NCBI RefSeq assembly: GCF_009389715.1 | Contig: NW_024067666.1 | Coordinates: forward strand, 1,529,001 to 1,593,000 | Direction of reading: 5' to 3' | Source: Phoenix dactylifera | Lineage: Eukaryota > Streptophyta > Magnoliopsida > Arecales > Arecaceae | Length of the DNA stretch: 64,000 nucleotides | Part shown: positions 1-64,000 of the stretch, piece by piece | Layout of the letters: every line of letters begins with the position of its first letter | Numbering within the stretch: the stretch's first letter is position 1 | Made by a program: the position numbers and the translations under genes | Notes under the pieces: model-generated | Database searches by the model: none | What the model saw: only the letters and a program-made list of their open reading frames with translations | What the model was told of the DNA's origin: nothing

Positions 1-1314
1 TCTTCTGGAGATTCAAAGACATTATTCTGACAGCTGACAAGTATTACACATGCCCATGAGTTCATCCAAATATGCTCAGTCAGCATGTCGATGAGTCTTA
101 TCATGTTGGTGGATGGCGCTCTTGGAAATATATTCTTATTAAACTAGTATTGATATAAAAGATGAAGCAAATGGTCATATGCCTAAAATCTTAAATAACT
201 AAAAAAGAATAGTTGAAGGTAGATGTTAAATGGTATACCTCACATAGTAGGGCAACTCTTTAGAAGTTTTCCCAGACATTGACTAGTTGTTCTTACCAAC
301 TATCAAGTATGGAGACACCCTTATATGTTACATAGTTAAAGCTCATTCAACCATTAAGCAACACTTTGAGCTTTCCATAGACTAGAAGAGAGTCTAGATG
401 AAAACTAAAAATAAATATAAAATGCTGATATGATTAAGGGTATGACATTTTATCTTTGAGAAAAAAATTCTAAAATAAAGAGCTAAATCGAAACAAAATC
501 ACCAAAAAAAAACATTCAGCAAAATCACCAAAAAAAAACATTCAGAATATCAGGTAAAAATGATTTTTCATGCTACATTTGTTAAATCATTTATTCATTA
601 CAATGAAATTATGCAAAATAATAATCACTGCAGTGATCAACTTCTTTTCTTTATATTGGATCCAATGGTGTTACATAATATTTTATTTTGCATGACTGCA
701 TAGCAAAAACCCATATGATTGTCATAACAATGTTATATTGGTTTATTATTATCATATTCTGAAATGATGCTTTTTTGGGGGCATCATCTGAGGTAATGTA
801 AGAATTGTATAAGTTATTTCCTAGACACTATAGCAAAAAGAATTGATAGATACCATTAGAATGGGCAAAATGCCTGTACCTTTCAATTTGGTTATGAAGA
901 ATAAGATTCAGTTTTGGTCGCCCAGGTTGGGCTTGTTTTCCCCCACAATTACGTTAATCAGCGGCCCTGATGACTTACAGGTTTCCTCTTTCTTTACTTT
1001 AAGATGTAGTTGTCTCTTTATATCTTTGTAATGATGTAAATATTAGCCATTTGGACCTATTAAGCTAGACTGTTTCTTAGAAGAATATCAGGTTTCCTAG
1101 TGAACTCCTTCCATACCTACAAGTAATTAATCAGCTAACTGAAACTTGGTATCTGGAATTCTGTGATTTTTGAATAACTACTTTAACTGGTTTTTTAACT
1201 GTCAATTATATCATATTGAAACAAGAAATCTTAGAAGAATATTGTATAGCTTCTTCACAGCATATAAACCTTCCCTCTTTCATATTTGTGATGATGATCT
1301 ATGTTCTTCTGCAG
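1..1314 (+). other. GRF intron or upstream non-coding DNA
   Basis: No exon is recognisable here. The QLQ and WRC exons of the growth-regulating factor that ends at 2146 are not found, so they must lie before the window. This stretch is then probably the intron before the last exon, ending in a normal acceptor (pyrimidine-rich, TTCTTCTGCAG) at 1314. A short tandem direct repeat of about 26 bp lies near 500-545. Confidence 0.55.
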
Positions 1315-2146
1315 GGTGCTAGCGAACAAAGAATTGGATAACTCACATGACCTCTCCATGCTAAATTCAGTAAACTCAGAGCCCACAGAGACCTTATTGC
1401 CCATTCCAGAACAACATAACCCTTTCGAGGAATCGCCTTCACGAGCAAAGTATGTACTCGTCTCGTCTGATTCACCATTTAAGCCCCCAAGTAACTCCTA
1501 CTTAGGGAATGATAACTTTGTGTCTTCTACTGAATTCAATGATCTAGATCCCCCAACCAACCCCCTTAGACATTTCATTGATGAATGGCACAGAAAATGC
1601 TCCAACAGCTCAACCATCACCTGGCCTGAAAGAGAGATGACTTCCGACCAAACTCAGCTCTCCATTTCAATCCCTGTGGCTTCTTCAGACTTCTCATCAT
1701 CTTCATCTCCAACCCATGACAAGTATACTCCTTCACCACTCAAGTTGTCTCTGGATTCTGGTCCTGATAGTACGAATCTAGGTGTAGGGAACCTCCCAAA
1801 TTATGGGAACCAACGGCAGGCAAGTTGGGTACCATCCTCTTGGGAGTCTTCCATGGGTGGGCCTCTGGGAGAGGTCTTAAACAACACATGCATCACTTTA
1901 ATGGACCATAATAAGAACTGTTCATCTTTAAACCTCATGCCAAATGGTGACGACTTTAGCCCTTGGTTAAGGTCATCCCCAACTGGTGTCCTACATAAAA
2001 CTAACTTCGGCTCGCTGTCTAGCAGCACTAGAAGTAGTCCAATTGCTGAGAATCATAATCATAATGTCCAGGACAACATCAGCAGCCTACATGAGAACCT
2101 CCTTGGCACAGACCTTGTAGATCCCTCAACCATCACCTCATCATAA
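1315..2146 (+). CDS. Growth-regulating factor (GRF), last exon only
   Basis: This is the C-terminal exon of a plant GRF, a nuclear transcription factor family that promotes cell proliferation with GIF co-activators. The family's C-terminal motifs appear in order: PLRHFIDEW, TQLSISIP followed by SSDFSSSSSPT, SWESSMGGPLGEVLN, SLNLM and SSPTGVLHKTNFGSLSSS with TRSSPIAEN. The exon opens after a TTCTGCAG acceptor; an in-frame ATG at 1301 lies in the intron and is not a start. The DNA-binding QLQ and WRC domains, and the miR396 site that usually lies in the WRC coding region, are outside the window. The frame is open to a TAA at 2144-2146 and looks intact. Family members often read DEWPK at the FIDEW motif; here it is DEWHRK. 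The family call is firm; the paralogue number is not assigned. Confidence 0.9.
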
Positions 2147-2698
2147 ACGTTCTACTAAGTGAAGCAGCAATAAGAAAAGCTGCAGAGCAAGAAGTTTGAG
2201 AGGTTCTCCAAGATTGTGTTATTGTATTACGTGTGCTATGTCATTTTCGTTCTTTATTTGTTTTTTTATCATTTGCCATGTTGATTTGTGGAGCATTGAG
2301 TAAACTGCAGTTTTGGCTTGGTTTTGATATGTGGCTGCCGATTAATTAGTTTATCTTTTTTTTTTTTTGGTACATCATTAGTTTATCTTTTGATATCTCA
2401 AAAGCCTGGGGCATGGGCAGGATATACTGTTTGATCATTTCTCCAGCTTTTGCATTGCTTATGCACTCTGACGATTCTATTCTCGACTGTAGGAAGATTT
2501 TGGAGAGACACACTTGTTTACTAAGATTATACTTCTGCACTTTACTGTAATAACTGCAGGAGTAATTTTCTGCATAAAGCTTCCGTTGGAGTATTTCTTA
2601 AATAAATTCACACATCCTTTTACCAAAAACATAAACTCAAAACAGCTAGGCTATAACTGATTGATGAGTTATCTATTTATCAATAAGAACTTGATTGA
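2147..2698 (+). other. GRF 3' UTR and flank
   Basis: AT-rich sequence after the GRF stop, with T-rich runs (2348-2369) and an AATAAA-like TAAATAAAT near 2598 that could serve polyadenylation. No other gene is seen. The stretch ends at the target site of the TRIM-2 array. Confidence 0.45.
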
Positions 2699-3509
2699 TG
2701 TCACGCCCCCGCCTCTGCGAGGCACGTGAGGCACCTAGTGCCCACGTGGGGGCCACATGAGGGGGGAACACGGGACTCCCCTGCCAGATATTGTCCGGTT
2801 CTGGGGCTTCACGCAAGCGTCCTTCACCCCTCTCCGGTTTTGTTTTCCACCCAAAACGCGTCTGCAGGATTAGAGGACACCCGCCTCATATGCCCAGGCT
2901 CTGGAACGAGTCTTTCCGATGTGGGACTATTGGACCTCACACTTTTTCCACCATCGGACAAGAGCCGTCCTCGGCTCTGATACCAAATGTCACGCCCCCG
3001 CTTTTGCGGAGCACGTGAGGCACCCAGTGCCCACGTGGGGGCCACATGAGGAGGGACCGCGGAGCTCCCCTGCCAGATATTGTCCGGTTTCGGAGCTTCA
3101 CACAAGCGTCCTTCGCCCCTCTCCGGTTTTGTTTTCCTCCCAAAATGCGTCTGCAGGATTTGGAGACACCCGTCTCATATGCCCAGGCTCTGGAACGAGT
3201 CTTTCCGATGTGGGACTATTGGGCCTCACACCCTTCCCACCATCGGACAAGAGCCGTCCTCGGCTCTGATACCAAATGTCACGCCCCCGCCTCTGCGAGG
3301 CACCTAGTGCCCACGTGGGGGCCATATGAGGGGGGAACACGGAGCTTCTCTGCCAGATATTGTCCGGTTCTGAAGCTTCACGCAAGCGTCCTTCATCCTT
3401 CCCGGTTTTGTTTTCCACCCAAAACGCGTCTGCAGGATTAGGAGACACCCGCCTCATATGCCCAGGCTCTGGAACGAGTTTTTCCGATGTGGGACTATTG
3501 GGCCTCACA
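2699..3509 (-). mobile_element. TRIM-2 tandem array: LTR-internal-LTR-internal-LTR
   Basis: Three LTR copies (2699-2941, 2988-3230, 3277-3509) are separated by two internal regions of exactly 46 bp (2942-2987, 3231-3276), giving a 289-bp period. Read on the minus strand, the LTR runs TGTGAGGCCC to GGGCGTGACA. It is followed at once by TTTGGTATCAGAGCC, the standard primer site for initiator Met-tRNA, and the internal region closes with a purine tract (GGTGGGAAGGG type). The array is flanked by a perfect ATTGA 5-bp target duplication (2694-2698, 3510-3514). There is no coding capacity. This is a miniature LTR element (TRIM/SMART class); the three LTRs differ visibly, so it is not brand new. The minus-strand LTR carries AGTCCCACATCGG. 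Confidence 0.9.
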
Positions 3510-3514
3510 ATTGA

Positions 3515-5869
3515 TATAGTACGCGCACGTATTAGAAGATGCAGACGAGAGTATGATAATGTATAAGAGGATGGAACAGTGCCACAATGAAAGCAATCAT
3601 TCCGTTGTTACAATTGCACCAGTTTCCTCCCCCCCACAGCCGAATCCAAAGATGCTCCTGCCTTGCCTACTTTAAAAAGTTCTCTTAACTATTTTGAGCA
3701 TGGGTCATTCCATAACATGGTTCTCAAATGTTAAAAAGGAAGAGCTTGAAAGAAGTACATGCAGCACAAAGCAATGGTATCATCCCAGACTGCAACTGCC
3801 AAGGCTATCATAACAATCTTTTCTATCTTTCCATCTCTACAATTTTGAACCTGCAAAGAGAGTTTCAGTACCTCCTTCACAAATTCCTCTACTGTGTAAG
3901 GTCAAGCTGCCAACCTGCACTCACAGGTCTGTGATGATTACTTCTACAGAAGTCTCCAGTGAGTTGTTCAAGCGTGCGCTGCTTATTGTACTCTTTAGTG
4001 TTGAGCTAATATCAAGTATTGTTATTTTGAAGAACTTGCAGAAAATGGTGCAATCAGGCCCTGTTTTAGACTGCATGTCTCGTAGTGTGATTTTTATTAG
4101 TGTCTTTAAGGTTTTAAATGATGCGTTATCCGGGGAAAAGAAAAATGAGAACGTTATTAACCATGGAATGCTTATAATGGCCATTATTTGTCTGAAAAAA
4201 ACATTTTTCAATTTTTTTGGTAATCCTGGAATAATGGCTTTTATAATGGTATTATAGCAGAAAGTAATGGTTAATAACAGAAAAATAACAGAGTTATCTT
4301 TTTTTTTCTTTTATTTTTATTAGATAAAACAATATTTTTTCTCGACCGTGTAATCAGTTTTGGATAGAATTTTGGGGAAAGAATTGAGATTTGAAAAAAC
4401 TTATTTGACCTGAAAAGTACAAGTGAAAGTAACAGTGATCCATTATAATAAAAAAAAGTAGAAAATGATAAAAAATAATAGTATTATAATGGTTATACTA
4501 CCTTTGTTTAAAATCATGGTATGCATGGCTCGATGGGGAACAAGGAGTCAAGAACTCAAGAACCATGCTGCAAAAAAGAGCATCAGTTTTGACATGTTTT
4601 AAGCAGTTAAAGCCTGTTACTCTGCCTCTGCTATAGGGTGCATCATAACTTATACTAATCCTACATTTCTAGCAATAAATGGTACCATATGAATACATAC
4701 CCGGTTATATAGAAAAACATGTAGGAAACTAGGGCACCCAACAACGATTTAGTCTATTTCCTAAAATTAATTCAACTAATTAAGAGCAATCTCTTATTCT
4801 TTCCCTTCTATGGCAACAAACAGTTTTATGTGATGGAGCGAATGTAGTCGATATTATGTAGATATGAATTGCAAGGCAAGGTCAAGCACCCTTGATAATA
4901 GTTGCTAAAAAACTACAATTTCTTGTACCTTCAAAATGAACCATGGCAGGTTCAGTATGGTGCCTCACTAGGGTGAAGGGCAGAGCAGACAGTGATAACT
5001 CGATAACACAATGCTTCTCCATCTAATAATATGAGTTCATTCAGACAATTTTGCATCAGCTAGTAGTTTAAAACTTATCTAGAACTGCATCAAGTTATGT
5101 TCCAAGGCAGTGACTTCATGTCAACAGAGAGTTGCATTATCGAAAATCTTAGGCGGCTCAAATTTGATAGCACTAACTCAGCTGACAGAATCAAGATCCA
5201 TCGGTAAGAGCTTAAGGTCCATTTTGCATTCAGTAAACTTGGAATAGCTGAGTAGAACATGAATCAAAGATTTAATATGATATGCCATTACAAACCTCAG
5301 CGGTCATATTTTACCTCGGATACATGGGAATATTTCAAAATGATCCAGCTAACTACAGGAGCACAAGTGCATCAATGATCGATTCCTATTGTCATGACAT
5401 TAAAACAGATCATCCCAGGTAAGACACTGCAAGCTAAAGAAAATTAACTTTTTTGTTTAGCATATTCATAGAAGTCTGGGGCACCGAGCAGTACAGGAAG
5501 ACAAACTCCAATGACTTTCTGTAACAATCAAAGAGCCCCGTGCTAGAAAAACCAGTTCCATATTAACTGGATAAAATAAGAATATACTTAAAGTTTAAAC
5601 AGTAGCTTGAAGAACAGACCAACAGTTGCAGCCCAAAGCAATCAACGGTGCAATCAGAAAGGAAACAATATCATAAGCAATGAAAATAATGCTAAAACAT
5701 AGAGTTAACAAGGTTACATATGCAAACCGGGTATTTAACTAAACTAAACTACAAAAGAAACCTATTTTAAAGAGAAGCAAACTAACACACTATGCTGAAG
5801 AAAAATGTGATTGTAGACAAACTCAAATCTTTCAACCAAACTGCGACAATATAAAATATATAAGCCATG
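3515..5869. other. Non-genic, AT-rich
   Basis: No convincing gene is seen. Short open frames near 3728-4257 lack any recognisable family and overlap on both strands. The stretch at about 4130-4510 has MITE-like inverted motifs around CATTATAAT but no boundary I could fix. Confidence 0.4.
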
Positions 5870-5877
5870 AAAAAAAA
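5870..5877 (-). terminator. Pol III terminator of tRNA-Asn
   Basis: An eight-T run on the minus strand begins 7 nt after the tRNA 3' end, as expected for RNA polymerase III termination. Confidence 0.75.
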
Positions 5878-5884
5878 CTATTTT

Positions 5885-5908
5885 CGCTAGAGGAAGGGTT
5901 TGAACCTT

Positions 5909-5941
<33 letters not shown>

Positions 5942-5958
5942 AACTGAGCTACTCCAGC
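5885..5958 (-). tRNA. tRNA-Asn(GUU)
   Basis: The 74-nt minus-strand sequence folds into a full cloverleaf. The seven-pair acceptor stem GCTGGAG/CTCTAGC contains one G-U pair. The D arm is GCTCAGTTGGTTAGAGC, and the anticodon arm TGTGGCTGTTAACCACA has anticodon GTT. The T arm is GAAGGTTCAAACCCTTC. This matches plant nuclear tRNA-Asn. Box A and box B are intact, there is no intron and no encoded CCA, and a T run follows. It should be functional in delivering Asn during cytosolic translation. Confidence 0.95.
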
Positions 5959-6436
5959 ATATTTTACACGAAGTAACCAAGAGGAAAACAAATAAAAAAA
6001 ATATAAACCAACAAACAAGCATATAAAAGCTGAGACTTGCCTTTGTTGATTCTATAAGACCATCTGATCCTGTCCAAAGTCAAGCCCTCCAAAGAAAGTA
6101 TCTTGAAAACCTAGTGGCAATAATTCCCTTAAAATATCTTTTAGCCTCCCATCCTCTTCTTAACTCTTAAACCTGTATAACCACAAGACTCAATTTTTTC
6201 TGATAAAAGATGAATGAACATCTTTCGAAGGTCATTGAAATTTAAAATCTTGTAAAAATAGAGGTCAAGCCATATTATCAGATATTAGAAGGCACTGAAT
6301 GGTTCCAAAACCTATGCCAAACGAGATGAGGCCAAGCACTTACCTGACAGAATCTCATAGGTTCACATATCCCACACTTCATTCAGGTGCCTTTTTGGCT
6401 ACTTACCTGGACATTAGCATCCAGCTCCTCTTCTCT

Positions 6437-6950
6437 AGAGATTGATTAAGATTGCACATATTAAAATAATTTCACAAATTCTCATTTTCCCTATATCTTT
6501 GAAATTTACCAGCCCCTAGAATCCATGTTTGATACATGTCGGACACTTCAATGCTTATAAAAGTTCATTAATTTCAGTTTTTAGAGAATAGTAGAGTTGA
6601 AACCAACAACTAGTTTGATTCCCTAATAATAATGCTTAAAGTGAGATTTGTTCTTTTTTAGAGATTGAATAAGCACGTACATATTTGAATAATTTCACAA
6701 ATACTCATTTTTCCCAAAATCCTTGAAGTTTATCGGCTCTTAGAATACATGTCAGATACATGTCAAACACTTAAATAATTATAAAAGTTTAATAACAAAC
6801 TGAAAGAGAGTAGACTCCAACAACTAGGTCGATCCACTATAATAATGCTTAAAGTAAGATTGTGTTCACTTTAGAGATTGATTAAGAATGTACACATTGA
6901 AATGATAACACAAATTTTCACTTTCCCAAAATTCTTGACAAACAAACATA
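6437..6950. repeat. Diverged tandem repeat, about 218-bp unit, 2.4 copies
   Basis: Units begin at about 6437, 6660 and 6873, each with AGAGATTGA(T/A)TAAG. Each continues through the same order of blocks: TTTCACAAAT(T/A)CTCATTTT, AGAATCCATG-like and ATAATGCTTAAAGT(G/A)AGAT. Spacings are 223 and 213 bp, and the third unit is partial. No coding content is seen. The rest of 5959-8020 is AT-rich, with no gene recognised. Confidence 0.75.
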
Positions 6951-8020
6951 TGGGTCAGGATCAAGATATACCTACCTTTTTTAAAGTGAACGATGGGGGT
7001 GATCCGAGCAGTTGAATGCAATCTACTACCACTAAACTTCTTGCCAAAAAACATGTAATTTGGAGACCATTAGCTTACTCTTCAAACGGTCAATTTTTTT
7101 AATATTATTTAAACTTTTCACTTTTTAATACTATTTAAACTTTTCAATTTTTGACCACTTGATGCATAGATTAAAGATCTTCAAATCACATGATTTATGG
7201 TATGTAACAGCTCGGATCATCAACATAGAGCACCCATTATCCAATTATAGAGTTCCAACATGTGTAACTTGAACTTCACCTATGTTTTAGTTAAAGCTAT
7301 GTAGCTTATTGATGAGTCAGAAACTTGGACACTATCTGCATCTGATTCTTATGCCTGTAACCATGCAGCACTGCCTTTGAGACCTTATAGACAAACAAAA
7401 GAATAAGCAAGGTGTTGGATTCTAGCTAGCAAGTGAGGAGGTAGCTTCCCCATGATATTTCAAAAAGTGAGAAGGCTAGGAAGAACCTCCATAAAATGAT
7501 GCTAAATACTAGAGAAGCAGCAATATATGCTTGTATCATGGTTTAATATAAGAAATTAAAGAAGATGGACTACCATGATTCAGAGAAAGACCAAAAAATA
7601 ATCATCAACAAATATTGCAGTGCACGTTAGGTCCACTGAAACTTAGGTTGATGTAATAAGAATTTGGTTGAGTATATTGTCTCTTTCTACTTTACTGTCC
7701 GGATCTTCAACCCAACTCTATCACATCCTTATGATGATGAAAGTTGAGCAAGTATGAATATGAAATGAACCAAATCTGAAGTTCACCATTGCCACCAACT
7801 TTCATTTTTTCTGGTCTTTTGGAGACCCAAAAGGGGCTTCCAAATACTCAAGAAGATGCTGTGCAGCACATAGCCTATCAAACAGTCTTGAACAAACAAA
7901 CTTTCACAAACCATTTCAAAAAAAGACCTCTTATTTGGTTGGAGTTTTAAAAAAAAAAGAGATGAAAAAGCAGCATTCATAAGAGAATAAGATTCTCATG
8001 TTTTATGAGAAAAACAAGAG

Positions 8021-8698
8021 CCAGCTACCGAAGTTGATGCCCAGGACAGCTTCACAAAGCTATACTAATAAAAATGGACATTGAAAAGGGGTGCGTAGAA
8101 GTTCATCCTCCTATTTGGAAGGCAACTACTTTTGCCTCACCTGTCCACAGGTAAGGGTGGCAATCGCATCAGATCGGATCAGATACGAATCGACTTGGAT
8201 GTAGGTCGGATCAAAAATTCATCAACCCAAACCCGACATGTTTAGTAAATAGGTCAAAATTTCAAATTTGAATCTGATCTATTTTTTAAATAGGTAACCT
8301 GACCTGACCCACATAACCCATTTATTAACTAGGTTGAATGAGTTCGACAGATTTTTAATGGATTAAATGGATTTAAACAAGTTAAACATGTCGTATTAAA
8401 TAGGTTAAGCAAGTTTCAAACAGGTTAACCAAGTCGGGTCATAACCCAACTCAATTATTAAAAAGGTCAAAACGAGTTAAATGGATCGAAGTTTAAATCT
8501 AAACCCAACCCATTTACTAAATAGGTTTAGACAGGTTGACTCATTTACAATCCAAATTTCTTTATGTCAAACCCAGATATGGGTGTCAGATCATAAATTG
8601 GCATCTTTATCCAAGGTACTAGAGATGGATGCCACATGGACATCAAGATTCAGGGGCTCACTAGATTTTGCTCCATAATCATTATGGTCTGCCTCTCC
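8021..8698. repeat. Dispersed duplicated segment, copy A
   Basis: The outer parts of this segment (starting GAGCCAGCTACCGAAG and ending GGTCTGCCTCTC) match 28853-29618 in the same order and orientation. Both copies hold a GGGTGGCAAT MITE at the same internal position. The matching starts and ends abruptly on both sides. I see no target duplication, terminal repeats or coding frame that would name the element. Confidence 0.7.
8152..8609. mobile_element. MITE, GGGTGGCAAT family, copy 1
   Basis: It starts TAAGGGTGGCAAT and ends ATTGGCATCTTTA, a degenerate inverted repeat. The interior is full of AACCCGACC/AAATAGGTT-type motifs shared with 29035-29536, 35635-36173 and 55964-56175. No target duplication is clear, so the superfamily is not assigned; hAT-like is a guess from the terminus. 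Confidence 0.6.
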
Positions 8699-9879
8699 AT
8701 TTAAATAGCATTGTTCTGCAGTTGTATAAAGAGCTATTGCATCAACAGACTAAACAGTAAAGTTAATCTGTTCGTTAAGAAAAATATGCATAGCTTCAAA
8801 GTAAATAAAAAATTGAAAATTGTTGTTGCTCGTATACTATCCAGCAGCTAAAACGGCTCTGTCATGCTCACAGCTAGAGCTCGCAAAACAAGGATTTTTT
8901 TTTGTAATAATCATGGCACCAGGAAAATAAACAAAAATCTACAAATCTCCCATGCTTAAACATCTCTTAAACACAGAAAACATTATAACATTATTAGACA
9001 GAAATATCAACTATTAAAGCTCCGACGAACAGTAATTACCAAAAAAAATATCAACACGGTAGCTTATTAAACCTCAACCTATAACCCAAAAAACAGAACA
9101 ATAAACAACAATCCTAAATCAAAACACATTCTGAGTTTTAAATATATCAAGAACCAATTCTACAAAAGAAACTGCTCATGATATTTACCGGTGATCTATT
9201 TCTTTCAAGTAGAAATACAAACTATTGAATGGAAAGGAAACACAATCTTTATCAGAAAAAGCAAAGAAGAGGAATAACAAACGCCTTAAAATAACATGAA
9301 GTTTCCATTATATGTAATTTTATTAATTTTATTCACCTTATTTTCCTTTCGCACTAATCAAATCTGGGAAAAGAAACATAGCCTCTTTTTTAACTACATT
9401 AAAGAAGACCAAAGGTGGTCACGAGTTCAGTTGATAATCAAAATCAAAATACTCGAAGTATGAATATATTGGAGATAAAAGGAAGTGGCGCTCATATTCT
9501 ATGGGTGTAGAACGAGTCTATCATGCCAATTTCCACAGCATTCAGAACGAGGAATTTCTTTTTTTTATAATCATCGCACCAGCCGCTTTGAGAAAGCAAT
9601 AACAACAGGAAAAAAATCACACTCTGATCTTAACCTGAAGATCAAAAGGCAACAACTTTACATCTCAAAAAAACAAAACAAAACAAAACAAAAAGCAGAA
9701 ACTTTCGAATTAACTATCGGAAATTGGCTCAGACACGCATAAAAAGTCATCAATTTGGTCCTTAACTTAGTCAAATGTATCAGGATCGAGAAATGTAATC
9801 AGTCATCACAGCCAGGATTCCAATAATTAAAACTAAAATCCAAACAAAAATAACAACAAATAAATAGACTGAAAGAATC
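8699..9879. other. Non-genic, AT-rich
   Basis: Low-complexity A-rich DNA, with no exon or element boundary that I can support. Confidence 0.4.
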
Positions 9880-10320
9880 GTTTACAACAGAGAGGCGATC
9901 GTAACCCTAAGCCCAATTTCTCGAAGAGACCAGGGCCCTAAGCGCCTCTCACAAGTATCGGGAGTGGTCGAAGAGCCCTCACCGCCGACCGAACAAGCGA
10001 GGAGCGGACGGATACAAGTCCAACTCCCGGCGAACCAATCCAAACAAAAAATAGAGAAGAATTAAGCCACCAATCTCTAAACGGAAAAGATAAATCAAAA
10101 AGGAAAAAATCAAGAGAAATTTTGGGAGAAAGGAAGAGAGAACAACGAAGGAGAGGCGGAGAGAAACCCTAAGAGGGAGTATAAAGAGATTTCGGTCGCT
10201 TATAAAGGGCATCCCAACCCTAGATCACGCCGCGGAATAACGAAGCGAACGGTCGGAGGCCGGGACTGCTGGATCTATCGAACACGTGTTAAGTTGCGAT
10301 TGGTTCAAGGTAGGCCGGAC
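9880..10320 (-). promoter_or_regulatory. Candidate minus-strand promoter and 5' leader in a GC-rich island
   Basis: Against very AT-rich surroundings this stretch is GC-rich. On the minus strand it reads CTTTATAAGC (TATA-like, 10199-10207). Next come a second TTTATA (10181-10186), a TTAGGGTTT telo-box (10164-10172), and a long pyrimidine-rich leader (TCTCTCCGCCTCTCC type) down to about 10100. That order is typical of plant housekeeping promoters, in which telo-boxes are frequent. No coding exon was found downstream towards 3.5 kb, so the transcript may be non-coding or a fossil. A plus-strand reading is possible but less supported. Confidence 0.4.
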
Positions 10321-11399
10321 AGGTTTGGAGGACATGAGCAAGAGTACATCATATCCTCATTTTTTTCGTTCAAAAAACCTACCTCCATTCATAAGATAAA
10401 ATAGATTATAGATATATAGACATCATAATGATGTTTTATTATTACGATAATTATTATTATTTTGGGTAATATGATAATTATTATTTTGAAAGAACATACG
10501 GGGGATTTTTTTTTATAAACACATAGATAATATATTAAGATATCTTTGATATGTTAGTAGTTATATGTATAACTATATAATAATTATAATATTAATTATA
10601 ATGTTAAATATCATCTTATATCATAATATTTATATAATATTGTTGGAACTATATAATTAGAATGAGAGATGGGATGTAAAAGAATATACAAAATTAGCAA
10701 AAAGAGCAGGCATAAGTTTATTTCAAGAAAGACTTGGAATATCCATCCTAACAAAACAAGTATAACTTACTGTATTCCATGCTGATTTGCGAATAGTGCA
10801 TAGGTGACATTAGGCCTTTTGCTCTTAGAAAATAGGGCCGAAAACAAAAGAAGAGTAAGCATACAACTCAAAAACTTGCAAAAGATTGAGAGACTACATT
10901 TCTAAATGAAAAATGGATTCTCAACCAAGGTTTCTTGAGGGCATAAAAAACAAAAAGAAAAAAGAAAGAAAAACCAGAAGAATGCAGCAGAGTTGATAAG
11001 GAGCAAAACTACTAACAAGTTGTCATTACTATTATATCATATGATCTCATCTCTCATGTTCAATAAGTATCCAGTCTAATTTGTATTTAAACTCGAAGGC
11101 CTAGACATAGGCCCCATATGGTATATAGGACCCCAATATGTTCAGGGCTTATGCTATGATGGATTACCCCACAAGTTATAGGGAGTGTGATCTACAGGTT
11201 GGATCTCTACAATTCAAGCACAAAATGGTGAGGAATTCTCTCATCTCACTTTATCTACTCCTTGGACCTCAACATCTGCTATGGAAAGCCATGTGTTGTA
11301 TCAAGACACTGAAAAATGAAATGCCAAATTTTTTGGTAGGAAAAAATTTTGATCTGTGAACCACATGTAGTTATCCATCTATAATACTATTTTCTTTAT
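10321..11399. other. Non-genic, AT-rich
   Basis: Runs of AT-rich simple sequence (10400-10640) followed by unassigned sequence. No gene is seen. Confidence 0.4.
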
Positions 11400-12192
11400 T
11401 TGGCGACTCTCCGACACAAGGATGACATGGTTTTTTTGAAGAGTAATGGAGGAAGCGAATTGCTTCCCCCAATTTCATTAAAAGTATAAAATTTACGTAG
11501 TTTCAGAAGAACAGGTGTTGACTGTGAAAAGTTACATATTAATGGCCAAAACTTCAAATCAACAGATAATCTATTTTGGCAAAAGAGGACCAAGAAGATT
11601 CAGCAATACTTTGTGGTTGTCACTGCTTTTTCCTATACACAAACTTCCCCATTGCATTAAGTTCTTGAGAGCTTTGTGGAGGATTGTATTGATGGAGCAA
11701 GCTTTCTGAATGAAAACTCTCGAATTTCTTTCCAAATAGATGTGCCAACAAACGGCCAAAGAGAGCTGGTCCCAACCTTTTTGAAAATTCCTTTAACCCT
11801 CTTTCTTCTCCATGAAACCCATAGATCTCGAATATCCTTTGGCCAACCATTAATTTTGACCTGTGTCTTGATAGTAAACCACAGGCTTTTTGTAAAAAAC
11901 ATTTGACAAGAAGATGTGAGATGGTTTCTGAGTTAGCTCCGCATAAAGGACATCCCATACCTCTTCCCTATCCTTTTTTTGCCATCACTTCACCCGTATG
12001 TAACAGGTTATTGAGTGACAACCGTTTTTTTGGGAGCTGCTATGCGCCATATCGCCTTGTGAAAAGGCCAGAGAACACCAGCACAATTCAGAAATTTATA
12101 GAAGAAATTGACCGAATAACTACCATTGGTGGTGAGTTTCCATACCGGCACATCTGCTACTCAGCTACTCTAGAGGGTTTGATAGGATGTTT
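11400..12192 (-). mobile_element. Old L1 (L1-A), ORF2 C-terminal segment
   Basis: Minus-strand frames give the zf-RVT region of a plant L1 ORF2. A WKLTTNGSYSV motif near 12140 is followed by a C-x2-C then H-x4-C set (CPLCGANSETISHLLVKC, 11957-11904) and then degraded sequence. Several frame changes are needed, so it is inactive. It is the 3' piece of an element whose other segments lie at 12666-13664, 14362-15435 and 22541-22655. Its 3' end near 11400 is not sharp. Confidence 0.75.
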
Positions 12193-12665
12193 GTTTCTTT
12201 GATGTAAAGGGGAGGCAAAAGGAGCCACTCGGCTTTTATTGAAGATTAATCATATTTATAATAGAAATGATCGCAGAAATAAGTTACATTGTCAAGAGAG
12301 GAGAGGAACAGATGCGAGAAAAAGAAGCTAAATGGTTCCAAACCAAGCGTCTGATAATCAAGACAGGGAATGTTGATGCTCGTAAGAAGAAGTAGTGGAG
12401 GAAAGAACCTCATCCAGACCAATAAGCAGGAGCATTCATTGCCACATTTGGTACCTCCTCTGAAGCATAATACAATATGTCGGAAGGCATAAGATGACGA
12501 ACAAAAGTTGTAGCTGAAGGAAACAAAGTTGTAATCCTTCAGTCATTAAAGAGGCTGATTACAGCTTAGGCATAGGTCGAAGGCGGAACTGATATGTTCT
12601 GCAGTGTCTTTTCTTTTGAGAACTGCATGACCGTTGAATGGTAAGCAGGACATAATATGCTCCAA
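12193..12665 (-). mobile_element. 5'-truncated L1 tail inserted in L1-A
   Basis: A block here interrupts the zf-RVT region of L1-A. Its last 250 bp (12193-12440) match 34737-34976 and, on the minus strand, run from a NAPAYWSG-stop peptide into a 3' UTR. That UTR holds AATAAAAG and ends CCTTTACATC. I read it as the 3' end of another L1 subfamily. The 5' boundary near 12665 is approximate, and no target duplication was resolved. Confidence 0.5.
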
Positions 12666-13664
12666 TCATATTTGACTGAAGTTGGAGAAGAACTTCATGC
12701 TACTTAGATCCAAAAATGATAAGGGACCGTAGAGCTTAATGCACCATCTTTGTTTTTTCCAACTCCAATATGATGCTACAGAAGAGTTGGTTTGCACCAC
12801 TCTATCGTGTAGCTCCACAAAAAGGGATGCCAACGCCAACCCAAGAGTCTTCCGAACTCTGATATTCTCTCCATTCCCTAATTTAAAGGAAGTGCAGTTC
12901 CAGAAAGCCTTCAAGTTTTTGCTAATGTCTACCCATATCGGTGACGTTTTCATAAAAGTTTTCTGCACTCTAAAGCCAAACCTTCTTCGAGAATAATACG
13001 CATTCTTTATTTGGCTACTCCACAGCGCTTTTGGTCCTTTGACAAACTTCTAAGCCCATTTAGCCAACAAGGATGAGTTGAGGTCACAAATGGTTTTGAT
13101 GCATCCTTTTTGTCCGTACATACACAGTCCCAGTTAACAAGGCGGTTAAACCCAGAGATGGAATTGGTATCTTTCCATAAGAATGCCCTTTTTAGCTCGT
13201 CAAATCTGTTTATCACCCACCGGGGAAGCTTGAAGACTGATATAAAGTAGGACGGGAGGGCTTGTAAAACTGAATTGATCAAGGTGATCCTGCCCCCAAA
13301 GCTGATAAGTTTTCCTTTCCATCATGCAAGCCATGCATGAAGCAACTCTTTCAATTAACGACAACCAACAATGCTTTGGGGGCTTCCTGTGATCATTAAG
13401 TGGGAGACCGAGGTAAATGAAAGGAAGAAACACCTCTTTTGCAATTCAGATGGGTGGCCAGGTGTTTAGCTTCATCATTGTCCATATTACAAATAATGGA
13501 GCTTTTATGAAAGTTGAGTGCAAGCACTAAAGCTTGTTCAAACCCAAGCAGTACTGCTTTGATGGCTAAAATACTCTCTTTCTTTTTGGCACAAAATAGA
13601 AGGGTATCATCTCCAAAATGAAGATTTCTTAGATTTGAAAAGCTAGGCTTGGACCCAATACCTT
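12666..13664 (-). mobile_element. Old L1 (L1-A), reverse transcriptase and connector segment
   Basis: The minus strand shows NLHFGDDTLLF (the catalytic F-x-D-D motif, about 13630-13598), LNFHKSSI, a FIYLGLPL motif (13430-13405), INSVLQALPSYFISVFKLP (13280-13225) and GNGENIRV. This is the canonical order of plant L1 ORF2 after the palm domain. Several frame changes separate the blocks, so it is inactive. It joins 14362-15435 once the solo LTR between them is discounted. Confidence 0.85.
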
Positions 13665-13669
13665 CAATG

Positions 13670-14356
13670 TGTTAGGTCCAAAACAGGGATATCGTGGAAT
13701 AAACTAAGCCAAAACCAAAATCAACTAGAAGCAATATTCACATAGGCAATATATCAAACACCTTGAGAGCAAAAGAAGAACACACTACAATTTACGTGAA
13801 AAATCCTCCAGTGTAGAGGAAAAAAATCACGGGGCAAATCCAATCAATCCACCATAATAAATATAGAGTTTACAATCTTCAAGTTTATGCCCAAAACTTG
13901 AGTTCACAATAAATTGAGAAAGCTCTAATATCATTTTCCTAAGAGTAACAATGATCTCACCCAAACCACCACAGTGTGATGAAACAAAGAATGTAATGAG
14001 ATCCCTAATAATGAATATAATTCCCTATAACATCCAATATAACTCTTAGATAGAAATCCAATTTATTAAATTGTCGTGTGAAAATCACACCAAAAAAAAG
14101 AGACAACAAAAAAAATCTATTTCTTTTTCCATACGGCACGCGCAAAATTTTGAATTTTCCACTCGCGCTCCCCTCCACCTTTTTCTTTTTCTTCTCTGCC
14201 ATCTTTGTTTTGTTTTTCAGCCGCAAGCTCCTCCCAGGTCCACGCGTCCCTTCTTTTCTTCACGCGCTCTCCATGCGGTCCTACAAAAAAAACAAAGATC
14301 AAGCACTAAGGGACTATTCGGCCTCCTCAACCTCAAGTGGGCTGGACCCACTTACA
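13670..14356. mobile_element. Solo LTR, 687 bp, inserted in L1-A
   Basis: It begins TGTTAGGTCC and ends CACTTACA, with a perfect 5-bp CAATG target duplication (13665-13669, 14357-14361). The L1-A RT frame resumes on both sides. There is no internal region, so it is a solo LTR left by recombination. The start resembles Copia-type LTRs common in monocots; the family assignment is tentative. Confidence 0.8.
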
Positions 14357-14361
14357 CAATG

Positions 14362-15435
14362 ATGTCATTTAGACGAGCTTGCTTGAGAATTTTTTGGATA
14401 GCACATCAGTCACCAAAATAAATAAGGCTGGAGAGAGAGAGGATCACCTTATCGTAGCCCCTGTTTACATTTGATTTTTTATTTTTTATTTTTGCTAAAA
14501 TATGTAATTTATACATTACGTGTACGAATTCACACATTTCTTCTTCTTCTTTTTTTTTTTTTTTTGATCCATTTTCTTGGGGTTAACTACTAATGATGCA
14601 GAAGATAGCAAGGAGTCAATCCACTTTATCCATTTTGGGAGAAAGAAATTTCCAATTGACCTTGTCAAATGCTTGTTCAAAATCAAGCTTGCAGAATACA
14701 CCTTTGTGACCAGTTCTTTTACAGTATGCAATCATTTCATTTGCGCAGAGAAAATTCTCAATAATAGATCTCTCCTTCACAAATGCTGACTCTGTTTCAT
14801 CTACCACCAGTGGGAGGAACTTGGCAAGCATTCCCTCCTTAGGGATAAGAGCAATGAATACAAAATTCGGACAAAAAAGATCCAACCGACCGTTATAAAA
14901 GTCATCCAATAGAGCCAAGAGGTCCTTCTTGATCAAATTCCAATATCTTTGAAAGAACATGAAGGGAAAGCCATCTGGTCCTGGGGATTTAGCGCCACCA
15001 AGAGAGAAAAAAGCTTTGTGTATCTCATCCAAAGACAAGGGATCAACAAGAGCATTGATATCTATAACTTCATTCCCATATAGCAGGTTCCAGTCAGTGT
15101 TTACAATTGGATCCCCCAGAGAAGCCAAATAAATGAGCAAAGTAATCATGAAGAAGTCTTGCAAATGTCCTCTTGATCTGAGAGTTCTACACTGTCTACC
15201 AATAGGGTAGTAATTGTATTTCTCCTCTTTTTGCCGGAAGCCACCTTGTGAAAGAAAGAAGTATTTCTGTCTCCTTCTTTAAGCAACAGTAATTTTGAAT
15301 CTCTGACGCCAATGCATTTCTTCTTTTAAATAAATGTCATGAAGGGATTGTGGTAAAGAATTTCTGATGGGCAGTCTCCTCTTTCCTGTCAAGAATATCA
15401 TTATCATGAAGAAGTTTGTCTTTCATTTGACTTGG
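14362..15435 (-). mobile_element. Old L1 (L1-A), endonuclease-RT linker and RT fingers/palm
   Basis: The minus strand reads a KEGDRNTSFFHK-like motif (about 15290-15260, frame disturbed), then SPGPDGFPFMFFQRYW, LIPKEG, a VKERSIIENFLCANE region, KLDFEQAFDKVNW, and near 14445 a GLRQGDPLS-like motif. This is the standard L1 reverse transcriptase order. A short A-rich insertion lies at about 14470-14570. The linker breaks off at about 15436, where organelle-like DNA begins, and resumes at 22541. Confidence 0.85.
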
Positions 15436-15666
15436 TGCTCCCGAAAGTGATAGTTTTGATCAACCGCCGCAGGCTTACTTCCTTTCCTTTCGAACGACAC
15501 CCACTTGTCCCCTTTGCCTTCCTAGCTTGGCTTGACTAATGAAACCCGCCGAGCTCCATGAAGGAAGTAGTTTATCTCTTTTTAGCAACGAAAGAGCTTT
15601 AGTAAGGAATTCAAGCCTTGTTTATCGTTTATAGGCGTGAAGGGATAGGAGGAAAGAAAGGGCGGT
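15436..15666. other. Organelle-derived insert, left part
   Basis: The sequence changes character from L1-A to a mixed-composition stretch resembling plant mitochondrial intergenic DNA (inference from memory of such sequences). It continues, across the full-length L1, into 22031-22540, which holds a plastid ycf2 piece. The last 14 bp (15653-15666) are the left target duplication of that L1. Confidence 0.45.
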
Positions 15667-15827
15667 AAGAGGGCCGTGGGGAGGAGAGAGAGAGGAGAGA
15701 GAGAGAGTGGCTCGGGATGGGTGCCTAGGTGCGCCAAATCTCGTGCGGTGGGTGGGGCTTTTCCCCAAACACCTGGGGTGGTGAGGAGGGAGGTTTTGTT
15801 ACTGGTTAACCTTGGTGACAGTGGAGT

Positions 15828-17864
15828 ATGGCGGCACGGGGCCCTGCTGAATCGGAGAAGACGGAGGCGGGGATGGGGGAGAAAGGGACGCAACCTCACC
15901 TGAAGGTGGCCGAGAAGGTCCGGACATGGGCGGATGTGGCAAAGGGCCCGTCGAGGGTGCCGTCCTGGACAAATCACCAGATCTCGGCGGCGGAGCTCGA
16001 TGCCCTGAAGCGGCGGTTCACGGACGTGGTGGAGTTCTCGCCGGAGAAGATGGAAGTGGCCAGGGCGGCGTGGCGAGATACGGCAGTTATCATGCGTAGT
16101 TTGGGCCGCCGCGTGCCGGTGGACTGGATCAAGAAGGAGCTGCGGGTGGCCGGGAAACTTGAATACGATGCTGAGGATTTCCTGATGGCAGAGGAGACGG
16201 TTGTGTTTCGATTCCAGAGTGAGAGGGATCAGGAGGCTGTAATGGAGGCTGGTCCGTGGCTGGTGGCTGGCCAGCTCCTAGCCATGGAGCGCTGGCGGCC
16301 GAATTTTGTTCCGGGGACTAACCAACTACGCCGAGCTGTTGTGTGGTTAAGGCTGCCCAATCTTCCGACGGAATACTGGACAAAGGAACTAATTTGGGAG
16401 ATAGCAGCAAAAGCCGGGCGACCTCTGGTTCTGGACAGGGTCACCAACCAGGGCCGGAAGCTGGGATTTGCTCGCGTCAAGGTGGAGCTGGATGCCGGCA
16501 GCCCGATCAGACCTGGGACCTTCATCCAAGTAAGTTCTGAACTCCACTGGCAAATATTCCGCTACGAAAACCTACCTGGGTTTTGCTTCAAATGTGCTCG
16601 GCTGGGGCACGGGGAGGGGACCTGTCCCTATCCCACGACTCCGGCGATGCCCGAAGTCCAGCGGACCGAAGGGGATGCGTCTTCCCAGGCACCGATCTCT
16701 GAGTCGGAGGAGGGGAATGAGTCGGGGTGCCGACTCCCTTTTGGTCCATGGCTGTCGACTACCAAGCTTCGGCCTCCCAAGGTCAACAAACCGGTGAAGA
16801 AGCCGGTCGAGCTGAAGGCGGATCACACGCCGGTGCGGGAGCCTGGCGGGTCGGGGCTGCGATCCCCCAAGGCTTCACCGAATCCTTCCGTGTCGCCGTC
16901 AGACACGGATGGATGGCAGAAGCCAACCAAGTTGGCAAGGAGGCGGTCACCGGAGCAAGCTTCAACGGCGGTGAACGCCGGGAAGGCTCAACTCGGAGCA
17001 GACGCCGGGTCGGACTTGGTGTCTGCTGAGGGAATGGGCCAGACAGCGCAGGTGGGCCAGCTGGGTTGGGCCGTGCCAGGGCGGGCCAAGATGGTGGGAA
17101 TGGATCCGGGCCCAAGCCCGAACCTTATATCCCAAGGAGGGCCGGGCCAAGAGGGAACGGGCCTGACTGGGGCCAAGGGGCCGGCCCACGGACTGGGATC
17201 TAGCCCGATGAAGAGGGCCAGAAGCCCGGCCAAGGCGAGACGGGGCTCGGGGGTGACTGAGCCGACTCAGCTCCCCCGTTCGGCGTCGTCGGCTTCACTC
17301 GAGGATTCGCACCTACGCCGGCGAGAGGAGGGACGACGGCACTTCTGGAGTGCCTCCTTGCCGCCGGCGAGAGCCCCCACTCGGCTCGGGGCAGGCCGTG
17401 CTCATGCTGCTGACCGGACGGCCGGGGTTCCGCTTGCTGAGGGCGGTGCAGACAGGCCGTGCAGGCTGGTGACGGAGGGCGTGACCCAGCGGTCGGGGGT
17501 GGCCGTGGCCACTGGCGGCGAGCCGGCTCTGGCCAAGGGAAAGGGACCGAAGGAGGCGCAGACGGCTACCTCTCAACCGCGGGAGGTGGCTTTGGCACAT
17601 GTGGAGGACCCCTTATCAGGCCTGAGAAGGTTGGGGAAATCGGAAATGGGGGAAGGTTCCCTGCCAGCGACTACCAGAAACTCCCCTGTGGTGATGAGAG
17701 GAGTTCATGGGGGCTCGGGACAGGGTCCTAATTCCCCTATTCAGGATCATGGGCAGGTTGTGAGTCTGTTGCGGGCTGTGATTCAGGAAGGGGTGGAGAA
17801 GCTAGGGAAAGTGGCTAGCGAGCAGCCCACGATGCCTGGGCCTTTAACTGATAGTGTTAAATGA
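15828..17864 (+). CDS. L1 ORF1 protein (DUF4283 plus CCHC zinc knuckle), 678 aa
   Basis: This encodes the RNA-binding chaperone-like ORF1 protein of a plant L1. Residues about 60-230 fit the DUF4283 region (the segment around VVFRFQSERDQEAVMEAGPW and WVRLPNLPTEYW-like text). A CCHC knuckle, CFKCARLGHGEGTC, lies at residues 253-266. The C-terminal half is Gly/Pro/Arg-rich and low in structure. The start at 15828 has a good context (GAGTATGG) and follows a short 5' UTR. The frame is uninterrupted. It ends in an ATGA overlap with ORF2, whose ATG is at 17861. That arrangement suits reinitiation-coupled translation, though the mechanism is inferred. Confidence 0.93.
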   Translation: MAARGPAESEKTEAGMGEKGTQPHLKVAEKVRTWADVAKGPSRVPSWTNHQISAAELDALKRRFTDVVEFSPEKMEVARAAWRDTAVIMRSLGRRVPVDWIKKELRVAGKLEYDAEDFLMAEETVVFRFQSERDQEAVMEAGPWLVAGQLLAMERWRPNFVPGTNQLRRAVVWLRLPNLPTEYWTKELIWEIAAKAGRPLVLDRVTNQGRKLGFARVKVELDAGSPIRPGTFIQVSSELHWQIFRYENLPGFCFKCARLGHGEGTCPYPTTPAMPEVQRTEGDASSQAPISESEEGNESGCRLPFGPWLSTTKLRPPKVNKPVKKPVELKADHTPVREPGGSGLRSPKASPNPSVSPSDTDGWQKPTKLARRRSPEQASTAVNAGKAQLGADAGSDLVSAEGMGQTAQVGQLGWAVPGRAKMVGMDPGPSPNLISQGGPGQEGTGLTGAKGPAHGLGSSPMKRARSPAKARRGSGVTEPTQLPRSASSASLEDSHLRRREEGRRHFWSASLPPARAPTRLGAGRAHAADRTAGVPLAEGGADRPCRLVTEGVTQRSGVAVATGGEPALAKGKGPKEAQTATSQPREVALAHVEDPLSGLRRLGKSEMGEGSLPATTRNSPVVMRGVHGGSGQGPNSPIQDHGQVVSLLRAVIQEGVEKLGKVASEQPTMPGPLTDSVK

Positions 17865-20800
17865 AGATAATAGCATGGAATTGCAGGGGGGCGGCCAAGC
17901 CTTCTTTTTTGCCGTCCTTCAAAAGACTAGCTCAGCTTCATTGCCCCGATATTTGTTTCCTATGTGAGACACGGGTGTCCGGAGATGGTCTACGTCGGGT
18001 GCAGCGACGTTTAGCAGCTGATTGGGATTCATTTGAAGTTGAATCCCAGGGCTTGTCTGGAGGAATTTTGATGTTGTGGAAGCGAGGTGTTGCCTCTATC
18101 GATGTTTTCCGCCATTGTACTCAGCAGGTGGTGATGGTCATTTCGGAACCAAATGAACCCCCGTAGGTCTTGTGTGGGGTCTATGCCAGCACTGATTACC
18201 GGACTAGGAGAGTCCTTTGGGGTGAGTTGTCATGTTTACTGACTCAGGGGGTGCCGATAATGGTAGTGGGTGATTTTAACTGTGTACTAGGCCCTAATGA
18301 AAAATGAGGTGGGAGGACCTACTCTGACTCAGTGGATAGGAGGGAGTTTCGGGAGTTTCTGGATGTAAATGGATTGGTGGACCTCGGCTTCACCGGATCG
18401 CGGTTCACTTGGTGCAACAATCAGTCTGGAGGAGGGAGAGTGTGGGAGCGGCTTGACAGAGCTATTGCATCCCCGGATTGGATTCAGCGTTTCCCATCTT
18501 ACCAGGTTAGTCATCTTGCTCGTATTGCCTCAGATCACTGCCCTCTTTTGATTTCTACAGCTTCGACCTCCAGTCATTATAGCCCTTTCCGCTTTGAGAA
18601 GCTGTGGTTGTCATACCCACAATCTTGGGAAGTGGTCAGGGGGGCTTGGGGAGTGCCAGTACAGGGAAATGCTATGCAGAGGGTGTCGCGTAGTCTGGAG
18701 CTTACTAAGCGTCGCCTTCGCAGATGGAATCGGGATGTTGTGGGTAATGTGTTCCGGAGATTGGAGGAGGTGGAGGGGTTGATTGTGAATCTCCAAGGAA
18801 GGGAGGACCGTGAGGGGGAGCTGGAGGAGGAGGAGATGGCAGACTTACGACGACATCTGTCCTCCCATCACTCATTGTTGCATCAGCAGGAGATTTTTTG
18901 GAGGCAGAAGTCGAGAGTTCAGTGGGTCAAGGAGGGAGATCGAAACACCAGCTTTTTCCACCGATCGACGGTCATCAGGAGGCAAAGGAATATGATACGA
19001 TCACTGAGAGTGGGAGTGGGACAGCGGGTGGAGGAGGATTCTGCAGTGAGACGATTGTTGTTTGATTTCTTCAGGACTAGATGGACGGAGGTAGAGGAGC
19101 CCTTGGAGCTTGGCCGGCTTCCCAGGCCGGCGGTCAGAGTTGAGGAGGCAGAAAATGAAGCATTTATTCGACCTGTGTCTGATAAAGAAGTACAAGAGGT
19201 GGTATGGGCTCTAGCAGAGGACAAGGCCCCAGGTCCGGACGGGTTTCCACCCTTCTTTTTTCGGAGATATTGGAGTATTATACGGAGGTCGGTGGTAGAG
19301 GCAGTGCAGCTATTTTTCAGTCGGGCGGTGATGACAGATGACTGGCAGGCGACTTTTATCACTCTGATACCGAAGCGTCAGGATGCATCGGAACCGGGCC
19401 ACTACAGGCCCATTAGCTTGTGCACCACTTTGTATAAGATAGTGATGAGGCTTATGGTTGGGAGAATGAAGACTGTGCTGCCTAGCATTATTAGTCAGGA
19501 GCAGGGAGTGTTTGTGGGAGGGAGAAGCATATCAGATAACATCTTGTTAGCGCAGGAGATGATGGGTGACCTACAGAGAGCCCCGAGGAGGAGGGGTTTG
19601 ATGGCAGTGAAAGTGGACATGGAGCGTGCCTATGACCGGATCCGCTGGGCCTTCCTTAGATGGGCACTGGAGAGTTTTGGCTTCCACCCGACCTGGATTG
19701 ACTGGGTTTCTGGCATTGTGCAGGGACCTAGTTTCTCCATATTGGTCAATGGTACGCCTTCGCCTTTTTTTCGAGCCACTATGGGGCTCCGCCAGGGATG
19801 CCCTTTGTCCCCATATCTTTTTATCCTATGCTCTGATGCCCTTTCCCGTGCACTACGTGTAGCTTGCGAGAACCGGGAGTTGGATGCCTATAGTCCAGCC
19901 CCGGCTGCTCGCCCCATTTCTCACTTGCTTTTTGCAGATGATTGCCTGCTACTTGCCAGGGCGAGGGTGAGGGATGCACGAGCTCTCCAGAGAGTGTTGA
20001 CTGAGTACTGTGGGGCTTCCGGACAGAGGATCAATCTCCGGAAGTCATCTATACATTTCAGCCCATGCACGGAGCGGAGGGTGCGCCGAGAGATCAGGGT
20101 GATATTGGGGATGCAGGAGCAGGAGGGAGCTCTGGACTACCTTGGGGTTCCCATCACTGGGAGGAGATTGCGAGTGGCGGAGTGCTCTACTTTGGTGCAG
20201 AGGATGCAGAGCAGACTTGAGGGCTGGAGGGCCTCATCACTTTCTATGGTGGGTAGGCTGACGCTGGTCAGGTCTGTTCTCTCTTCCATGCCTATTTACC
20301 TTATGGCCCATACTGTTGTGCCGAAGACGATTTTGATGGGGATAGAGCGACTTATGCGTGGCTTCCTGTGGGGCTCCTTTGGGAGAGGCCACGGGGTACA
20401 TTTGGTGGCCTGGGGGAGAGTTTGTTCGCCTCTGGGCGAGGGTGGCTTGGGGGTGCAGTCACTGCTGGTGAGGCGGGAGGCGCTCCTGGCGCGGCGGGCA
20501 GTGCAGATTGTTTTGGAGCCCCAGGGACTGTGGAGTCAGGTTATGATAGCGAGATATGGCCGGGCAGGCCCTGCTGGCCCGGCGGTGGGGAGACGTAGGA
20601 CCTCTGTTATGTGGCGGGAGGTTGGGAGGTACCTGCCTATGGCCCTGGCGCACACTAGATGGCTGATTGGTGACGGTCGGAGCATTGACGTGATGGAGGA
20701 GCCATGGGTGGATGCACTTCTGTTGAGTTTGTGGCCGACGATGATCAGCGGTGAGGGGGCGGAGGGACTACGGGTCTGCGACCTTATGATGCCGGGGGAG

Positions 20801-22009
20801 GCAGAGTGGGATGTGGACAGGCTGGGCCAGTTATTTGGGGAGCACCTAGCCGAGCGAGTACAGGCCCTTCCTGTTCCGAGATCAGCAGGGCCAGATGTCA
20901 GGGTATGGAGCACCACCGGCAGTGTCAGAGTCAGGGTGGGCGATGTTGCTTGGGTCCTTCAGCAGAGATCAGAGCTGGGCAGGGACTGTGGCTGGGTCTG
21001 GAGATTTGGGCTACACCAGATAGTTGCACTTTTTCTCTGGAAGGTGGCCTGGGATCGTCTGCCGACGAGCTGGATTTTGAGCCGATGTGGGGTCAGCATT
21101 CCACCTGTGTGCCTATCTTGTGAGGTGGACGAGTCAGTGGATCATGCTCTATTCCAGTGCGTTTGGGCGAGGCAGACTTGGAGGCTGTCCGAGATCCCGG
21201 AGAGTGCCTGGAGCCGGAGGGATTGTTTTTTGGAGGAGGTTCGGCAGTGGTCTAGCTCCCCTCAGATGCGCCTTGTGGCTATTCGAGCGTCCTGCACAGC
21301 GTACCAGATCTGGCTGGCCAGGAACGCTCGAGTATTTGGCGAGCTCCGCCCGTCCCCATGATTCGTGATGGAGCGGGCTCGGACACAGGTAGCAGAGCTT
21401 CTCTCTGCAGGGTTGAATGATAGACCTTTGATAGCTCGGGACATCTGGGGCCCCCATACTGCTACGGCAGCTTCTCACACGGTGTTTTTCACCTGGGAGC
21501 CCCCACCCCCGAATTTCCTCAAGGTCAACTTTGACGGTTCGGTCCTGGATGGAGGCAGGAGAGGAGGGGCAGGTTATGTTATCAGAGGACCGAGCTCTAC
21601 CATGGTGGCAGCAGGGGGGTGTCAGATCTTTGATACCTCGGTCCCAGGGGCAGAGCTGCGAGCGGCTTGGCTGGGATTGCGACATGCGCGGCGTGTGCTT
21701 CGGGCGAGCGCTATCCTTCTGGAGGGCGACTCGTCCACGGTGATCAGATGGGCCCAGCAGGGCCCTCACAGGGACGGAGGAGGGGTGCATCCTCTGCTTC
21801 GTGATATAGGGTCGATAGTAGGGGAGGGGATCACCTTTCGGGCTATGCATATATATCGGGAGGCCAACGGGGCCGCGGACTGGGTGGCGGCATATGTGGC
21901 TCGCCACTCGGGAGATACCCTATGGGTTGGTGAGGGTGATTTACCCGGTGCTTTCCGGGACATTTTGTTTGCAGACGCTTCTGGGTGTATTCGTACCCGA
22001 CTAATATGA
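17861..22009 (+). pseudogene. L1 ORF2 (endonuclease, RT, zf-RVT, RNase H) with three in-frame stops
   Basis: One frame of 1383 codons runs through the whole gene with no frameshift. It is interrupted by TAG at 18164, TGA at 18305 and TGA at 21359. The endonuclease shows WNCRG, CETR, VVGDFN, GSRFTW, DRAIAS and SDHCPLL. The RT has DGFPPFFFRRYW, LIPK, VKVDMERAYDRIRW, GLRQGCPLSP and FADD (residues 691-694). A zf-RVT region has CLSC and H-x4-C. RNase H has FDGS (from residue 1224), GAELRA, LEGDS and ADWVA. All catalytic motifs are present. As it stands the protein cannot be made whole, because the endonuclease is cut twice, so autonomous movement is unlikely without read-through. Confidence 0.93.
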
Positions 22010-22030
22010 ATCACCTGTTTTAGCAAAAAA

Positions 22031-22540
22031 AAAGAAAGGGCGGTGGATGATAATGCAAAAAGGCACCGTGTCTCTGGCTTTTGAGATCAGATCCGCTTTC
22101 TGATCAGGAGAGGGGAGGTGGTTGATTGACAAGACTGGCACACCACCAGGCATTGCAAATTCCTGAATTAAAAAGGGATAGAGAGAGTTCCTGTTGCATC
22201 TGTATATAGCTCTGAAGAGAGACTAGAATTCTTTCTTCGTGTAAGAAGAGGCTTTCTTTAGCAGCTGGCACCTTTGTCTGAGCCACCTAGCAGTAAGCTT
22301 GGCTACAGCGAAGCACTTACCAAGCGCGAAGGCAAATTGACTATTTGTTCCTCTGTTTGAGGTGTTGCAGAAATATCTGCGATCGAGTAAATAGCTCTAC
22401 GAACGAATGGATCGGATCGAAAATGGAAAGATTTGTACGAGCTACACGTTTCGTTACCACTTTGTGAAAAATCCTTGGGTATGAATATGTCAGATACCCG
22501 TGACTCGATTGGTGAAATAGTCTCCCTCTCCAAAAAAATA
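22031..22540. other. Organelle-derived insert, right part
   Basis: Continuation of the insert at 15436-15666 beyond the L1. About 22031-22335 looks like mitochondrial-type intergenic DNA (tentative). The remainder encodes a plastid ycf2 fragment on the minus strand. Either mitochondrial DNA that had already taken up plastid sequence moved to the nucleus, or separate organelle pieces were joined on entry. Confidence 0.55.
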
Positions 22541-22545
22541 TGTTT
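22336..22545 (-). pseudogene. ycf2: Plastid ycf2 fragment in nuclear DNA
   Basis: The minus-strand frame contains [32 protein letters not shown] and [11 protein letters not shown] followed by EEQIVN. These match, in order, an internal stretch of the plastid Ycf2 protein. Only about 70 of more than 2000 residues are present. A two-residue loss and substitutions show that it has decayed. The left join (AKKH) merges into the L1-A linker frame, so the insertion point is near 22541-22548. It has no function as a gene. Confidence 0.88.
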
Positions 22546-22655
22546 TTTTGCCCATTTCTTGAGAGAGGCCCGCAATCTTCTAAAGTTTTCTAGCCATCCT
22601 CCGGTTGCACTGGGGAAATCCTTGGTGTGTCTCCAATTATGAATGCATATCCAAA
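22541..22655 (-). mobile_element. Old L1 (L1-A), linker piece beyond the organelle insert
   Basis: The minus-strand reading HNWRHTKDF, then [20 protein letters not shown], fits the linker between endonuclease and RT in plant L1 ORF2. It lies directly before the part found at 15435. I see no endonuclase domain further out, so L1-A appears 5'-truncated here. Confidence 0.55.
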
Positions 22656-22792
22656 GATAGTAGCAGTGCTTACTTGTATTTCATCTACCCACACAAATAA
22701 ACTTAAGCTGGTTAAGCCACTTTGCGAGACACCGAGTAGCAGTGTGTGCGTGTGTGAGGAAACCAGCATACAAATAGGGCCTAAAAGTAGCA

Positions 22793-22860
<68 letters not shown>

Positions 22861-24499
22861 GATTATATTGTCTCATGACTGGGATTTGGCCTTAAGGGAG
22901 AACAATGATGGGCTCAAGTTTGACCTGAAGGTAATTAAAGGGCTCTGAATCAACAGACTTACACTTGAGCTACTCATGACATTCTCCGTAGCACTTGGAT
23001 GCAAGACAAGCACCATGGGGCCTAACCTGGCTCGAGTTATTTGGTATCCCCAGCCGAAGCTCGGTTTAAGGCCCTGTCATCTTTGCTCGGGCTAGTTCGA
23101 AATCAAGCCGGATTTAAAAGCAGCCATTGTCAATGATTTAATTAACCACAATACCATAGCATTTGGCAAATTGAAAAGGATGAGGGCAAATCAAGCGGGA
23201 ATTCCTTTAGTAAGAATAACCTGCTGGACCAAATGGCTATATATCGGGTTCAGGTTATATCTTTTGCATGAAAAAATAATGATCTATCGACTATTGGATT
23301 GCACTTTGCACACCTCTCAAAGCACTCTAACCTCTTTCTTCCATCTATCTGTATAAATCTCAAAGCGGCTATTGCGCCATCTAATAAGTGATGTTGTAAA
23401 AAAAGATAAATCATTCTTTTGCACGAAAGTTACAGCCTGAGCCCTATAAATTAAGGTAGACATTTCTAAATTCTGTTGTGGATAAGTTTCTTTCCTGACA
23501 AAGGATACGTAGACCTCAAGGCTATGCTGACGTGTATGCTGTCTAATCTTAAAAAATCCTTGCTTAAGTGTGATATTGGCATGGCCTAGTTTCACTGTAC
23601 AATGGAAACTTTATGGCCATTTCATGAACAAGTGCAATATGGAGGCGTCCCTGCGATTCGTGTTGAACCCATGATCATTTGTCTATTTGAGCTGTTGCAC
23701 TCGAAAGTCCCAACGTCCGCTGCATGTCTCATATTTGGCAGAAGTTAAGCACAAAAGAGATGCAAGGAAATATGAATCGTAGCTTTTGTTTTTGAAGGCT
23801 AGCATGATCCACCTGGATGGATCCCTGCCATTTCCTTGATTACCTCCAAAAACAAGTTTAGGCAATACCGGTACATGGTTAGATCGATAGAAAGGTGATG
23901 GTTAAATTTGCATGTTGTTTTAATTTACGCTTCACGATCCTCAGTTATTTCTAAGTTCTAAGAGTTCAGATCTTTTGCTGTGTATCTTTTGCATTACAGA
24001 GAGATGTGCATGTCTAGATTGCTGCCACATCATCTATCTTGAAGATAGATGAATATAATAATATTTTTTATTATAAATAATATAATTATATTATATTATG
24101 TGGCATTATATTATATTACAAAGGATTAATATAGGTCTTTTTTTGGGGCAGAATTTTCGGTAAAATAAAATTAACTTTCCTATTTTCTCAAATCAATCTT
24201 TTGTCCAAAAAATTTAAATCAGAGCTTTCCTCTAGCAGATTTTTTCAGCTTTTGAAAAGCGCAGCAAGCTCTTTCATAATTTTTATTGAACATCTAAAAT
24301 CATCCCAAAAAAAACTTTTAGTCCTTCCAGAAGTACCTTTTGGTCTTCCCATCGCGATATAAGATGGGATCTAGGTGTCAGGTCTCGAAGTTGGTATAGT
24401 CACTCTTGGTTATACCAAAAGACCTTTGTAATGCGAATGGCCAATTTGAAGGAGAAAAGCAAGAGGTGGATCGATGGACAGGCTGGGTCCACTGTAGAG
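22656..24499. repeat. Non-genic, with (GT)n(GA)n microsatellite at 22794-22854
   Basis: A compound dinucleotide tract, GT then GA, of about 60 bp. The surrounding DNA is without recognisable genes or element ends. Confidence 0.7.
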
Positions 24500-25410
24500 T
24501 GAAACCTAGGATTGGTGTCAGCTTGGTTGGATAAAATTCAGCAGGTATTAGTTTTGCCAGTGGCAATCTGTACTGAATAAATTCTGAATTTTTATATAAG
24601 ACCATAAAATTCAAATAATATCTTCTAAATAGTTTTTTTGATGAGATTTTGGATTGTTACAAATGGTATTAGTGCAAACCTAACCCATGACTGATGTGAA
24701 CTAGTAAACACTATAGCATGGGCCCATTTGGACTGACCATGAACCAATCGTGATATTTGTGATTGGATATGAATGACTTTAGACCATTAACTTCGTAAGA
24801 ATGCATGGCTTAAAATGGAAGGAGTATGTGAGAACCCATGCGAGCATATATTTAGTTCCATATTAATTATGCATGGATAAATTTTGAGTACTTATATAAG
24901 GCCGAAAAATTCAAATAATACTTTTTTGACTAGTCCTTTTGTAATAACCTAGACCTCACCCAAACTGGCTAGCTAAAATGTATTATTTGGGCTCTTTAAT
25001 CTTATATAAGTATCCAAGATATACCTAGCGAATAACCGATGTGGGACTAAATATATGCCCGCACGAGTCCTCATATATATATTTCCCCCATTCAAGCCCT
25101 GACGTCCTTGTCAGGCTAAGGATTTGAATTCTTTCAAATCTAAATACAAACACTGCGATCGGCCCGTGGCCAGCCTTAATGGATCAGTGTTGCAGTATCC
25201 TCTAGTCCACATAAGCTATGGAGCGGATTCGCTATGATACCATTTGTAATAACCCAGGACCTCACCTAAAATGGCTAGCTAAAAAGTATTATTTGAGTCC
25301 CTTGATCCTGTATAAGTACCCAAGATCTATCAAACGAATAACCGATGTGGGACTAAACACATGCCTGCACGGATCCTCATACCTTTTGAATAAGATCCTG
25401 AATTGTTATA
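24500..25410 (+). mobile_element. Older TRIM-1 (plus strand), split by a younger TRIM-1
   Basis: A left LTR ends GGATTGTTACA at 24661 and is followed by AATGGTATTAG, a Met-tRNA primer site. The internal region leads to a right LTR starting at about 24827. That LTR is interrupted at 24939 and resumes at 25382, ending near 25410. The left end of the element is not definable, so 24500 is approximate. It is diverged and ancient. Confidence 0.75.
24940..25381 (-). mobile_element. TRIM-1, two LTRs, nested in an older TRIM-1
   Basis: LTRs at about 24940-25075 and 25245-25381 flank a 169-bp internal region. On the minus strand the LTR is followed by AAATGGTATCATAGC (primer site), and the internal region ends with an AATGGGGGAAA purine tract. 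A perfect CCTTT target duplication lies at 24935-24939 and 25382-25386. The LTR contains GTCCCACATCGG and, downstream, TATATAAG. There is no coding capacity. Confidence 0.9.
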
Positions 25411-27236
25411 ATCTAAAAATTCAAAAATAAATGCAATATGTGTATTTATATCTAATTTTGATGGGACATCCTTGTCAATCCGTTTATTAATTCCTACAAG
25501 TTAAATTAGCATTCAATCATCCTTTACTAGTGATTTCTTAGAAGAAACTAAAGCAGCCACCTTTACCATTTTCAACAAAGGTTTGTGTTTGTTTATATAT
25601 ATCTTTTTATCTTTTGTTTAGTGAATATTTGTCTTTTTCTTTTGAGAGAAATCCTGATTGTCATTTTGGTAATGATCTTTTGGAAACTCAAACCAGAGCG
25701 CCGGTTGACGACTTTGTGTTGTTTTGGTCTGAATGAGTAGGCTTTCCACTGTTGATCAATAAGAATTTGCGACAATGACTACAACATGCAATCTAAATGC
25801 TGGAGAACATAATGGATACTAATTTATCTGTCAAGTACGTTTTCCACTGTCGTTTAGAATTTAGATGTTGGGTTAGGCTTCAAAGATTGGTTCTAGCCAT
25901 ATTTTGTAGCAATTGATGGTTCCCTCCACACTTTGGAAGTCCACTACGTGCACTAGATTTCATAAGGGATTACAAAATTTTGTAACCGTTCAATAATGGA
26001 TGGCTATGGCATCCAAACAGCTTCATTTTTTAGATTTTTTTAATTTAAGTAAATTACAAAAATTCGCTTGAGATTATATTTATTTCACTTATTTTTAATA
26101 ATTTATAAAATCTACACTTACATCCAGTTAAATTAACAACATTAGTAAAATTGTTTACATTATGTATAAGTCAAAATTGCTCTTAGGTAGGAAGAAGGAT
26201 GCACATATTTTCTTATATTCTTGGATGGCTATTATATTACTTAAGGTTATTTTGGTTATTTTTTTAATGTTAATGGTTTAACTAACATTCTCTTAAGTTA
26301 TGGATTAAAGTATTGGATAAAAATAAACCTCAGGAGGGTAAGTGTAGATTTTTCAAATTATTAGGTTTGTAGATTTTTCAAACTATTGGGTATAAGTGTA
26401 ATTTACTCCTAATCTTAAAAGAATTTTTATAATTTACTCTTTTTATTTTTAATGATAAGTAGAAACAAAAATATAACATTGGAAATGAACATCACACCAT
26501 CTAGCCAAACCATGATGGCATGCCTAATTTTTAACCTGCATTTTCGATATTGGTTGCCAATTATAATTAGTTGTGTGGCAACATTTAATTCTCAAACTGT
26601 CCTACAATTCCAGAATGAAAAGTTGAACTCATGGCTCCTGGTACCACCAAAACTATTCTAATCCACAAAATGAATCTCATGCCACTTCTTCATGTTCTTG
26701 ATTAGTAGCAAATTGCGTCCGATGGACTTTTTTGAGAAAAATGAAGAGAGATTTCCATGCAAAATCTATAAAGAAACCGGATTTCAGCAAGCTACTCAAG
26801 TGCTTGAGGCATATTTTGTCACATAGTCCACAAATTATAACTGATTTGTTCAAAAAGCAAACTTTAATTAGTGATTATAATTATTAACATATCTTAGTCT
26901 TAGGAAAGAAATCCGTAAACAAGCAACAAATGCATATAGTTGCCTTTGCCTCCTTAATTATAGCAATTTCTTTGCAATTGGGATCTGATAAGATTCTAGC
27001 CAAACCAAGATATCTCCATATGAAATCCATGTGTGGAAGATAACATACATGGCCTCTCAATCATATCCCTCCCCAAAAGGACAACCTTTTTTTTTTTTGG
27101 TCAAAAAAGGACAACCTTTTCATTCTCAAATGACCCCGTCAACCCTCAGTTTCATCATTCCACCTAGTTTCCTCCGCTTCTCTAACTAGACTAAGTCCAA
27201 GAAGTCCAAGCTATCTCTATTCATAGACTGATAACA
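25411..27236. other. Non-genic, AT-rich; possible fold-back MITE near 26046-26410
   Basis: Ends resembling AGTAAATTACA and TGTAATTTACT, with TACACTTAC-type motifs repeated in inverse order, suggest a degenerate MITE. No gene is recognised. Confidence 0.35.
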
Positions 27237-27300
27237 GTTCTCTCTCTCTCTCCCCTTCTCTCTCAAATTCCTAACAAAACCCCTATTCTCTCGCCTCACG
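27237..27300 (+). promoter_or_regulatory. CT-rich leader of the DUF688-type gene
   Basis: A (TC)n tract with CCCCTTCTCTCTC lies about 150-200 bp before the start codon. It is typical of plant 5' leaders with pyrimidine patches. No TATA box was fixed with confidence. Confidence 0.4.
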
Positions 27301-27444
27301 CTTTGCTTGCTCACTTTCCAATACTATCAAACGTTGGAGGGAAATTAAGGAGTGCATGACTGCACGCATGAAAGCTTCCTTTCCAACCAACCACTTCATT
27401 TTAGGTTTCAATCCGTCCAATCCACACAAAGAAGAAGAAGAGAT

Positions 27445-27951
27445 ATGAGTCACCACAGGACCCACTCTTTAGGGAACATGCCCTTCTCATGGGAGAACCA
27501 GCCAGGGGTGTCCAAGGTCGCACCAAGCACCGAGGAGAGGCCAAAGGGCGCCGGGCCACCCCACGAGCCACTCAAGCTGCCACCGCCACCGTTCTCGACC
27601 GATAGCCCGAAGCTCGCAGCGCATGGCCTGTACGTCCCTCTCCCTCCATGCCCCTTCCAGCCTACTCGAGTTATCTTGTCGAAGAAAGGGATGTCACGAA
27701 GGGAGCAGGATCCCTTCCTCGCCGCCTACTTGGAGTGCACCAAGAGTGTTAATAAGCAAAAGAAGGCCTCTAAATGTAAGGCCGGCCTGCAGAAGGCTAG
27801 GCTTGTGTTTTCTTGCAAGCATACATGTGGAGTTAGGGAGGATGGTATGGTGAGGCTGTCGCAACTTCCTGGAATCCATCTTAAAGGGGAGAGAGTGGGG
27901 AGAGGAGAAGGAAGGATGGGGATCAACAGTCTCAAGGGCAGAGGTTATTAA
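27445..27951 (+). CDS. Small DUF688-type protein, 168 aa
   Basis: An intronless frame with the hallmarks of the plant DUF688 family: MPFSWENQPGVSK (residues 12-24), a proline patch LKLPPPPF (43-50) and DPFLAAYLECTKS (89-101), followed by a basic, Ser/Lys-rich stretch and VFSCKHTCGV (121-130). The function of this family is unknown. The frame is open from an ATG at 27352, but I prefer 27445 because MSHHRTHSLGNMPFSWE resembles family N-termini and the first 31 residues do not. There is no signal peptide or membrane segment. The stop at 27949-27951 is followed by AT-rich sequence with AAATAAAAAC, a possible poly(A) signal. Confidence 0.8.
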   Translation: MSHHRTHSLGNMPFSWENQPGVSKVAPSTEERPKGAGPPHEPLKLPPPPFSTDSPKLAAHGLYVPLPPCPFQPTRVILSKKGMSRREQDPFLAAYLECTKSVNKQKKASKCKAGLQKARLVFSCKHTCGVREDGMVRLSQLPGIHLKGERVGRGEGRMGINSLKGRGY

Positions 27952-28852
27952 TTCTTTTCGTTTTGGTTTTGTTAATTTGCCTCAAGTTCTGAAGAGATTT
28001 TGATAAATAAAAACACTTCTTTAATTTCATGTTACTCCACCATATTTTTTTTTCTCAATAAGAGTTCTTGTTCTTGATTTAAAAATCATATCATATCATG
28101 TTTAGTGCAGATCTAAATATTAAAAGTTCAGCTGTTGATGGAATTAAAATTCCAAAATCGATGTGCAAAAGGACTCTACCAGTAAATAGAAGGTAGAAGG
28201 AAAGAAGATAAGCATTGACTTGTCGTTGTCAAGACTCGATGACAATGAGGTCAAGATTTTTATTTTTTATTTTTTTGATGTAGTGAGTTCAAAATTTAAG
28301 ACATATCATGAATAGAATCAATAAAAAATGAACCAATATAATTGATTTATTTTTAATTTCATTTATATATATGTTATTTATATTTTTTGTGTATTTATGT
28401 AATCTTTAAATATAATTTTATGTATTATAAATAGGACAATGTGAAGGTATATTTGTTGATGGTGTTCAAACTATACATATCACCACTTGTACCATTGAGG
28501 TGTTGCGAGATTCCACGAACATGTAATTATATCTGGGGAAATTAGAACCTTACAATGCTCATAACATGGAGGCTGCTCATAAGTTAGCCGTGATGAGGCA
28601 GCTGTTTGAAATATATATATATTGTACTCCTGTGGGAAGAAAAGGCTGAACTACTGTCTTATTTAATCTGTTTCGGAGGATAAGAGTTATCCTTATAGCA
28701 TGTCATGAGGTATTAATCTAGTTGGGTAAATGACTGCAAACAAAAAGAAAGAAACATGTGACTTCATTTTTTTTCATCCTTTCTATTTGGAAGATAGCTA
28801 CAAGGTGAACAGCTTACTGCTAGTTATAAGCAAGACAACAGACTTATAGACC
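27952..28852. other. Non-genic, AT-rich
   Basis: 3' flank of the DUF688-type gene, then AT-rich sequence with short runs. No feature is supported. Confidence 0.4.
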
Positions 28853-29618
28853 GGAGCCAGCTACCGAAGTTGATGCCCTGGGGCAGCTTCACAAAGCTAT
28901 ACTCGTAAAAATGGCTGCATATTGACAAGGCTATCTCATCAAACAACTCGCCACTGAAGAGGGGTGGCTAGAAGTTCATCCTCCTATCTGGCAGGCATCT
29001 ACTTTTTTCCTCACCTGCCCACATGGACCACATATAAGGGTGGCAATCAGGTCGGGTTGAGTCTGATTAGATACAGATCAGGTTGGATGTGGGTCCAGTC
29101 AAAAATTCATCAACCCAAACCCGACATATTTAGTAAATAGGTTGAAATTTCAAATCTAAATCCGACATGTTTATTAAATAGATAACCTGATCTAACCTAC
29201 ATAACCCATCTATTAAATAGGTTAAATGAAATTAGACAGATTTTTAACTGATTAAATAAATTTAAACAAGTTAAGCAGGTCGGATTAAACAGGTCAAAAA
29301 CAGGTTAAGTATGTTTCAAACAGGTTAAATATATTTTAAACAGATTAAACATGTCGGGTCCCAACTCAATTATTAAATAGGTCAAAACAGATCAAAGTTT
29401 AAACCTGAACCTAATCCATTTAATAAATAGGTTTAGACGGGTTGACTCATTTACCACCCAAACCCATTTATGTCAAATACAAACATACTTAAAACTGATC
29501 GTTCGTGAGTCGGATTAACGAGAATTGGCACCCTTATCCATAGGTCCTAGAGATGGATGCCATGTGGACATCGAGATTCAAGGCTCACTGGATTTTGCTT
29601 CATAATCATTATGGCCTG
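28853..29618. repeat. Dispersed duplicated segment, copy B
   Basis: Second copy of the segment at 8021-8698, same orientation. It is a little longer at about 28915-28965, where extra sequence is present. It holds the MITE at 29035-29536. Confidence 0.7.
29035..29536. mobile_element. MITE, GGGTGGCAAT family, copy 2
   Basis: TAAGGGTGGCAAT at the left and ATTGGCACCCTTA at the right form a 13-bp inverted repeat with one mismatch. The interior is rich in AAACAGGTTAA and CCCGAC motifs, like the other copies. It sits at the same place in the larger duplicated segment as copy 1, so it predates that duplication. Confidence 0.7.
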
Positions 29619-31015
29619 CCTCTCTGATTACTAAAAATTCACCTTGCATTTTTTTTTTTTTTTTTTTGAGAAGAAAGATGGGCATGGAGCAGAGGAAAAT
29701 ACATTTCATTTAGTTTTCATAGTTACTTTGCATTGTTGTAAGTAGATTTAAATCATGTGGAATGTCTTCTAAGGATATCGGGCATAGTTCTAAGAGTGGA
29801 GATTTTATAAAAACAGCCTTGTTTGTTTTGCCCTTTCTTTTTTTTCTCTAAAATGATCTAGTTTTAAAATTTTTGGATGCTTTTGCTCTTGATCTTAGCA
29901 AATAAACTCCAACCATATTTTTAAGCTAAATCAGATGTAAATATCTTATAAAGTGAATGCACACATTTTGATCAGATTGGCCTATCTTATGTAAGGATTC
30001 CGATCTGGCTGGCTTGAGTTCTATGGTTGCAAAACTCGAATGCAGCTTGCAGGCTTTTCGGAGAATTGAGGTCTCAATTGGGCGCCTTGTTTTGCTTTTG
30101 TGTCTACTCTGCCCTGGAAGATCATTCTGTTGCTTTCTTCAAACTTTCTCAATTAGGCTCTTGTCACAGGTGATGTTTAATCTTTGGGGCTTGTTTGGGA
30201 CTCTTTTTTGTGCTTTATTTCCTTCCCTGAAGTGTCATCCACTTCAAGGGTCTTTAGCTTGATGTCGCAGAAACTTCTAGGATTCCTTCAACTTCTGTAA
30301 CTCACAGTGCCCCTTCTTTTTTATTTCTCTCTTTTGTACATTCTCCTCCTTTTCTATTTATTGACAGTATTTTCAACTCAGCCCCATATCAAAAATCCAT
30401 AATTCTAAAAATTTTAAATTTTAAATTCCAAATTTCTAGAATCGATCCTTAATATGTGGCCAGATATAGGGCTAAGATGAAGATATTGCCAAAGTCGGAT
30501 AACTTATATGATGCCATATCATGGCCGTTCCTTCCCTCTCGGGCGGAGGCCATCTATGCCGGAGAAGCCCCTTCATCTCCTTCTAGCATAGAATCGCACG
30601 TCGCTGCGGTAATTCCGAGCTCTCAATTAGCATTTTTTGCCATGTCCTTGTGATTTCTTCATAAAGATCTCTTCCTTGCTTTCTAATTCCCCTGAACCAT
30701 CTATGGGCTGTGAAATCCAATGTAGAGCCTATTAAGGCATCCAATTCTTTCATATGAATTCGGAGAAAGAAGGCTGCTTGGTGCTGCTTTGTCTTCCTTT
30801 TTTTTATATAGGGAAGGGTGATCACGTTTGATGTCTTTGAGGCAGCAGCAAACCTGGATTTATTTTTTTTTTGCTGACAAGGGAGGTAAAAAATATGACC
30901 CCAGCTTTTACTAGAGAAATGAAAGCTATTTACGACTGTTATGTACAAAGAGCGCGATGAAGGTAGCTCTACAAAGGAGCAGGAATCTTCAAACAAGATT
31001 GGATTTTTAGCAAGG
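29619..31015. other. Non-genic; a degraded unassigned frame on the minus strand
   Basis: A minus-strand frame at about 30930-30600 reads KELDALIGSTLDF and RWFRGIRKQGRDL, which looks protein-like. I cannot assign it; a degraded retroelement is possible. Nothing else is recognised. Confidence 0.3.
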
Positions 31016-31268
31016 TATGAGGACTCAAGCGAGCGCGTGTTTAGTTCCATATCGGTTATTCGCTGGATAGATCTTGAGTACTTATACAGGATCAAGAAAT
31101 TCAAATAATATCTTTCCGCTAGATTTTTTGGGTGAGGTTTTGAGTTGTTACAAATAGTATCAGAGGGGATGTGGTCCATAATCTATATATGTGAACTAGA
31201 GACACTGCAGCACGATTCATTAGGGCTGACCACGGGCTGATCATGATACTTGTAATTAGATTTGAATA
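31016..31268 (+). mobile_element. TRIM-1 partial copy: one LTR plus part of the internal region
   Basis: A 137-bp LTR (31016-31152, TATGAGGACTC to GTTGTTACA) is followed by AATAGTATCAGAGG (primer site) and about 115 bp of internal sequence shared with the other copies. It then meets L1 sequence. Confidence 0.8.
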
Positions 31269-31269
31269 G

Positions 31270-31740
31270 ATTTGTACCCTTCTTTGTCCAGATCGAAGTG
31301 TAGGCTGAGAGCTGACTAGATCTGTGGAGAAAGATTCTAGTGTTTCTTTCTTTCCAGTAAGCCCAAGTGAAAGCTGCTACAACCATATAGATGATTGGCT
31401 GGTGATTTTTGGGGAAGAATTGTGTCACCCAGTTGACATTAAGAGACTGAAATCTGTATGGTGGAGGAGAGGCATCGAAGGCCAAGCATATAGCCTCCCA
31501 AATTACCAAGGAACTGGATAAGAAGAAATGGTCAAGCGATTCCTCAGCCGCATTGCAGAATACGCACCCGCCCATGCTTTTGTTTCTTCCCAAGGTTATC
31601 TCTTGCATTTTAACATATATTTGAGACAAAGTTAAAGGAGGAACTTTAAGTGGCTCAAACATTCTCCAGAGGGACTTAGCAAGGACGCACTTAATCCCTC
31701 TTTGAATGGTAAATTGATAGAGGGAGGCTGAGGCAAACTT
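31270..31740 (-). mobile_element. L1 ORF2 fragment (zf-RVT region)
   Basis: The minus strand reads KMQEITLGRNKSMGG, CVFCNAAEESLDHFFLSS, then FFPKNHQPIIYMVVAAFTWAYWKERNTRIF. This is the zf-RVT region and the WxxWKERNxRIF motif of plant L1 ORF2. It is truncated on both sides. Confidence 0.8.
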
Positions 31741-32870
31741 GAATTTGTTATGTGGAAAATATCAAGGCGATCTTTTTTTCCTTCTCTATTTGCTATTGCC
31801 GTCTTGTTTTGCAGTTTATGGAAGACATGAATTTATGAAGTGTTCTTTTGTACTCATTTTCTCTATGGGATTATGGGATTGAAGCTTTGGGTAGATGAAA
31901 GCGAGTTTGATAAAGAATTTTTTCAACCTTCTCAACTTGAATCTCTCAATTTTTTTTAAAAAAAATAAAAAATTGTATAGCCTCTTTTTATAATAATAAG
32001 ATCCGCTCTTGTATAACACCGCGGTTGAATTTATTTCCTAATTCAACTTAGACTAACTTTCAAAAAATAGACATAGCCAGTAGAAATTAATACGAAAAGC
32101 TAAAATTCTACTGAAGATTAATCTCGACTCCTATATCAATTTTGCCTTTTATTGCTCCATTTAATTCTTCTCATATTGGAAGATATGTCAAAGTCTTTTT
32201 CCAAAAAGAAATTTTCAGTTGACTAGTCTGATTAAAGGGTGGCACTATGATGTAGATCTCAAAAAATTATTTAATTCTTCTTTTTTGTAAAAAAAAAATG
32301 ATCATCTCAATTAGGTGTCATATTATCAAATTATGACATTCAGAAGTTTGACGTACGATTCTACTTTTCAATATAGTAGATCTCGCTCCTGGACCCTATT
32401 TAACCTTATTCGTAGCAGCCAAAATGATTCACATCAAGTTTGGTGACTCTTATATATTGAAATCTTAAGGATGCATAGCTTGTCCCCATGCAATATTTTG
32501 TGCTCTTAGATCATATGAACTTCTTAGGAAACGGTCTGCAAATGAACTTCTTAGCAATTTGATACTTTTATATTCATGATAAAACATAAGCATGAGAAGA
32601 ATGTTTCATATAGAAAGAGTTTGTTCAACAAATCACATTACCTAATCCTCCATGTGCAGAGGAGAAAATCCTCAACCACAAGAAGGGAAGTTTGTCTACT
32701 TCAATAAAAACAATCCAGGTTTCCCTTTCCAAACCTTTGTTTTATCTCTCATGGCGCGAGTGCGAGGCTACAGGACAAAAACTCTTGGAGTATTAAAAAG
32801 AAAATGAAAAACCGGATTACCAACCGACAGTGTTAATAAAAAATACTTCAAAGCTTGTTGATGTCTGAAG
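31741..32870. other. Non-genic, AT-rich
   Basis: No gene or element boundary is seen. Confidence 0.35.
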
Positions 32871-33361
32871 AGCCAGATCCAGATGGTATATTTCTCAACA
32901 TTTCCCACAGCATGTTGGTGGATATGTAGTTGCAGAGGAGGGAATAATTCTGAATGTCGACGAGATGGAAGAAAATACTGCTCACCTGTTTGGACTGCTC
33001 TTGGTATTTCCATTTGTTCTGTGCTGCCATTTGAGAAGAAAGAAACTCTTTCTGTTGACAGGCTGCAGCTCCTCTGTCGCTTCTCGAATTTTTATCACTC
33101 AGCTGAAAGCAATTTTCTTGAAGGCATTTGAAGTTGCTGTCTTAGACTTCTTGTCTACTTGTGGTGTCATCCTCCATTTGTGGGAAAAAAACAGAGATGT
33201 GATCAGGTTGGGTGTTCTAGCTTGGTGATGAAAGGATTTTAAAATTCTATTCTGTACTCAGCTTATCATGAGAGCTGTTCTCTTAATGTATATAATTCAT
33301 TTTTTTCCTCTGTTTAATAAAATTGGCTGGCTTATGGCCTCCTTTATCATAAAAAAAAAAA
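32871..33361 (+). mobile_element. Probable 5'-truncated L1 tail
   Basis: The sequence ends GTTTAATAAAATTGGCTGGC, then CCTCCTTTATCA and a run of A (33348-33361). This is a typical 3' end of plant L1 elements. The preceding 450 bp could be the degraded end of ORF2. The 5' limit is approximate. Confidence 0.5.
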
Positions 33362-33551
33362 ATCTCTTAAAGAGGATAGACAACCGAGATGAGAGATAAA
33401 AATGGGAGGTGATTGGTACACAAACAAAAATTAATATGGTTTTTTTTTTTTTCTGCTGATGTGGATGGAGGAAGGAATCCTTCTCCGAGAGTAAAAACTT
33501 TTTTGGTTTACGAAAAAAAAAGTATGGTCAATAGAAAAGCAAAGAAATACT
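33362..33551. other. Non-genic spacer
   Basis: AT-rich spacer with homopolymer runs. Confidence 0.3.
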
Positions 33552-33926
33552 TCTTGTTTGGTTGAAAATTTCAAAGAAGAAAGATGAAAAACTAGCATTT
33601 CTATGGAAATAAAATTCTTATTTTTATAAAAAAATTCATGAGAGATATGGAAAAGCTACTTTTTTATCGGTTGAAAATTGTGGTCCATTTTTTTCCAAAA
33701 GTATCCTTAAGCCATCAAAATCCATGGATAAGGTTGTTTTCTTTATTAAGGGTATAATAGGTATTTCATATATTAAAAAGTAGATGTTAATCAAACATAA
33801 GCCCACTTTTTTATGATCAACTAAAAATGCTAAAAATATTTTTCCAAGCATCATATTTTAAAAAATTATCTTTCCAAAACAAATATTCTAGTGAGGAAAA
33901 AAAATTTCGCGAGCCAAACAAGTCCA
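33552..33926. mobile_element. MITE-like element with CTTGTTTGG termini
   Basis: CTTGTTTGGTTG at the left is matched by GAGCCAAACAAG at the right. The interior is AT-rich with partly complementary halves. No target duplication was resolved. Confidence 0.45.
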
Positions 33927-34132
33927 GAGAGTACAGAGATTGACCAAAAGATACAAAACAGAAAATTAACAACAAGGACTTTGATAAATCTAATGTCTTA
34001 GAATTAGGTCAACCTTCCTAGCTACTATGTCGTGTCCCATTTTTCTCCTCTCAAGCATAGATTAAACCAATTTTGGAAGCTTGTCAAAGCTTTCAAATGC
34101 ACCGAGCAAGATGACATCTTCTTCTGCACAAA

Positions 34133-34169
34133 AAAAATAAAATAAAATAAAATAAAATAAAATAAAAAA
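34133..34169. repeat. (AAAAT)n microsatellite
   Basis: About six AAAAT units in a row. Otherwise 33927-34736 shows no gene. Confidence 0.8.
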
Positions 34170-34736
34170 AATCTTAATTTTCTCTATAGCAAAATTTGCT
34201 CCAGATTTATATGGATTTATCAAAAAAAAGTTGTAATAAAGCATTTTGTCACCAACTTTATTTTGCTAGCTAATTTAGTCTCCTCTCTTTCATTTCTCCG
34301 GTTTGCAGGCAAAGTTGATTTGAATCTTTTAGTAGCATCATAACTAACGTCTTAAATTTATTGTAAGGCACGAATAACTTGATACAGCTTTTAGTTCATG
34401 TTGGACCATTGCCTTTTTTATGACTAAGAACTCATGCTTAATGCCTAGAAAACATGCATGGAAAGACAGACAAATGCGAAGACTTCAAAAGTCAGCTTCC
34501 CTCTACTAAATAAAGAAGCTACTTGGTGCGACGCTTCGATCATTCTAATGTTCTCTCTCTAAAGGCACATGGCTGTTCCCAGTCATGATGTAACCAGTTT
34601 ACCAACACCATTTTGCAATCTCCTAAACAAGTGGCAGGTGTTATATTGGATCACATTTTTTTAAGAGTTGAGATATCCCAATGGAGCTGTGAAAGGGACT
34701 CCATAATTAGTAGTTAGGTATTGATTTCATTTTGAT

Positions 34737-35095
34737 GATGTAAAGGGAGGCAAAAGGGGCCATCCGACTTTTATAGAAGATTAATCGTATTTACAACAGA
34801 GATGAGGGACAGAGATGAGTTATATTATCAAGGAAGGAGAGGAACGGATGCAAGAAAAATAAACTGACTCTAAATTAAGTGTCTGATAAATCAGGACAGA
34901 AAATGTTGATACTCATAAGAAGAAGCTGTGGAGGAAAGAACCTCATCCAGACCAACAAGCAGGAGCATTAATTGCCTGAAAGCTCCAAGCAATTTTACAA
35001 AGATTCCCAGGTGTTGATTTCGAAGCAATGATTTTGCGACAAGCCTCCCTTAGTAGACTATGCAAGCAAAAGAAGAGAAAAAAAGTTGTTAGGGA
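34737..35095 (-). mobile_element. 5'-truncated L1 tail, same subfamily as 12193-12665
   Basis: 34737-34976 matches 12193-12440. On the minus strand a frame with KIAWSFQAINAPACWSG-stop precedes a 3' UTR ending CCCTTTACATCATC. The upstream limit near 35095 is approximate. Confidence 0.5.
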
Positions 35096-35634
35096 TGGGT
35101 GATGGCTTGCTAGTTACCGGTTCTTCTCTTAAGCCTGTATTGCTGTGCTGCATCAGATGTCAATTATTCTCTGTTCATCCCCAGATAGGAACTGCGGTAA
35201 CAATCAAATCAGACAATGAATCCCCAATGAAACTTTGGCATTATTAGTTTTTTGCAATCATCATGCTCACACTGTTACAAAATTAGGATTTCAAATAAAT
35301 TGATTGTTATGTTTGGGGCTTATGTCTTATTTATGGCATGCAGTTTATAAGCAATCAAGTAGTATTAAACATAAAAAAGGTTTTAGTTAACGTGATTTCA
35401 ACCATCCATCATTATCTTGGCACAAGCCAAACCACTAGTCACCATACTGCCAAAGTGTGGTCCAAGTTGGTCCTCATTGTTCATATGTGGGAGAGGAGGT
35501 GGTGAGCCCAATTAGAGGTTTGTTTTGTAGGGTCCTCAGTAGCGGGTGCAAAGATTTTGTCATGACACCAATAGTCACATGGTGCTTTCAATAGTAAGTG
35601 GAAATAAAGACAACTAGCTTCTTCGTGGCAAAAC
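35096..35634. other. Non-genic
   Basis: No gene or clear repeat is seen. Confidence 0.35.
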
Positions 35635-36173
35635 AATGGCAATACGAATTTAACTGTGTAATTCGTTCAACTTATTTAACCTATTGTACATTGAGTTAGA
35701 TCAGGTTCAAATCTGAATTTTGACTTGTTTAATAAATAAATCAGTTTCGGGTTGATAGATTTTGATCTATCATATATTCTGTAGCAATCCACGATCTCAT
35801 CCAAAAAGGCTAGCCAGAAGATTTTGATCTCACACAGGTTCTCACATACTCTCTCATTCAAGCCCTGACGTCCTCGTCAAGCTAAGGATTCAAATCTAAT
35901 CACAAGCACCATGATTGGCCCGTGATCAACTCCAATGGATTCGTGCTGCAGTGTCCCCTAGTCCACATAGATTATGGGCTGGGTTTGCTCTAATACCATT
36001 TGTAACAACCCATGACCTTACCCAAAATGGCTAGTCGGAAGGTATTATTTGAGTTTTTTGATTTTATATAAGTACCTAAGATCTATCCAGTGAATAATTA
36101 ATGTGAGACTAAAAATATGCTCGCACGAGTCCTCGCATATTCGACCCAATCCGATCCGACCTGATTGTAACCC
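35635..36173. mobile_element. MITE, GGGTGGCAAT family, copy 3, split by TRIM-1
   Basis: The left part (AACTTATTTAACC, GGTTCAAATCTG, GGGTTGATAGATTTT) and the right part (CCCAATCCGATCCGACCTGATTG) align in order with 55964-56175. The break is exactly at the TRIM-1 insertion at 35780-36137. The outer ends are worn. Confidence 0.65.
35780..36137 (-). mobile_element. TRIM-1 inserted in a MITE
   Basis: A 358-bp element with a perfect TATTC target duplication (35775-35779, 36138-36142). The right-hand LTR copy is 36001-36137 (137 bp); the other LTR is shorter. The internal region carries the primer site (TAATACCA on the plus strand next to the LTR) and the CTTGACGAGGACGTCAGGGC block common to the family. 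Confidence 0.9.
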
Positions 36174-36177
36174 ATAA

Positions 36178-36602
36178 ACACGGTCTCCAAATTCTTCTTT
36201 CTATAGACGCCACTCATGTATCAGAGAGACATGGGATCAGCTGGTAATTGCATTTGGTCGGCAAATCTAGCATGAAAAGAACTTTTGCATGCCGTCAGCT
36301 GGTCACTGCTCACTTATAAGGTTCCTCTAACATCCCCTTCTGTAATTACCTAATGGATTCAGCCGATGCCCATAACCTTTCAAAGAACGCAAAAAAATCT
36401 CCTATTCCATGGAGGTGGGCTAAAATATCAACATCAATTCTCATCTCAGAAATTAATATGCACATGGTTTGATGTAACGGTGGATCGTGACAGGTCCAAA
36501 TTTCTCGGTTCCACCTGCTCGCTATTCACATACAAGACATACGCACATGAACTCCATTGTCCCCTCTGCTGTTGCTTCTGCCCGTGATTTGGTTAGCTAT
36601 TT
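36178..36602. other. Non-genic
   Basis: No gene is supported; a 73-residue frame at 36366-36587 has no family features. Confidence 0.35.
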
Positions 36603-37470
36603 TTTTCCCCCCAAAGTGAAGCAATCACAGCGATGAAAGTTGCATGGTCGCATTGGGACGAGGCTATTCTGCTTTTTGCCTATGTTACTTTTAAGGTTGT
36701 TGAGGTCAGAGATTGGTGAATATTTCCCCCTTTCAAAAAAGAAAATGAGAAAAACACAGCGAAGGAAAAACTATGCGAATCATTGTAAAATAAAGGCTCT
36801 TGTCACATGTCAATCTTAAAACTGAGATTGCATTTCTAAAATTAGAGTCAGAATTTTGATTTATAACTATTTGCTACTTGATTTTCAAGCTATTAATCCC
36901 GATATTTAGTCTATCGGCATGGGTTTTTGTTAGGATTTTGAGTGTTGAATTAGAGGACCTCAGTTAGGATCTTTATCGGTATGGATCTTTGTTAGGATTA
37001 GGAGTTTTTAATTAGAGGAACTTAAAGTCTCAATTTTTTTCCCCCCAAAGTGAAGCAATCACAGCGATGAAAGTTGCATGGTCGCATTGGGACGAGGCTA
37101 TTCTGCTTTTTGCCTATGTTACTTTTAAGGTTGTTGAGGTCAGAGATTGGTGAATATTTCCCCCTTTCAAAAAAGAAAATGAGAAAAACACAGCGAAGGA
37201 AAAACTATGCGAATCATTGTAAAATAAAGGCTCTTGTCACATGTCAATCTTAAAACTGAGATTGCATTTCTAAAATTAGAGTCAGAATTTTGATTTATAA
37301 CTATTTGCTACTTGATTTTCAAGCTATTAATCCCGATATTTAGTCTATCGGCATGGGTTTTTGTTAGGATTTTGAGTGTTGAATTAGAGGACCTCAGTTA
37401 GGATCTTTATCGGTATGGATCTTTGTTAGGATTAGGAGTTTTTAATTAGAGGAACTTAAAGTCTCAATTT
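36603..37470. repeat. 434-bp tandem duplication, two apparently identical copies
   Basis: Copy 1 (about 36603-37036) and copy 2 (about 37037-37470) agree at every base I compared by eye. The join falls in a T-then-C run (TTTTTTTCCCCCC). The content is non-coding and contains its own short repeats (TCGGTATGGATC, TTGTTAGGATT). Confidence 0.9.
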
Positions 37471-37532
37471 TGGCATACGCATTAATATAGTACAATGCAA
37501 TATGGCGGCTTAGAGTTGTAACGGATGAGAGT

Positions 37533-37669
37533 TGTAACAACTCAGAGCCTGACTAAAAATAACTAGGCAGAAGGTATTAATTGGACTTCTTCACCATATA
37601 TAAGTATCCACTATCTATCGAGTACATAGTCAATGTGGGACTAAATACACGCTATCATGAATCCTCACA
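37533..37669 (-). mobile_element. TRIM-1 solo LTR
   Basis: 137 bp from TGTAACAACTC to TCCTCACA, containing AATGTGGGACTA (the inverse of the TAGTCCCACATT element) and CATATATAAG. It is flanked by AGAGT and AGAGC, a near-perfect target duplication. Confidence 0.8.
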
Positions 37670-38225
37670 AGAGCTATTACTAATAACTATAGCATTGTTT
37701 CCTGATCTCCAATTTGGAATTTCTTATGTTCTGGGAAAGGGAGATCAGATTTGTTTTTGGGAAAACAGATGGATTAAGGAGTTCACCTTTAAAAGACTAC
37801 TTTCTATTGCTCAATTGTTCAGTTCTAGTATCAGACCTCTAATTGCTATAGAATACTGGGATTTATTAGACCCCATTAATAACTTGTCTTTATCCGAGAG
37901 CTTTAACAGTATTATATGGAGATGGACTGCCAATGAGAATTTCTCTGCAAGTCATTTTATCAGCTTCTTAATTTTGGAGGAATTACTATTCCAGGGCGTA
38001 CGAACATTTGGAAAGCTTGTGCTTCTGAGAAGGTCAATCTTGTTGGCTTGCCTCTAGAGACAGGATTTTAATTGCTGACGACTTGATCAAAAGATGATGG
38101 CCTCATGTTCTAGCTTGTACTTTGTGCAACTCATAGAACAAATCATTCAAAGAACTGATCATGGTTATCCCAAACTGCTAGAAAGATTGGAGTTCTATTC
38201 CTCTTCTAAGCAATCTAACTCATAT
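37670..38225 (+). mobile_element. L1 ORF2 fragment
   Basis: The plus strand reads GKGDQICFWENRWI, then SESFNSIIWRWTANENFS, then a broken zf-RVT region near 38070-38200. These are L1 ORF2 connector motifs. The fragment is degraded and truncated at both ends. Confidence 0.8.
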
Positions 38226-38321
38226 TGATAAATTTCGTTGCCTTTGTTTCTCTTAAGATAACATCCTGTATCTTTTCTTCATTTTTATATCCCATGGAAA
38301 GAAATTGTAGGGAAACCCAAG

Positions 38322-38327
<6 letters not shown>

Positions 38328-38360
<33 letters not shown>

Positions 38361-38372
38361 GTCTCTCTCTCT
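38328..38372. repeat. (CT)n microsatellite
   Basis: A CT dinucleotide tract of about 45 bp with one GG interruption. 38226-38684 otherwise shows nothing except the probable 3' region of the minus-strand gene ending at 38685. Confidence 0.85.
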
Positions 38373-38684
38373 GTGTCATTAATGGAGATTTGGTTTTTAC
38401 ATGTACGATAACCACCTATTGTCGTTGCTTAGAGCCATAACTAATCAATATACCATTGACTCCAGACTCCCAAGCAGACCAATAAAAAAAGAAAGAAACA
38501 TCGAAGGGACACTTTGTCTTTTCCTCTGGTATTATCGTGGAGATTCCCTCAGCTACCATCCGAGCAAAACAGAAATACTTTAACTAAGAGTAAAAAAACT
38601 AACTTTGATGATATGCTAATAATTAGACCTTTTTGGGGGGTTTCTTGAGAACAAAAAGATGGTGATGGATATTGATAATTAGAC

Positions 38685-39118
38685 TTACAGTCTTTTTGAT
38701 GTGCATGGGAAGCCTAGCATGTCCAACAGAGTCTCTTCTCTGATCTCTTCAAAGATTACAGTTTCTATCTCGATTCCAATCTCTCTAATCTCAGATTGGA
38801 AATGCCTCCATTCTTCTCTAGACTCCGAGACTTCTGAATCTACCAACTGGGCTATGTCAGCGACATCTCCTCTCTTCTTTTCCCATGTAAAGATACGCTC
38901 CTTAATGATGCTTTTAGCTCTCTCTGGGCTCAAACATTCATAGGAGTCCCAAATTCTTTTCTCCACCTCCCTCACACAGTCCAACAGAAGTTGGTATGAT
39001 CGATCTAACTCCTTCTTGGTGTTGGCATACTGAGAAAGAAAAGAAGCAGACCCGAGAAGCTCTTCAAAACCAAACCAAGAAGCAGCTTTTGTTTCCATTC
39101 CTGAACTAAAACTTGACG
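38685..39118 (-). CDS. DUF4378/TRM-like protein, exon 2
   Basis: Second exon of a two-exon minus-strand gene. It starts after a TTCTCCCTCAG acceptor and restores the frame of exon 1 (a TCG serine codon spans the junction). It encodes SSFSSGMETKAASWFGFEELLGS, a helical stretch (CVREVEKRIWDSYECL), then EREWR-type acidic helices and IEIETVIFEEIREETLLDML near the C-terminus. The last segment resembles the end of plant DUF4378 proteins, which include the TON1-recruiting-motif (TRM) microtubule-associated families. The full protein is 313 aa, short for the group. The exact subfamily is uncertain. Confidence 0.75.
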
Positions 39119-39230
39119 CTGAGGGAGAACCAGAAAAAAAAAAAGGAACAAAGAAAGAATTCATTACAATTTATATTGATGTTAGGGGTTAAAGAAATGT
39201 TGCTATACTTTATAGAAAGCTTAAACTTAC

Positions 39231-39738
39231 AATGGTTGTGAATGGGGGAGGCTTCATTGGAGTGCAGTTCAAGCACTGAAATAGGACTCAGCTGGTTGGC
39301 GTCCTCCAAAGATCTCCATTGCATCTGTCCATTTGATTCTCTTTGATTAACAGCACTGGAACTCGACAACCTGCGGAATTCTGCGACATGGCTCTCTCTT
39401 CCCAGCTCAAGGAAACAACCAAAGACACCCCATCTTCCATTCTCAAGAGCTAGGCCTTCGCAGCTCAAAGCCTTCCTGATGGCCTTCCGACACAAAAATT
39501 TGTTTAGTATACAACTTAGTAGGCCACCTCTCTTCCTCTTGAAGCCATGGCTGCCGAGCTTTGGCAGCCTTGTGCAAGCGCCCCCAGGCCAGCACGAGAC
39601 CGTGGCCTGAGACCTCAATGCCCTGTCCGAATACCCATTCTCCAAGAGGTAGACGTCCAGCAAGAAAGGCTCTTGCTCTTCTTCCAGCAGCTCAAAGAGC
39701 CTCCTCTGGTGCTGCACTTGTCTGGGCGGAGAGGCCAT
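39231..39738 (-). CDS. DUF4378/TRM-like protein, exon 1
   Basis: First exon, encoding MASPPRQVQHQRRLFELLEE and continuing through LLENGYSDR, a Cys-containing basic stretch, and QLSPISVLELHSNEASP. The last of these is the LSPVSVLE-type motif often found upstream of DUF4378. A donor (CATT then GTAAGT) ends it at 39231. I chose the ATG at 39738 rather than 39876 because a TATATATT (about 39878-39885, minus strand) lies just before the earlier ATG, which leaves no room for a leader. The intron is 112 bp. No signal peptide or membrane segment is evident. Confidence 0.75.
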
Positions 39739-39875
39739 TAGACCTCCACCTTGAAGGCTTTGTAGGAGATTTGATAAGATGATTTGGACTGTAGAAAGAG
39801 GAGGAAAAGACTTGGAGGTGGCTTGGATATGAGTGAAAGAGGGATGGGAGAAGGAGAGGAAGGAGAAAAGAATCA

Positions 39876-39887
39876 AATATATATTTC
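39876..39887 (-). promoter_or_regulatory. TATA box of the DUF4378-like gene
   Basis: Minus-strand AAATATATATTT lies about 140 bp before the chosen start codon, giving a leader of about 110 nt. Confidence 0.5.
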
Positions 39888-42260
39888 CTGATTTGCAAGT
39901 AACCCTTGAGTCTAGTTAGACACGGTAAAGAATCTGAGGGTTGTTTGGAATTACTTTTGGGCTATTTGTGGGGAAAGACCTGGTAGCCTTTCTGAACCTG
40001 GGACAATGCCTGTCATCAGGTGGAATAGATAAACCTAGCATTATGTCCTTTCTTATAAACATGGTCTGCATTGTCCGCTGAAACAAAACCATTTGAATTT
40101 CTATATACACTCTAGGAATCTATCACATACAACCCCCTGAAAAGCCACTATTTGTATGCCAACCCCAAAAGAACTGCTGATATTTGTATGCCAACCCCTG
40201 AAGAACTGCTGAACAACAAAATAAATGTTAGGGTATATTGTTCAAGGTTTAACCTAAGGGCCGGATGACTTATTTGACCTCTAGTTGGCCGTACTTAAGT
40301 GAGGTTGAGGTCCATTTCTAGTATCATTCATCTTTCCTGTTTGGTCCTTCTCCGGTCATCCTTCATCCAGTCTTCTTCCTTTGCATCAGCATTTCAGTGG
40401 ATAAAATGATCATATAAAGTGCTAGGATTTTTTATTTCTTCTCTCTACTTTTTTGTGAAATACATTGAACATGCTATATTCTGACTCAAAACCTTGCAAA
40501 TATATGAAGCAGGTTTCACATCTCCATACCGAATCCCGTACTAGTATTATCTTGTTACAGTATCAGCACACTTTGTACAACAATCAGTTCGGCATACTGA
40601 GACTCAGTACTCTCCCAATAAATCAAGTCTTGTTTCGATATTGGTACAGTACAGTTCATCTAATAGAGAATAGTACTCATAGGTATGGTGAATCTTGATA
40701 TAAAATACTTGAAAACAAAGTCATGTTTAGAAAATACTCATGAGGTATTACCTTGTGGCGAATGCTTCTTAATTATATTGTAAAGGTGAATTTGAATCTT
40801 GAGGGTGTACTTGCGAACATCGTCACCTTTATCCAGACAAGTTAGTCATGCAGTGAAGACTAGAGGCGGGAACGAACTGCACGGTTGAAATGTCATCAAA
40901 ATGATCCGAGTAGCCAAAAGAAAATGTGGTTGCTAAGTACCCAATGGTCCCTACAGTGTTGTTGGGTAGTGGATGGAGGCATGAGTCCGTGACAAGCGAG
41001 AGAGAGAGAGAGGATTGAACTGATTTGTCGTTGGGATTCTGGGGGCGAACCGAATAGTGGTTTGCCTGCTACTCTCCAAAGTGTACTGCTGCTCCTTGGT
41101 CATGGTGGTGTGGTAGTACCACGCCGAGAGCCGAGAATGCTTCAAAGTTCAAAACCATATCACCTTTTGGCCCTTCTGCTCTGAGCCCGAGGGAGTATGT
41201 CTTCAGGTTCAGGGCCAGAAGTCACTCTTCGCAGCTCCTTTTCCACTGGGCAGTGGGCAGTGAGGAGTCCAACCCCAGTCCATGTAATTTGCTTTGGCTC
41301 CTCTGCCCGAGAACAAGAAACAAAGTCATGGCAAGATGGCTAGCCATTAGCTTGCACACCTCTTGGATTTCCATCTTTGTGGAATGTGCTCGCCTTTCAG
41401 GCTCCCACCTTAAGAAGGAGCTTTGGCTAGGAGAGGCTGCGGCACAACTACTTCGTTCGACCAAACTAAGGGAAAGAGACCCTGTTCATGGATGGATGGT
41501 GGCCAGCTGATTTGATTCCAAATGGGCCATTGGTTGTACTTCGCAAAGCAGGGCAATCAGATCTCCTGAAGAAATTTCTCAGTGCTACCACTCGCACTCA
41601 AGTGAATGTGTCCATGGTGCTGACCATTGCTCCTCCAACATCATGCATGTGACCTTTCGTTTCTGATGTGGATTTACCAGAGCTTATTACCATTCCCTGA
41701 TGGAAATTTGTCAAGTTCCATGCTTTCATGTCCAATTTCTTTTCTCAAAAGATATGGTGATTTGATGGAAAGCCTTTTTCTCTCCTTTCTTATCAACTTT
41801 TCTTGGACTTTGGTTGCACGCATGCACAGGCACGTTTGAAAGTATGTTGACCCATTATACTTGAAAACGTGCCCTGTATGGCCGAATACATTATATGATC
41901 ATGTTTGAAAAATTTCCTGATATGGCTTGGTTCACTTAAATTTTCTTGAATCTTTTTTGTTAACCATGACTTGTCACATCCAATATTTCCCCGAGGCTTT
42001 GCCTAACAAGCGTCGTCCTCTTGATGGTGAAAAAAAAAAGAATGCATTATCCTCCACTTTATAAATTATGGAATGAGCTATCCAAAATTGAGCATGTCCT
42101 TATCATTGAATGTTAACTTGATTTTGAACTGCCAGACAAGAGAGTTCCCATATCCACCAAGCAGAGTTAGGATTCCCCACCCCATAATACTTCTCCCAGA
42201 ACCAAATCTACCTTGATCTCTAGTAAAAACACAACCATGTAAAAGCCTTTCTATCCATGT
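39888..42260. other. Non-genic
   Basis: No gene is recognised. Short near-tandem text recurs at 40150-40210 (TATTTGTATGCCAACCCC twice). GTACAGTA-type low-complexity sequence at 40520-40690 resembles 45264-45424. Confidence 0.4.
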
Positions 42261-42261
42261 G

Positions 42262-42400
42262 CCCAGCCATATGGATAGTACCGTATGGGTTGAAGATGGA
42301 AAGCTTCCTCGGGCACTCCGAGATATTTTATTCTCTGATTTTATTGGATGTAATCGTACTCGTTAGATATGAATCACCCATCCTAACAAAAAAAAAAAAA
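42262..42400 (+). mobile_element. 5'-truncated tail of an RNase H-type L1
   Basis: The reading VEDGKLPRALRDILFSD, IGCNRTR and then TATGAATCACCCATCCTAAC-A13 parallels the last 130 bp of the full-length L1 at 15667-22030. It is a different, short copy of the same or a sister subfamily. Confidence 0.8.
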
Positions 42401-42715
42401 TCTTCTATCGAGATAATATATTAGCACAAAGGAAGAGAGGCTCCAGCCAGTATCGAAACATCAACCTAAATTTTTATTCCTAATTGCGTATATAAACTTT
42501 CCGATGATAATTGAAAAGATTTTCTATTTTTTTATTGAAGATGATCGAAAAGATTGTGTTAGCTCTTGCTTCACATACCTCCATGAAAATCCAAATCAAA
42601 GCCTCGGTTCTCCAGTAGTTCAATTATTTTCTTGCGACGGATGCTACTGGTTGTATATATTCTAGGACTCTATAAATCAGACCCTTCGACATATAAAAAA
42701 ATAATTAAAAATAAA

Positions 42716-43165
42716 GAGTTTTTTGCACGAATATCCTTCTAAATATCGGATTTTGCATAAATACCCTTCCAAAATTGATATTTGCATGTATACCCTCCTA
42801 AAACACTTGTTTTGTCATTCTTTTTTTATTATTTTTTGTTTTGCATGTGTACCCATGCTATCTAACGACGTTAAAAAATTAACGGTTTCAAATTAAAATA
42901 ACTAAAATACCCTAAATGAGTAAATATACAAATAGATTGTGATCCCGATAGGAGAAGAAGATAGGAACAATAGCGTAATTTTAAAATTTTATTTTATTTT
43001 TAATTAATATAAATATAATTTTTTTTAACACCGTTAGAACAACTGTTATATTACAGACATTTGTACAATAACAAAATTTTACGAGAGTATTAATGCAAAT
43101 ATCAATTTTTGAAGAATATTTATGTAAAATTTAATATTTAAAAGAGTATTCATAAAAAAAAACTC
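42716..43165. mobile_element. Long-TIR MITE, Mutator-like, copy 1
   Basis: The left arm GAGTTTTTTGCACGAATATCC and the right arm (inverse GAGTTTTTTTTTATGAATACTC) continue as inverted repeats for well over 100 bp with TTGATATTTGCAT-type blocks. A+T-rich candidate 9-bp flanks (AAAAATAAA/AAAAAAAAA) fit a Mutator-like element only weakly. Confidence 0.75.
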
Positions 43166-44045
43166 AAAAAAAAAATCAGCTTCCTCGCCTACAGCAGCAG
43201 AAGATTTTAGAGCAGAGTCATCTTTACTCCTCAGCACACTCCTGCAAGTGTGTTTCCAATACCAACTTCCGAAGTGGATCATCCACAAACTCTCAGAAAC
43301 TCATTTATGAGTTCCAGCCGTGTATGCATAGGCAAAACCAAAGGATTGTACAATTATTGTCTAGAAAAGTGAAAAAAAAAAAATTCACCTGTGCTTTCCG
43401 TCCAAAAGCAGCAGAGAAAATTTCCATGTGTCGGCGAAATTGTTGAGCATTGGACTACTCAATTGCACTTTTCAGGGCTTGTTCCCATCTTTTTCACTGC
43501 CATTACTAGTCTAAATAAAGTGAATAACTTTCTTTTACCTCATTTCTGGAAAGAAAAAGGCATTTAAAACTAAAAAGAAAAGAAAAGAAAAGAAAAGAAA
43601 TTAAAACTCTGCTTCAAATTCTCAATGGGCTAGCCATTATGCGATTTTTGTTTGCAGTACCTTTGAGTCACAAGCACGTGAGCCATGATTTTAAATGTAC
43701 GGCAGATGAAAACAACAGTGATATAAGCCAATGATTAATGACATTAGTGCGTGACTTTTTATTTTTACTGCGAGTGAAATTATGAATTCTGTTAAAGAAT
43801 GCTTACACATCAAAAGGTCAAGGTCAACCAATGCGTTGAGAGTAGTACTGTAGCCTGCCTCTTGTGTGACGACAAAAAAAGTTTCTTGCTCCACGCGGCA
43901 TAGGTGGATTAATATAACGAGTGGGAGACAGTGACATAGGAACAGCGATCATAGACTGCTATTTTTTTAGAGAGTAAATCCAAAAGAAGGAAAGAAATAG
44001 AACTCTTTTTACCAAGGGAGTCCTTTAGTGCCTTAACTTAACAAA
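43166..44045. repeat. Non-genic spacer with (AAAAG)n at 43569-43599
   Basis: A short AAAAG microsatellite and otherwise unassigned DNA. Confidence 0.5.
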
Positions 44046-44051
44046 CCCCCC

Positions 44052-44072
<21 letters not shown>
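44046..44072. repeat. 27-C homopolymer followed by A10
   Basis: An uninterrupted run of 27 C, then A. Runs this long are rare in plant DNA. The tract could form i-motif or G-quadruplex structures, or could be an assembly or sequencing artefact. Confidence 0.95.
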
Positions 44073-44082
<10 letters not shown>

Positions 44083-44137
44083 GCACATACCAAAAAAAAT
44101 TGTTCATAAAAAAAAAAACTCTCGGTATATTTTTTTT

Positions 44138-44597
44138 GAATTTTTTATATGAATACTCTCCTAAATATCGGATTTTGTATTAATATCCTTTCAAAATTGA
44201 TATTTGCATGTATACCCTCGTAAAACACTTGTTTTGCTATTCTACCTCTTTTTTATTTTTGTTTTTGCATATGTATCCATGCTATTTAACGACGTTAAAA
44301 AAATAACGGTTTCAAATTAAAATGACTAAAATACCCTTAATGGGTAGACATGCAAATAGATCGCGATCCTGATAAGTGATAGCAGGAAAAGAAGACAGGG
44401 ATAATAGCGTAATTTTAAAAATTTATTTTATTTTTAATTAGTATAAATATGATTTTTCTTAACACCATTAAAACAACCGTTATATTATGAGCATTTGTAC
44501 AATAATGGAGTTTGACGAGGGTATACATGTACATATCAATTTGGAAAGGTATTTATACAAAATCCGATATTTAGAAGGGCATCCATGCAAAAAACTC
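44138..44597. mobile_element. Long-TIR MITE, Mutator-like, copy 2
   Basis: Same family and orientation as 42716-43165. It begins GAATTTTTTATATGAATACTC, ends GCATCCATGCAAAAAACTC, and shares the interior GACGTTAAAAAA(A/T)TAACGGTTTC. Confidence 0.75.
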
Positions 44598-44830
44598 ATC
44601 TTTTTTTCTTGGCAAGCCTCTCCGTCTATCCTCTTTTCCATCAAGCTGTCTCTCCTATTTGTAAGGCCTTCTTATCCTCCTTCATATCCCTTCACATTTA
44701 AGTCTCCTTCACATGATGGTAGGCTTCTCTCAACAGTCAGGCATGGTACATCAAAATGGATGTCATAAACAGAATGAACTCCATTTTTGTCATATTCTAG
44801 TAGTATAAAAATTGAGGCTAATGTACGCTG

Positions 44831-45259
44831 TGTAACAATTGAGGATCTCACACAAAATGACAAGCCAGAATGTATGATTTAGTTTTTTTGATTTTGTATA
44901 TGTACTCAAAATCTACCCAACGAATAACCAATATGGAACTAAACATATGCCCACGCGGGTCCTCATATACTCTCCTTGTTTAAGCCCTGATGTCTTCGTT
45001 ATACTAAAAGTTCAAATCCAATCACAAATACCACCATCGGCTTATGGTCAGCCCTAATAGAATCATGCTGTAATGTCCTTTAGCCCACATAGATTATAGG
45101 TTAGATCTGCTCTGATACCATTTATAACAACTCAAGACTTCACTTAAAATGGCTAGCCGAAAAGTATGATTTAGATTCCTCGATCTTGTATAGGTACCCA
45201 AGATTTATCCAACGAATAACCAATATGGGACTAAACACATGCCCGCGCGAGGCCTTGCA
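44831..45259 (-). mobile_element. TRIM-1, complete, two LTRs
   Basis: LTRs 44831-44967 and 45123-45259 (137 bp each) flank a 155-bp internal region. A perfect CGCTG target duplication lies at 44826-44830 and 45260-45264. A primer site (CTGATACCA on the plus strand) adjoins the LTR. The LTRs differ clearly, so the insertion is old. Confidence 0.9.
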
Positions 45260-45424
45260 CGCTGTCTCAGTACTAGGCTCCATACTGGTGCTATTCTATT
45301 ACTATGTAGATATACTCGATAAGAAGTCTGATTCAGCAATACTGAGTGTCGGTATGCCCTCCACACCGTATACTAGTACCAAATCAGTACAGTACGGTAC
45401 GTTCCGTATGGTTTAGTTCGGTAC

Positions 45425-45919
45425 TGTGAGGCCCAATAGTCCCACATCGGAAAGACTCGTTCCGGAGCCTGGGCATATGAGGTGGGTGTCTCCAAATTCC
45501 GCAGATGCGTTTTGGATGGAAAACAAAATCGGAGAGGGGTGAAGGACGCTTGCGTGAAGGCACAGAACCGGATAATATTTGGCAGGGGCACTGGGTGTCT
45601 CATGTGCCTCGCGCAGGTGAGGGCGTGACATTTGATATCAGAGCCGAGGACAACTCTTGTCCGATGGTGGAAAGGATGTAAGGCCCAATAGTCCTACATT
45701 GAAAAGACTCGTTTCAGAGCCTAGGCATATAAGGTGGGTGTCTCCAAATCCTACAGACGCATTTTGGGTGAAAAACAAAATCGGAGAGGGGTAAAGGATG
45801 CTTGCGTGAAGCCCCGGAATCGGACAATATCTGGCAGAGGAGCCCTGCGGTCCCCCCTCGTGTGGTCTCCACGTGGGCACTGGGTGCCTCACGTGCCCCA
45901 CGCAGGCGGGGGCGTGACA
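45425..45919 (+). mobile_element. TRIM-2, two LTRs and a 46-bp internal region
   Basis: LTRs 45425-45630 and 45677-45919 flank an internal region of 46 bp (45631-45676) that starts TTTGATATCAGAGCCGAGG and ends GGTGGAAAGGA. A perfect GGTAC target duplication lies at 45420-45424 and 45920-45924. The LTR begins TGTGAGGCCCAATAGTCCC. It inserted into a GTACGGTACG-rich stretch. Confidence 0.92.
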
Positions 45920-45924
45920 GGTAC

Positions 45925-48600
45925 AGTATGATATACCTTGGTTGAGAATGTATGTATCAACTTCATAAACAATGGTACTTAGTGGCATGATTGGTTTAAA
46001 TCATACAATTTAGTTGGAGGACTTGTTATTTGTTTTGGCTTTTCCTTCAAACAGAAAAAAACATTTGTTTTGGCTCCTTAGATATGATAATGTCGATGGC
46101 AATCTAGGGTATATCAAAACCATTTCTACTAACTTTTGAATGCAGCTTGTTATTGGACAGAGAGACAACTCACGGAAATTTTTACTAGGATAATTCTCAA
46201 ACATGTCTTCTTCTAAGAAGAATGCTCAAATATTTGTCTTAAGGTGAAGATGTATAAATATCTCACGTTGTCGACAGTGGGCCATGTGAAGATAGTGGAT
46301 GTTCGTAGGCAAATGGTGAGCAATTTGTAGTGTTTTAGGAAGCAACCACATACCCCAGCCTCTAACATGCTTATACCTGGCTTTTGCAAGACGAGCTTAA
46401 AGAAAGAACCACCAAAGGCATCTGATAGCATTCTGATGAAAAGTGGCACAAGGGACATTGTTATATATAAATAAGAAGTATGGTCATTGAGCCTGCAGAA
46501 CTTGACACTTCACTAGAAGAGGCATTTGAGCTTGTAAAAAATAATCTCCATAAACCTTCAACAGGAATCAAATATTGAGGACAAAGCCATTCCATTACAG
46601 AACTTCACACTAGAGTTAGGATTGATTAGGCTGTTTTGGACTTGGATTCTCAATATGGTCCCCTTTACATTTTGGAGGGTTCCAAAGCAGTGAGGATTCG
46701 CTGCGTTGCATTTCCAAGGCAACTGTTTCTTCTAGTACATTTAAGAGTTACTGATCATTTTTTTTGCATTATTTTCCTAATTATTGTACAACAAATAACT
46801 AGTGAGTCCATATATTGTAATTTCTTACATGTCATACACTTAAGATGTTCCCTCAAAGTGGTCACTGGTCGACTATCTTTTCTTCTCTCATTCTGACTTC
46901 TTCTTTCCTACTTTCTTTTATCATTGATGGTCGAGTTTTATGACAGATGCAAACATTTATTGAACAGCAGTTAACTGGAAACTACAACAATCTGATTGAC
47001 ATGTTGGGATCATTAGAAAAGAAACAATTACAAATGTTAGACTATTTCCAATAAAACAGAAGTAAGATTTGCTCAACTAGGGGGAACGCATTTTTACGGT
47101 TTAAAGCAACATGTAAAATAGAGAAATAAATGAAAAAGATAGAATAAAAGTTTACATATCTCAAAGATCCCTTCTTCTTGTTGATGAATTTAGCATCGAA
47201 TGACCTTTAAGTGTTCATCACTGAGGCCCAATCAAGGACTCAATGATTCTTGATCTGAAATAGCATTTCAATTTTGTCTCGAGCTAAAATTAGCCTGACT
47301 TGGGCCAGTGGTTTGTGAACTGAATAGTTTTATCCAGTCCAACCTTATATCTGTATTATTTATACACATATTAGATACTGTATATCACATATATAGCATA
47401 TCTTTCGTTATTTTAGGGACGATATATACTTACAAGTTATAGTAAAATTATTGAAGCAACTCTACTATTATACAAGGGAGTAATTCATTAGGTAGAGCTT
47501 GGGACACAAATGTTCACTGAGTATGGGCTGGACTAGGGTTGGATCAAGTTTCTAATATCAGCTGAGCCCGAGACCAACTTTAGCCCAACCTAATGTGACA
47601 TGACTGAATCCAAATCAATTTCATTTATCCATGATCAAAATTAATCCAATTTAATCTGGCCTTGCAAAACCCAACCTGATTGCTTTACTTTAATTTTTCA
47701 AAGTACTTGGAAACGATCAATGAGGCTCGAATCCCAAATGGAGAAGCTGTTGATAGTGGAACTACTACGTGCATTGAGCTACCAATTTCAGGCTGCTCAG
47801 AAGGTTACATTGGAGCTGGGTGCTACAAGTACTCCAATCCCCACTAGATAGATGTTTGGGTTGTATTTTTGGAGCAAAAAAATAATTAGTTTTCTTTTAT
47901 GACATCATCTGTTTGGATTGCATTCCATACAAATCTCAAAGTAATCCGGTAACTATCAGCATAGATCTCCAAGTGATTACCATGCAATCTAATGATAGAT
48001 TCATGGAAAAGGAAGATGACCTCCTTTAGAGCAAAAGATGCAACCCCTATCCACTAAAAAAAAAAACTTAAAACGCCAAAGTCGCCACCTGGAAATTGGC
48101 ACGCCGGCCTTTTTGACGTGGCAGTCGTGATAGCCGTTCAGAAAAATTAATATGATTGACAAGCAATCCATAAAATATTACCAAATGTTGATTAAATTAT
48201 CCAAAAAAAAAAAGGAACCCAATCATGCCATAAGATGTCAAACTATTTCCTCACACCGTTTCCAACGTAACAACCACGGCACCTCGGCATGTCATGATCT
48301 CCCCCGCCCATCCAGTTGCACGCGAATCTCAACGCTATCAGAACGGTCAAGGGCACATCTAAGCTGCCCTCGCTGCACTTGTATTATTTTATTAAATTAG
48401 AAAAAAAGTTCACGAGTCTTCTCCGAACTCTATACTGGATTTAGAGCGCTTCCGTCGTCACGCTATATAACGTGAAAATATCGTCGATATATCGCCAGTT
48501 TCGATGTCTTCGTTTTATCCATTTATTGAGAAAAAAACACGGAAATAAAAGGTGGGAAAAAATAATAATTATATAATTTACACAAACCGCTTTTCCAACA
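45925..48600. other. Non-genic
   Basis: No gene or bounded element is recognised. The last part (about 48570-48828) is probably the 3' UTR of the bZIP gene. Confidence 0.4.
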
Positions 48601-48828
48601 AAAGCAAAGCCCGGCAAATTCCCGCCATAAATTTATGTTGAAGAGAGAGAGCAGTGGCTGGCTTTCTTTGACTCTTTTCCATCTCTTTCCACATTATCCA
48701 ATTTAAAAATTTCCCAAGTTTTAAATATTTTAAGCGATTAGCGACGCGAGGGTCTGTTCGTATGCGGAAGCAAAGCCGCTGCTGGCGCAGACCGGCGCCG
48801 GCGGCGGGGGAGAAGGGAGTAGGCGAAG

Positions 48829-49296
48829 CTACTGGAGGACGATGTGGCGGCGGAGCTCGAAGAGACGGCGGTGGAGGGCGGCGGAATAGGCGCGGAGCCG
48901 GTCGTTGTCGTGGCGGAAGAGGAGGCAGAGGTTGGAGACGTCGATGAGCCGGTCGACGAGGTCTTGGTTCTCGGAGCGGAGCCGGGCTACCTGGCTCCGG
49001 AGCTCCTCGAGTTCGTGCTGCTTTCGCATGCGGGAGCGGCGGGCTGACAAGCGGTTCGAGATCCTGCGCTTCAGCCGGCGCTTCTCGGACGGCGAAAGGG
49101 CGGCCTGGTTCTCGCAAAGCTCACTGATTGGTGAAACCAGAGGAGATTCAGAGGTCCAGTTGAGAACATCAAGTGGTTCTTCTAGACTGGCGGTCGGAGT
49201 CGGGGTCGGGGCCGGGGCCGGGGCCGGCCAGGGGGTGAAGCCGAACTCGCCTTCGAGGGCCGGGAAAGGGATTGAAAAAAATTCATCCAAGGACAT
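48829..49296 (-). CDS. bZIP transcription factor, 155 aa, intronless
   Basis: A small nuclear DNA-binding protein. The basic region at residues 72-92 (KRRLKRRISNRLSARRSRMRK) carries the invariant N81-x7-R89. The leucine zipper begins nine residues later, with heptads L99, L106, L113, V120, F127, L134 and L141. The N-terminus is acidic/aromatic (MSLDEFF, EGEFGF) followed by an Ala-Pro-Thr repeat. Size, lack of introns and the long zipper resemble plant group S bZIPs. However, the basic region reads NRLSARRSR where group S1 usually has NRESARRSR, so the subgroup is open. No sucrose-control uORF was established. The start is the first in-frame ATG after the TATA box. Confidence 0.9.
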   Translation of the reverse strand: MSLDEFFSIPFPALEGEFGFTPWPAPAPAPTPTPTASLEEPLDVLNWTSESPLVSPISELCENQAALSPSEKRRLKRRISNRLSARRSRMRKQHELEELRSQVARLRSENQDLVDRLIDVSNLCLLFRHDNDRLRAYSAALHRRLFELRRHIVLQ

Positions 49297-49388
49297 CGTG
49301 GAGGACCTATTTGTAAATAAGAATTAAGGTAGGGGAGGGGAGGAGGGAAGCGGGAGAAAAGGGAAGAAGCGAGGAGGAGGGGAGGGGT

Positions 49389-49396
49389 ATTTATTG
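49389..49396 (-). promoter_or_regulatory. TATA-like box of the bZIP gene
   Basis: Minus-strand AATAAATA lies about 95 bp upstream of the start codon, within an otherwise GC-rich promoter. Confidence 0.45.
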
Positions 49397-49440
49397 ACGG
49401 CGGGGAGGAGGTCGGTGGGTCCCACTGGAGGGACGTCGTG

Positions 49441-49451
49441 GTGACGTGGCG
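49441..49451 (-). promoter_or_regulatory. ACGT-core (ABRE/G-C hybrid box) element
   Basis: Minus-strand GCCACGTCAC lies about 50 bp upstream of the TATA-like box. ACGT-core boxes are the known binding sites of plant bZIP proteins, so autoregulation or bZIP cross-regulation is possible (inference). Confidence 0.5.
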
Positions 49452-49945
49452 GCAGGAGAAGGCGTGGTCGTATCCATTCGGCGGCCTAAAGAGGAATACG
49501 GCCGCCTTCACCGTAAAGTGCGTCGAGAAGCACTAGGCGGCGACTAACCCGCTCATGTAAATTTCTGTGTGCCTATTTTGAGGACTATTAATCAGAACTT
49601 TTGATCGATCAAAATGATCCTGAATACCTCGTGTTTGAAGTGAGCTTATTCCAGCTGCAAATAAATTGAGATGGATTTAGACTCGGCTCCCCAGAACTTA
49701 GCTCAATTTGTGACTATTGCATATAAATGAATCATATAATAAACTATAACAAACTACAGTTTTTATTACAAAATATTGTACTTAAAAATTATATTTCAAT
49801 TATATAGTTATGAAATTTTTAAATTTGATGGATAGTGTTAATTCATTTTTGAACATTTTAATTTTGGTGTTAAATAAACTTTGCTTAGTAACAAAATGAA
49901 CAGATTGATAGTTCCGGCTTGTTTTAGCTTCACTAATCTACTTAC

Positions 49946-50781
49946 CAGTGCCGGCTCGAGCCTTAGGCGACTGAGGCGGTCGCCTAAGGCCCCCGGCCCA
50001 GGGAAGGCCCCCACCGGAAGATGCTGCAGCTATACAAATACTCATTCCTTCCATTCTCGTCTTTCCCCTTCGTCTTCCACTCTTATCTTTCATCCCTTCT
50101 CTTTTTTGGTTTTGGTCTTGGTTTTCCTTCCCTCACATTACTCCTGATCCAGCTGGGCCATCGGGAAGAAAGATAGGGGGATCGGAGATGGACTTCTTGG
50201 AGGGTGGAGATTCTTTTAATTTTCTCCTCTCGGTTTCTTCTCTCCTCTTGGGTGGTAGAGAGAGAAAAGGAGCTAGAGGGAGTTGAGTGGTTGCTGTGCT
50301 GTGATGTTGCAGTTGCTGCTTGGGTACTCACTTGAAGGGGAGACGGTGGGATGGGACTTTTATTTATTGGATGGAGTGAATTTCCCATAATGCCCCTACT
50401 TTCTCTTATAGAGAGGTGCAACCTTTTTATTACCTTGACAATGAAGTGGCATGAGATAACCATTTCCTATTTGGCTTTTGTTTGACATTGGTAAACACTA
50501 TTGTCAAGCATTATCTTAGTTAATTAATCAGTTTCATGGCCCTTCTTTTCGAGCAATTATTTTTATTTACTTTTATTTAAAAATTATATTAAATTAAAAA
50601 AGTTTTTTACCTATTTTTATTAAATTTATATATTTTTATTAAAATAGTATACTTGATAGCTATCTATTTCTATATCATTTTTTTAAATATTTTATATTTA
50701 TTAAAAAAAATTATTATTAAAAAAAAGAGGCCTCATTCATTGGATTTGCCTTAGGCCTCCAAATGTATTGAGCCGCCTCTG
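49946..50781. mobile_element. Non-autonomous hAT transposon, 836 bp
   Basis: The termini CAGTGCCGGCTC and (inverse of the right end) CAGAGGCGGCTC form an imperfect inverted repeat. They are flanked by a perfect 8-bp CTACTTAC target duplication (49938-49945, 50782-50789), diagnostic of hAT. Sub-terminal GCCTAAGGC motifs occur near both ends. No transposase is encoded. Confidence 0.92.
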
Positions 50782-50789
50782 CTACTTAC

Positions 50790-52416
50790 CTCTCCATCTA
50801 TAACCATCAGATATTGTGTTTCAATTTTTCATGAAGGGAATTTTATGTGGTTGGGAGGTTTGTATGCGAGAGATTTGGAGGAGGGAGCCGGCGGAGGAGT
50901 TCGCTTAATCGCCAAGGAACGGAGGGAGGAACTGAAGGGATGCGTGTCGAGCTGTGATTGGTTGCACGTGTGAGACTGTGGATCCGATTGGTTCGCCCAC
51001 GTGGTCGCGTGGCGCGCACCGAGACGGGAGGCGTGGGTCCCGCCAGGGAAAGGGACTGCTTGCTGCAGCTACTAGATGGTGGACGTCACTTGAGCTTGTG
51101 GTCCTTTCAAGTATCTTGACGACATTCTTTGCGTGCTCAATTTAGATATCAATTAGGACTTATTTGATTTGCAGAATTTTTTTATTAAAATATTTTTTTA
51201 AAAAAAATTTAATTTCTAAATATATGATGCCTGAAAGGTTATTTTTGTATTTTTGATTGACTATGAAAACGGCAATTCCAAAATATTTTCGATTGAGCAT
51301 CTACTTTTTCGAAAAAAATATTTAAAATATTTATTATTTTTTAATAAAAAATATTTTTTATTTTATCTAAAAGCTTAAGGTTGCTTTTAGCCATAAAAAA
51401 AAAAAAAACGCAAATTCCCTGCCAGTGAAAATAAGACTTTTCCATATTCTACATTAATTTTTCATATTCGTAAAATATGAAAAATTTATTTTCATAGGAA
51501 AGTATTTTTTTTCATTCTTTTTATTTAAAAACTTCAACTAAATTTATTCTTTTATTTTTTTGTTAACCATACTTTCACTCTTCTTCATGTGACAAACGAG
51601 AAACTATTCCTTTACCCCTGGCTGGGTTTGTAGTCTTCTTCTCAATACATGCATGGGAGTTTCCCCAAGAGCTCTTGGTTTGCTGCATTTTTGGTGGCTT
51701 CTAACACATTTTGTTCTAGCCATGTAAATTGTTAGTCAAGGAGATAGCTTCAAGAGGACAAGGCTCATGATAAAAAAGGCATTAGAAATTTCTGGTTCTG
51801 AAAGAAAGCGCTTAGTTAACTAATGATTGAGTTTTTTTTTTCCTTTAAAAAAATAATGGTTGAGTTTAAAATAATTTAATTCATGATTTGCATGACCGAG
51901 TGTTGTCTTAGTGGTCAAATATCTCTGCGTAAGGAGCAAAAGTTCCACATTCCAGACTTGCTTGGTGTATACTAATATTTAAACATAGATAAATACTATA
52001 TATGTATGTAGATTGTATACATGGTGAGGTTTAACCAATTCCATGACTACAGATTTTAATGTAGTTATGTTTCATGTCTAATTATTTTATGAAAAAAAAT
52101 GATATAGAAATGCTTATCTAATTTCTCCATCCATTTACGTTGATTAAAGTTTTGCTCTTGGTAATAAATAAGGTTTTCTTTGTCACCTGTTGCAAAACCC
52201 CAATGCAAGTAGGGCATAGGTTTAGTAATTTTTTATCCAAAGGCTCGTTGACAGTAATTGTTTCAAAAGCCAAGGGTTAGTCTATAACCTCAAAGCTAGC
52301 CTTGCCAAATTTGAATTTGATTTCTCCTAAAAAAATATACAAATTCAAGCTCAAAAGCTATACTCAAAGCCAATCAACACCAATCTTTGTACAGATGCGC
52401 AGCTGTAATAAACATA
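50790..52416. other. Non-genic; AT-rich MITE-like block at about 51150-51590
   Basis: The AT-rich block carries imperfect inverted motifs (TTTTTATTAAAATATTTTTT, AAAATATTT) but no clear ends. No gene is supported. Confidence 0.35.
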
Positions 52417-52900
52417 GCATCAACTGATCTTTCTTTGCGCAAAAAAAAAAAATTATGTTATCTCTTTCTCTCTGCTGTCTCCCACAAATTGGTATTACCA
52501 ATTTGTCTCGAGCAGCCTTGTGTTAAGGTTGCATATAAATTTTTTCTCAGAAAGATTTGAAATAAATTCAATGCGAGAAACTTATTAAGGCTTGATGTTA
52601 CAAGGTATATTGTTTGCCCTGATATTTTGTCATAACCCTGGACCTCACCCAAAAAAGCATCAGGTGATCTTTCTTTGTGCAAAAAATATTATGTTATCTC
52701 TTTCTCTCTGCTGAGTCTAGCAAATTGCTAATACCAATTTGTCCCAAGCAGCCTTCTGTTAAGCTTAAGGTTGCATAATATAGATTTCTTCTCAGAAAGA
52801 TTTGAAATAAATTCAATGTGAGATACTTATTAAGGCTTGATGTTACAAGCTATATTGTTTGTCCTGATATTTTATCACAATCCAAGATCTCATCCAAAAA
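52417..52900. repeat. Tandem duplication, about 242-bp unit, two diverged copies
   Basis: The unit starts AGCATCA(A/G)(C/G)TGATCTTTCTTTG at about 52417 and again at about 52659. It includes GATTTGAAATAAATTCAATG and CTTGATGTTACAAG, and the first ~30 bp of a TRIM-1 LTR. The copies are diverged. Confidence 0.8.
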
Positions 52901-52996
52901 AGCTAATCAGAATGTATTATTTAGGTTTCTTGATCCAGAACCTCTATCCAGCGAATAACTGATGTGAGATTAAATATACGCCTACATGGGCCTGCA
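52873..52996 (-). mobile_element. TRIM-1 solo LTR, worn
   Basis: The CACAATCCAAGATCTCATCC start, the GATGTGAGATTAAATA core and the GGGCCTGCA end match the TRIM-1 LTR. No target duplication was found. Confidence 0.65.
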
Positions 52997-55963
52997 CAAA
53001 AAAGAATATGGATCCTCTCATATTTAATCCTAGCATTAATTCCAATGGAATATGCATGAGCTCTCATTGTCATCTTTGTTGTTAGTGTCGTCATCGTCAT
53101 CGTTATTATCATTTTTGATAAAAATAATGCTGGAAAGCCTGGAATTATGAGTCCTCCATCAATACATTAGGAAGAAAACAGTATGGCATGTTAACATAGA
53201 ATTTACTCCAACAATGCCAAACATCAGAACACCTTTCTTCTTGTCCAGCAACAACTAATGTCAATTCTGTACTCGTCATCTTATCACAAACGCCAATGAC
53301 TGAGCCATCAATCTGATCATTATTTGCATATAACCAGTTCTTCAGCGGTCAGGTCTTACGTATAAATGCCAGCAAATTGTTTTCACTCATATAAGTCACA
53401 ATCCAAGTAAGATATCTATAAACATCAAAGCACATCATAGAGCAAGAAAAAGATACAGTAAGTGCACGTAATCAACCAAAAAGTGAAATCAGACCTCAAT
53501 CAGCACTGACCGGCAGAATAAAAGACACTATCATGAGATAACTTGAAGCAGCAGTTACCTTCGCACTTGGAAGTGGACAAACTGCAAAGCCATATAGTAT
53601 ATCTCACAAAAAGGAAACCAAAGGGACAAATCATCCAAATCTTGTGCCCATAAATTCCACAAGGTCTATTTTGGTGGACTGTGAGAGCGCAGCCTCTGGA
53701 AAGCATTCTTACTATCCTTATCCTAAATAAACAGATGGACAGGGCAATTCAGAGAGAGAACTCCCTCTTCTAACCAAGGAGAGTCCAATTCCCACCAAAA
53801 AAAACTAAAGAGAATACAACACAAAATAAGAAAAGATTCTATGGACAGTGGATGGCACGATATCAACATAAAAGATTTGGTGTAGACTGAAATCACTAAC
53901 TTTTATAGGAGCCTCTTCTTTTTATATTTGACCTCCAAAATTCTAGTGGTTAGGAAACTTTTGCTTTAGGCAGTTGCTTTTGTTTGTCACCTCTTTTTCT
54001 GCCGGTCTATATTCTGGCCAACTCCAGGTTAGCCACATGGAAGTTGAGCAATGTTACAGGGATAGATGCAAGGAGAATGAATAGATGAAAGCAGGGGGAC
54101 GGGATTTATTCTAGTAGGACTTGGGAAAAGATTGGGTATCAACCATCAGCCATGTTTAAAGTGCATAAAGATGGGATTATTCCACTGTCTTAATATGAGT
54201 GCATGATTAGTTGTTGTATCATTATTTTATTGGTAACTTGGCACTACATACCCTTCCATGTGGATAGGAGATGTTTGTGCTTCTTTTTTTTTTTTTTAGT
54301 GTGTGTGTGTGTGTGAGGGAGAGAGAGGACCATGTGTAAATGGTACCTAGCGAGTTCATGGACTTGCTGAATACTTGAAGATAAAGCAATCTATTTTGGA
54401 GTTTGCAAAGGTCAAGGCGATTGCATGTGACGATAAGTAGGGTTTCACTCTCATACACAAGGTCTTTTCTTTGATTGACACCTTGTCAAAGAAAGCAGTG
54501 GAACTGGCTAAAGTGTAAGGCTTGTGAGGATTTTCTTTGCCTTCTTTGTTTTTACCTTTTTTTCCTTTGGTGGATGGGGTAGCATGTAATAGATCTGAGA
54601 CTGGTAGCTTATAAAGCTAAAGCTACAGAGTTTCAAAATGGGATAATAATGGTTTAGGAACAGGTCAGTCATGCACCAAGGATAAAATGATTGGAATAAG
54701 GTTAAATTTATGGCTTTGTCTTCCCCCAATACTTGCAGGGCATCAGCCCTGCTGAGAGGGAAGAGTTGCATGCAATTGGCCATTAATAGAGTGCTTGGAG
54801 GAAGTAGGAATCACCAAATACAAGTGGGCAACTAGTGCGAGCGACTACGTTGGCAGCAGTGCTCTTTAATCCATGACGTAGGAATTTCTTGCAACTTGAG
54901 TGCATGACAACTTTTGGTAGTCTAATCCAAGGTGATATCATTACTGATTTCCATGACTGAAACAGATAACACCCTCCAAAAGAGCTCTCTCCATGTGTCT
55001 ATGCTATGCTGTAAGAATTCTTACAATCAAATTTCTTGCAACTCGGCTACATGGCAACTTTTGATAGTCTAATTTAAGATGACTTGATTAGTGACATCCA
55101 TAATTGAGTCTGATATGAGCTCCTTGTATCTGGGTTGTAAGAATTACCTAGAATTCAGTCTATGGATTCCAAAACTCATTCATGCAAGAGAATAAAGGAA
55201 CAATTGTAGCTGTCCATAGAATTATAAGAATTCTATGTTTGCCATAGAATTAGGGGTTCTGCGCCGAAGAACTAGGGTTTAGCGTCTGCTAAACTTACAT
55301 ATGAGGAGGCCTGCCACCTTAGATGTGGCCCTTCACCATATCGCAATTACTTATGAGCTAAGCCTTGATTCTTCTGCATTTTTATGCGAAATTTTCATTG
55401 TTTTAGCACTCTCCGACCAGTAATTTATCCTCTTGGAAAGATAATTTTATTACACATCTTGTAGGCAGAAAGTACTATGTTTTTTTTTTTTCCGGCGTGA
55501 AGAAATAAGGATTTTGTGGTGGCTGTCATTGCATTACTATTCTGTGCAATCCGGGTGGCTCCTTTTGCCTGCCTTTACATTAAAAAAAAAAAAAAACTAT
55601 TCTGTGCAATCCTAATAACAAAAAGATATCATGCATGTTTTCATCAAAAGATAGAAACAAAGAAAGATGGCATGCATATTTACACGCAAGATAAAAGGAG
55701 ACAATTGCTAGCGCTGACGTGCAAATATTTTGCTTTTAGAAAATATTTTAGGGTGACGTGCAAGATAAAAGGCGACATGGTGGTTGTCAGGACCACATCT
55801 CTTCCCCTAGGATGATGAACCGAAGAAGACACTGGAATCCAAACTTCCTTTTTGAAGGTCGCCTAGATAAACATGAGAGTAAAAGGAATTAAAAAGCTGG
55901 AAGAAGTATATAAATTTACAAGGCAAACATGCAAAGAGACTCTTGATATTTTTCAGTGAATAT
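52997..55963. repeat. Non-genic; T-run with (GT)n(GA)n at 54285-54328
   Basis: No gene is recognised. A T12 run is followed by GT and GA repeats. A duplicated CTATTCTGTGCAATCC block occurs at 55538 and 55597. Confidence 0.45.
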
Positions 55964-56175
55964 TAGGGTGGCAATGCTAAACCCTTTAACCTATTTAACT
56001 TGTTTCAACCTATTATAGATCAAGCTAGATTACCTGTTTAGTAAAATGATCAGGTTTGGATCTGTATATTTGATGCGTTTAATAAGTAGGTCGGGTTTGG
56101 GTTGATAAATTTTTAATCTATCATTTATCCGATCCAATCCATATGTTGTCCTACCTGATCCGATTGCCATCCCTA
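55964..56175. mobile_element. MITE, GGGTGGCAAT family, copy 4
   Basis: TAGGGTGGCAAT at the left and ATTGCCATCCCTA at the right form a terminal inverted repeat. It is the shortest copy (212 bp), with the family's TAACCTATTTAAC and GGTCGGGTTTGGG blocks. Confidence 0.75.
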
Positions 56176-58034
56176 AAATTGAATATGCTGAGTTGCTATT
56201 ATGTAATCTAATCTTGATAAAACGTCAAGCCATCAAACCACTAGTTGAGTTGGTGAAAAATTGAGGCAATAATCGTAAAACAGTATAAGATATGATACCA
56301 ATATACAAACGGCTAAATTAAAAGAAAGATGGCCGAGCCTTTGGACTTCTGAATGCATGCAAACTGAATATGAGCTGCGAAAGGAAACAAAAACTCAAAC
56401 TAATTACCCAAAGCATACAGAACCACCGTGCAACAAAATTAAAGGATCAATGATAGTATAGAGGAACCTGTTCTCATCTATATTTACTAATCCTCTTAAC
56501 ATTGGGCAGAAAATAAGACCATGGTGTTTCCATGGCATAGACTAATAAGCCTGCTGCCATACTATGTTGTCTTCTTCACTAGAAATGGTTTCAATGCAGT
56601 CTCTATCTATGTTCAAAATAAACTTACCAATCCATCAATACTCATACATCAAAATAAAGGAATAGAATCTCTACCAGATAGCATAAAAATAGAGTGATAT
56701 GACCATTCTCTATGCCTAATCTGCAAATTGGTCAGGCTAATTTCCTTCCTTTCTAAGAGTGGGAACATCACACTTCTTCCAAAAGAAACTTTGCTATCTT
56801 GAACTATTAAATGCCTTCAATGCCAAGTAACAAGCCCACCCAATTTCTCAGAACTATGAAACAAGCTTAAATCATTAGGCAACAACTAACCTAAGTTCTT
56901 CTCTAAACATAGAACACACCCAAACTTTTTGCTTCCATTAACCCTTCACAGCCAGATAGGGTGCTTTCAGTGCAACTAGAGCAAAAACAATTATTGCCCA
57001 TGCTTAAATATGGTAAATGTGCAGAGTGCCCTGCCATTTTAACTATTGATTCGGATCGATATAACTTTCCAGTAAATTCTGATACATAATAAGCTAAATT
57101 GAATCAATTTCAATCAGTAAGAACAATATCAGAATATGGGGAAAAATATTAATCAAGTCAATTCTGATACAGATCCTAATGCAGGTATCAAAAGCATCCA
57201 GCAGAGACCCAAGCATGGAACATATAAAGGCCGAATATATTCGCAGTTCATCAGAAACTGACCGTTACTAGTCTAGCTGTATGATCAAAACTCGTCATAA
57301 TTAAGTTTCCAATCTAATTAATGCATAAAATCCACTCCATCAAATTCTTTGAAAAAAAAAAAAAGGGAGAGAGAGCCTGCCATAGGAAAAGGTCATGATA
57401 ATAAGGTGACAATAGTTAACATTGACCCGGCCAAACAATGATGAGGCATTGTTTCATTGCTCAGCTTGCTCTATCATAACATAACCATCTTTGGAAGTAC
57501 AAACGGGTAGGCCCTTTAAAGTTAGTCATCTAAGTTCATGCACCTAACTTTGTGTCTGCACTTTCTGCGTATTCACTTCCACAATTCCAGTAACCCAATA
57601 GACCATCCTTCTCTTCATTTGAAATGCACTAGTCCTAACAATGTATTGAAAAACTTTTGTATCGTCAAAAAGATGCAAAGAAAAGTTGAACGAGAGATTT
57701 AAAGTAACTCTTTCTTAAAGTAACTTTTTCTTTGTTCTTTTTCCTTGACGGGATGTATTCTTCAGATTACAAAATCCGCTTTCTAATTAATCACTGCATC
57801 CAAAAGACTTGGGTGGTGGGAAGAACAGTGCAAAGACTGCTGAATTTTGGATGTCATTGATATGAAGGGAAACATCGACGCAGGCTCTTGTGGAATTTAT
57901 CTAGTTCAGATGGTGATATAAAGAAGGCTTCATGGTGAGTTGAATTCATAAAATTTGAGCATGTATTCCCGATGTGACAATGATGAAGGCAGCTCAAGAT
58001 CTCATACTTTTTAAGAAAAAGCTGCAGCTGTAAC
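56176..58034. other. Non-genic
   Basis: No gene or bounded element is seen. Confidence 0.35.
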
Positions 58035-60384
58035 TGTCACGCACCAAATTCAGAATGTAACGCAGCCATGCTGCCGGGGGTACAATCCACGAAGCCAACC
58101 ATTACATTTAGCTTTCAAATCCATCTCAAATATAATAGATAGAAAAAATCCAAAATCCATCATTTTATTAAATAGTAAAGTAAACATCAATTCAGAGCAT
58201 CTAAATTCAAACACAAATACTAGGCGCTATAATCTTCAATATTTATAAATTACTAAGCTACAAACCCATAATCAACTAAAAAACTAAAAAATCAGCTACA
58301 AATCACCAAGCCTGCTAGCGCGAACTCTAAATCTGGACTGTCTTTCATCCCAACTGACCCTATTTGTCTAGAGAGAGAAAAAAATAAAGATACATGAGCG
58401 ATACAGCTTGGTAAGTAAAACTTATAGTACCTTATCGAATTGAGCATAAGTTTTTTGATTTCAATGCATTATTTAAAGAAAATAACAATTATTGCAAAAA
58501 TAATGCATTTCATAGTACAATATATTAAAATAAGTCATAAAAAAATCATGCATAAACAAATCATTTATATTTTATAAACATGGTTCTAAGTTCATTTTGC
58601 AAATAAATTCTTAAATCATTCTCTTCCCATTTACCCACATCATAGTTCAAAATATTGCTCACAGATATTCGTGCTACGGTCGCTTTATACCGTTAAAGAG
58701 CTGGTGTTCATAATCAATATAAATTCATTCTTCGTATGCCAACTTTATACCTGCTGGCAGGATTTGAGTTCGTATGGATGCTAGCTCTGGGTGTTGATCT
58801 TCCCAATTTTAGAGATCATACATAGCTATCTGTGAGTCTTTCAAATATTTGTATCTTTTTTCTTAAAATATATACATAAGTAAATGAAAAATGCTAAATA
58901 GCATGATCAGATTTATATTTCAAAACAAAGCTATTTTCATCAAACTATTTATGAAACTTTTTTTTTTCATAATAAAGTATGATATTCATAACACATATAC
59001 AAATCCATAATTTTAAAAAAACATGGCATCTTTATTGGCAATATTACATACATGAAAAACGTGAGAATTTGAAAAATAGTAAGAACTGCAAGATCTACTC
59101 ACATCTTTCGCATTAGACCGTCAAATTTTGCTAGACGAATCTGCTAAACCTATTTAAAATATTAAAAGTGAAATTAATTTCTATTCAATGACTTGAATGA
59201 AATTAAAAATAATAAGAAATAGGGACAAATAGCCGAATGATGGTGTTTGACGGTTATGAGTGGGTCAGGCTTGGGCGACCTAAATCATGAATCATGGAGC
59301 ACGAACTCGTTTGACAGGCTGCTCAAGCACCCAGGCAATTCAGGGCCTCTTTGCAGGGGTCAACTCAAGTCCGTAGAACAGGCAGACGGGACCTGCACTG
59401 GGATCCATGAGTCAGTTTAGAGAGAGAAATAGAAAGATGAAGAGAAAGAAGAGAGAAAATAAGAGAGAGAAAGAGAGGGATGAGCTCTCTCTCTCCTCCT
59501 TTTTCTTCGTAAACAGAGGAGGAAGGGATTAAACCATTGGCTATGATCATGGTGGTCGAGCAAGGTTGCAACAGGCGCTGATGAGGGGCAGCAGAGAGCA
59601 GATGGTGGCGGTGGCCGACTGACCGAATCAGCCCAAAATAGGGTTGAACAGGGCGTAGGGACTTGGCTTAGTCGTTGTCGAATCTAGGCCGCTCGCTGGT
59701 GGTTGGGGCTCCGGCTCTGGCCAGAGGCCGACACAAGGGAGAGGCTGAGAGCTTCGGCGACGAGCATCGGTGGTGAACATGGTTGGAAAAGAGAAGAAAA
59801 GAAGTGATCATAGGCAGAACAAGGGAGGGGTTTTATAGTCATTTATAGTCGATTTTCGACCAATTTCTTGGCCGACAGGGGGTCGTATTACTGGGGAAGA
59901 AGAAGAGAAAGGGGTATCAAGGCTCTTACCTACTTCGACGAGTACCACAGCTCGGATTTTTGATGGGCATAGTAATGGGATATCGCGATTTCAAACGGAG
60001 AGAAAAGAGGGAGAAAGAGAAGCGGCGGCATTTGGTCAAGGTGGCATGCCGGCACCAAAGGAGGAGGAAGGAGAAAGAAGCATGAGGGATCGATCAAAGG
60101 GGAGAGGGGTTTATATGAAATCCTTGGGAGAGGGAGATAAGCTAAGATGAACGGTGGTGCCGGCTGGCCATTCGCCATTTGCAACAGCCCCTAATGGCTA
60201 TTGGCCGTTTGCACCAGCCCCGGGGGGTTCACATCGGCCGCGCCTCAGCGGCGGGCGTTCGAGCCATTCAAGCAGAGGACCGCAATCTCCTGTTCCTATT
60301 CTTTTTTTTTGCGATGGGAGTATGGGCTGGGCCAAGCTCGGGTCAAGCCGGTCAAGTGGACCAGGCCTTGACCGGCCCATCACA
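58035..60384 (-). mobile_element. Solo LTR, 2.35 kb
   Basis: It begins TGTCACGCACC and ends GGCCCATCACA on the plus strand, with a perfect GTAAC target duplication (58030-58034, 60385-60389). On the minus strand it opens TGTGATGGGCC and shows CATATAAACC (about 60107-60116), a possible TATA box. No gag or pol content is present, so it is a solo LTR. Long LTRs of this size occur in Gypsy elements of the Tekay/Del group in monocots, but the lineage cannot be proved from an LTR alone. Confidence 0.8.
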
Positions 60385-60389
60385 GTAAC

Positions 60390-63300
60390 ATTAAAACTGA
60401 GGTTCACAAACTTATGGGAGTTCCATGAGAAAACCGCCAAGTACAAAAGGTAGTAACTAGTCGTCGACTACATGCAATCAAAATGTGCAACAAAATCTGG
60501 TGTATTGTGACATTCTAGAGCGTAGCAAAAAATGTAGGTTTCATGCATGCCATAATACCAGACAAACAATACGATGTCATGTTATATATTGAACATGACA
60601 TTCGACAGCCACATGATAGTGAATATGGGTAGGGCCACTACTTAACTGTGAGAATAATCTGACAAATTATGCTGCGATCAGGAACATAAGTTCTACGAAT
60701 ACACTTACAAGAGAAACTGAGGAGATATCGCTTACAAATAATTTTTGGGCAGAACACAAATAGCTAGCTATAGTTTGAGAGGAATTTTTGGGTTTTTGTC
60801 TGATGGAAAATAAAGGGCCCTTACAGTTTCTGGAATATGGCATTGGTAACTTGTTTCTATAAAATGAATCCAGACATTATGGACAAGAATCCATGATCGT
60901 TAAAGAATGACATATTACATGGAAGAAATTAAAATCAGCAGGTTCCATACAGGGAACTCAGAAGGATGAGATAGAGCTTGCTAATTGTGATTATTGTGTG
61001 AAGAAGCATAATTATATCCATTAACCAAGTGGACTACAATTCATTCCTTGGATAGAAGCAATCAAGAAGTATAAAAGAGGAAGAAGAAAAAGAACTAGAA
61101 GAAAGACTGGGTTTATAGAAAGTCATTTGTCTCATGAAAGAATTTCAAAACATATTAACTTTTCCAGGATGCCCGATTCATCGCCAGTATAACCTTCTTC
61201 ACTAAGCCAGAGATCCCCCTTTTTTCATATGGTTCATGCTTATATTGAAGCAATAACCCTATCAGATATGAGCTTGTATCTTCAACCAAATGCAAAAATT
61301 TCCATCCATGCCTCAGTCCTTTAGTGGAGAAAAATTAGAGCAGGAAAGCAACATCAACAACCAGGTAAAACAAAGGCCGAAGTTCGAGATCTTTCATAGG
61401 GGCTAGATAGGTGCAATAAAATGAGATGGTGGGTGCACCATTCCCTTAGAACAAATCTCTAACTCTAATGGTTTCTGATAAGTTAACAATGCAACCAATA
61501 TGTGCTGTTAATTTAAGCATATATTTACACTTGTGAAGCTACGAGTTATTTACTAAGTTCCACCAAAACAACAGTTCAAAAAATTGGAAAATCGGTAAGA
61601 TGGAACTAAAATTGCTGTCACCCCCCTTAAGGAGTCATTCAGTAATCATTTTACACTATCAATGGCAAATCTAAAATTAATGAATTTTTTGAAGATGCTT
61701 GTTTGATGCTTTTCCATAAAAACTCTTTTGGAATAAGCAATAGGATATAGAACCTGAAAATCGATTTTCATGAAAAAAAAGTCTCACTTTGTTTTTCATG
61801 AACCTCTTTTCTTTTTCAACTACAGAAGGTTTAAATTCATCCGTTTTAATAAACCCTCAAAAATAACCAGAGAACCCCTTGGTGGATCACATTATACAGT
61901 TTGCAAACAGGAAAACCTTACCTCAGTTTTGGGACACTCTCTTCTGAGGATTACAATATTTTCCAACAAATTGTAACTTTAAGGGAGACTTATTCAAATG
62001 GAACAAGTATTACTTGAAACACCTACAGGCCTCCCAGAGGGGCTACAATGCAAAATAGAGTCGACGATATGTCTGAGAAATTAAAGAGCCGTAGGAACCA
62101 TGCAAAGTTCAAAGGATGGCATAAAAGTGATGCTGAAAGCTTACAACTTAGGCAATATACTTTAATGTATGCTAATTTAACTAGATGATTGATAAAGCCT
62201 GTCAGAAACAAACATATATAGTTTTTAAAAGATTAAACAAACTACCAAATTAAAAGATTATTTCTTGAAAGTTCAACGTATCAAGCCACCCACTATACAG
62301 CGGAGGTAAATTTAACTTATAATATAATTAAAATCTAAAAGTACTGAACCTGTTAAATAAATTAATGCTGATATTACTAGTTCTGAAAGGAAATGGGAAG
62401 CTACCTGCACATTGAAAAGTCACCAAGGGGCAATTTTATGTAATTTTTTTTTTTTTGTTTTTTTTCACCAGAAGTGAATGTGGGCAAGCAAATTGAAGTA
62501 AAATGAATGCCTCTAATGCATATGTAAAGTATATCAGCACAAACTACTCCTGTTAATAAGCACAGTAAATGATGATACTTTGATTGATAATAACAGCTCT
62601 TAAGCAATATATTTTCTGGAAAATATCGCATTTAGTTTTTTTAAACAACAATACTGATATTTTTTGAGGATGCAATTATAGCAGAAGTAGACCCCTAATA
62701 AGTCAAAGAATATTAATAAAAAAAAGTTCTATAAAAAATTCTATAGATTTATGGTGCAGAATTTTGAAGTGATAACATCAACATTGGCTCCACATTAGAG
62801 ATAATTCAAAAAGAATTTGTGGTTGAAAGAAAAATGTGCAAAGTTTCAAAGAAGTTTGTGAGGAAAGTGGAAAAATAAATGCGTGCCTCAATCAAAACAA
62901 GCAAAAGCATCGCCCAGGATCATTCATCCATGGCAAGACATGAAGGATTGAGTCTTTTTTCCTTTTCAGAAAACCTATCCATATGCAGATATGAAAACCT
63001 CTAGCAACCATGTCAAGATGCAAGATCAGCAAATAACAGTCTAAAATAAGTTAGACTAAAAATTTGGAAAAAAAGAAAACAGTTTGAAATGATTAGTTGG
63101 ACAAAGAGTAATTAAAATCAAGTAGAGAGTATATGGGACGAGAGACTAAGAATGCCATGCTTTAGTTTAGAAAAATCAAGCTCCTGATCGCATTTGGGAG
63201 CTTATTCAAGAACGAGGTGTTCTCATCCTTGAGGGCTGCTCATGTCCTAACTTTCCCATTGTTTGGGAGCCACAAGGAGCTTGTATATTCATCCTCATGT

Positions 63301-64000
63301 TCAGGTTTGATGTGAAATCTCCCCTCATATCTTTAATTTTTTTCTCTACATAGTGAAAGAGACTACCTTTGTATTGTTTTCACATGATGCAAGCCCATAG
63401 TTTGGTCGAACCCCATAAATCTCGAAATCTTTTGTAGTATGATTGTCTCTTTCATGGTACAACCGTTTCTATTATGATTTTTTCTGCTTTTGTTGTTCTA
63501 GTTGTATTGCCAATCCATCAATACCTAAATGCTCTCATGTTGTGTAGAAAGACCTCAAACAAATTGTTTGATAGATCCTTGCACTTTGTAAGCAACCAAA
63601 AAAAATCTTGGCCATCTTCTTGTATCAACCGTGGAGCTTTGGTAATAATATTGGCCTTTTAACCATTTGCAGCTTGCTAATGTTCCTCACGGTGAGACTC
63701 GCTTGCAAGCACTGGAAGATGGTATCCATAGAAGTCGACCAACACTAGAGCTAATCATGAATGTCAAATTTTAAATAAGCTCGGCCTGAAGCCCAACTAA
63801 AAATAAATGGAGTTTAGACCCGAGGCTCGGTCTATGATTAGCTCTAGCTAATACTCAAGCAAGGGACAAAATTTAAATTGTTCGCGATCAATTAATCACT
63901 GGGCTTCAAAGTTGGCCATGCAAAAGCATAACTCATCACCTATCCTCCATCAAAAAGTCATTCCATTAGTATCCACCATCCAAGATATGATAAGCTTTAA
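60390..64000. other. Non-genic or intronic; one weak exon candidate at 61155-61318 (-)
   Basis: Mostly AT-rich DNA with no recognised family. The minus strand has one stretch with an acceptor-like CTCCACTAAAG, then about 54 open codons (WKFLHLVEDTSSYLIG, LVKKVILAMNRASWKS) ending in TAA. It resembles a terminal coding exon, but I know no matching family. Sequence near 63200-63700 may be a degraded retroelement. Confidence 0.3.

Follow-up and report, generated by a model that had tools for sequence, protein, structure and literature searches.

Two insertions of a TRIM-type LTR element with a 46-bp interior in date palm DNA

How little sequence can lie between the LTRs of a mobile LTR retrotransposon is the question raised by two loci, A and B, within the 64-kb stretch of DNA analyzed here (the window), at which neighboring LTRs are separated by only 46 bp. 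We conclude that the two loci are very probably separate insertions of an old, non-coding passenger TRIM that was moved by the machinery of another element. This kind of element is already known, and the length of the interior is the sole new point. The features of the two loci are as follows.

2694..2698, no strand: target-site duplication ATTGA, left flank of locus A, identical to 3510-3514
2699..2941, minus strand: locus A 3' LTR, 243 bp, TG...CA
2942..2987, minus strand: locus A interior 1, 46 bp, made up of a 2-nt gap, the primer-binding site (PBS, 2973-2985), a 20-nt spacer and an 11-nt purine-rich tract
2988..3230, minus strand: middle LTR of locus A, 243 bp, more divergent than either of the outer LTRs
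3231..3276, minus strand: locus A interior 2, 46 bp, PBS at 3262-3274
3277..3509, minus strand: locus A 5' LTR, 233 bp, with deletions of 1 bp and 9 bp
3510..3514, no strand: target-site duplication ATTGA, right flank of locus A
45420..45424, no strand: target-site duplication GGTAC, left flank of locus B
45425..45630, plus strand: locus B 5' LTR, 206 bp, with a 37-bp deletion
45631..45676, plus strand: locus B interior, 46 bp, with one mismatch in its PBS (45633-45645)
45677..45919, plus strand: locus B 3' LTR, 243 bp
45920..45924, no strand: target-site duplication GGTAC, right flank of locus B

As the initial annotation had noted, each of the intervals 2942-2987, 3231-3276 and 45631-45676 measures exactly 46 bp; the LTRs on either side have TG...CA ends. 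It had also described them as three independent internal regions; however, the two in locus A share one target-site duplication and the middle LTR within a single three-LTR insertion, and the window therefore contains two independent insertions, not three. Locus A (2699-3509, minus strand) has the structure LTR-46-LTR-46-LTR, a tandem of 811 bp in total with a single ATTGA duplication around the whole, and locus B, on the plus strand at 45425-45919, consists of LTR-46-LTR within a GGTAC duplication, with a total length of 495 bp. Both duplications are perfect 5-mers positioned exactly at the element ends, as had been reported, and with the TG...CA ends they give both loci the appearance of true insertions, in agreement with the proposal that these were mobile units. 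By self-BLAST (E up to 1e-5) the alignment of locus A with locus B is confined to the element, and the two copies are oppositely oriented and flanked by different duplications. The long LTR-to-LTR matches, both within and between the loci, have BLAST E values of about 2e-50 or better, and the interior of locus B matches each locus A interior with an E value of 8e-14. No further copies of the element were found in the 64-kb window using BLAST with the LTRs and the interior (E up to 1e-3).

The three interiors align without gaps, with 39 of the 46 columns invariant. Read on the element strand, each starts with 2 nt and a 13-nt primer site, TGGTATCAGAGCC; a 20-nt spacer follows, and the last 11 nt are purine-rich, with a single T (GGTGGAAAAAG, GGTGGGAAGGG and GGTGGAAAGGA in the three interiors). 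The claim made at the outset, that nothing more than a primer site, some 20 bp and a purine tract separates the LTRs, is correct. The primer site, which presumably fits the initiator Met-tRNA, is exact in both locus A interiors and has one mismatch in locus B. Allowing up to two mismatches, TGGTATCAGAGCC has seven matches in the window versus 1.14 expected, a number reached by none of 100 shuffles; three of these are the interiors' own sites, one is in the 3' LTR of locus B, and three are in other repeats. A related string, TGGTATCAGAGC, is given as the tRNA-complementary PBS of Cassandra (PMC7215508, PMC10853983) and is contained in the PBS reported for Wukong, ATTGGTATCAGAGCCA (PMC8003530), and the PBS of retrozymes is attributed to tRNA-Met in literature passages that do not give the string.

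Because the same 46 positions are present at two unrelated sites (n=2), these sequences suggest that the founder element already carried the 46-bp interior; the evidence for a length constant throughout the family consists of these two insertions. Further back a longer ancestor is expected, in keeping with the account in PMC4717578, in which internal deletion of larger LTR elements is the likely source of TRIMs. The same account lends some credence to an origin of the equal interiors by coincident but independent deletions from a longer-bodied LTR element, and two of the five LTRs do contain deletions. However, loci A and B arose by separate insertions, and their interiors correspond gap-free over the same 46 positions, 39 of them invariant; separate deletions would hardly share identical end bases, which makes this origin very unlikely.

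The five LTRs are 243, 243, 233, 206 and 243 bp long, and all start with TGT and end with GTGACA. The length of 243 bp originally assigned to them thus holds for three of the five, the other two being shortened to 233 and 206 bp by deletions. The alignment of all five has 243 columns with a mean column identity of 90%, and the first three and last ten bases are invariant. In the 3' LTR of locus B, 20 of the 27 changes from the LTR majority are C-to-T or G-to-A, and such transition-heavy changes would fit the decay of methylated DNA. The copies at both loci are old and decayed, and because the LTRs of locus B are far diverged from one another (K2P 0.164), present activity of both copies is unlikely. 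At 1.3e-8 substitutions per site per year, a rate taken from a paper on rice (PMC3281118), the outer LTRs of locus A would be 2.3 My old and those of locus B 6.3 My; these ages are rough because the changes are mostly transitions, and they could be too young if the host evolves slowly.

The element was initially read as a non-coding LTR element of the TRIM type, and rightly so. TRIMs are bounded by direct repeats, about 100-250 bp long and with TG...CA at their ends, corresponding here to repeats of 206 to 243 bp with TGT...ACA ends; a total length below 1 kb without coding capacity, corresponding to 495 bp at locus B and 811 bp at locus A; a PBS after the 5' LTR and a polypurine tract (PPT) before the 3' LTR, with TGGTATCAGAGCC lying 2 nt inside the LTR; and a short target-site duplication, here ATTGA or GGTAC. 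The feature that departs from this description is the interior, which is 46 bp here and 100-300 bp in the original TRIM description (as quoted in PMC4528315), although the latter is a typical range and not a strict criterion, because elements with interiors of 67-80 bp have already been called TRIMs.

Six stop-to-stop frames (106-169 aa) crossing the loci contain nothing that scores above the curated cut-offs of Pfam, and the best match, to B9-C2 (E 0.0026, 18.3 bits versus a cut-off of 27), was taken as chance. Rfam finds no 5S or tRNA family at either locus at gathering thresholds, nor do permissive scans of both loci yield a 5S or tRNA match up to an E value of 5. Each permissive scan gave one match, to Noro_CRE (14.8 bits) and WT1-AS_2 (15.5 bits), both far under the gathering score and taken as chance. 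In the whole window at gathering thresholds Rfam reports only a tRNA-Asn and two snoRNAs, away from both loci. The tRNA-Asn, at 5884-5959 on the minus strand, is the only tRNA gene predicted by ARAGORN, and the snoRNAs are the C/D-box RNAs snoR8a and snoR126 at 9486-9583 and 9724-9814, also on the minus strand.

These scans bear on whether the element could be Cassandra or another TRIM of the pol III type (TRIMp3: Helenus, Ajax), as the size of its LTRs and its primer site, which resembles the TGGTATCAGAGC reported for Cassandra, might suggest. Using box-A and box-B search patterns that we assume to be appropriate, a relaxed box-A pattern matches the plus strand of two of the five LTRs, and box B with one mismatch matches the minus strand of four. 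However, these matches are short, relaxed and without a chance control, and the A and B boxes are always on opposite strands and do not pair. Because the Rfam scans detected neither 5S nor tRNA sequence in the LTRs at either locus, we reject Cassandra, and a pol III element of any type is extremely improbable. Cassandra is also a TRIM with tandem arrays, but its LTRs are described as containing a 5S rRNA-derived pol III promoter (PMC7215508, PMC10853983), whereas we found no 5S-derived sequence in the LTRs here.

The known element closest in layout is Wukong of maize, with LTRs of 230-232 bp (PMC4528315, PMC8003530). As described, it shares with the element here an interior containing a PBS and a PPT, a 5-bp target-site duplication and tandems of at least three LTRs, but its interior is 67-72 bp (72 bp with a 230-bp LTR in PMC4528315, and 67 bp for the copy in SAT1 in PMC8003530); the likeness is one of layout as described. 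FRetro129/SMART of grasses (PMC3281118) is likewise tiny and non-coding with a 5-bp duplication and TGT...ACA ends, and with 85-bp LTRs and a 122-bp interior it is smaller overall but has the longer interior. The biv-TRIM elements of bivalves (PMC6934838) similarly have terminal repeats of 202-218 bp and a short interior with a PPT at its end, but differ in their interior of 77-80 bp and their animal host. CcaRetroS9 is given as the smallest TRIM by total length (233 bp, with 52-bp LTRs; PMC4717578), corresponding to an interior of 129 bp by subtraction, and the interiors of ta-TRIM (PMC4558846) and wheat Taigu are reported in the literature as about 590 bp and 630 bp, respectively. At 46 bp the interior is shorter than all those compared, as these sources give them (FRetro129, Wukong, biv-TRIM, CcaRetroS9, ta-TRIM and Taigu). 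The earlier suggestion that it is near the minimum is fair as to length, but the step from Wukong and biv-TRIM is small.

In the open-licence literature we found no published 46-bp interior, no interior of 45-47 bp or statement of an "internal domain/region of only" such a length, and none of the element's own sequence strings. The family may have been catalogued already, as date palm TRIMs are listed in PMC4717578, where the date palm row of a table ends 9, 777, 13,358, 0.78. Two element patterns have no matches in viral contigs, a third (a 17-mer) is present in five, and one pattern occurs in genome contigs in 23 stretches with prokaryote titles. Using the two locus B LTRs, the locus B interior and one locus A LTR as BLAST queries, no related element was seen in the 23 genome loci, with short motif matches only among the matches listed (E up to 10), or in all 28 loci, with only short motif matches (E up to 1), the best of which (8e-4) lies around the 17-mer that had been searched for.

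Tandems with three LTRs are common among the TRIMs of plants: tandem forms were reported by Gao et al. (2016, PMC4717578) in 129 subfamilies from 35 of 43 genomes, with the L3I2 form constituting 63 of the 93 in maize. Those tandemly arrayed elements resemble locus A in being L3I2 within one target-site duplication and non-coding. Whether such tandems form before or after insertion is left undecided in PMC11899658, and locus A provides a small test case. Between its outer LTRs there are 13 differences over 233 sites, all of them transitions (K2P 0.059), whereas comparison of the middle LTR with the outer ones gives 22 differences over 243 sites and 21 over 233 (K2P 0.099 and 0.098). As the two outer LTRs are more similar to one another than to the middle one, the sequences weakly favor insertion of locus A as a ready-made three-LTR tandem, or formation of the tandem soon after insertion, over a later crossover.

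There are 27 two-state sites in the locus A LTRs, at which the odd base is in the middle LTR 14 times, in the 5' LTR seven times and in the 3' LTR six times. Under a star history, 14 or more for the middle LTR has a P of 0.036, and for any of the three a P of 0.107 (chi-square P 0.12). At sites polarised by locus B the outer LTRs share the derived state four times, and the other pairings twice and once. The p-AU values for five trees are 0.86 and 0.33 with the outer LTRs paired, 0.125 with the middle paired with the 5' LTR, 0.047 with the middle paired with the 3' LTR, and 0.048 for the star; the bootstrap value is 88 for the split between the outer LTRs and the middle plus locus B, and no tree among the five is rejected by the KH or SH test.

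Tandem copies of Wukong (PMC4528315) and likewise of ta-TRIMs (PMC4558846) have been attributed to unequal crossing-over, which at locus A would have involved the LTRs of one copy at some point after it had inserted. Such an origin would also be consistent with the single target-site duplication around locus A, with the three polarised sites (2 + 1) that conflict with the outer pairing versus four that agree with it, and with the failure of the KH and SH tests to reject any tree. However, a late crossover should leave a middle LTR composed of segments from both outer LTRs, whereas the middle LTR is the odd one out (14 versus 7 and 6), and the expected 3'-then-5' mosaic is not seen across six segments. 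Crossing-over immediately after insertion predicts the star tree, for which p-AU is 0.048; the tree pairing the middle and 5' LTRs, with a p-AU of 0.125, stays unrejected. We regard crossing-over as possible rather than probable.

Insertion as a ready-made tandem can also be compared with the complexes made by reverse transcription, for which Sabot and Schulman (2007, PMC1950507) give as a diagnostic set an internal LTR, two cores, target-site duplications and outer LTRs that are most alike. Locus A has the internal LTR, the two cores and the flanking duplications of these template-switching complexes, but the likeness of its outer LTRs only leans that way and is statistically weak. The published complexes are described for large elements, with rice and maize candidates screened for a length of more than 10 kb.

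Mobilization of such an element would presumably begin with transcription from the 5' LTR, most probably by RNA polymerase II, and the RNA would enter the particles of an autonomous LTR element. Copying would be primed by Met-tRNA, with strand transfer through R and priming of the second strand at the PPT, and the integrase of the autonomous element would carry out integration. Any packaging signal would then have to reside either in the 20-nt spacer or in RNA that stems from the LTRs (R, U5, U3), and as LTR-derived RNA could contain it, the short interior raises no contradiction. TRIM interiors are described elsewhere as non-coding with a PBS and a PPT (PMC4528315, PMC6934838), and PMC4558846 proposes that TRIM specificity may rest on the PBS, the PPT, the LTR ends and a packaging structure that is conserved only structurally.

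At locus A, the less decayed of the two loci, both spacers contain 7 nt perfectly complementary to the end of the primer site (AGAGCCG/CGGCTCT), a match that occurs by chance in 31 of 5000 (interior 1) and 29 of 5000 (interior 2) shuffles of the following 30 nt. The predicted folds of these interiors cover the primer site and have z scores of -2.18 (5 of 200 shuffles as stable) and -1.66 (12 of 200), respectively. At locus B the complement is only 4 nt, a length reached by 2726 of 5000 shuffles, and the hairpin is broken, with a different predicted fold (z -0.80; 44 of 200 as stable); the break may reflect G-to-A decay. Because the two locus A interiors are not independent, the spacer hairpin is one observation without conservation behind it, and as a predicted structure is a lead only. 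The folds of the two-LTR stretches have z scores of -2.48 for locus A (1 of 100) and -1.82 for locus B (5 of 100).

A broader proposal, that this once-mobile element, reduced to primer site, 20 nt and purine tract, has the shortest interior of any LTR retrotransposon family, that the spacer hairpin holds the primer site and replaces a missing leader, and that locus A inserted as a ready-made tandem, is unlikely to be correct in all its parts. If many copies in the host share the exact 46-bp interior, this would set a practical lower bound for the sequence needed between LTRs, and a true 46-bp family would offer a natural template of very small size on which to map the signals for packaging and primer placement.

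The window contains several other features. A LINE-like element at 15819-22006 has DUF4283 and a zinc knuckle followed by reverse transcriptase and zf-RVT in long open frames, then an RNase H-like domain in an open frame of its own. A minus-strand open frame at 48832-49323 encodes a bZIP transcription factor domain. A tandem duplication at 36599-37471 with a period of 434 bp has 100% identity and is either very recent or an assembly artefact, and more diverged tandem duplications are present at 6429-6938 (period 224 bp, 77% matches) and 52416-52903 (245 bp, 84%). A second TRIM-like repeat family has direct and inverted copies, about 70-84% alike, at 24573-25385, 31012-31267, 35831-36142, 37532-37667 and 44831-45259. 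The last of these includes two 131-bp repeats with 79% identity, 292 bp apart (44833-45255), and a PBS-like sequence, TGGTATCAGAGCA, at 45108-45120 on the minus strand. The 10-mer CCGATGGTGG occurs four times in the window versus 0.06 expected, once in each 46-bp interior (2948-2957, 3237-3246 and 45661-45670) and once between the repeats of this neighboring second-family copy (45031-45040), which hints at interior sequence common to both TRIM-like families, or is chance.
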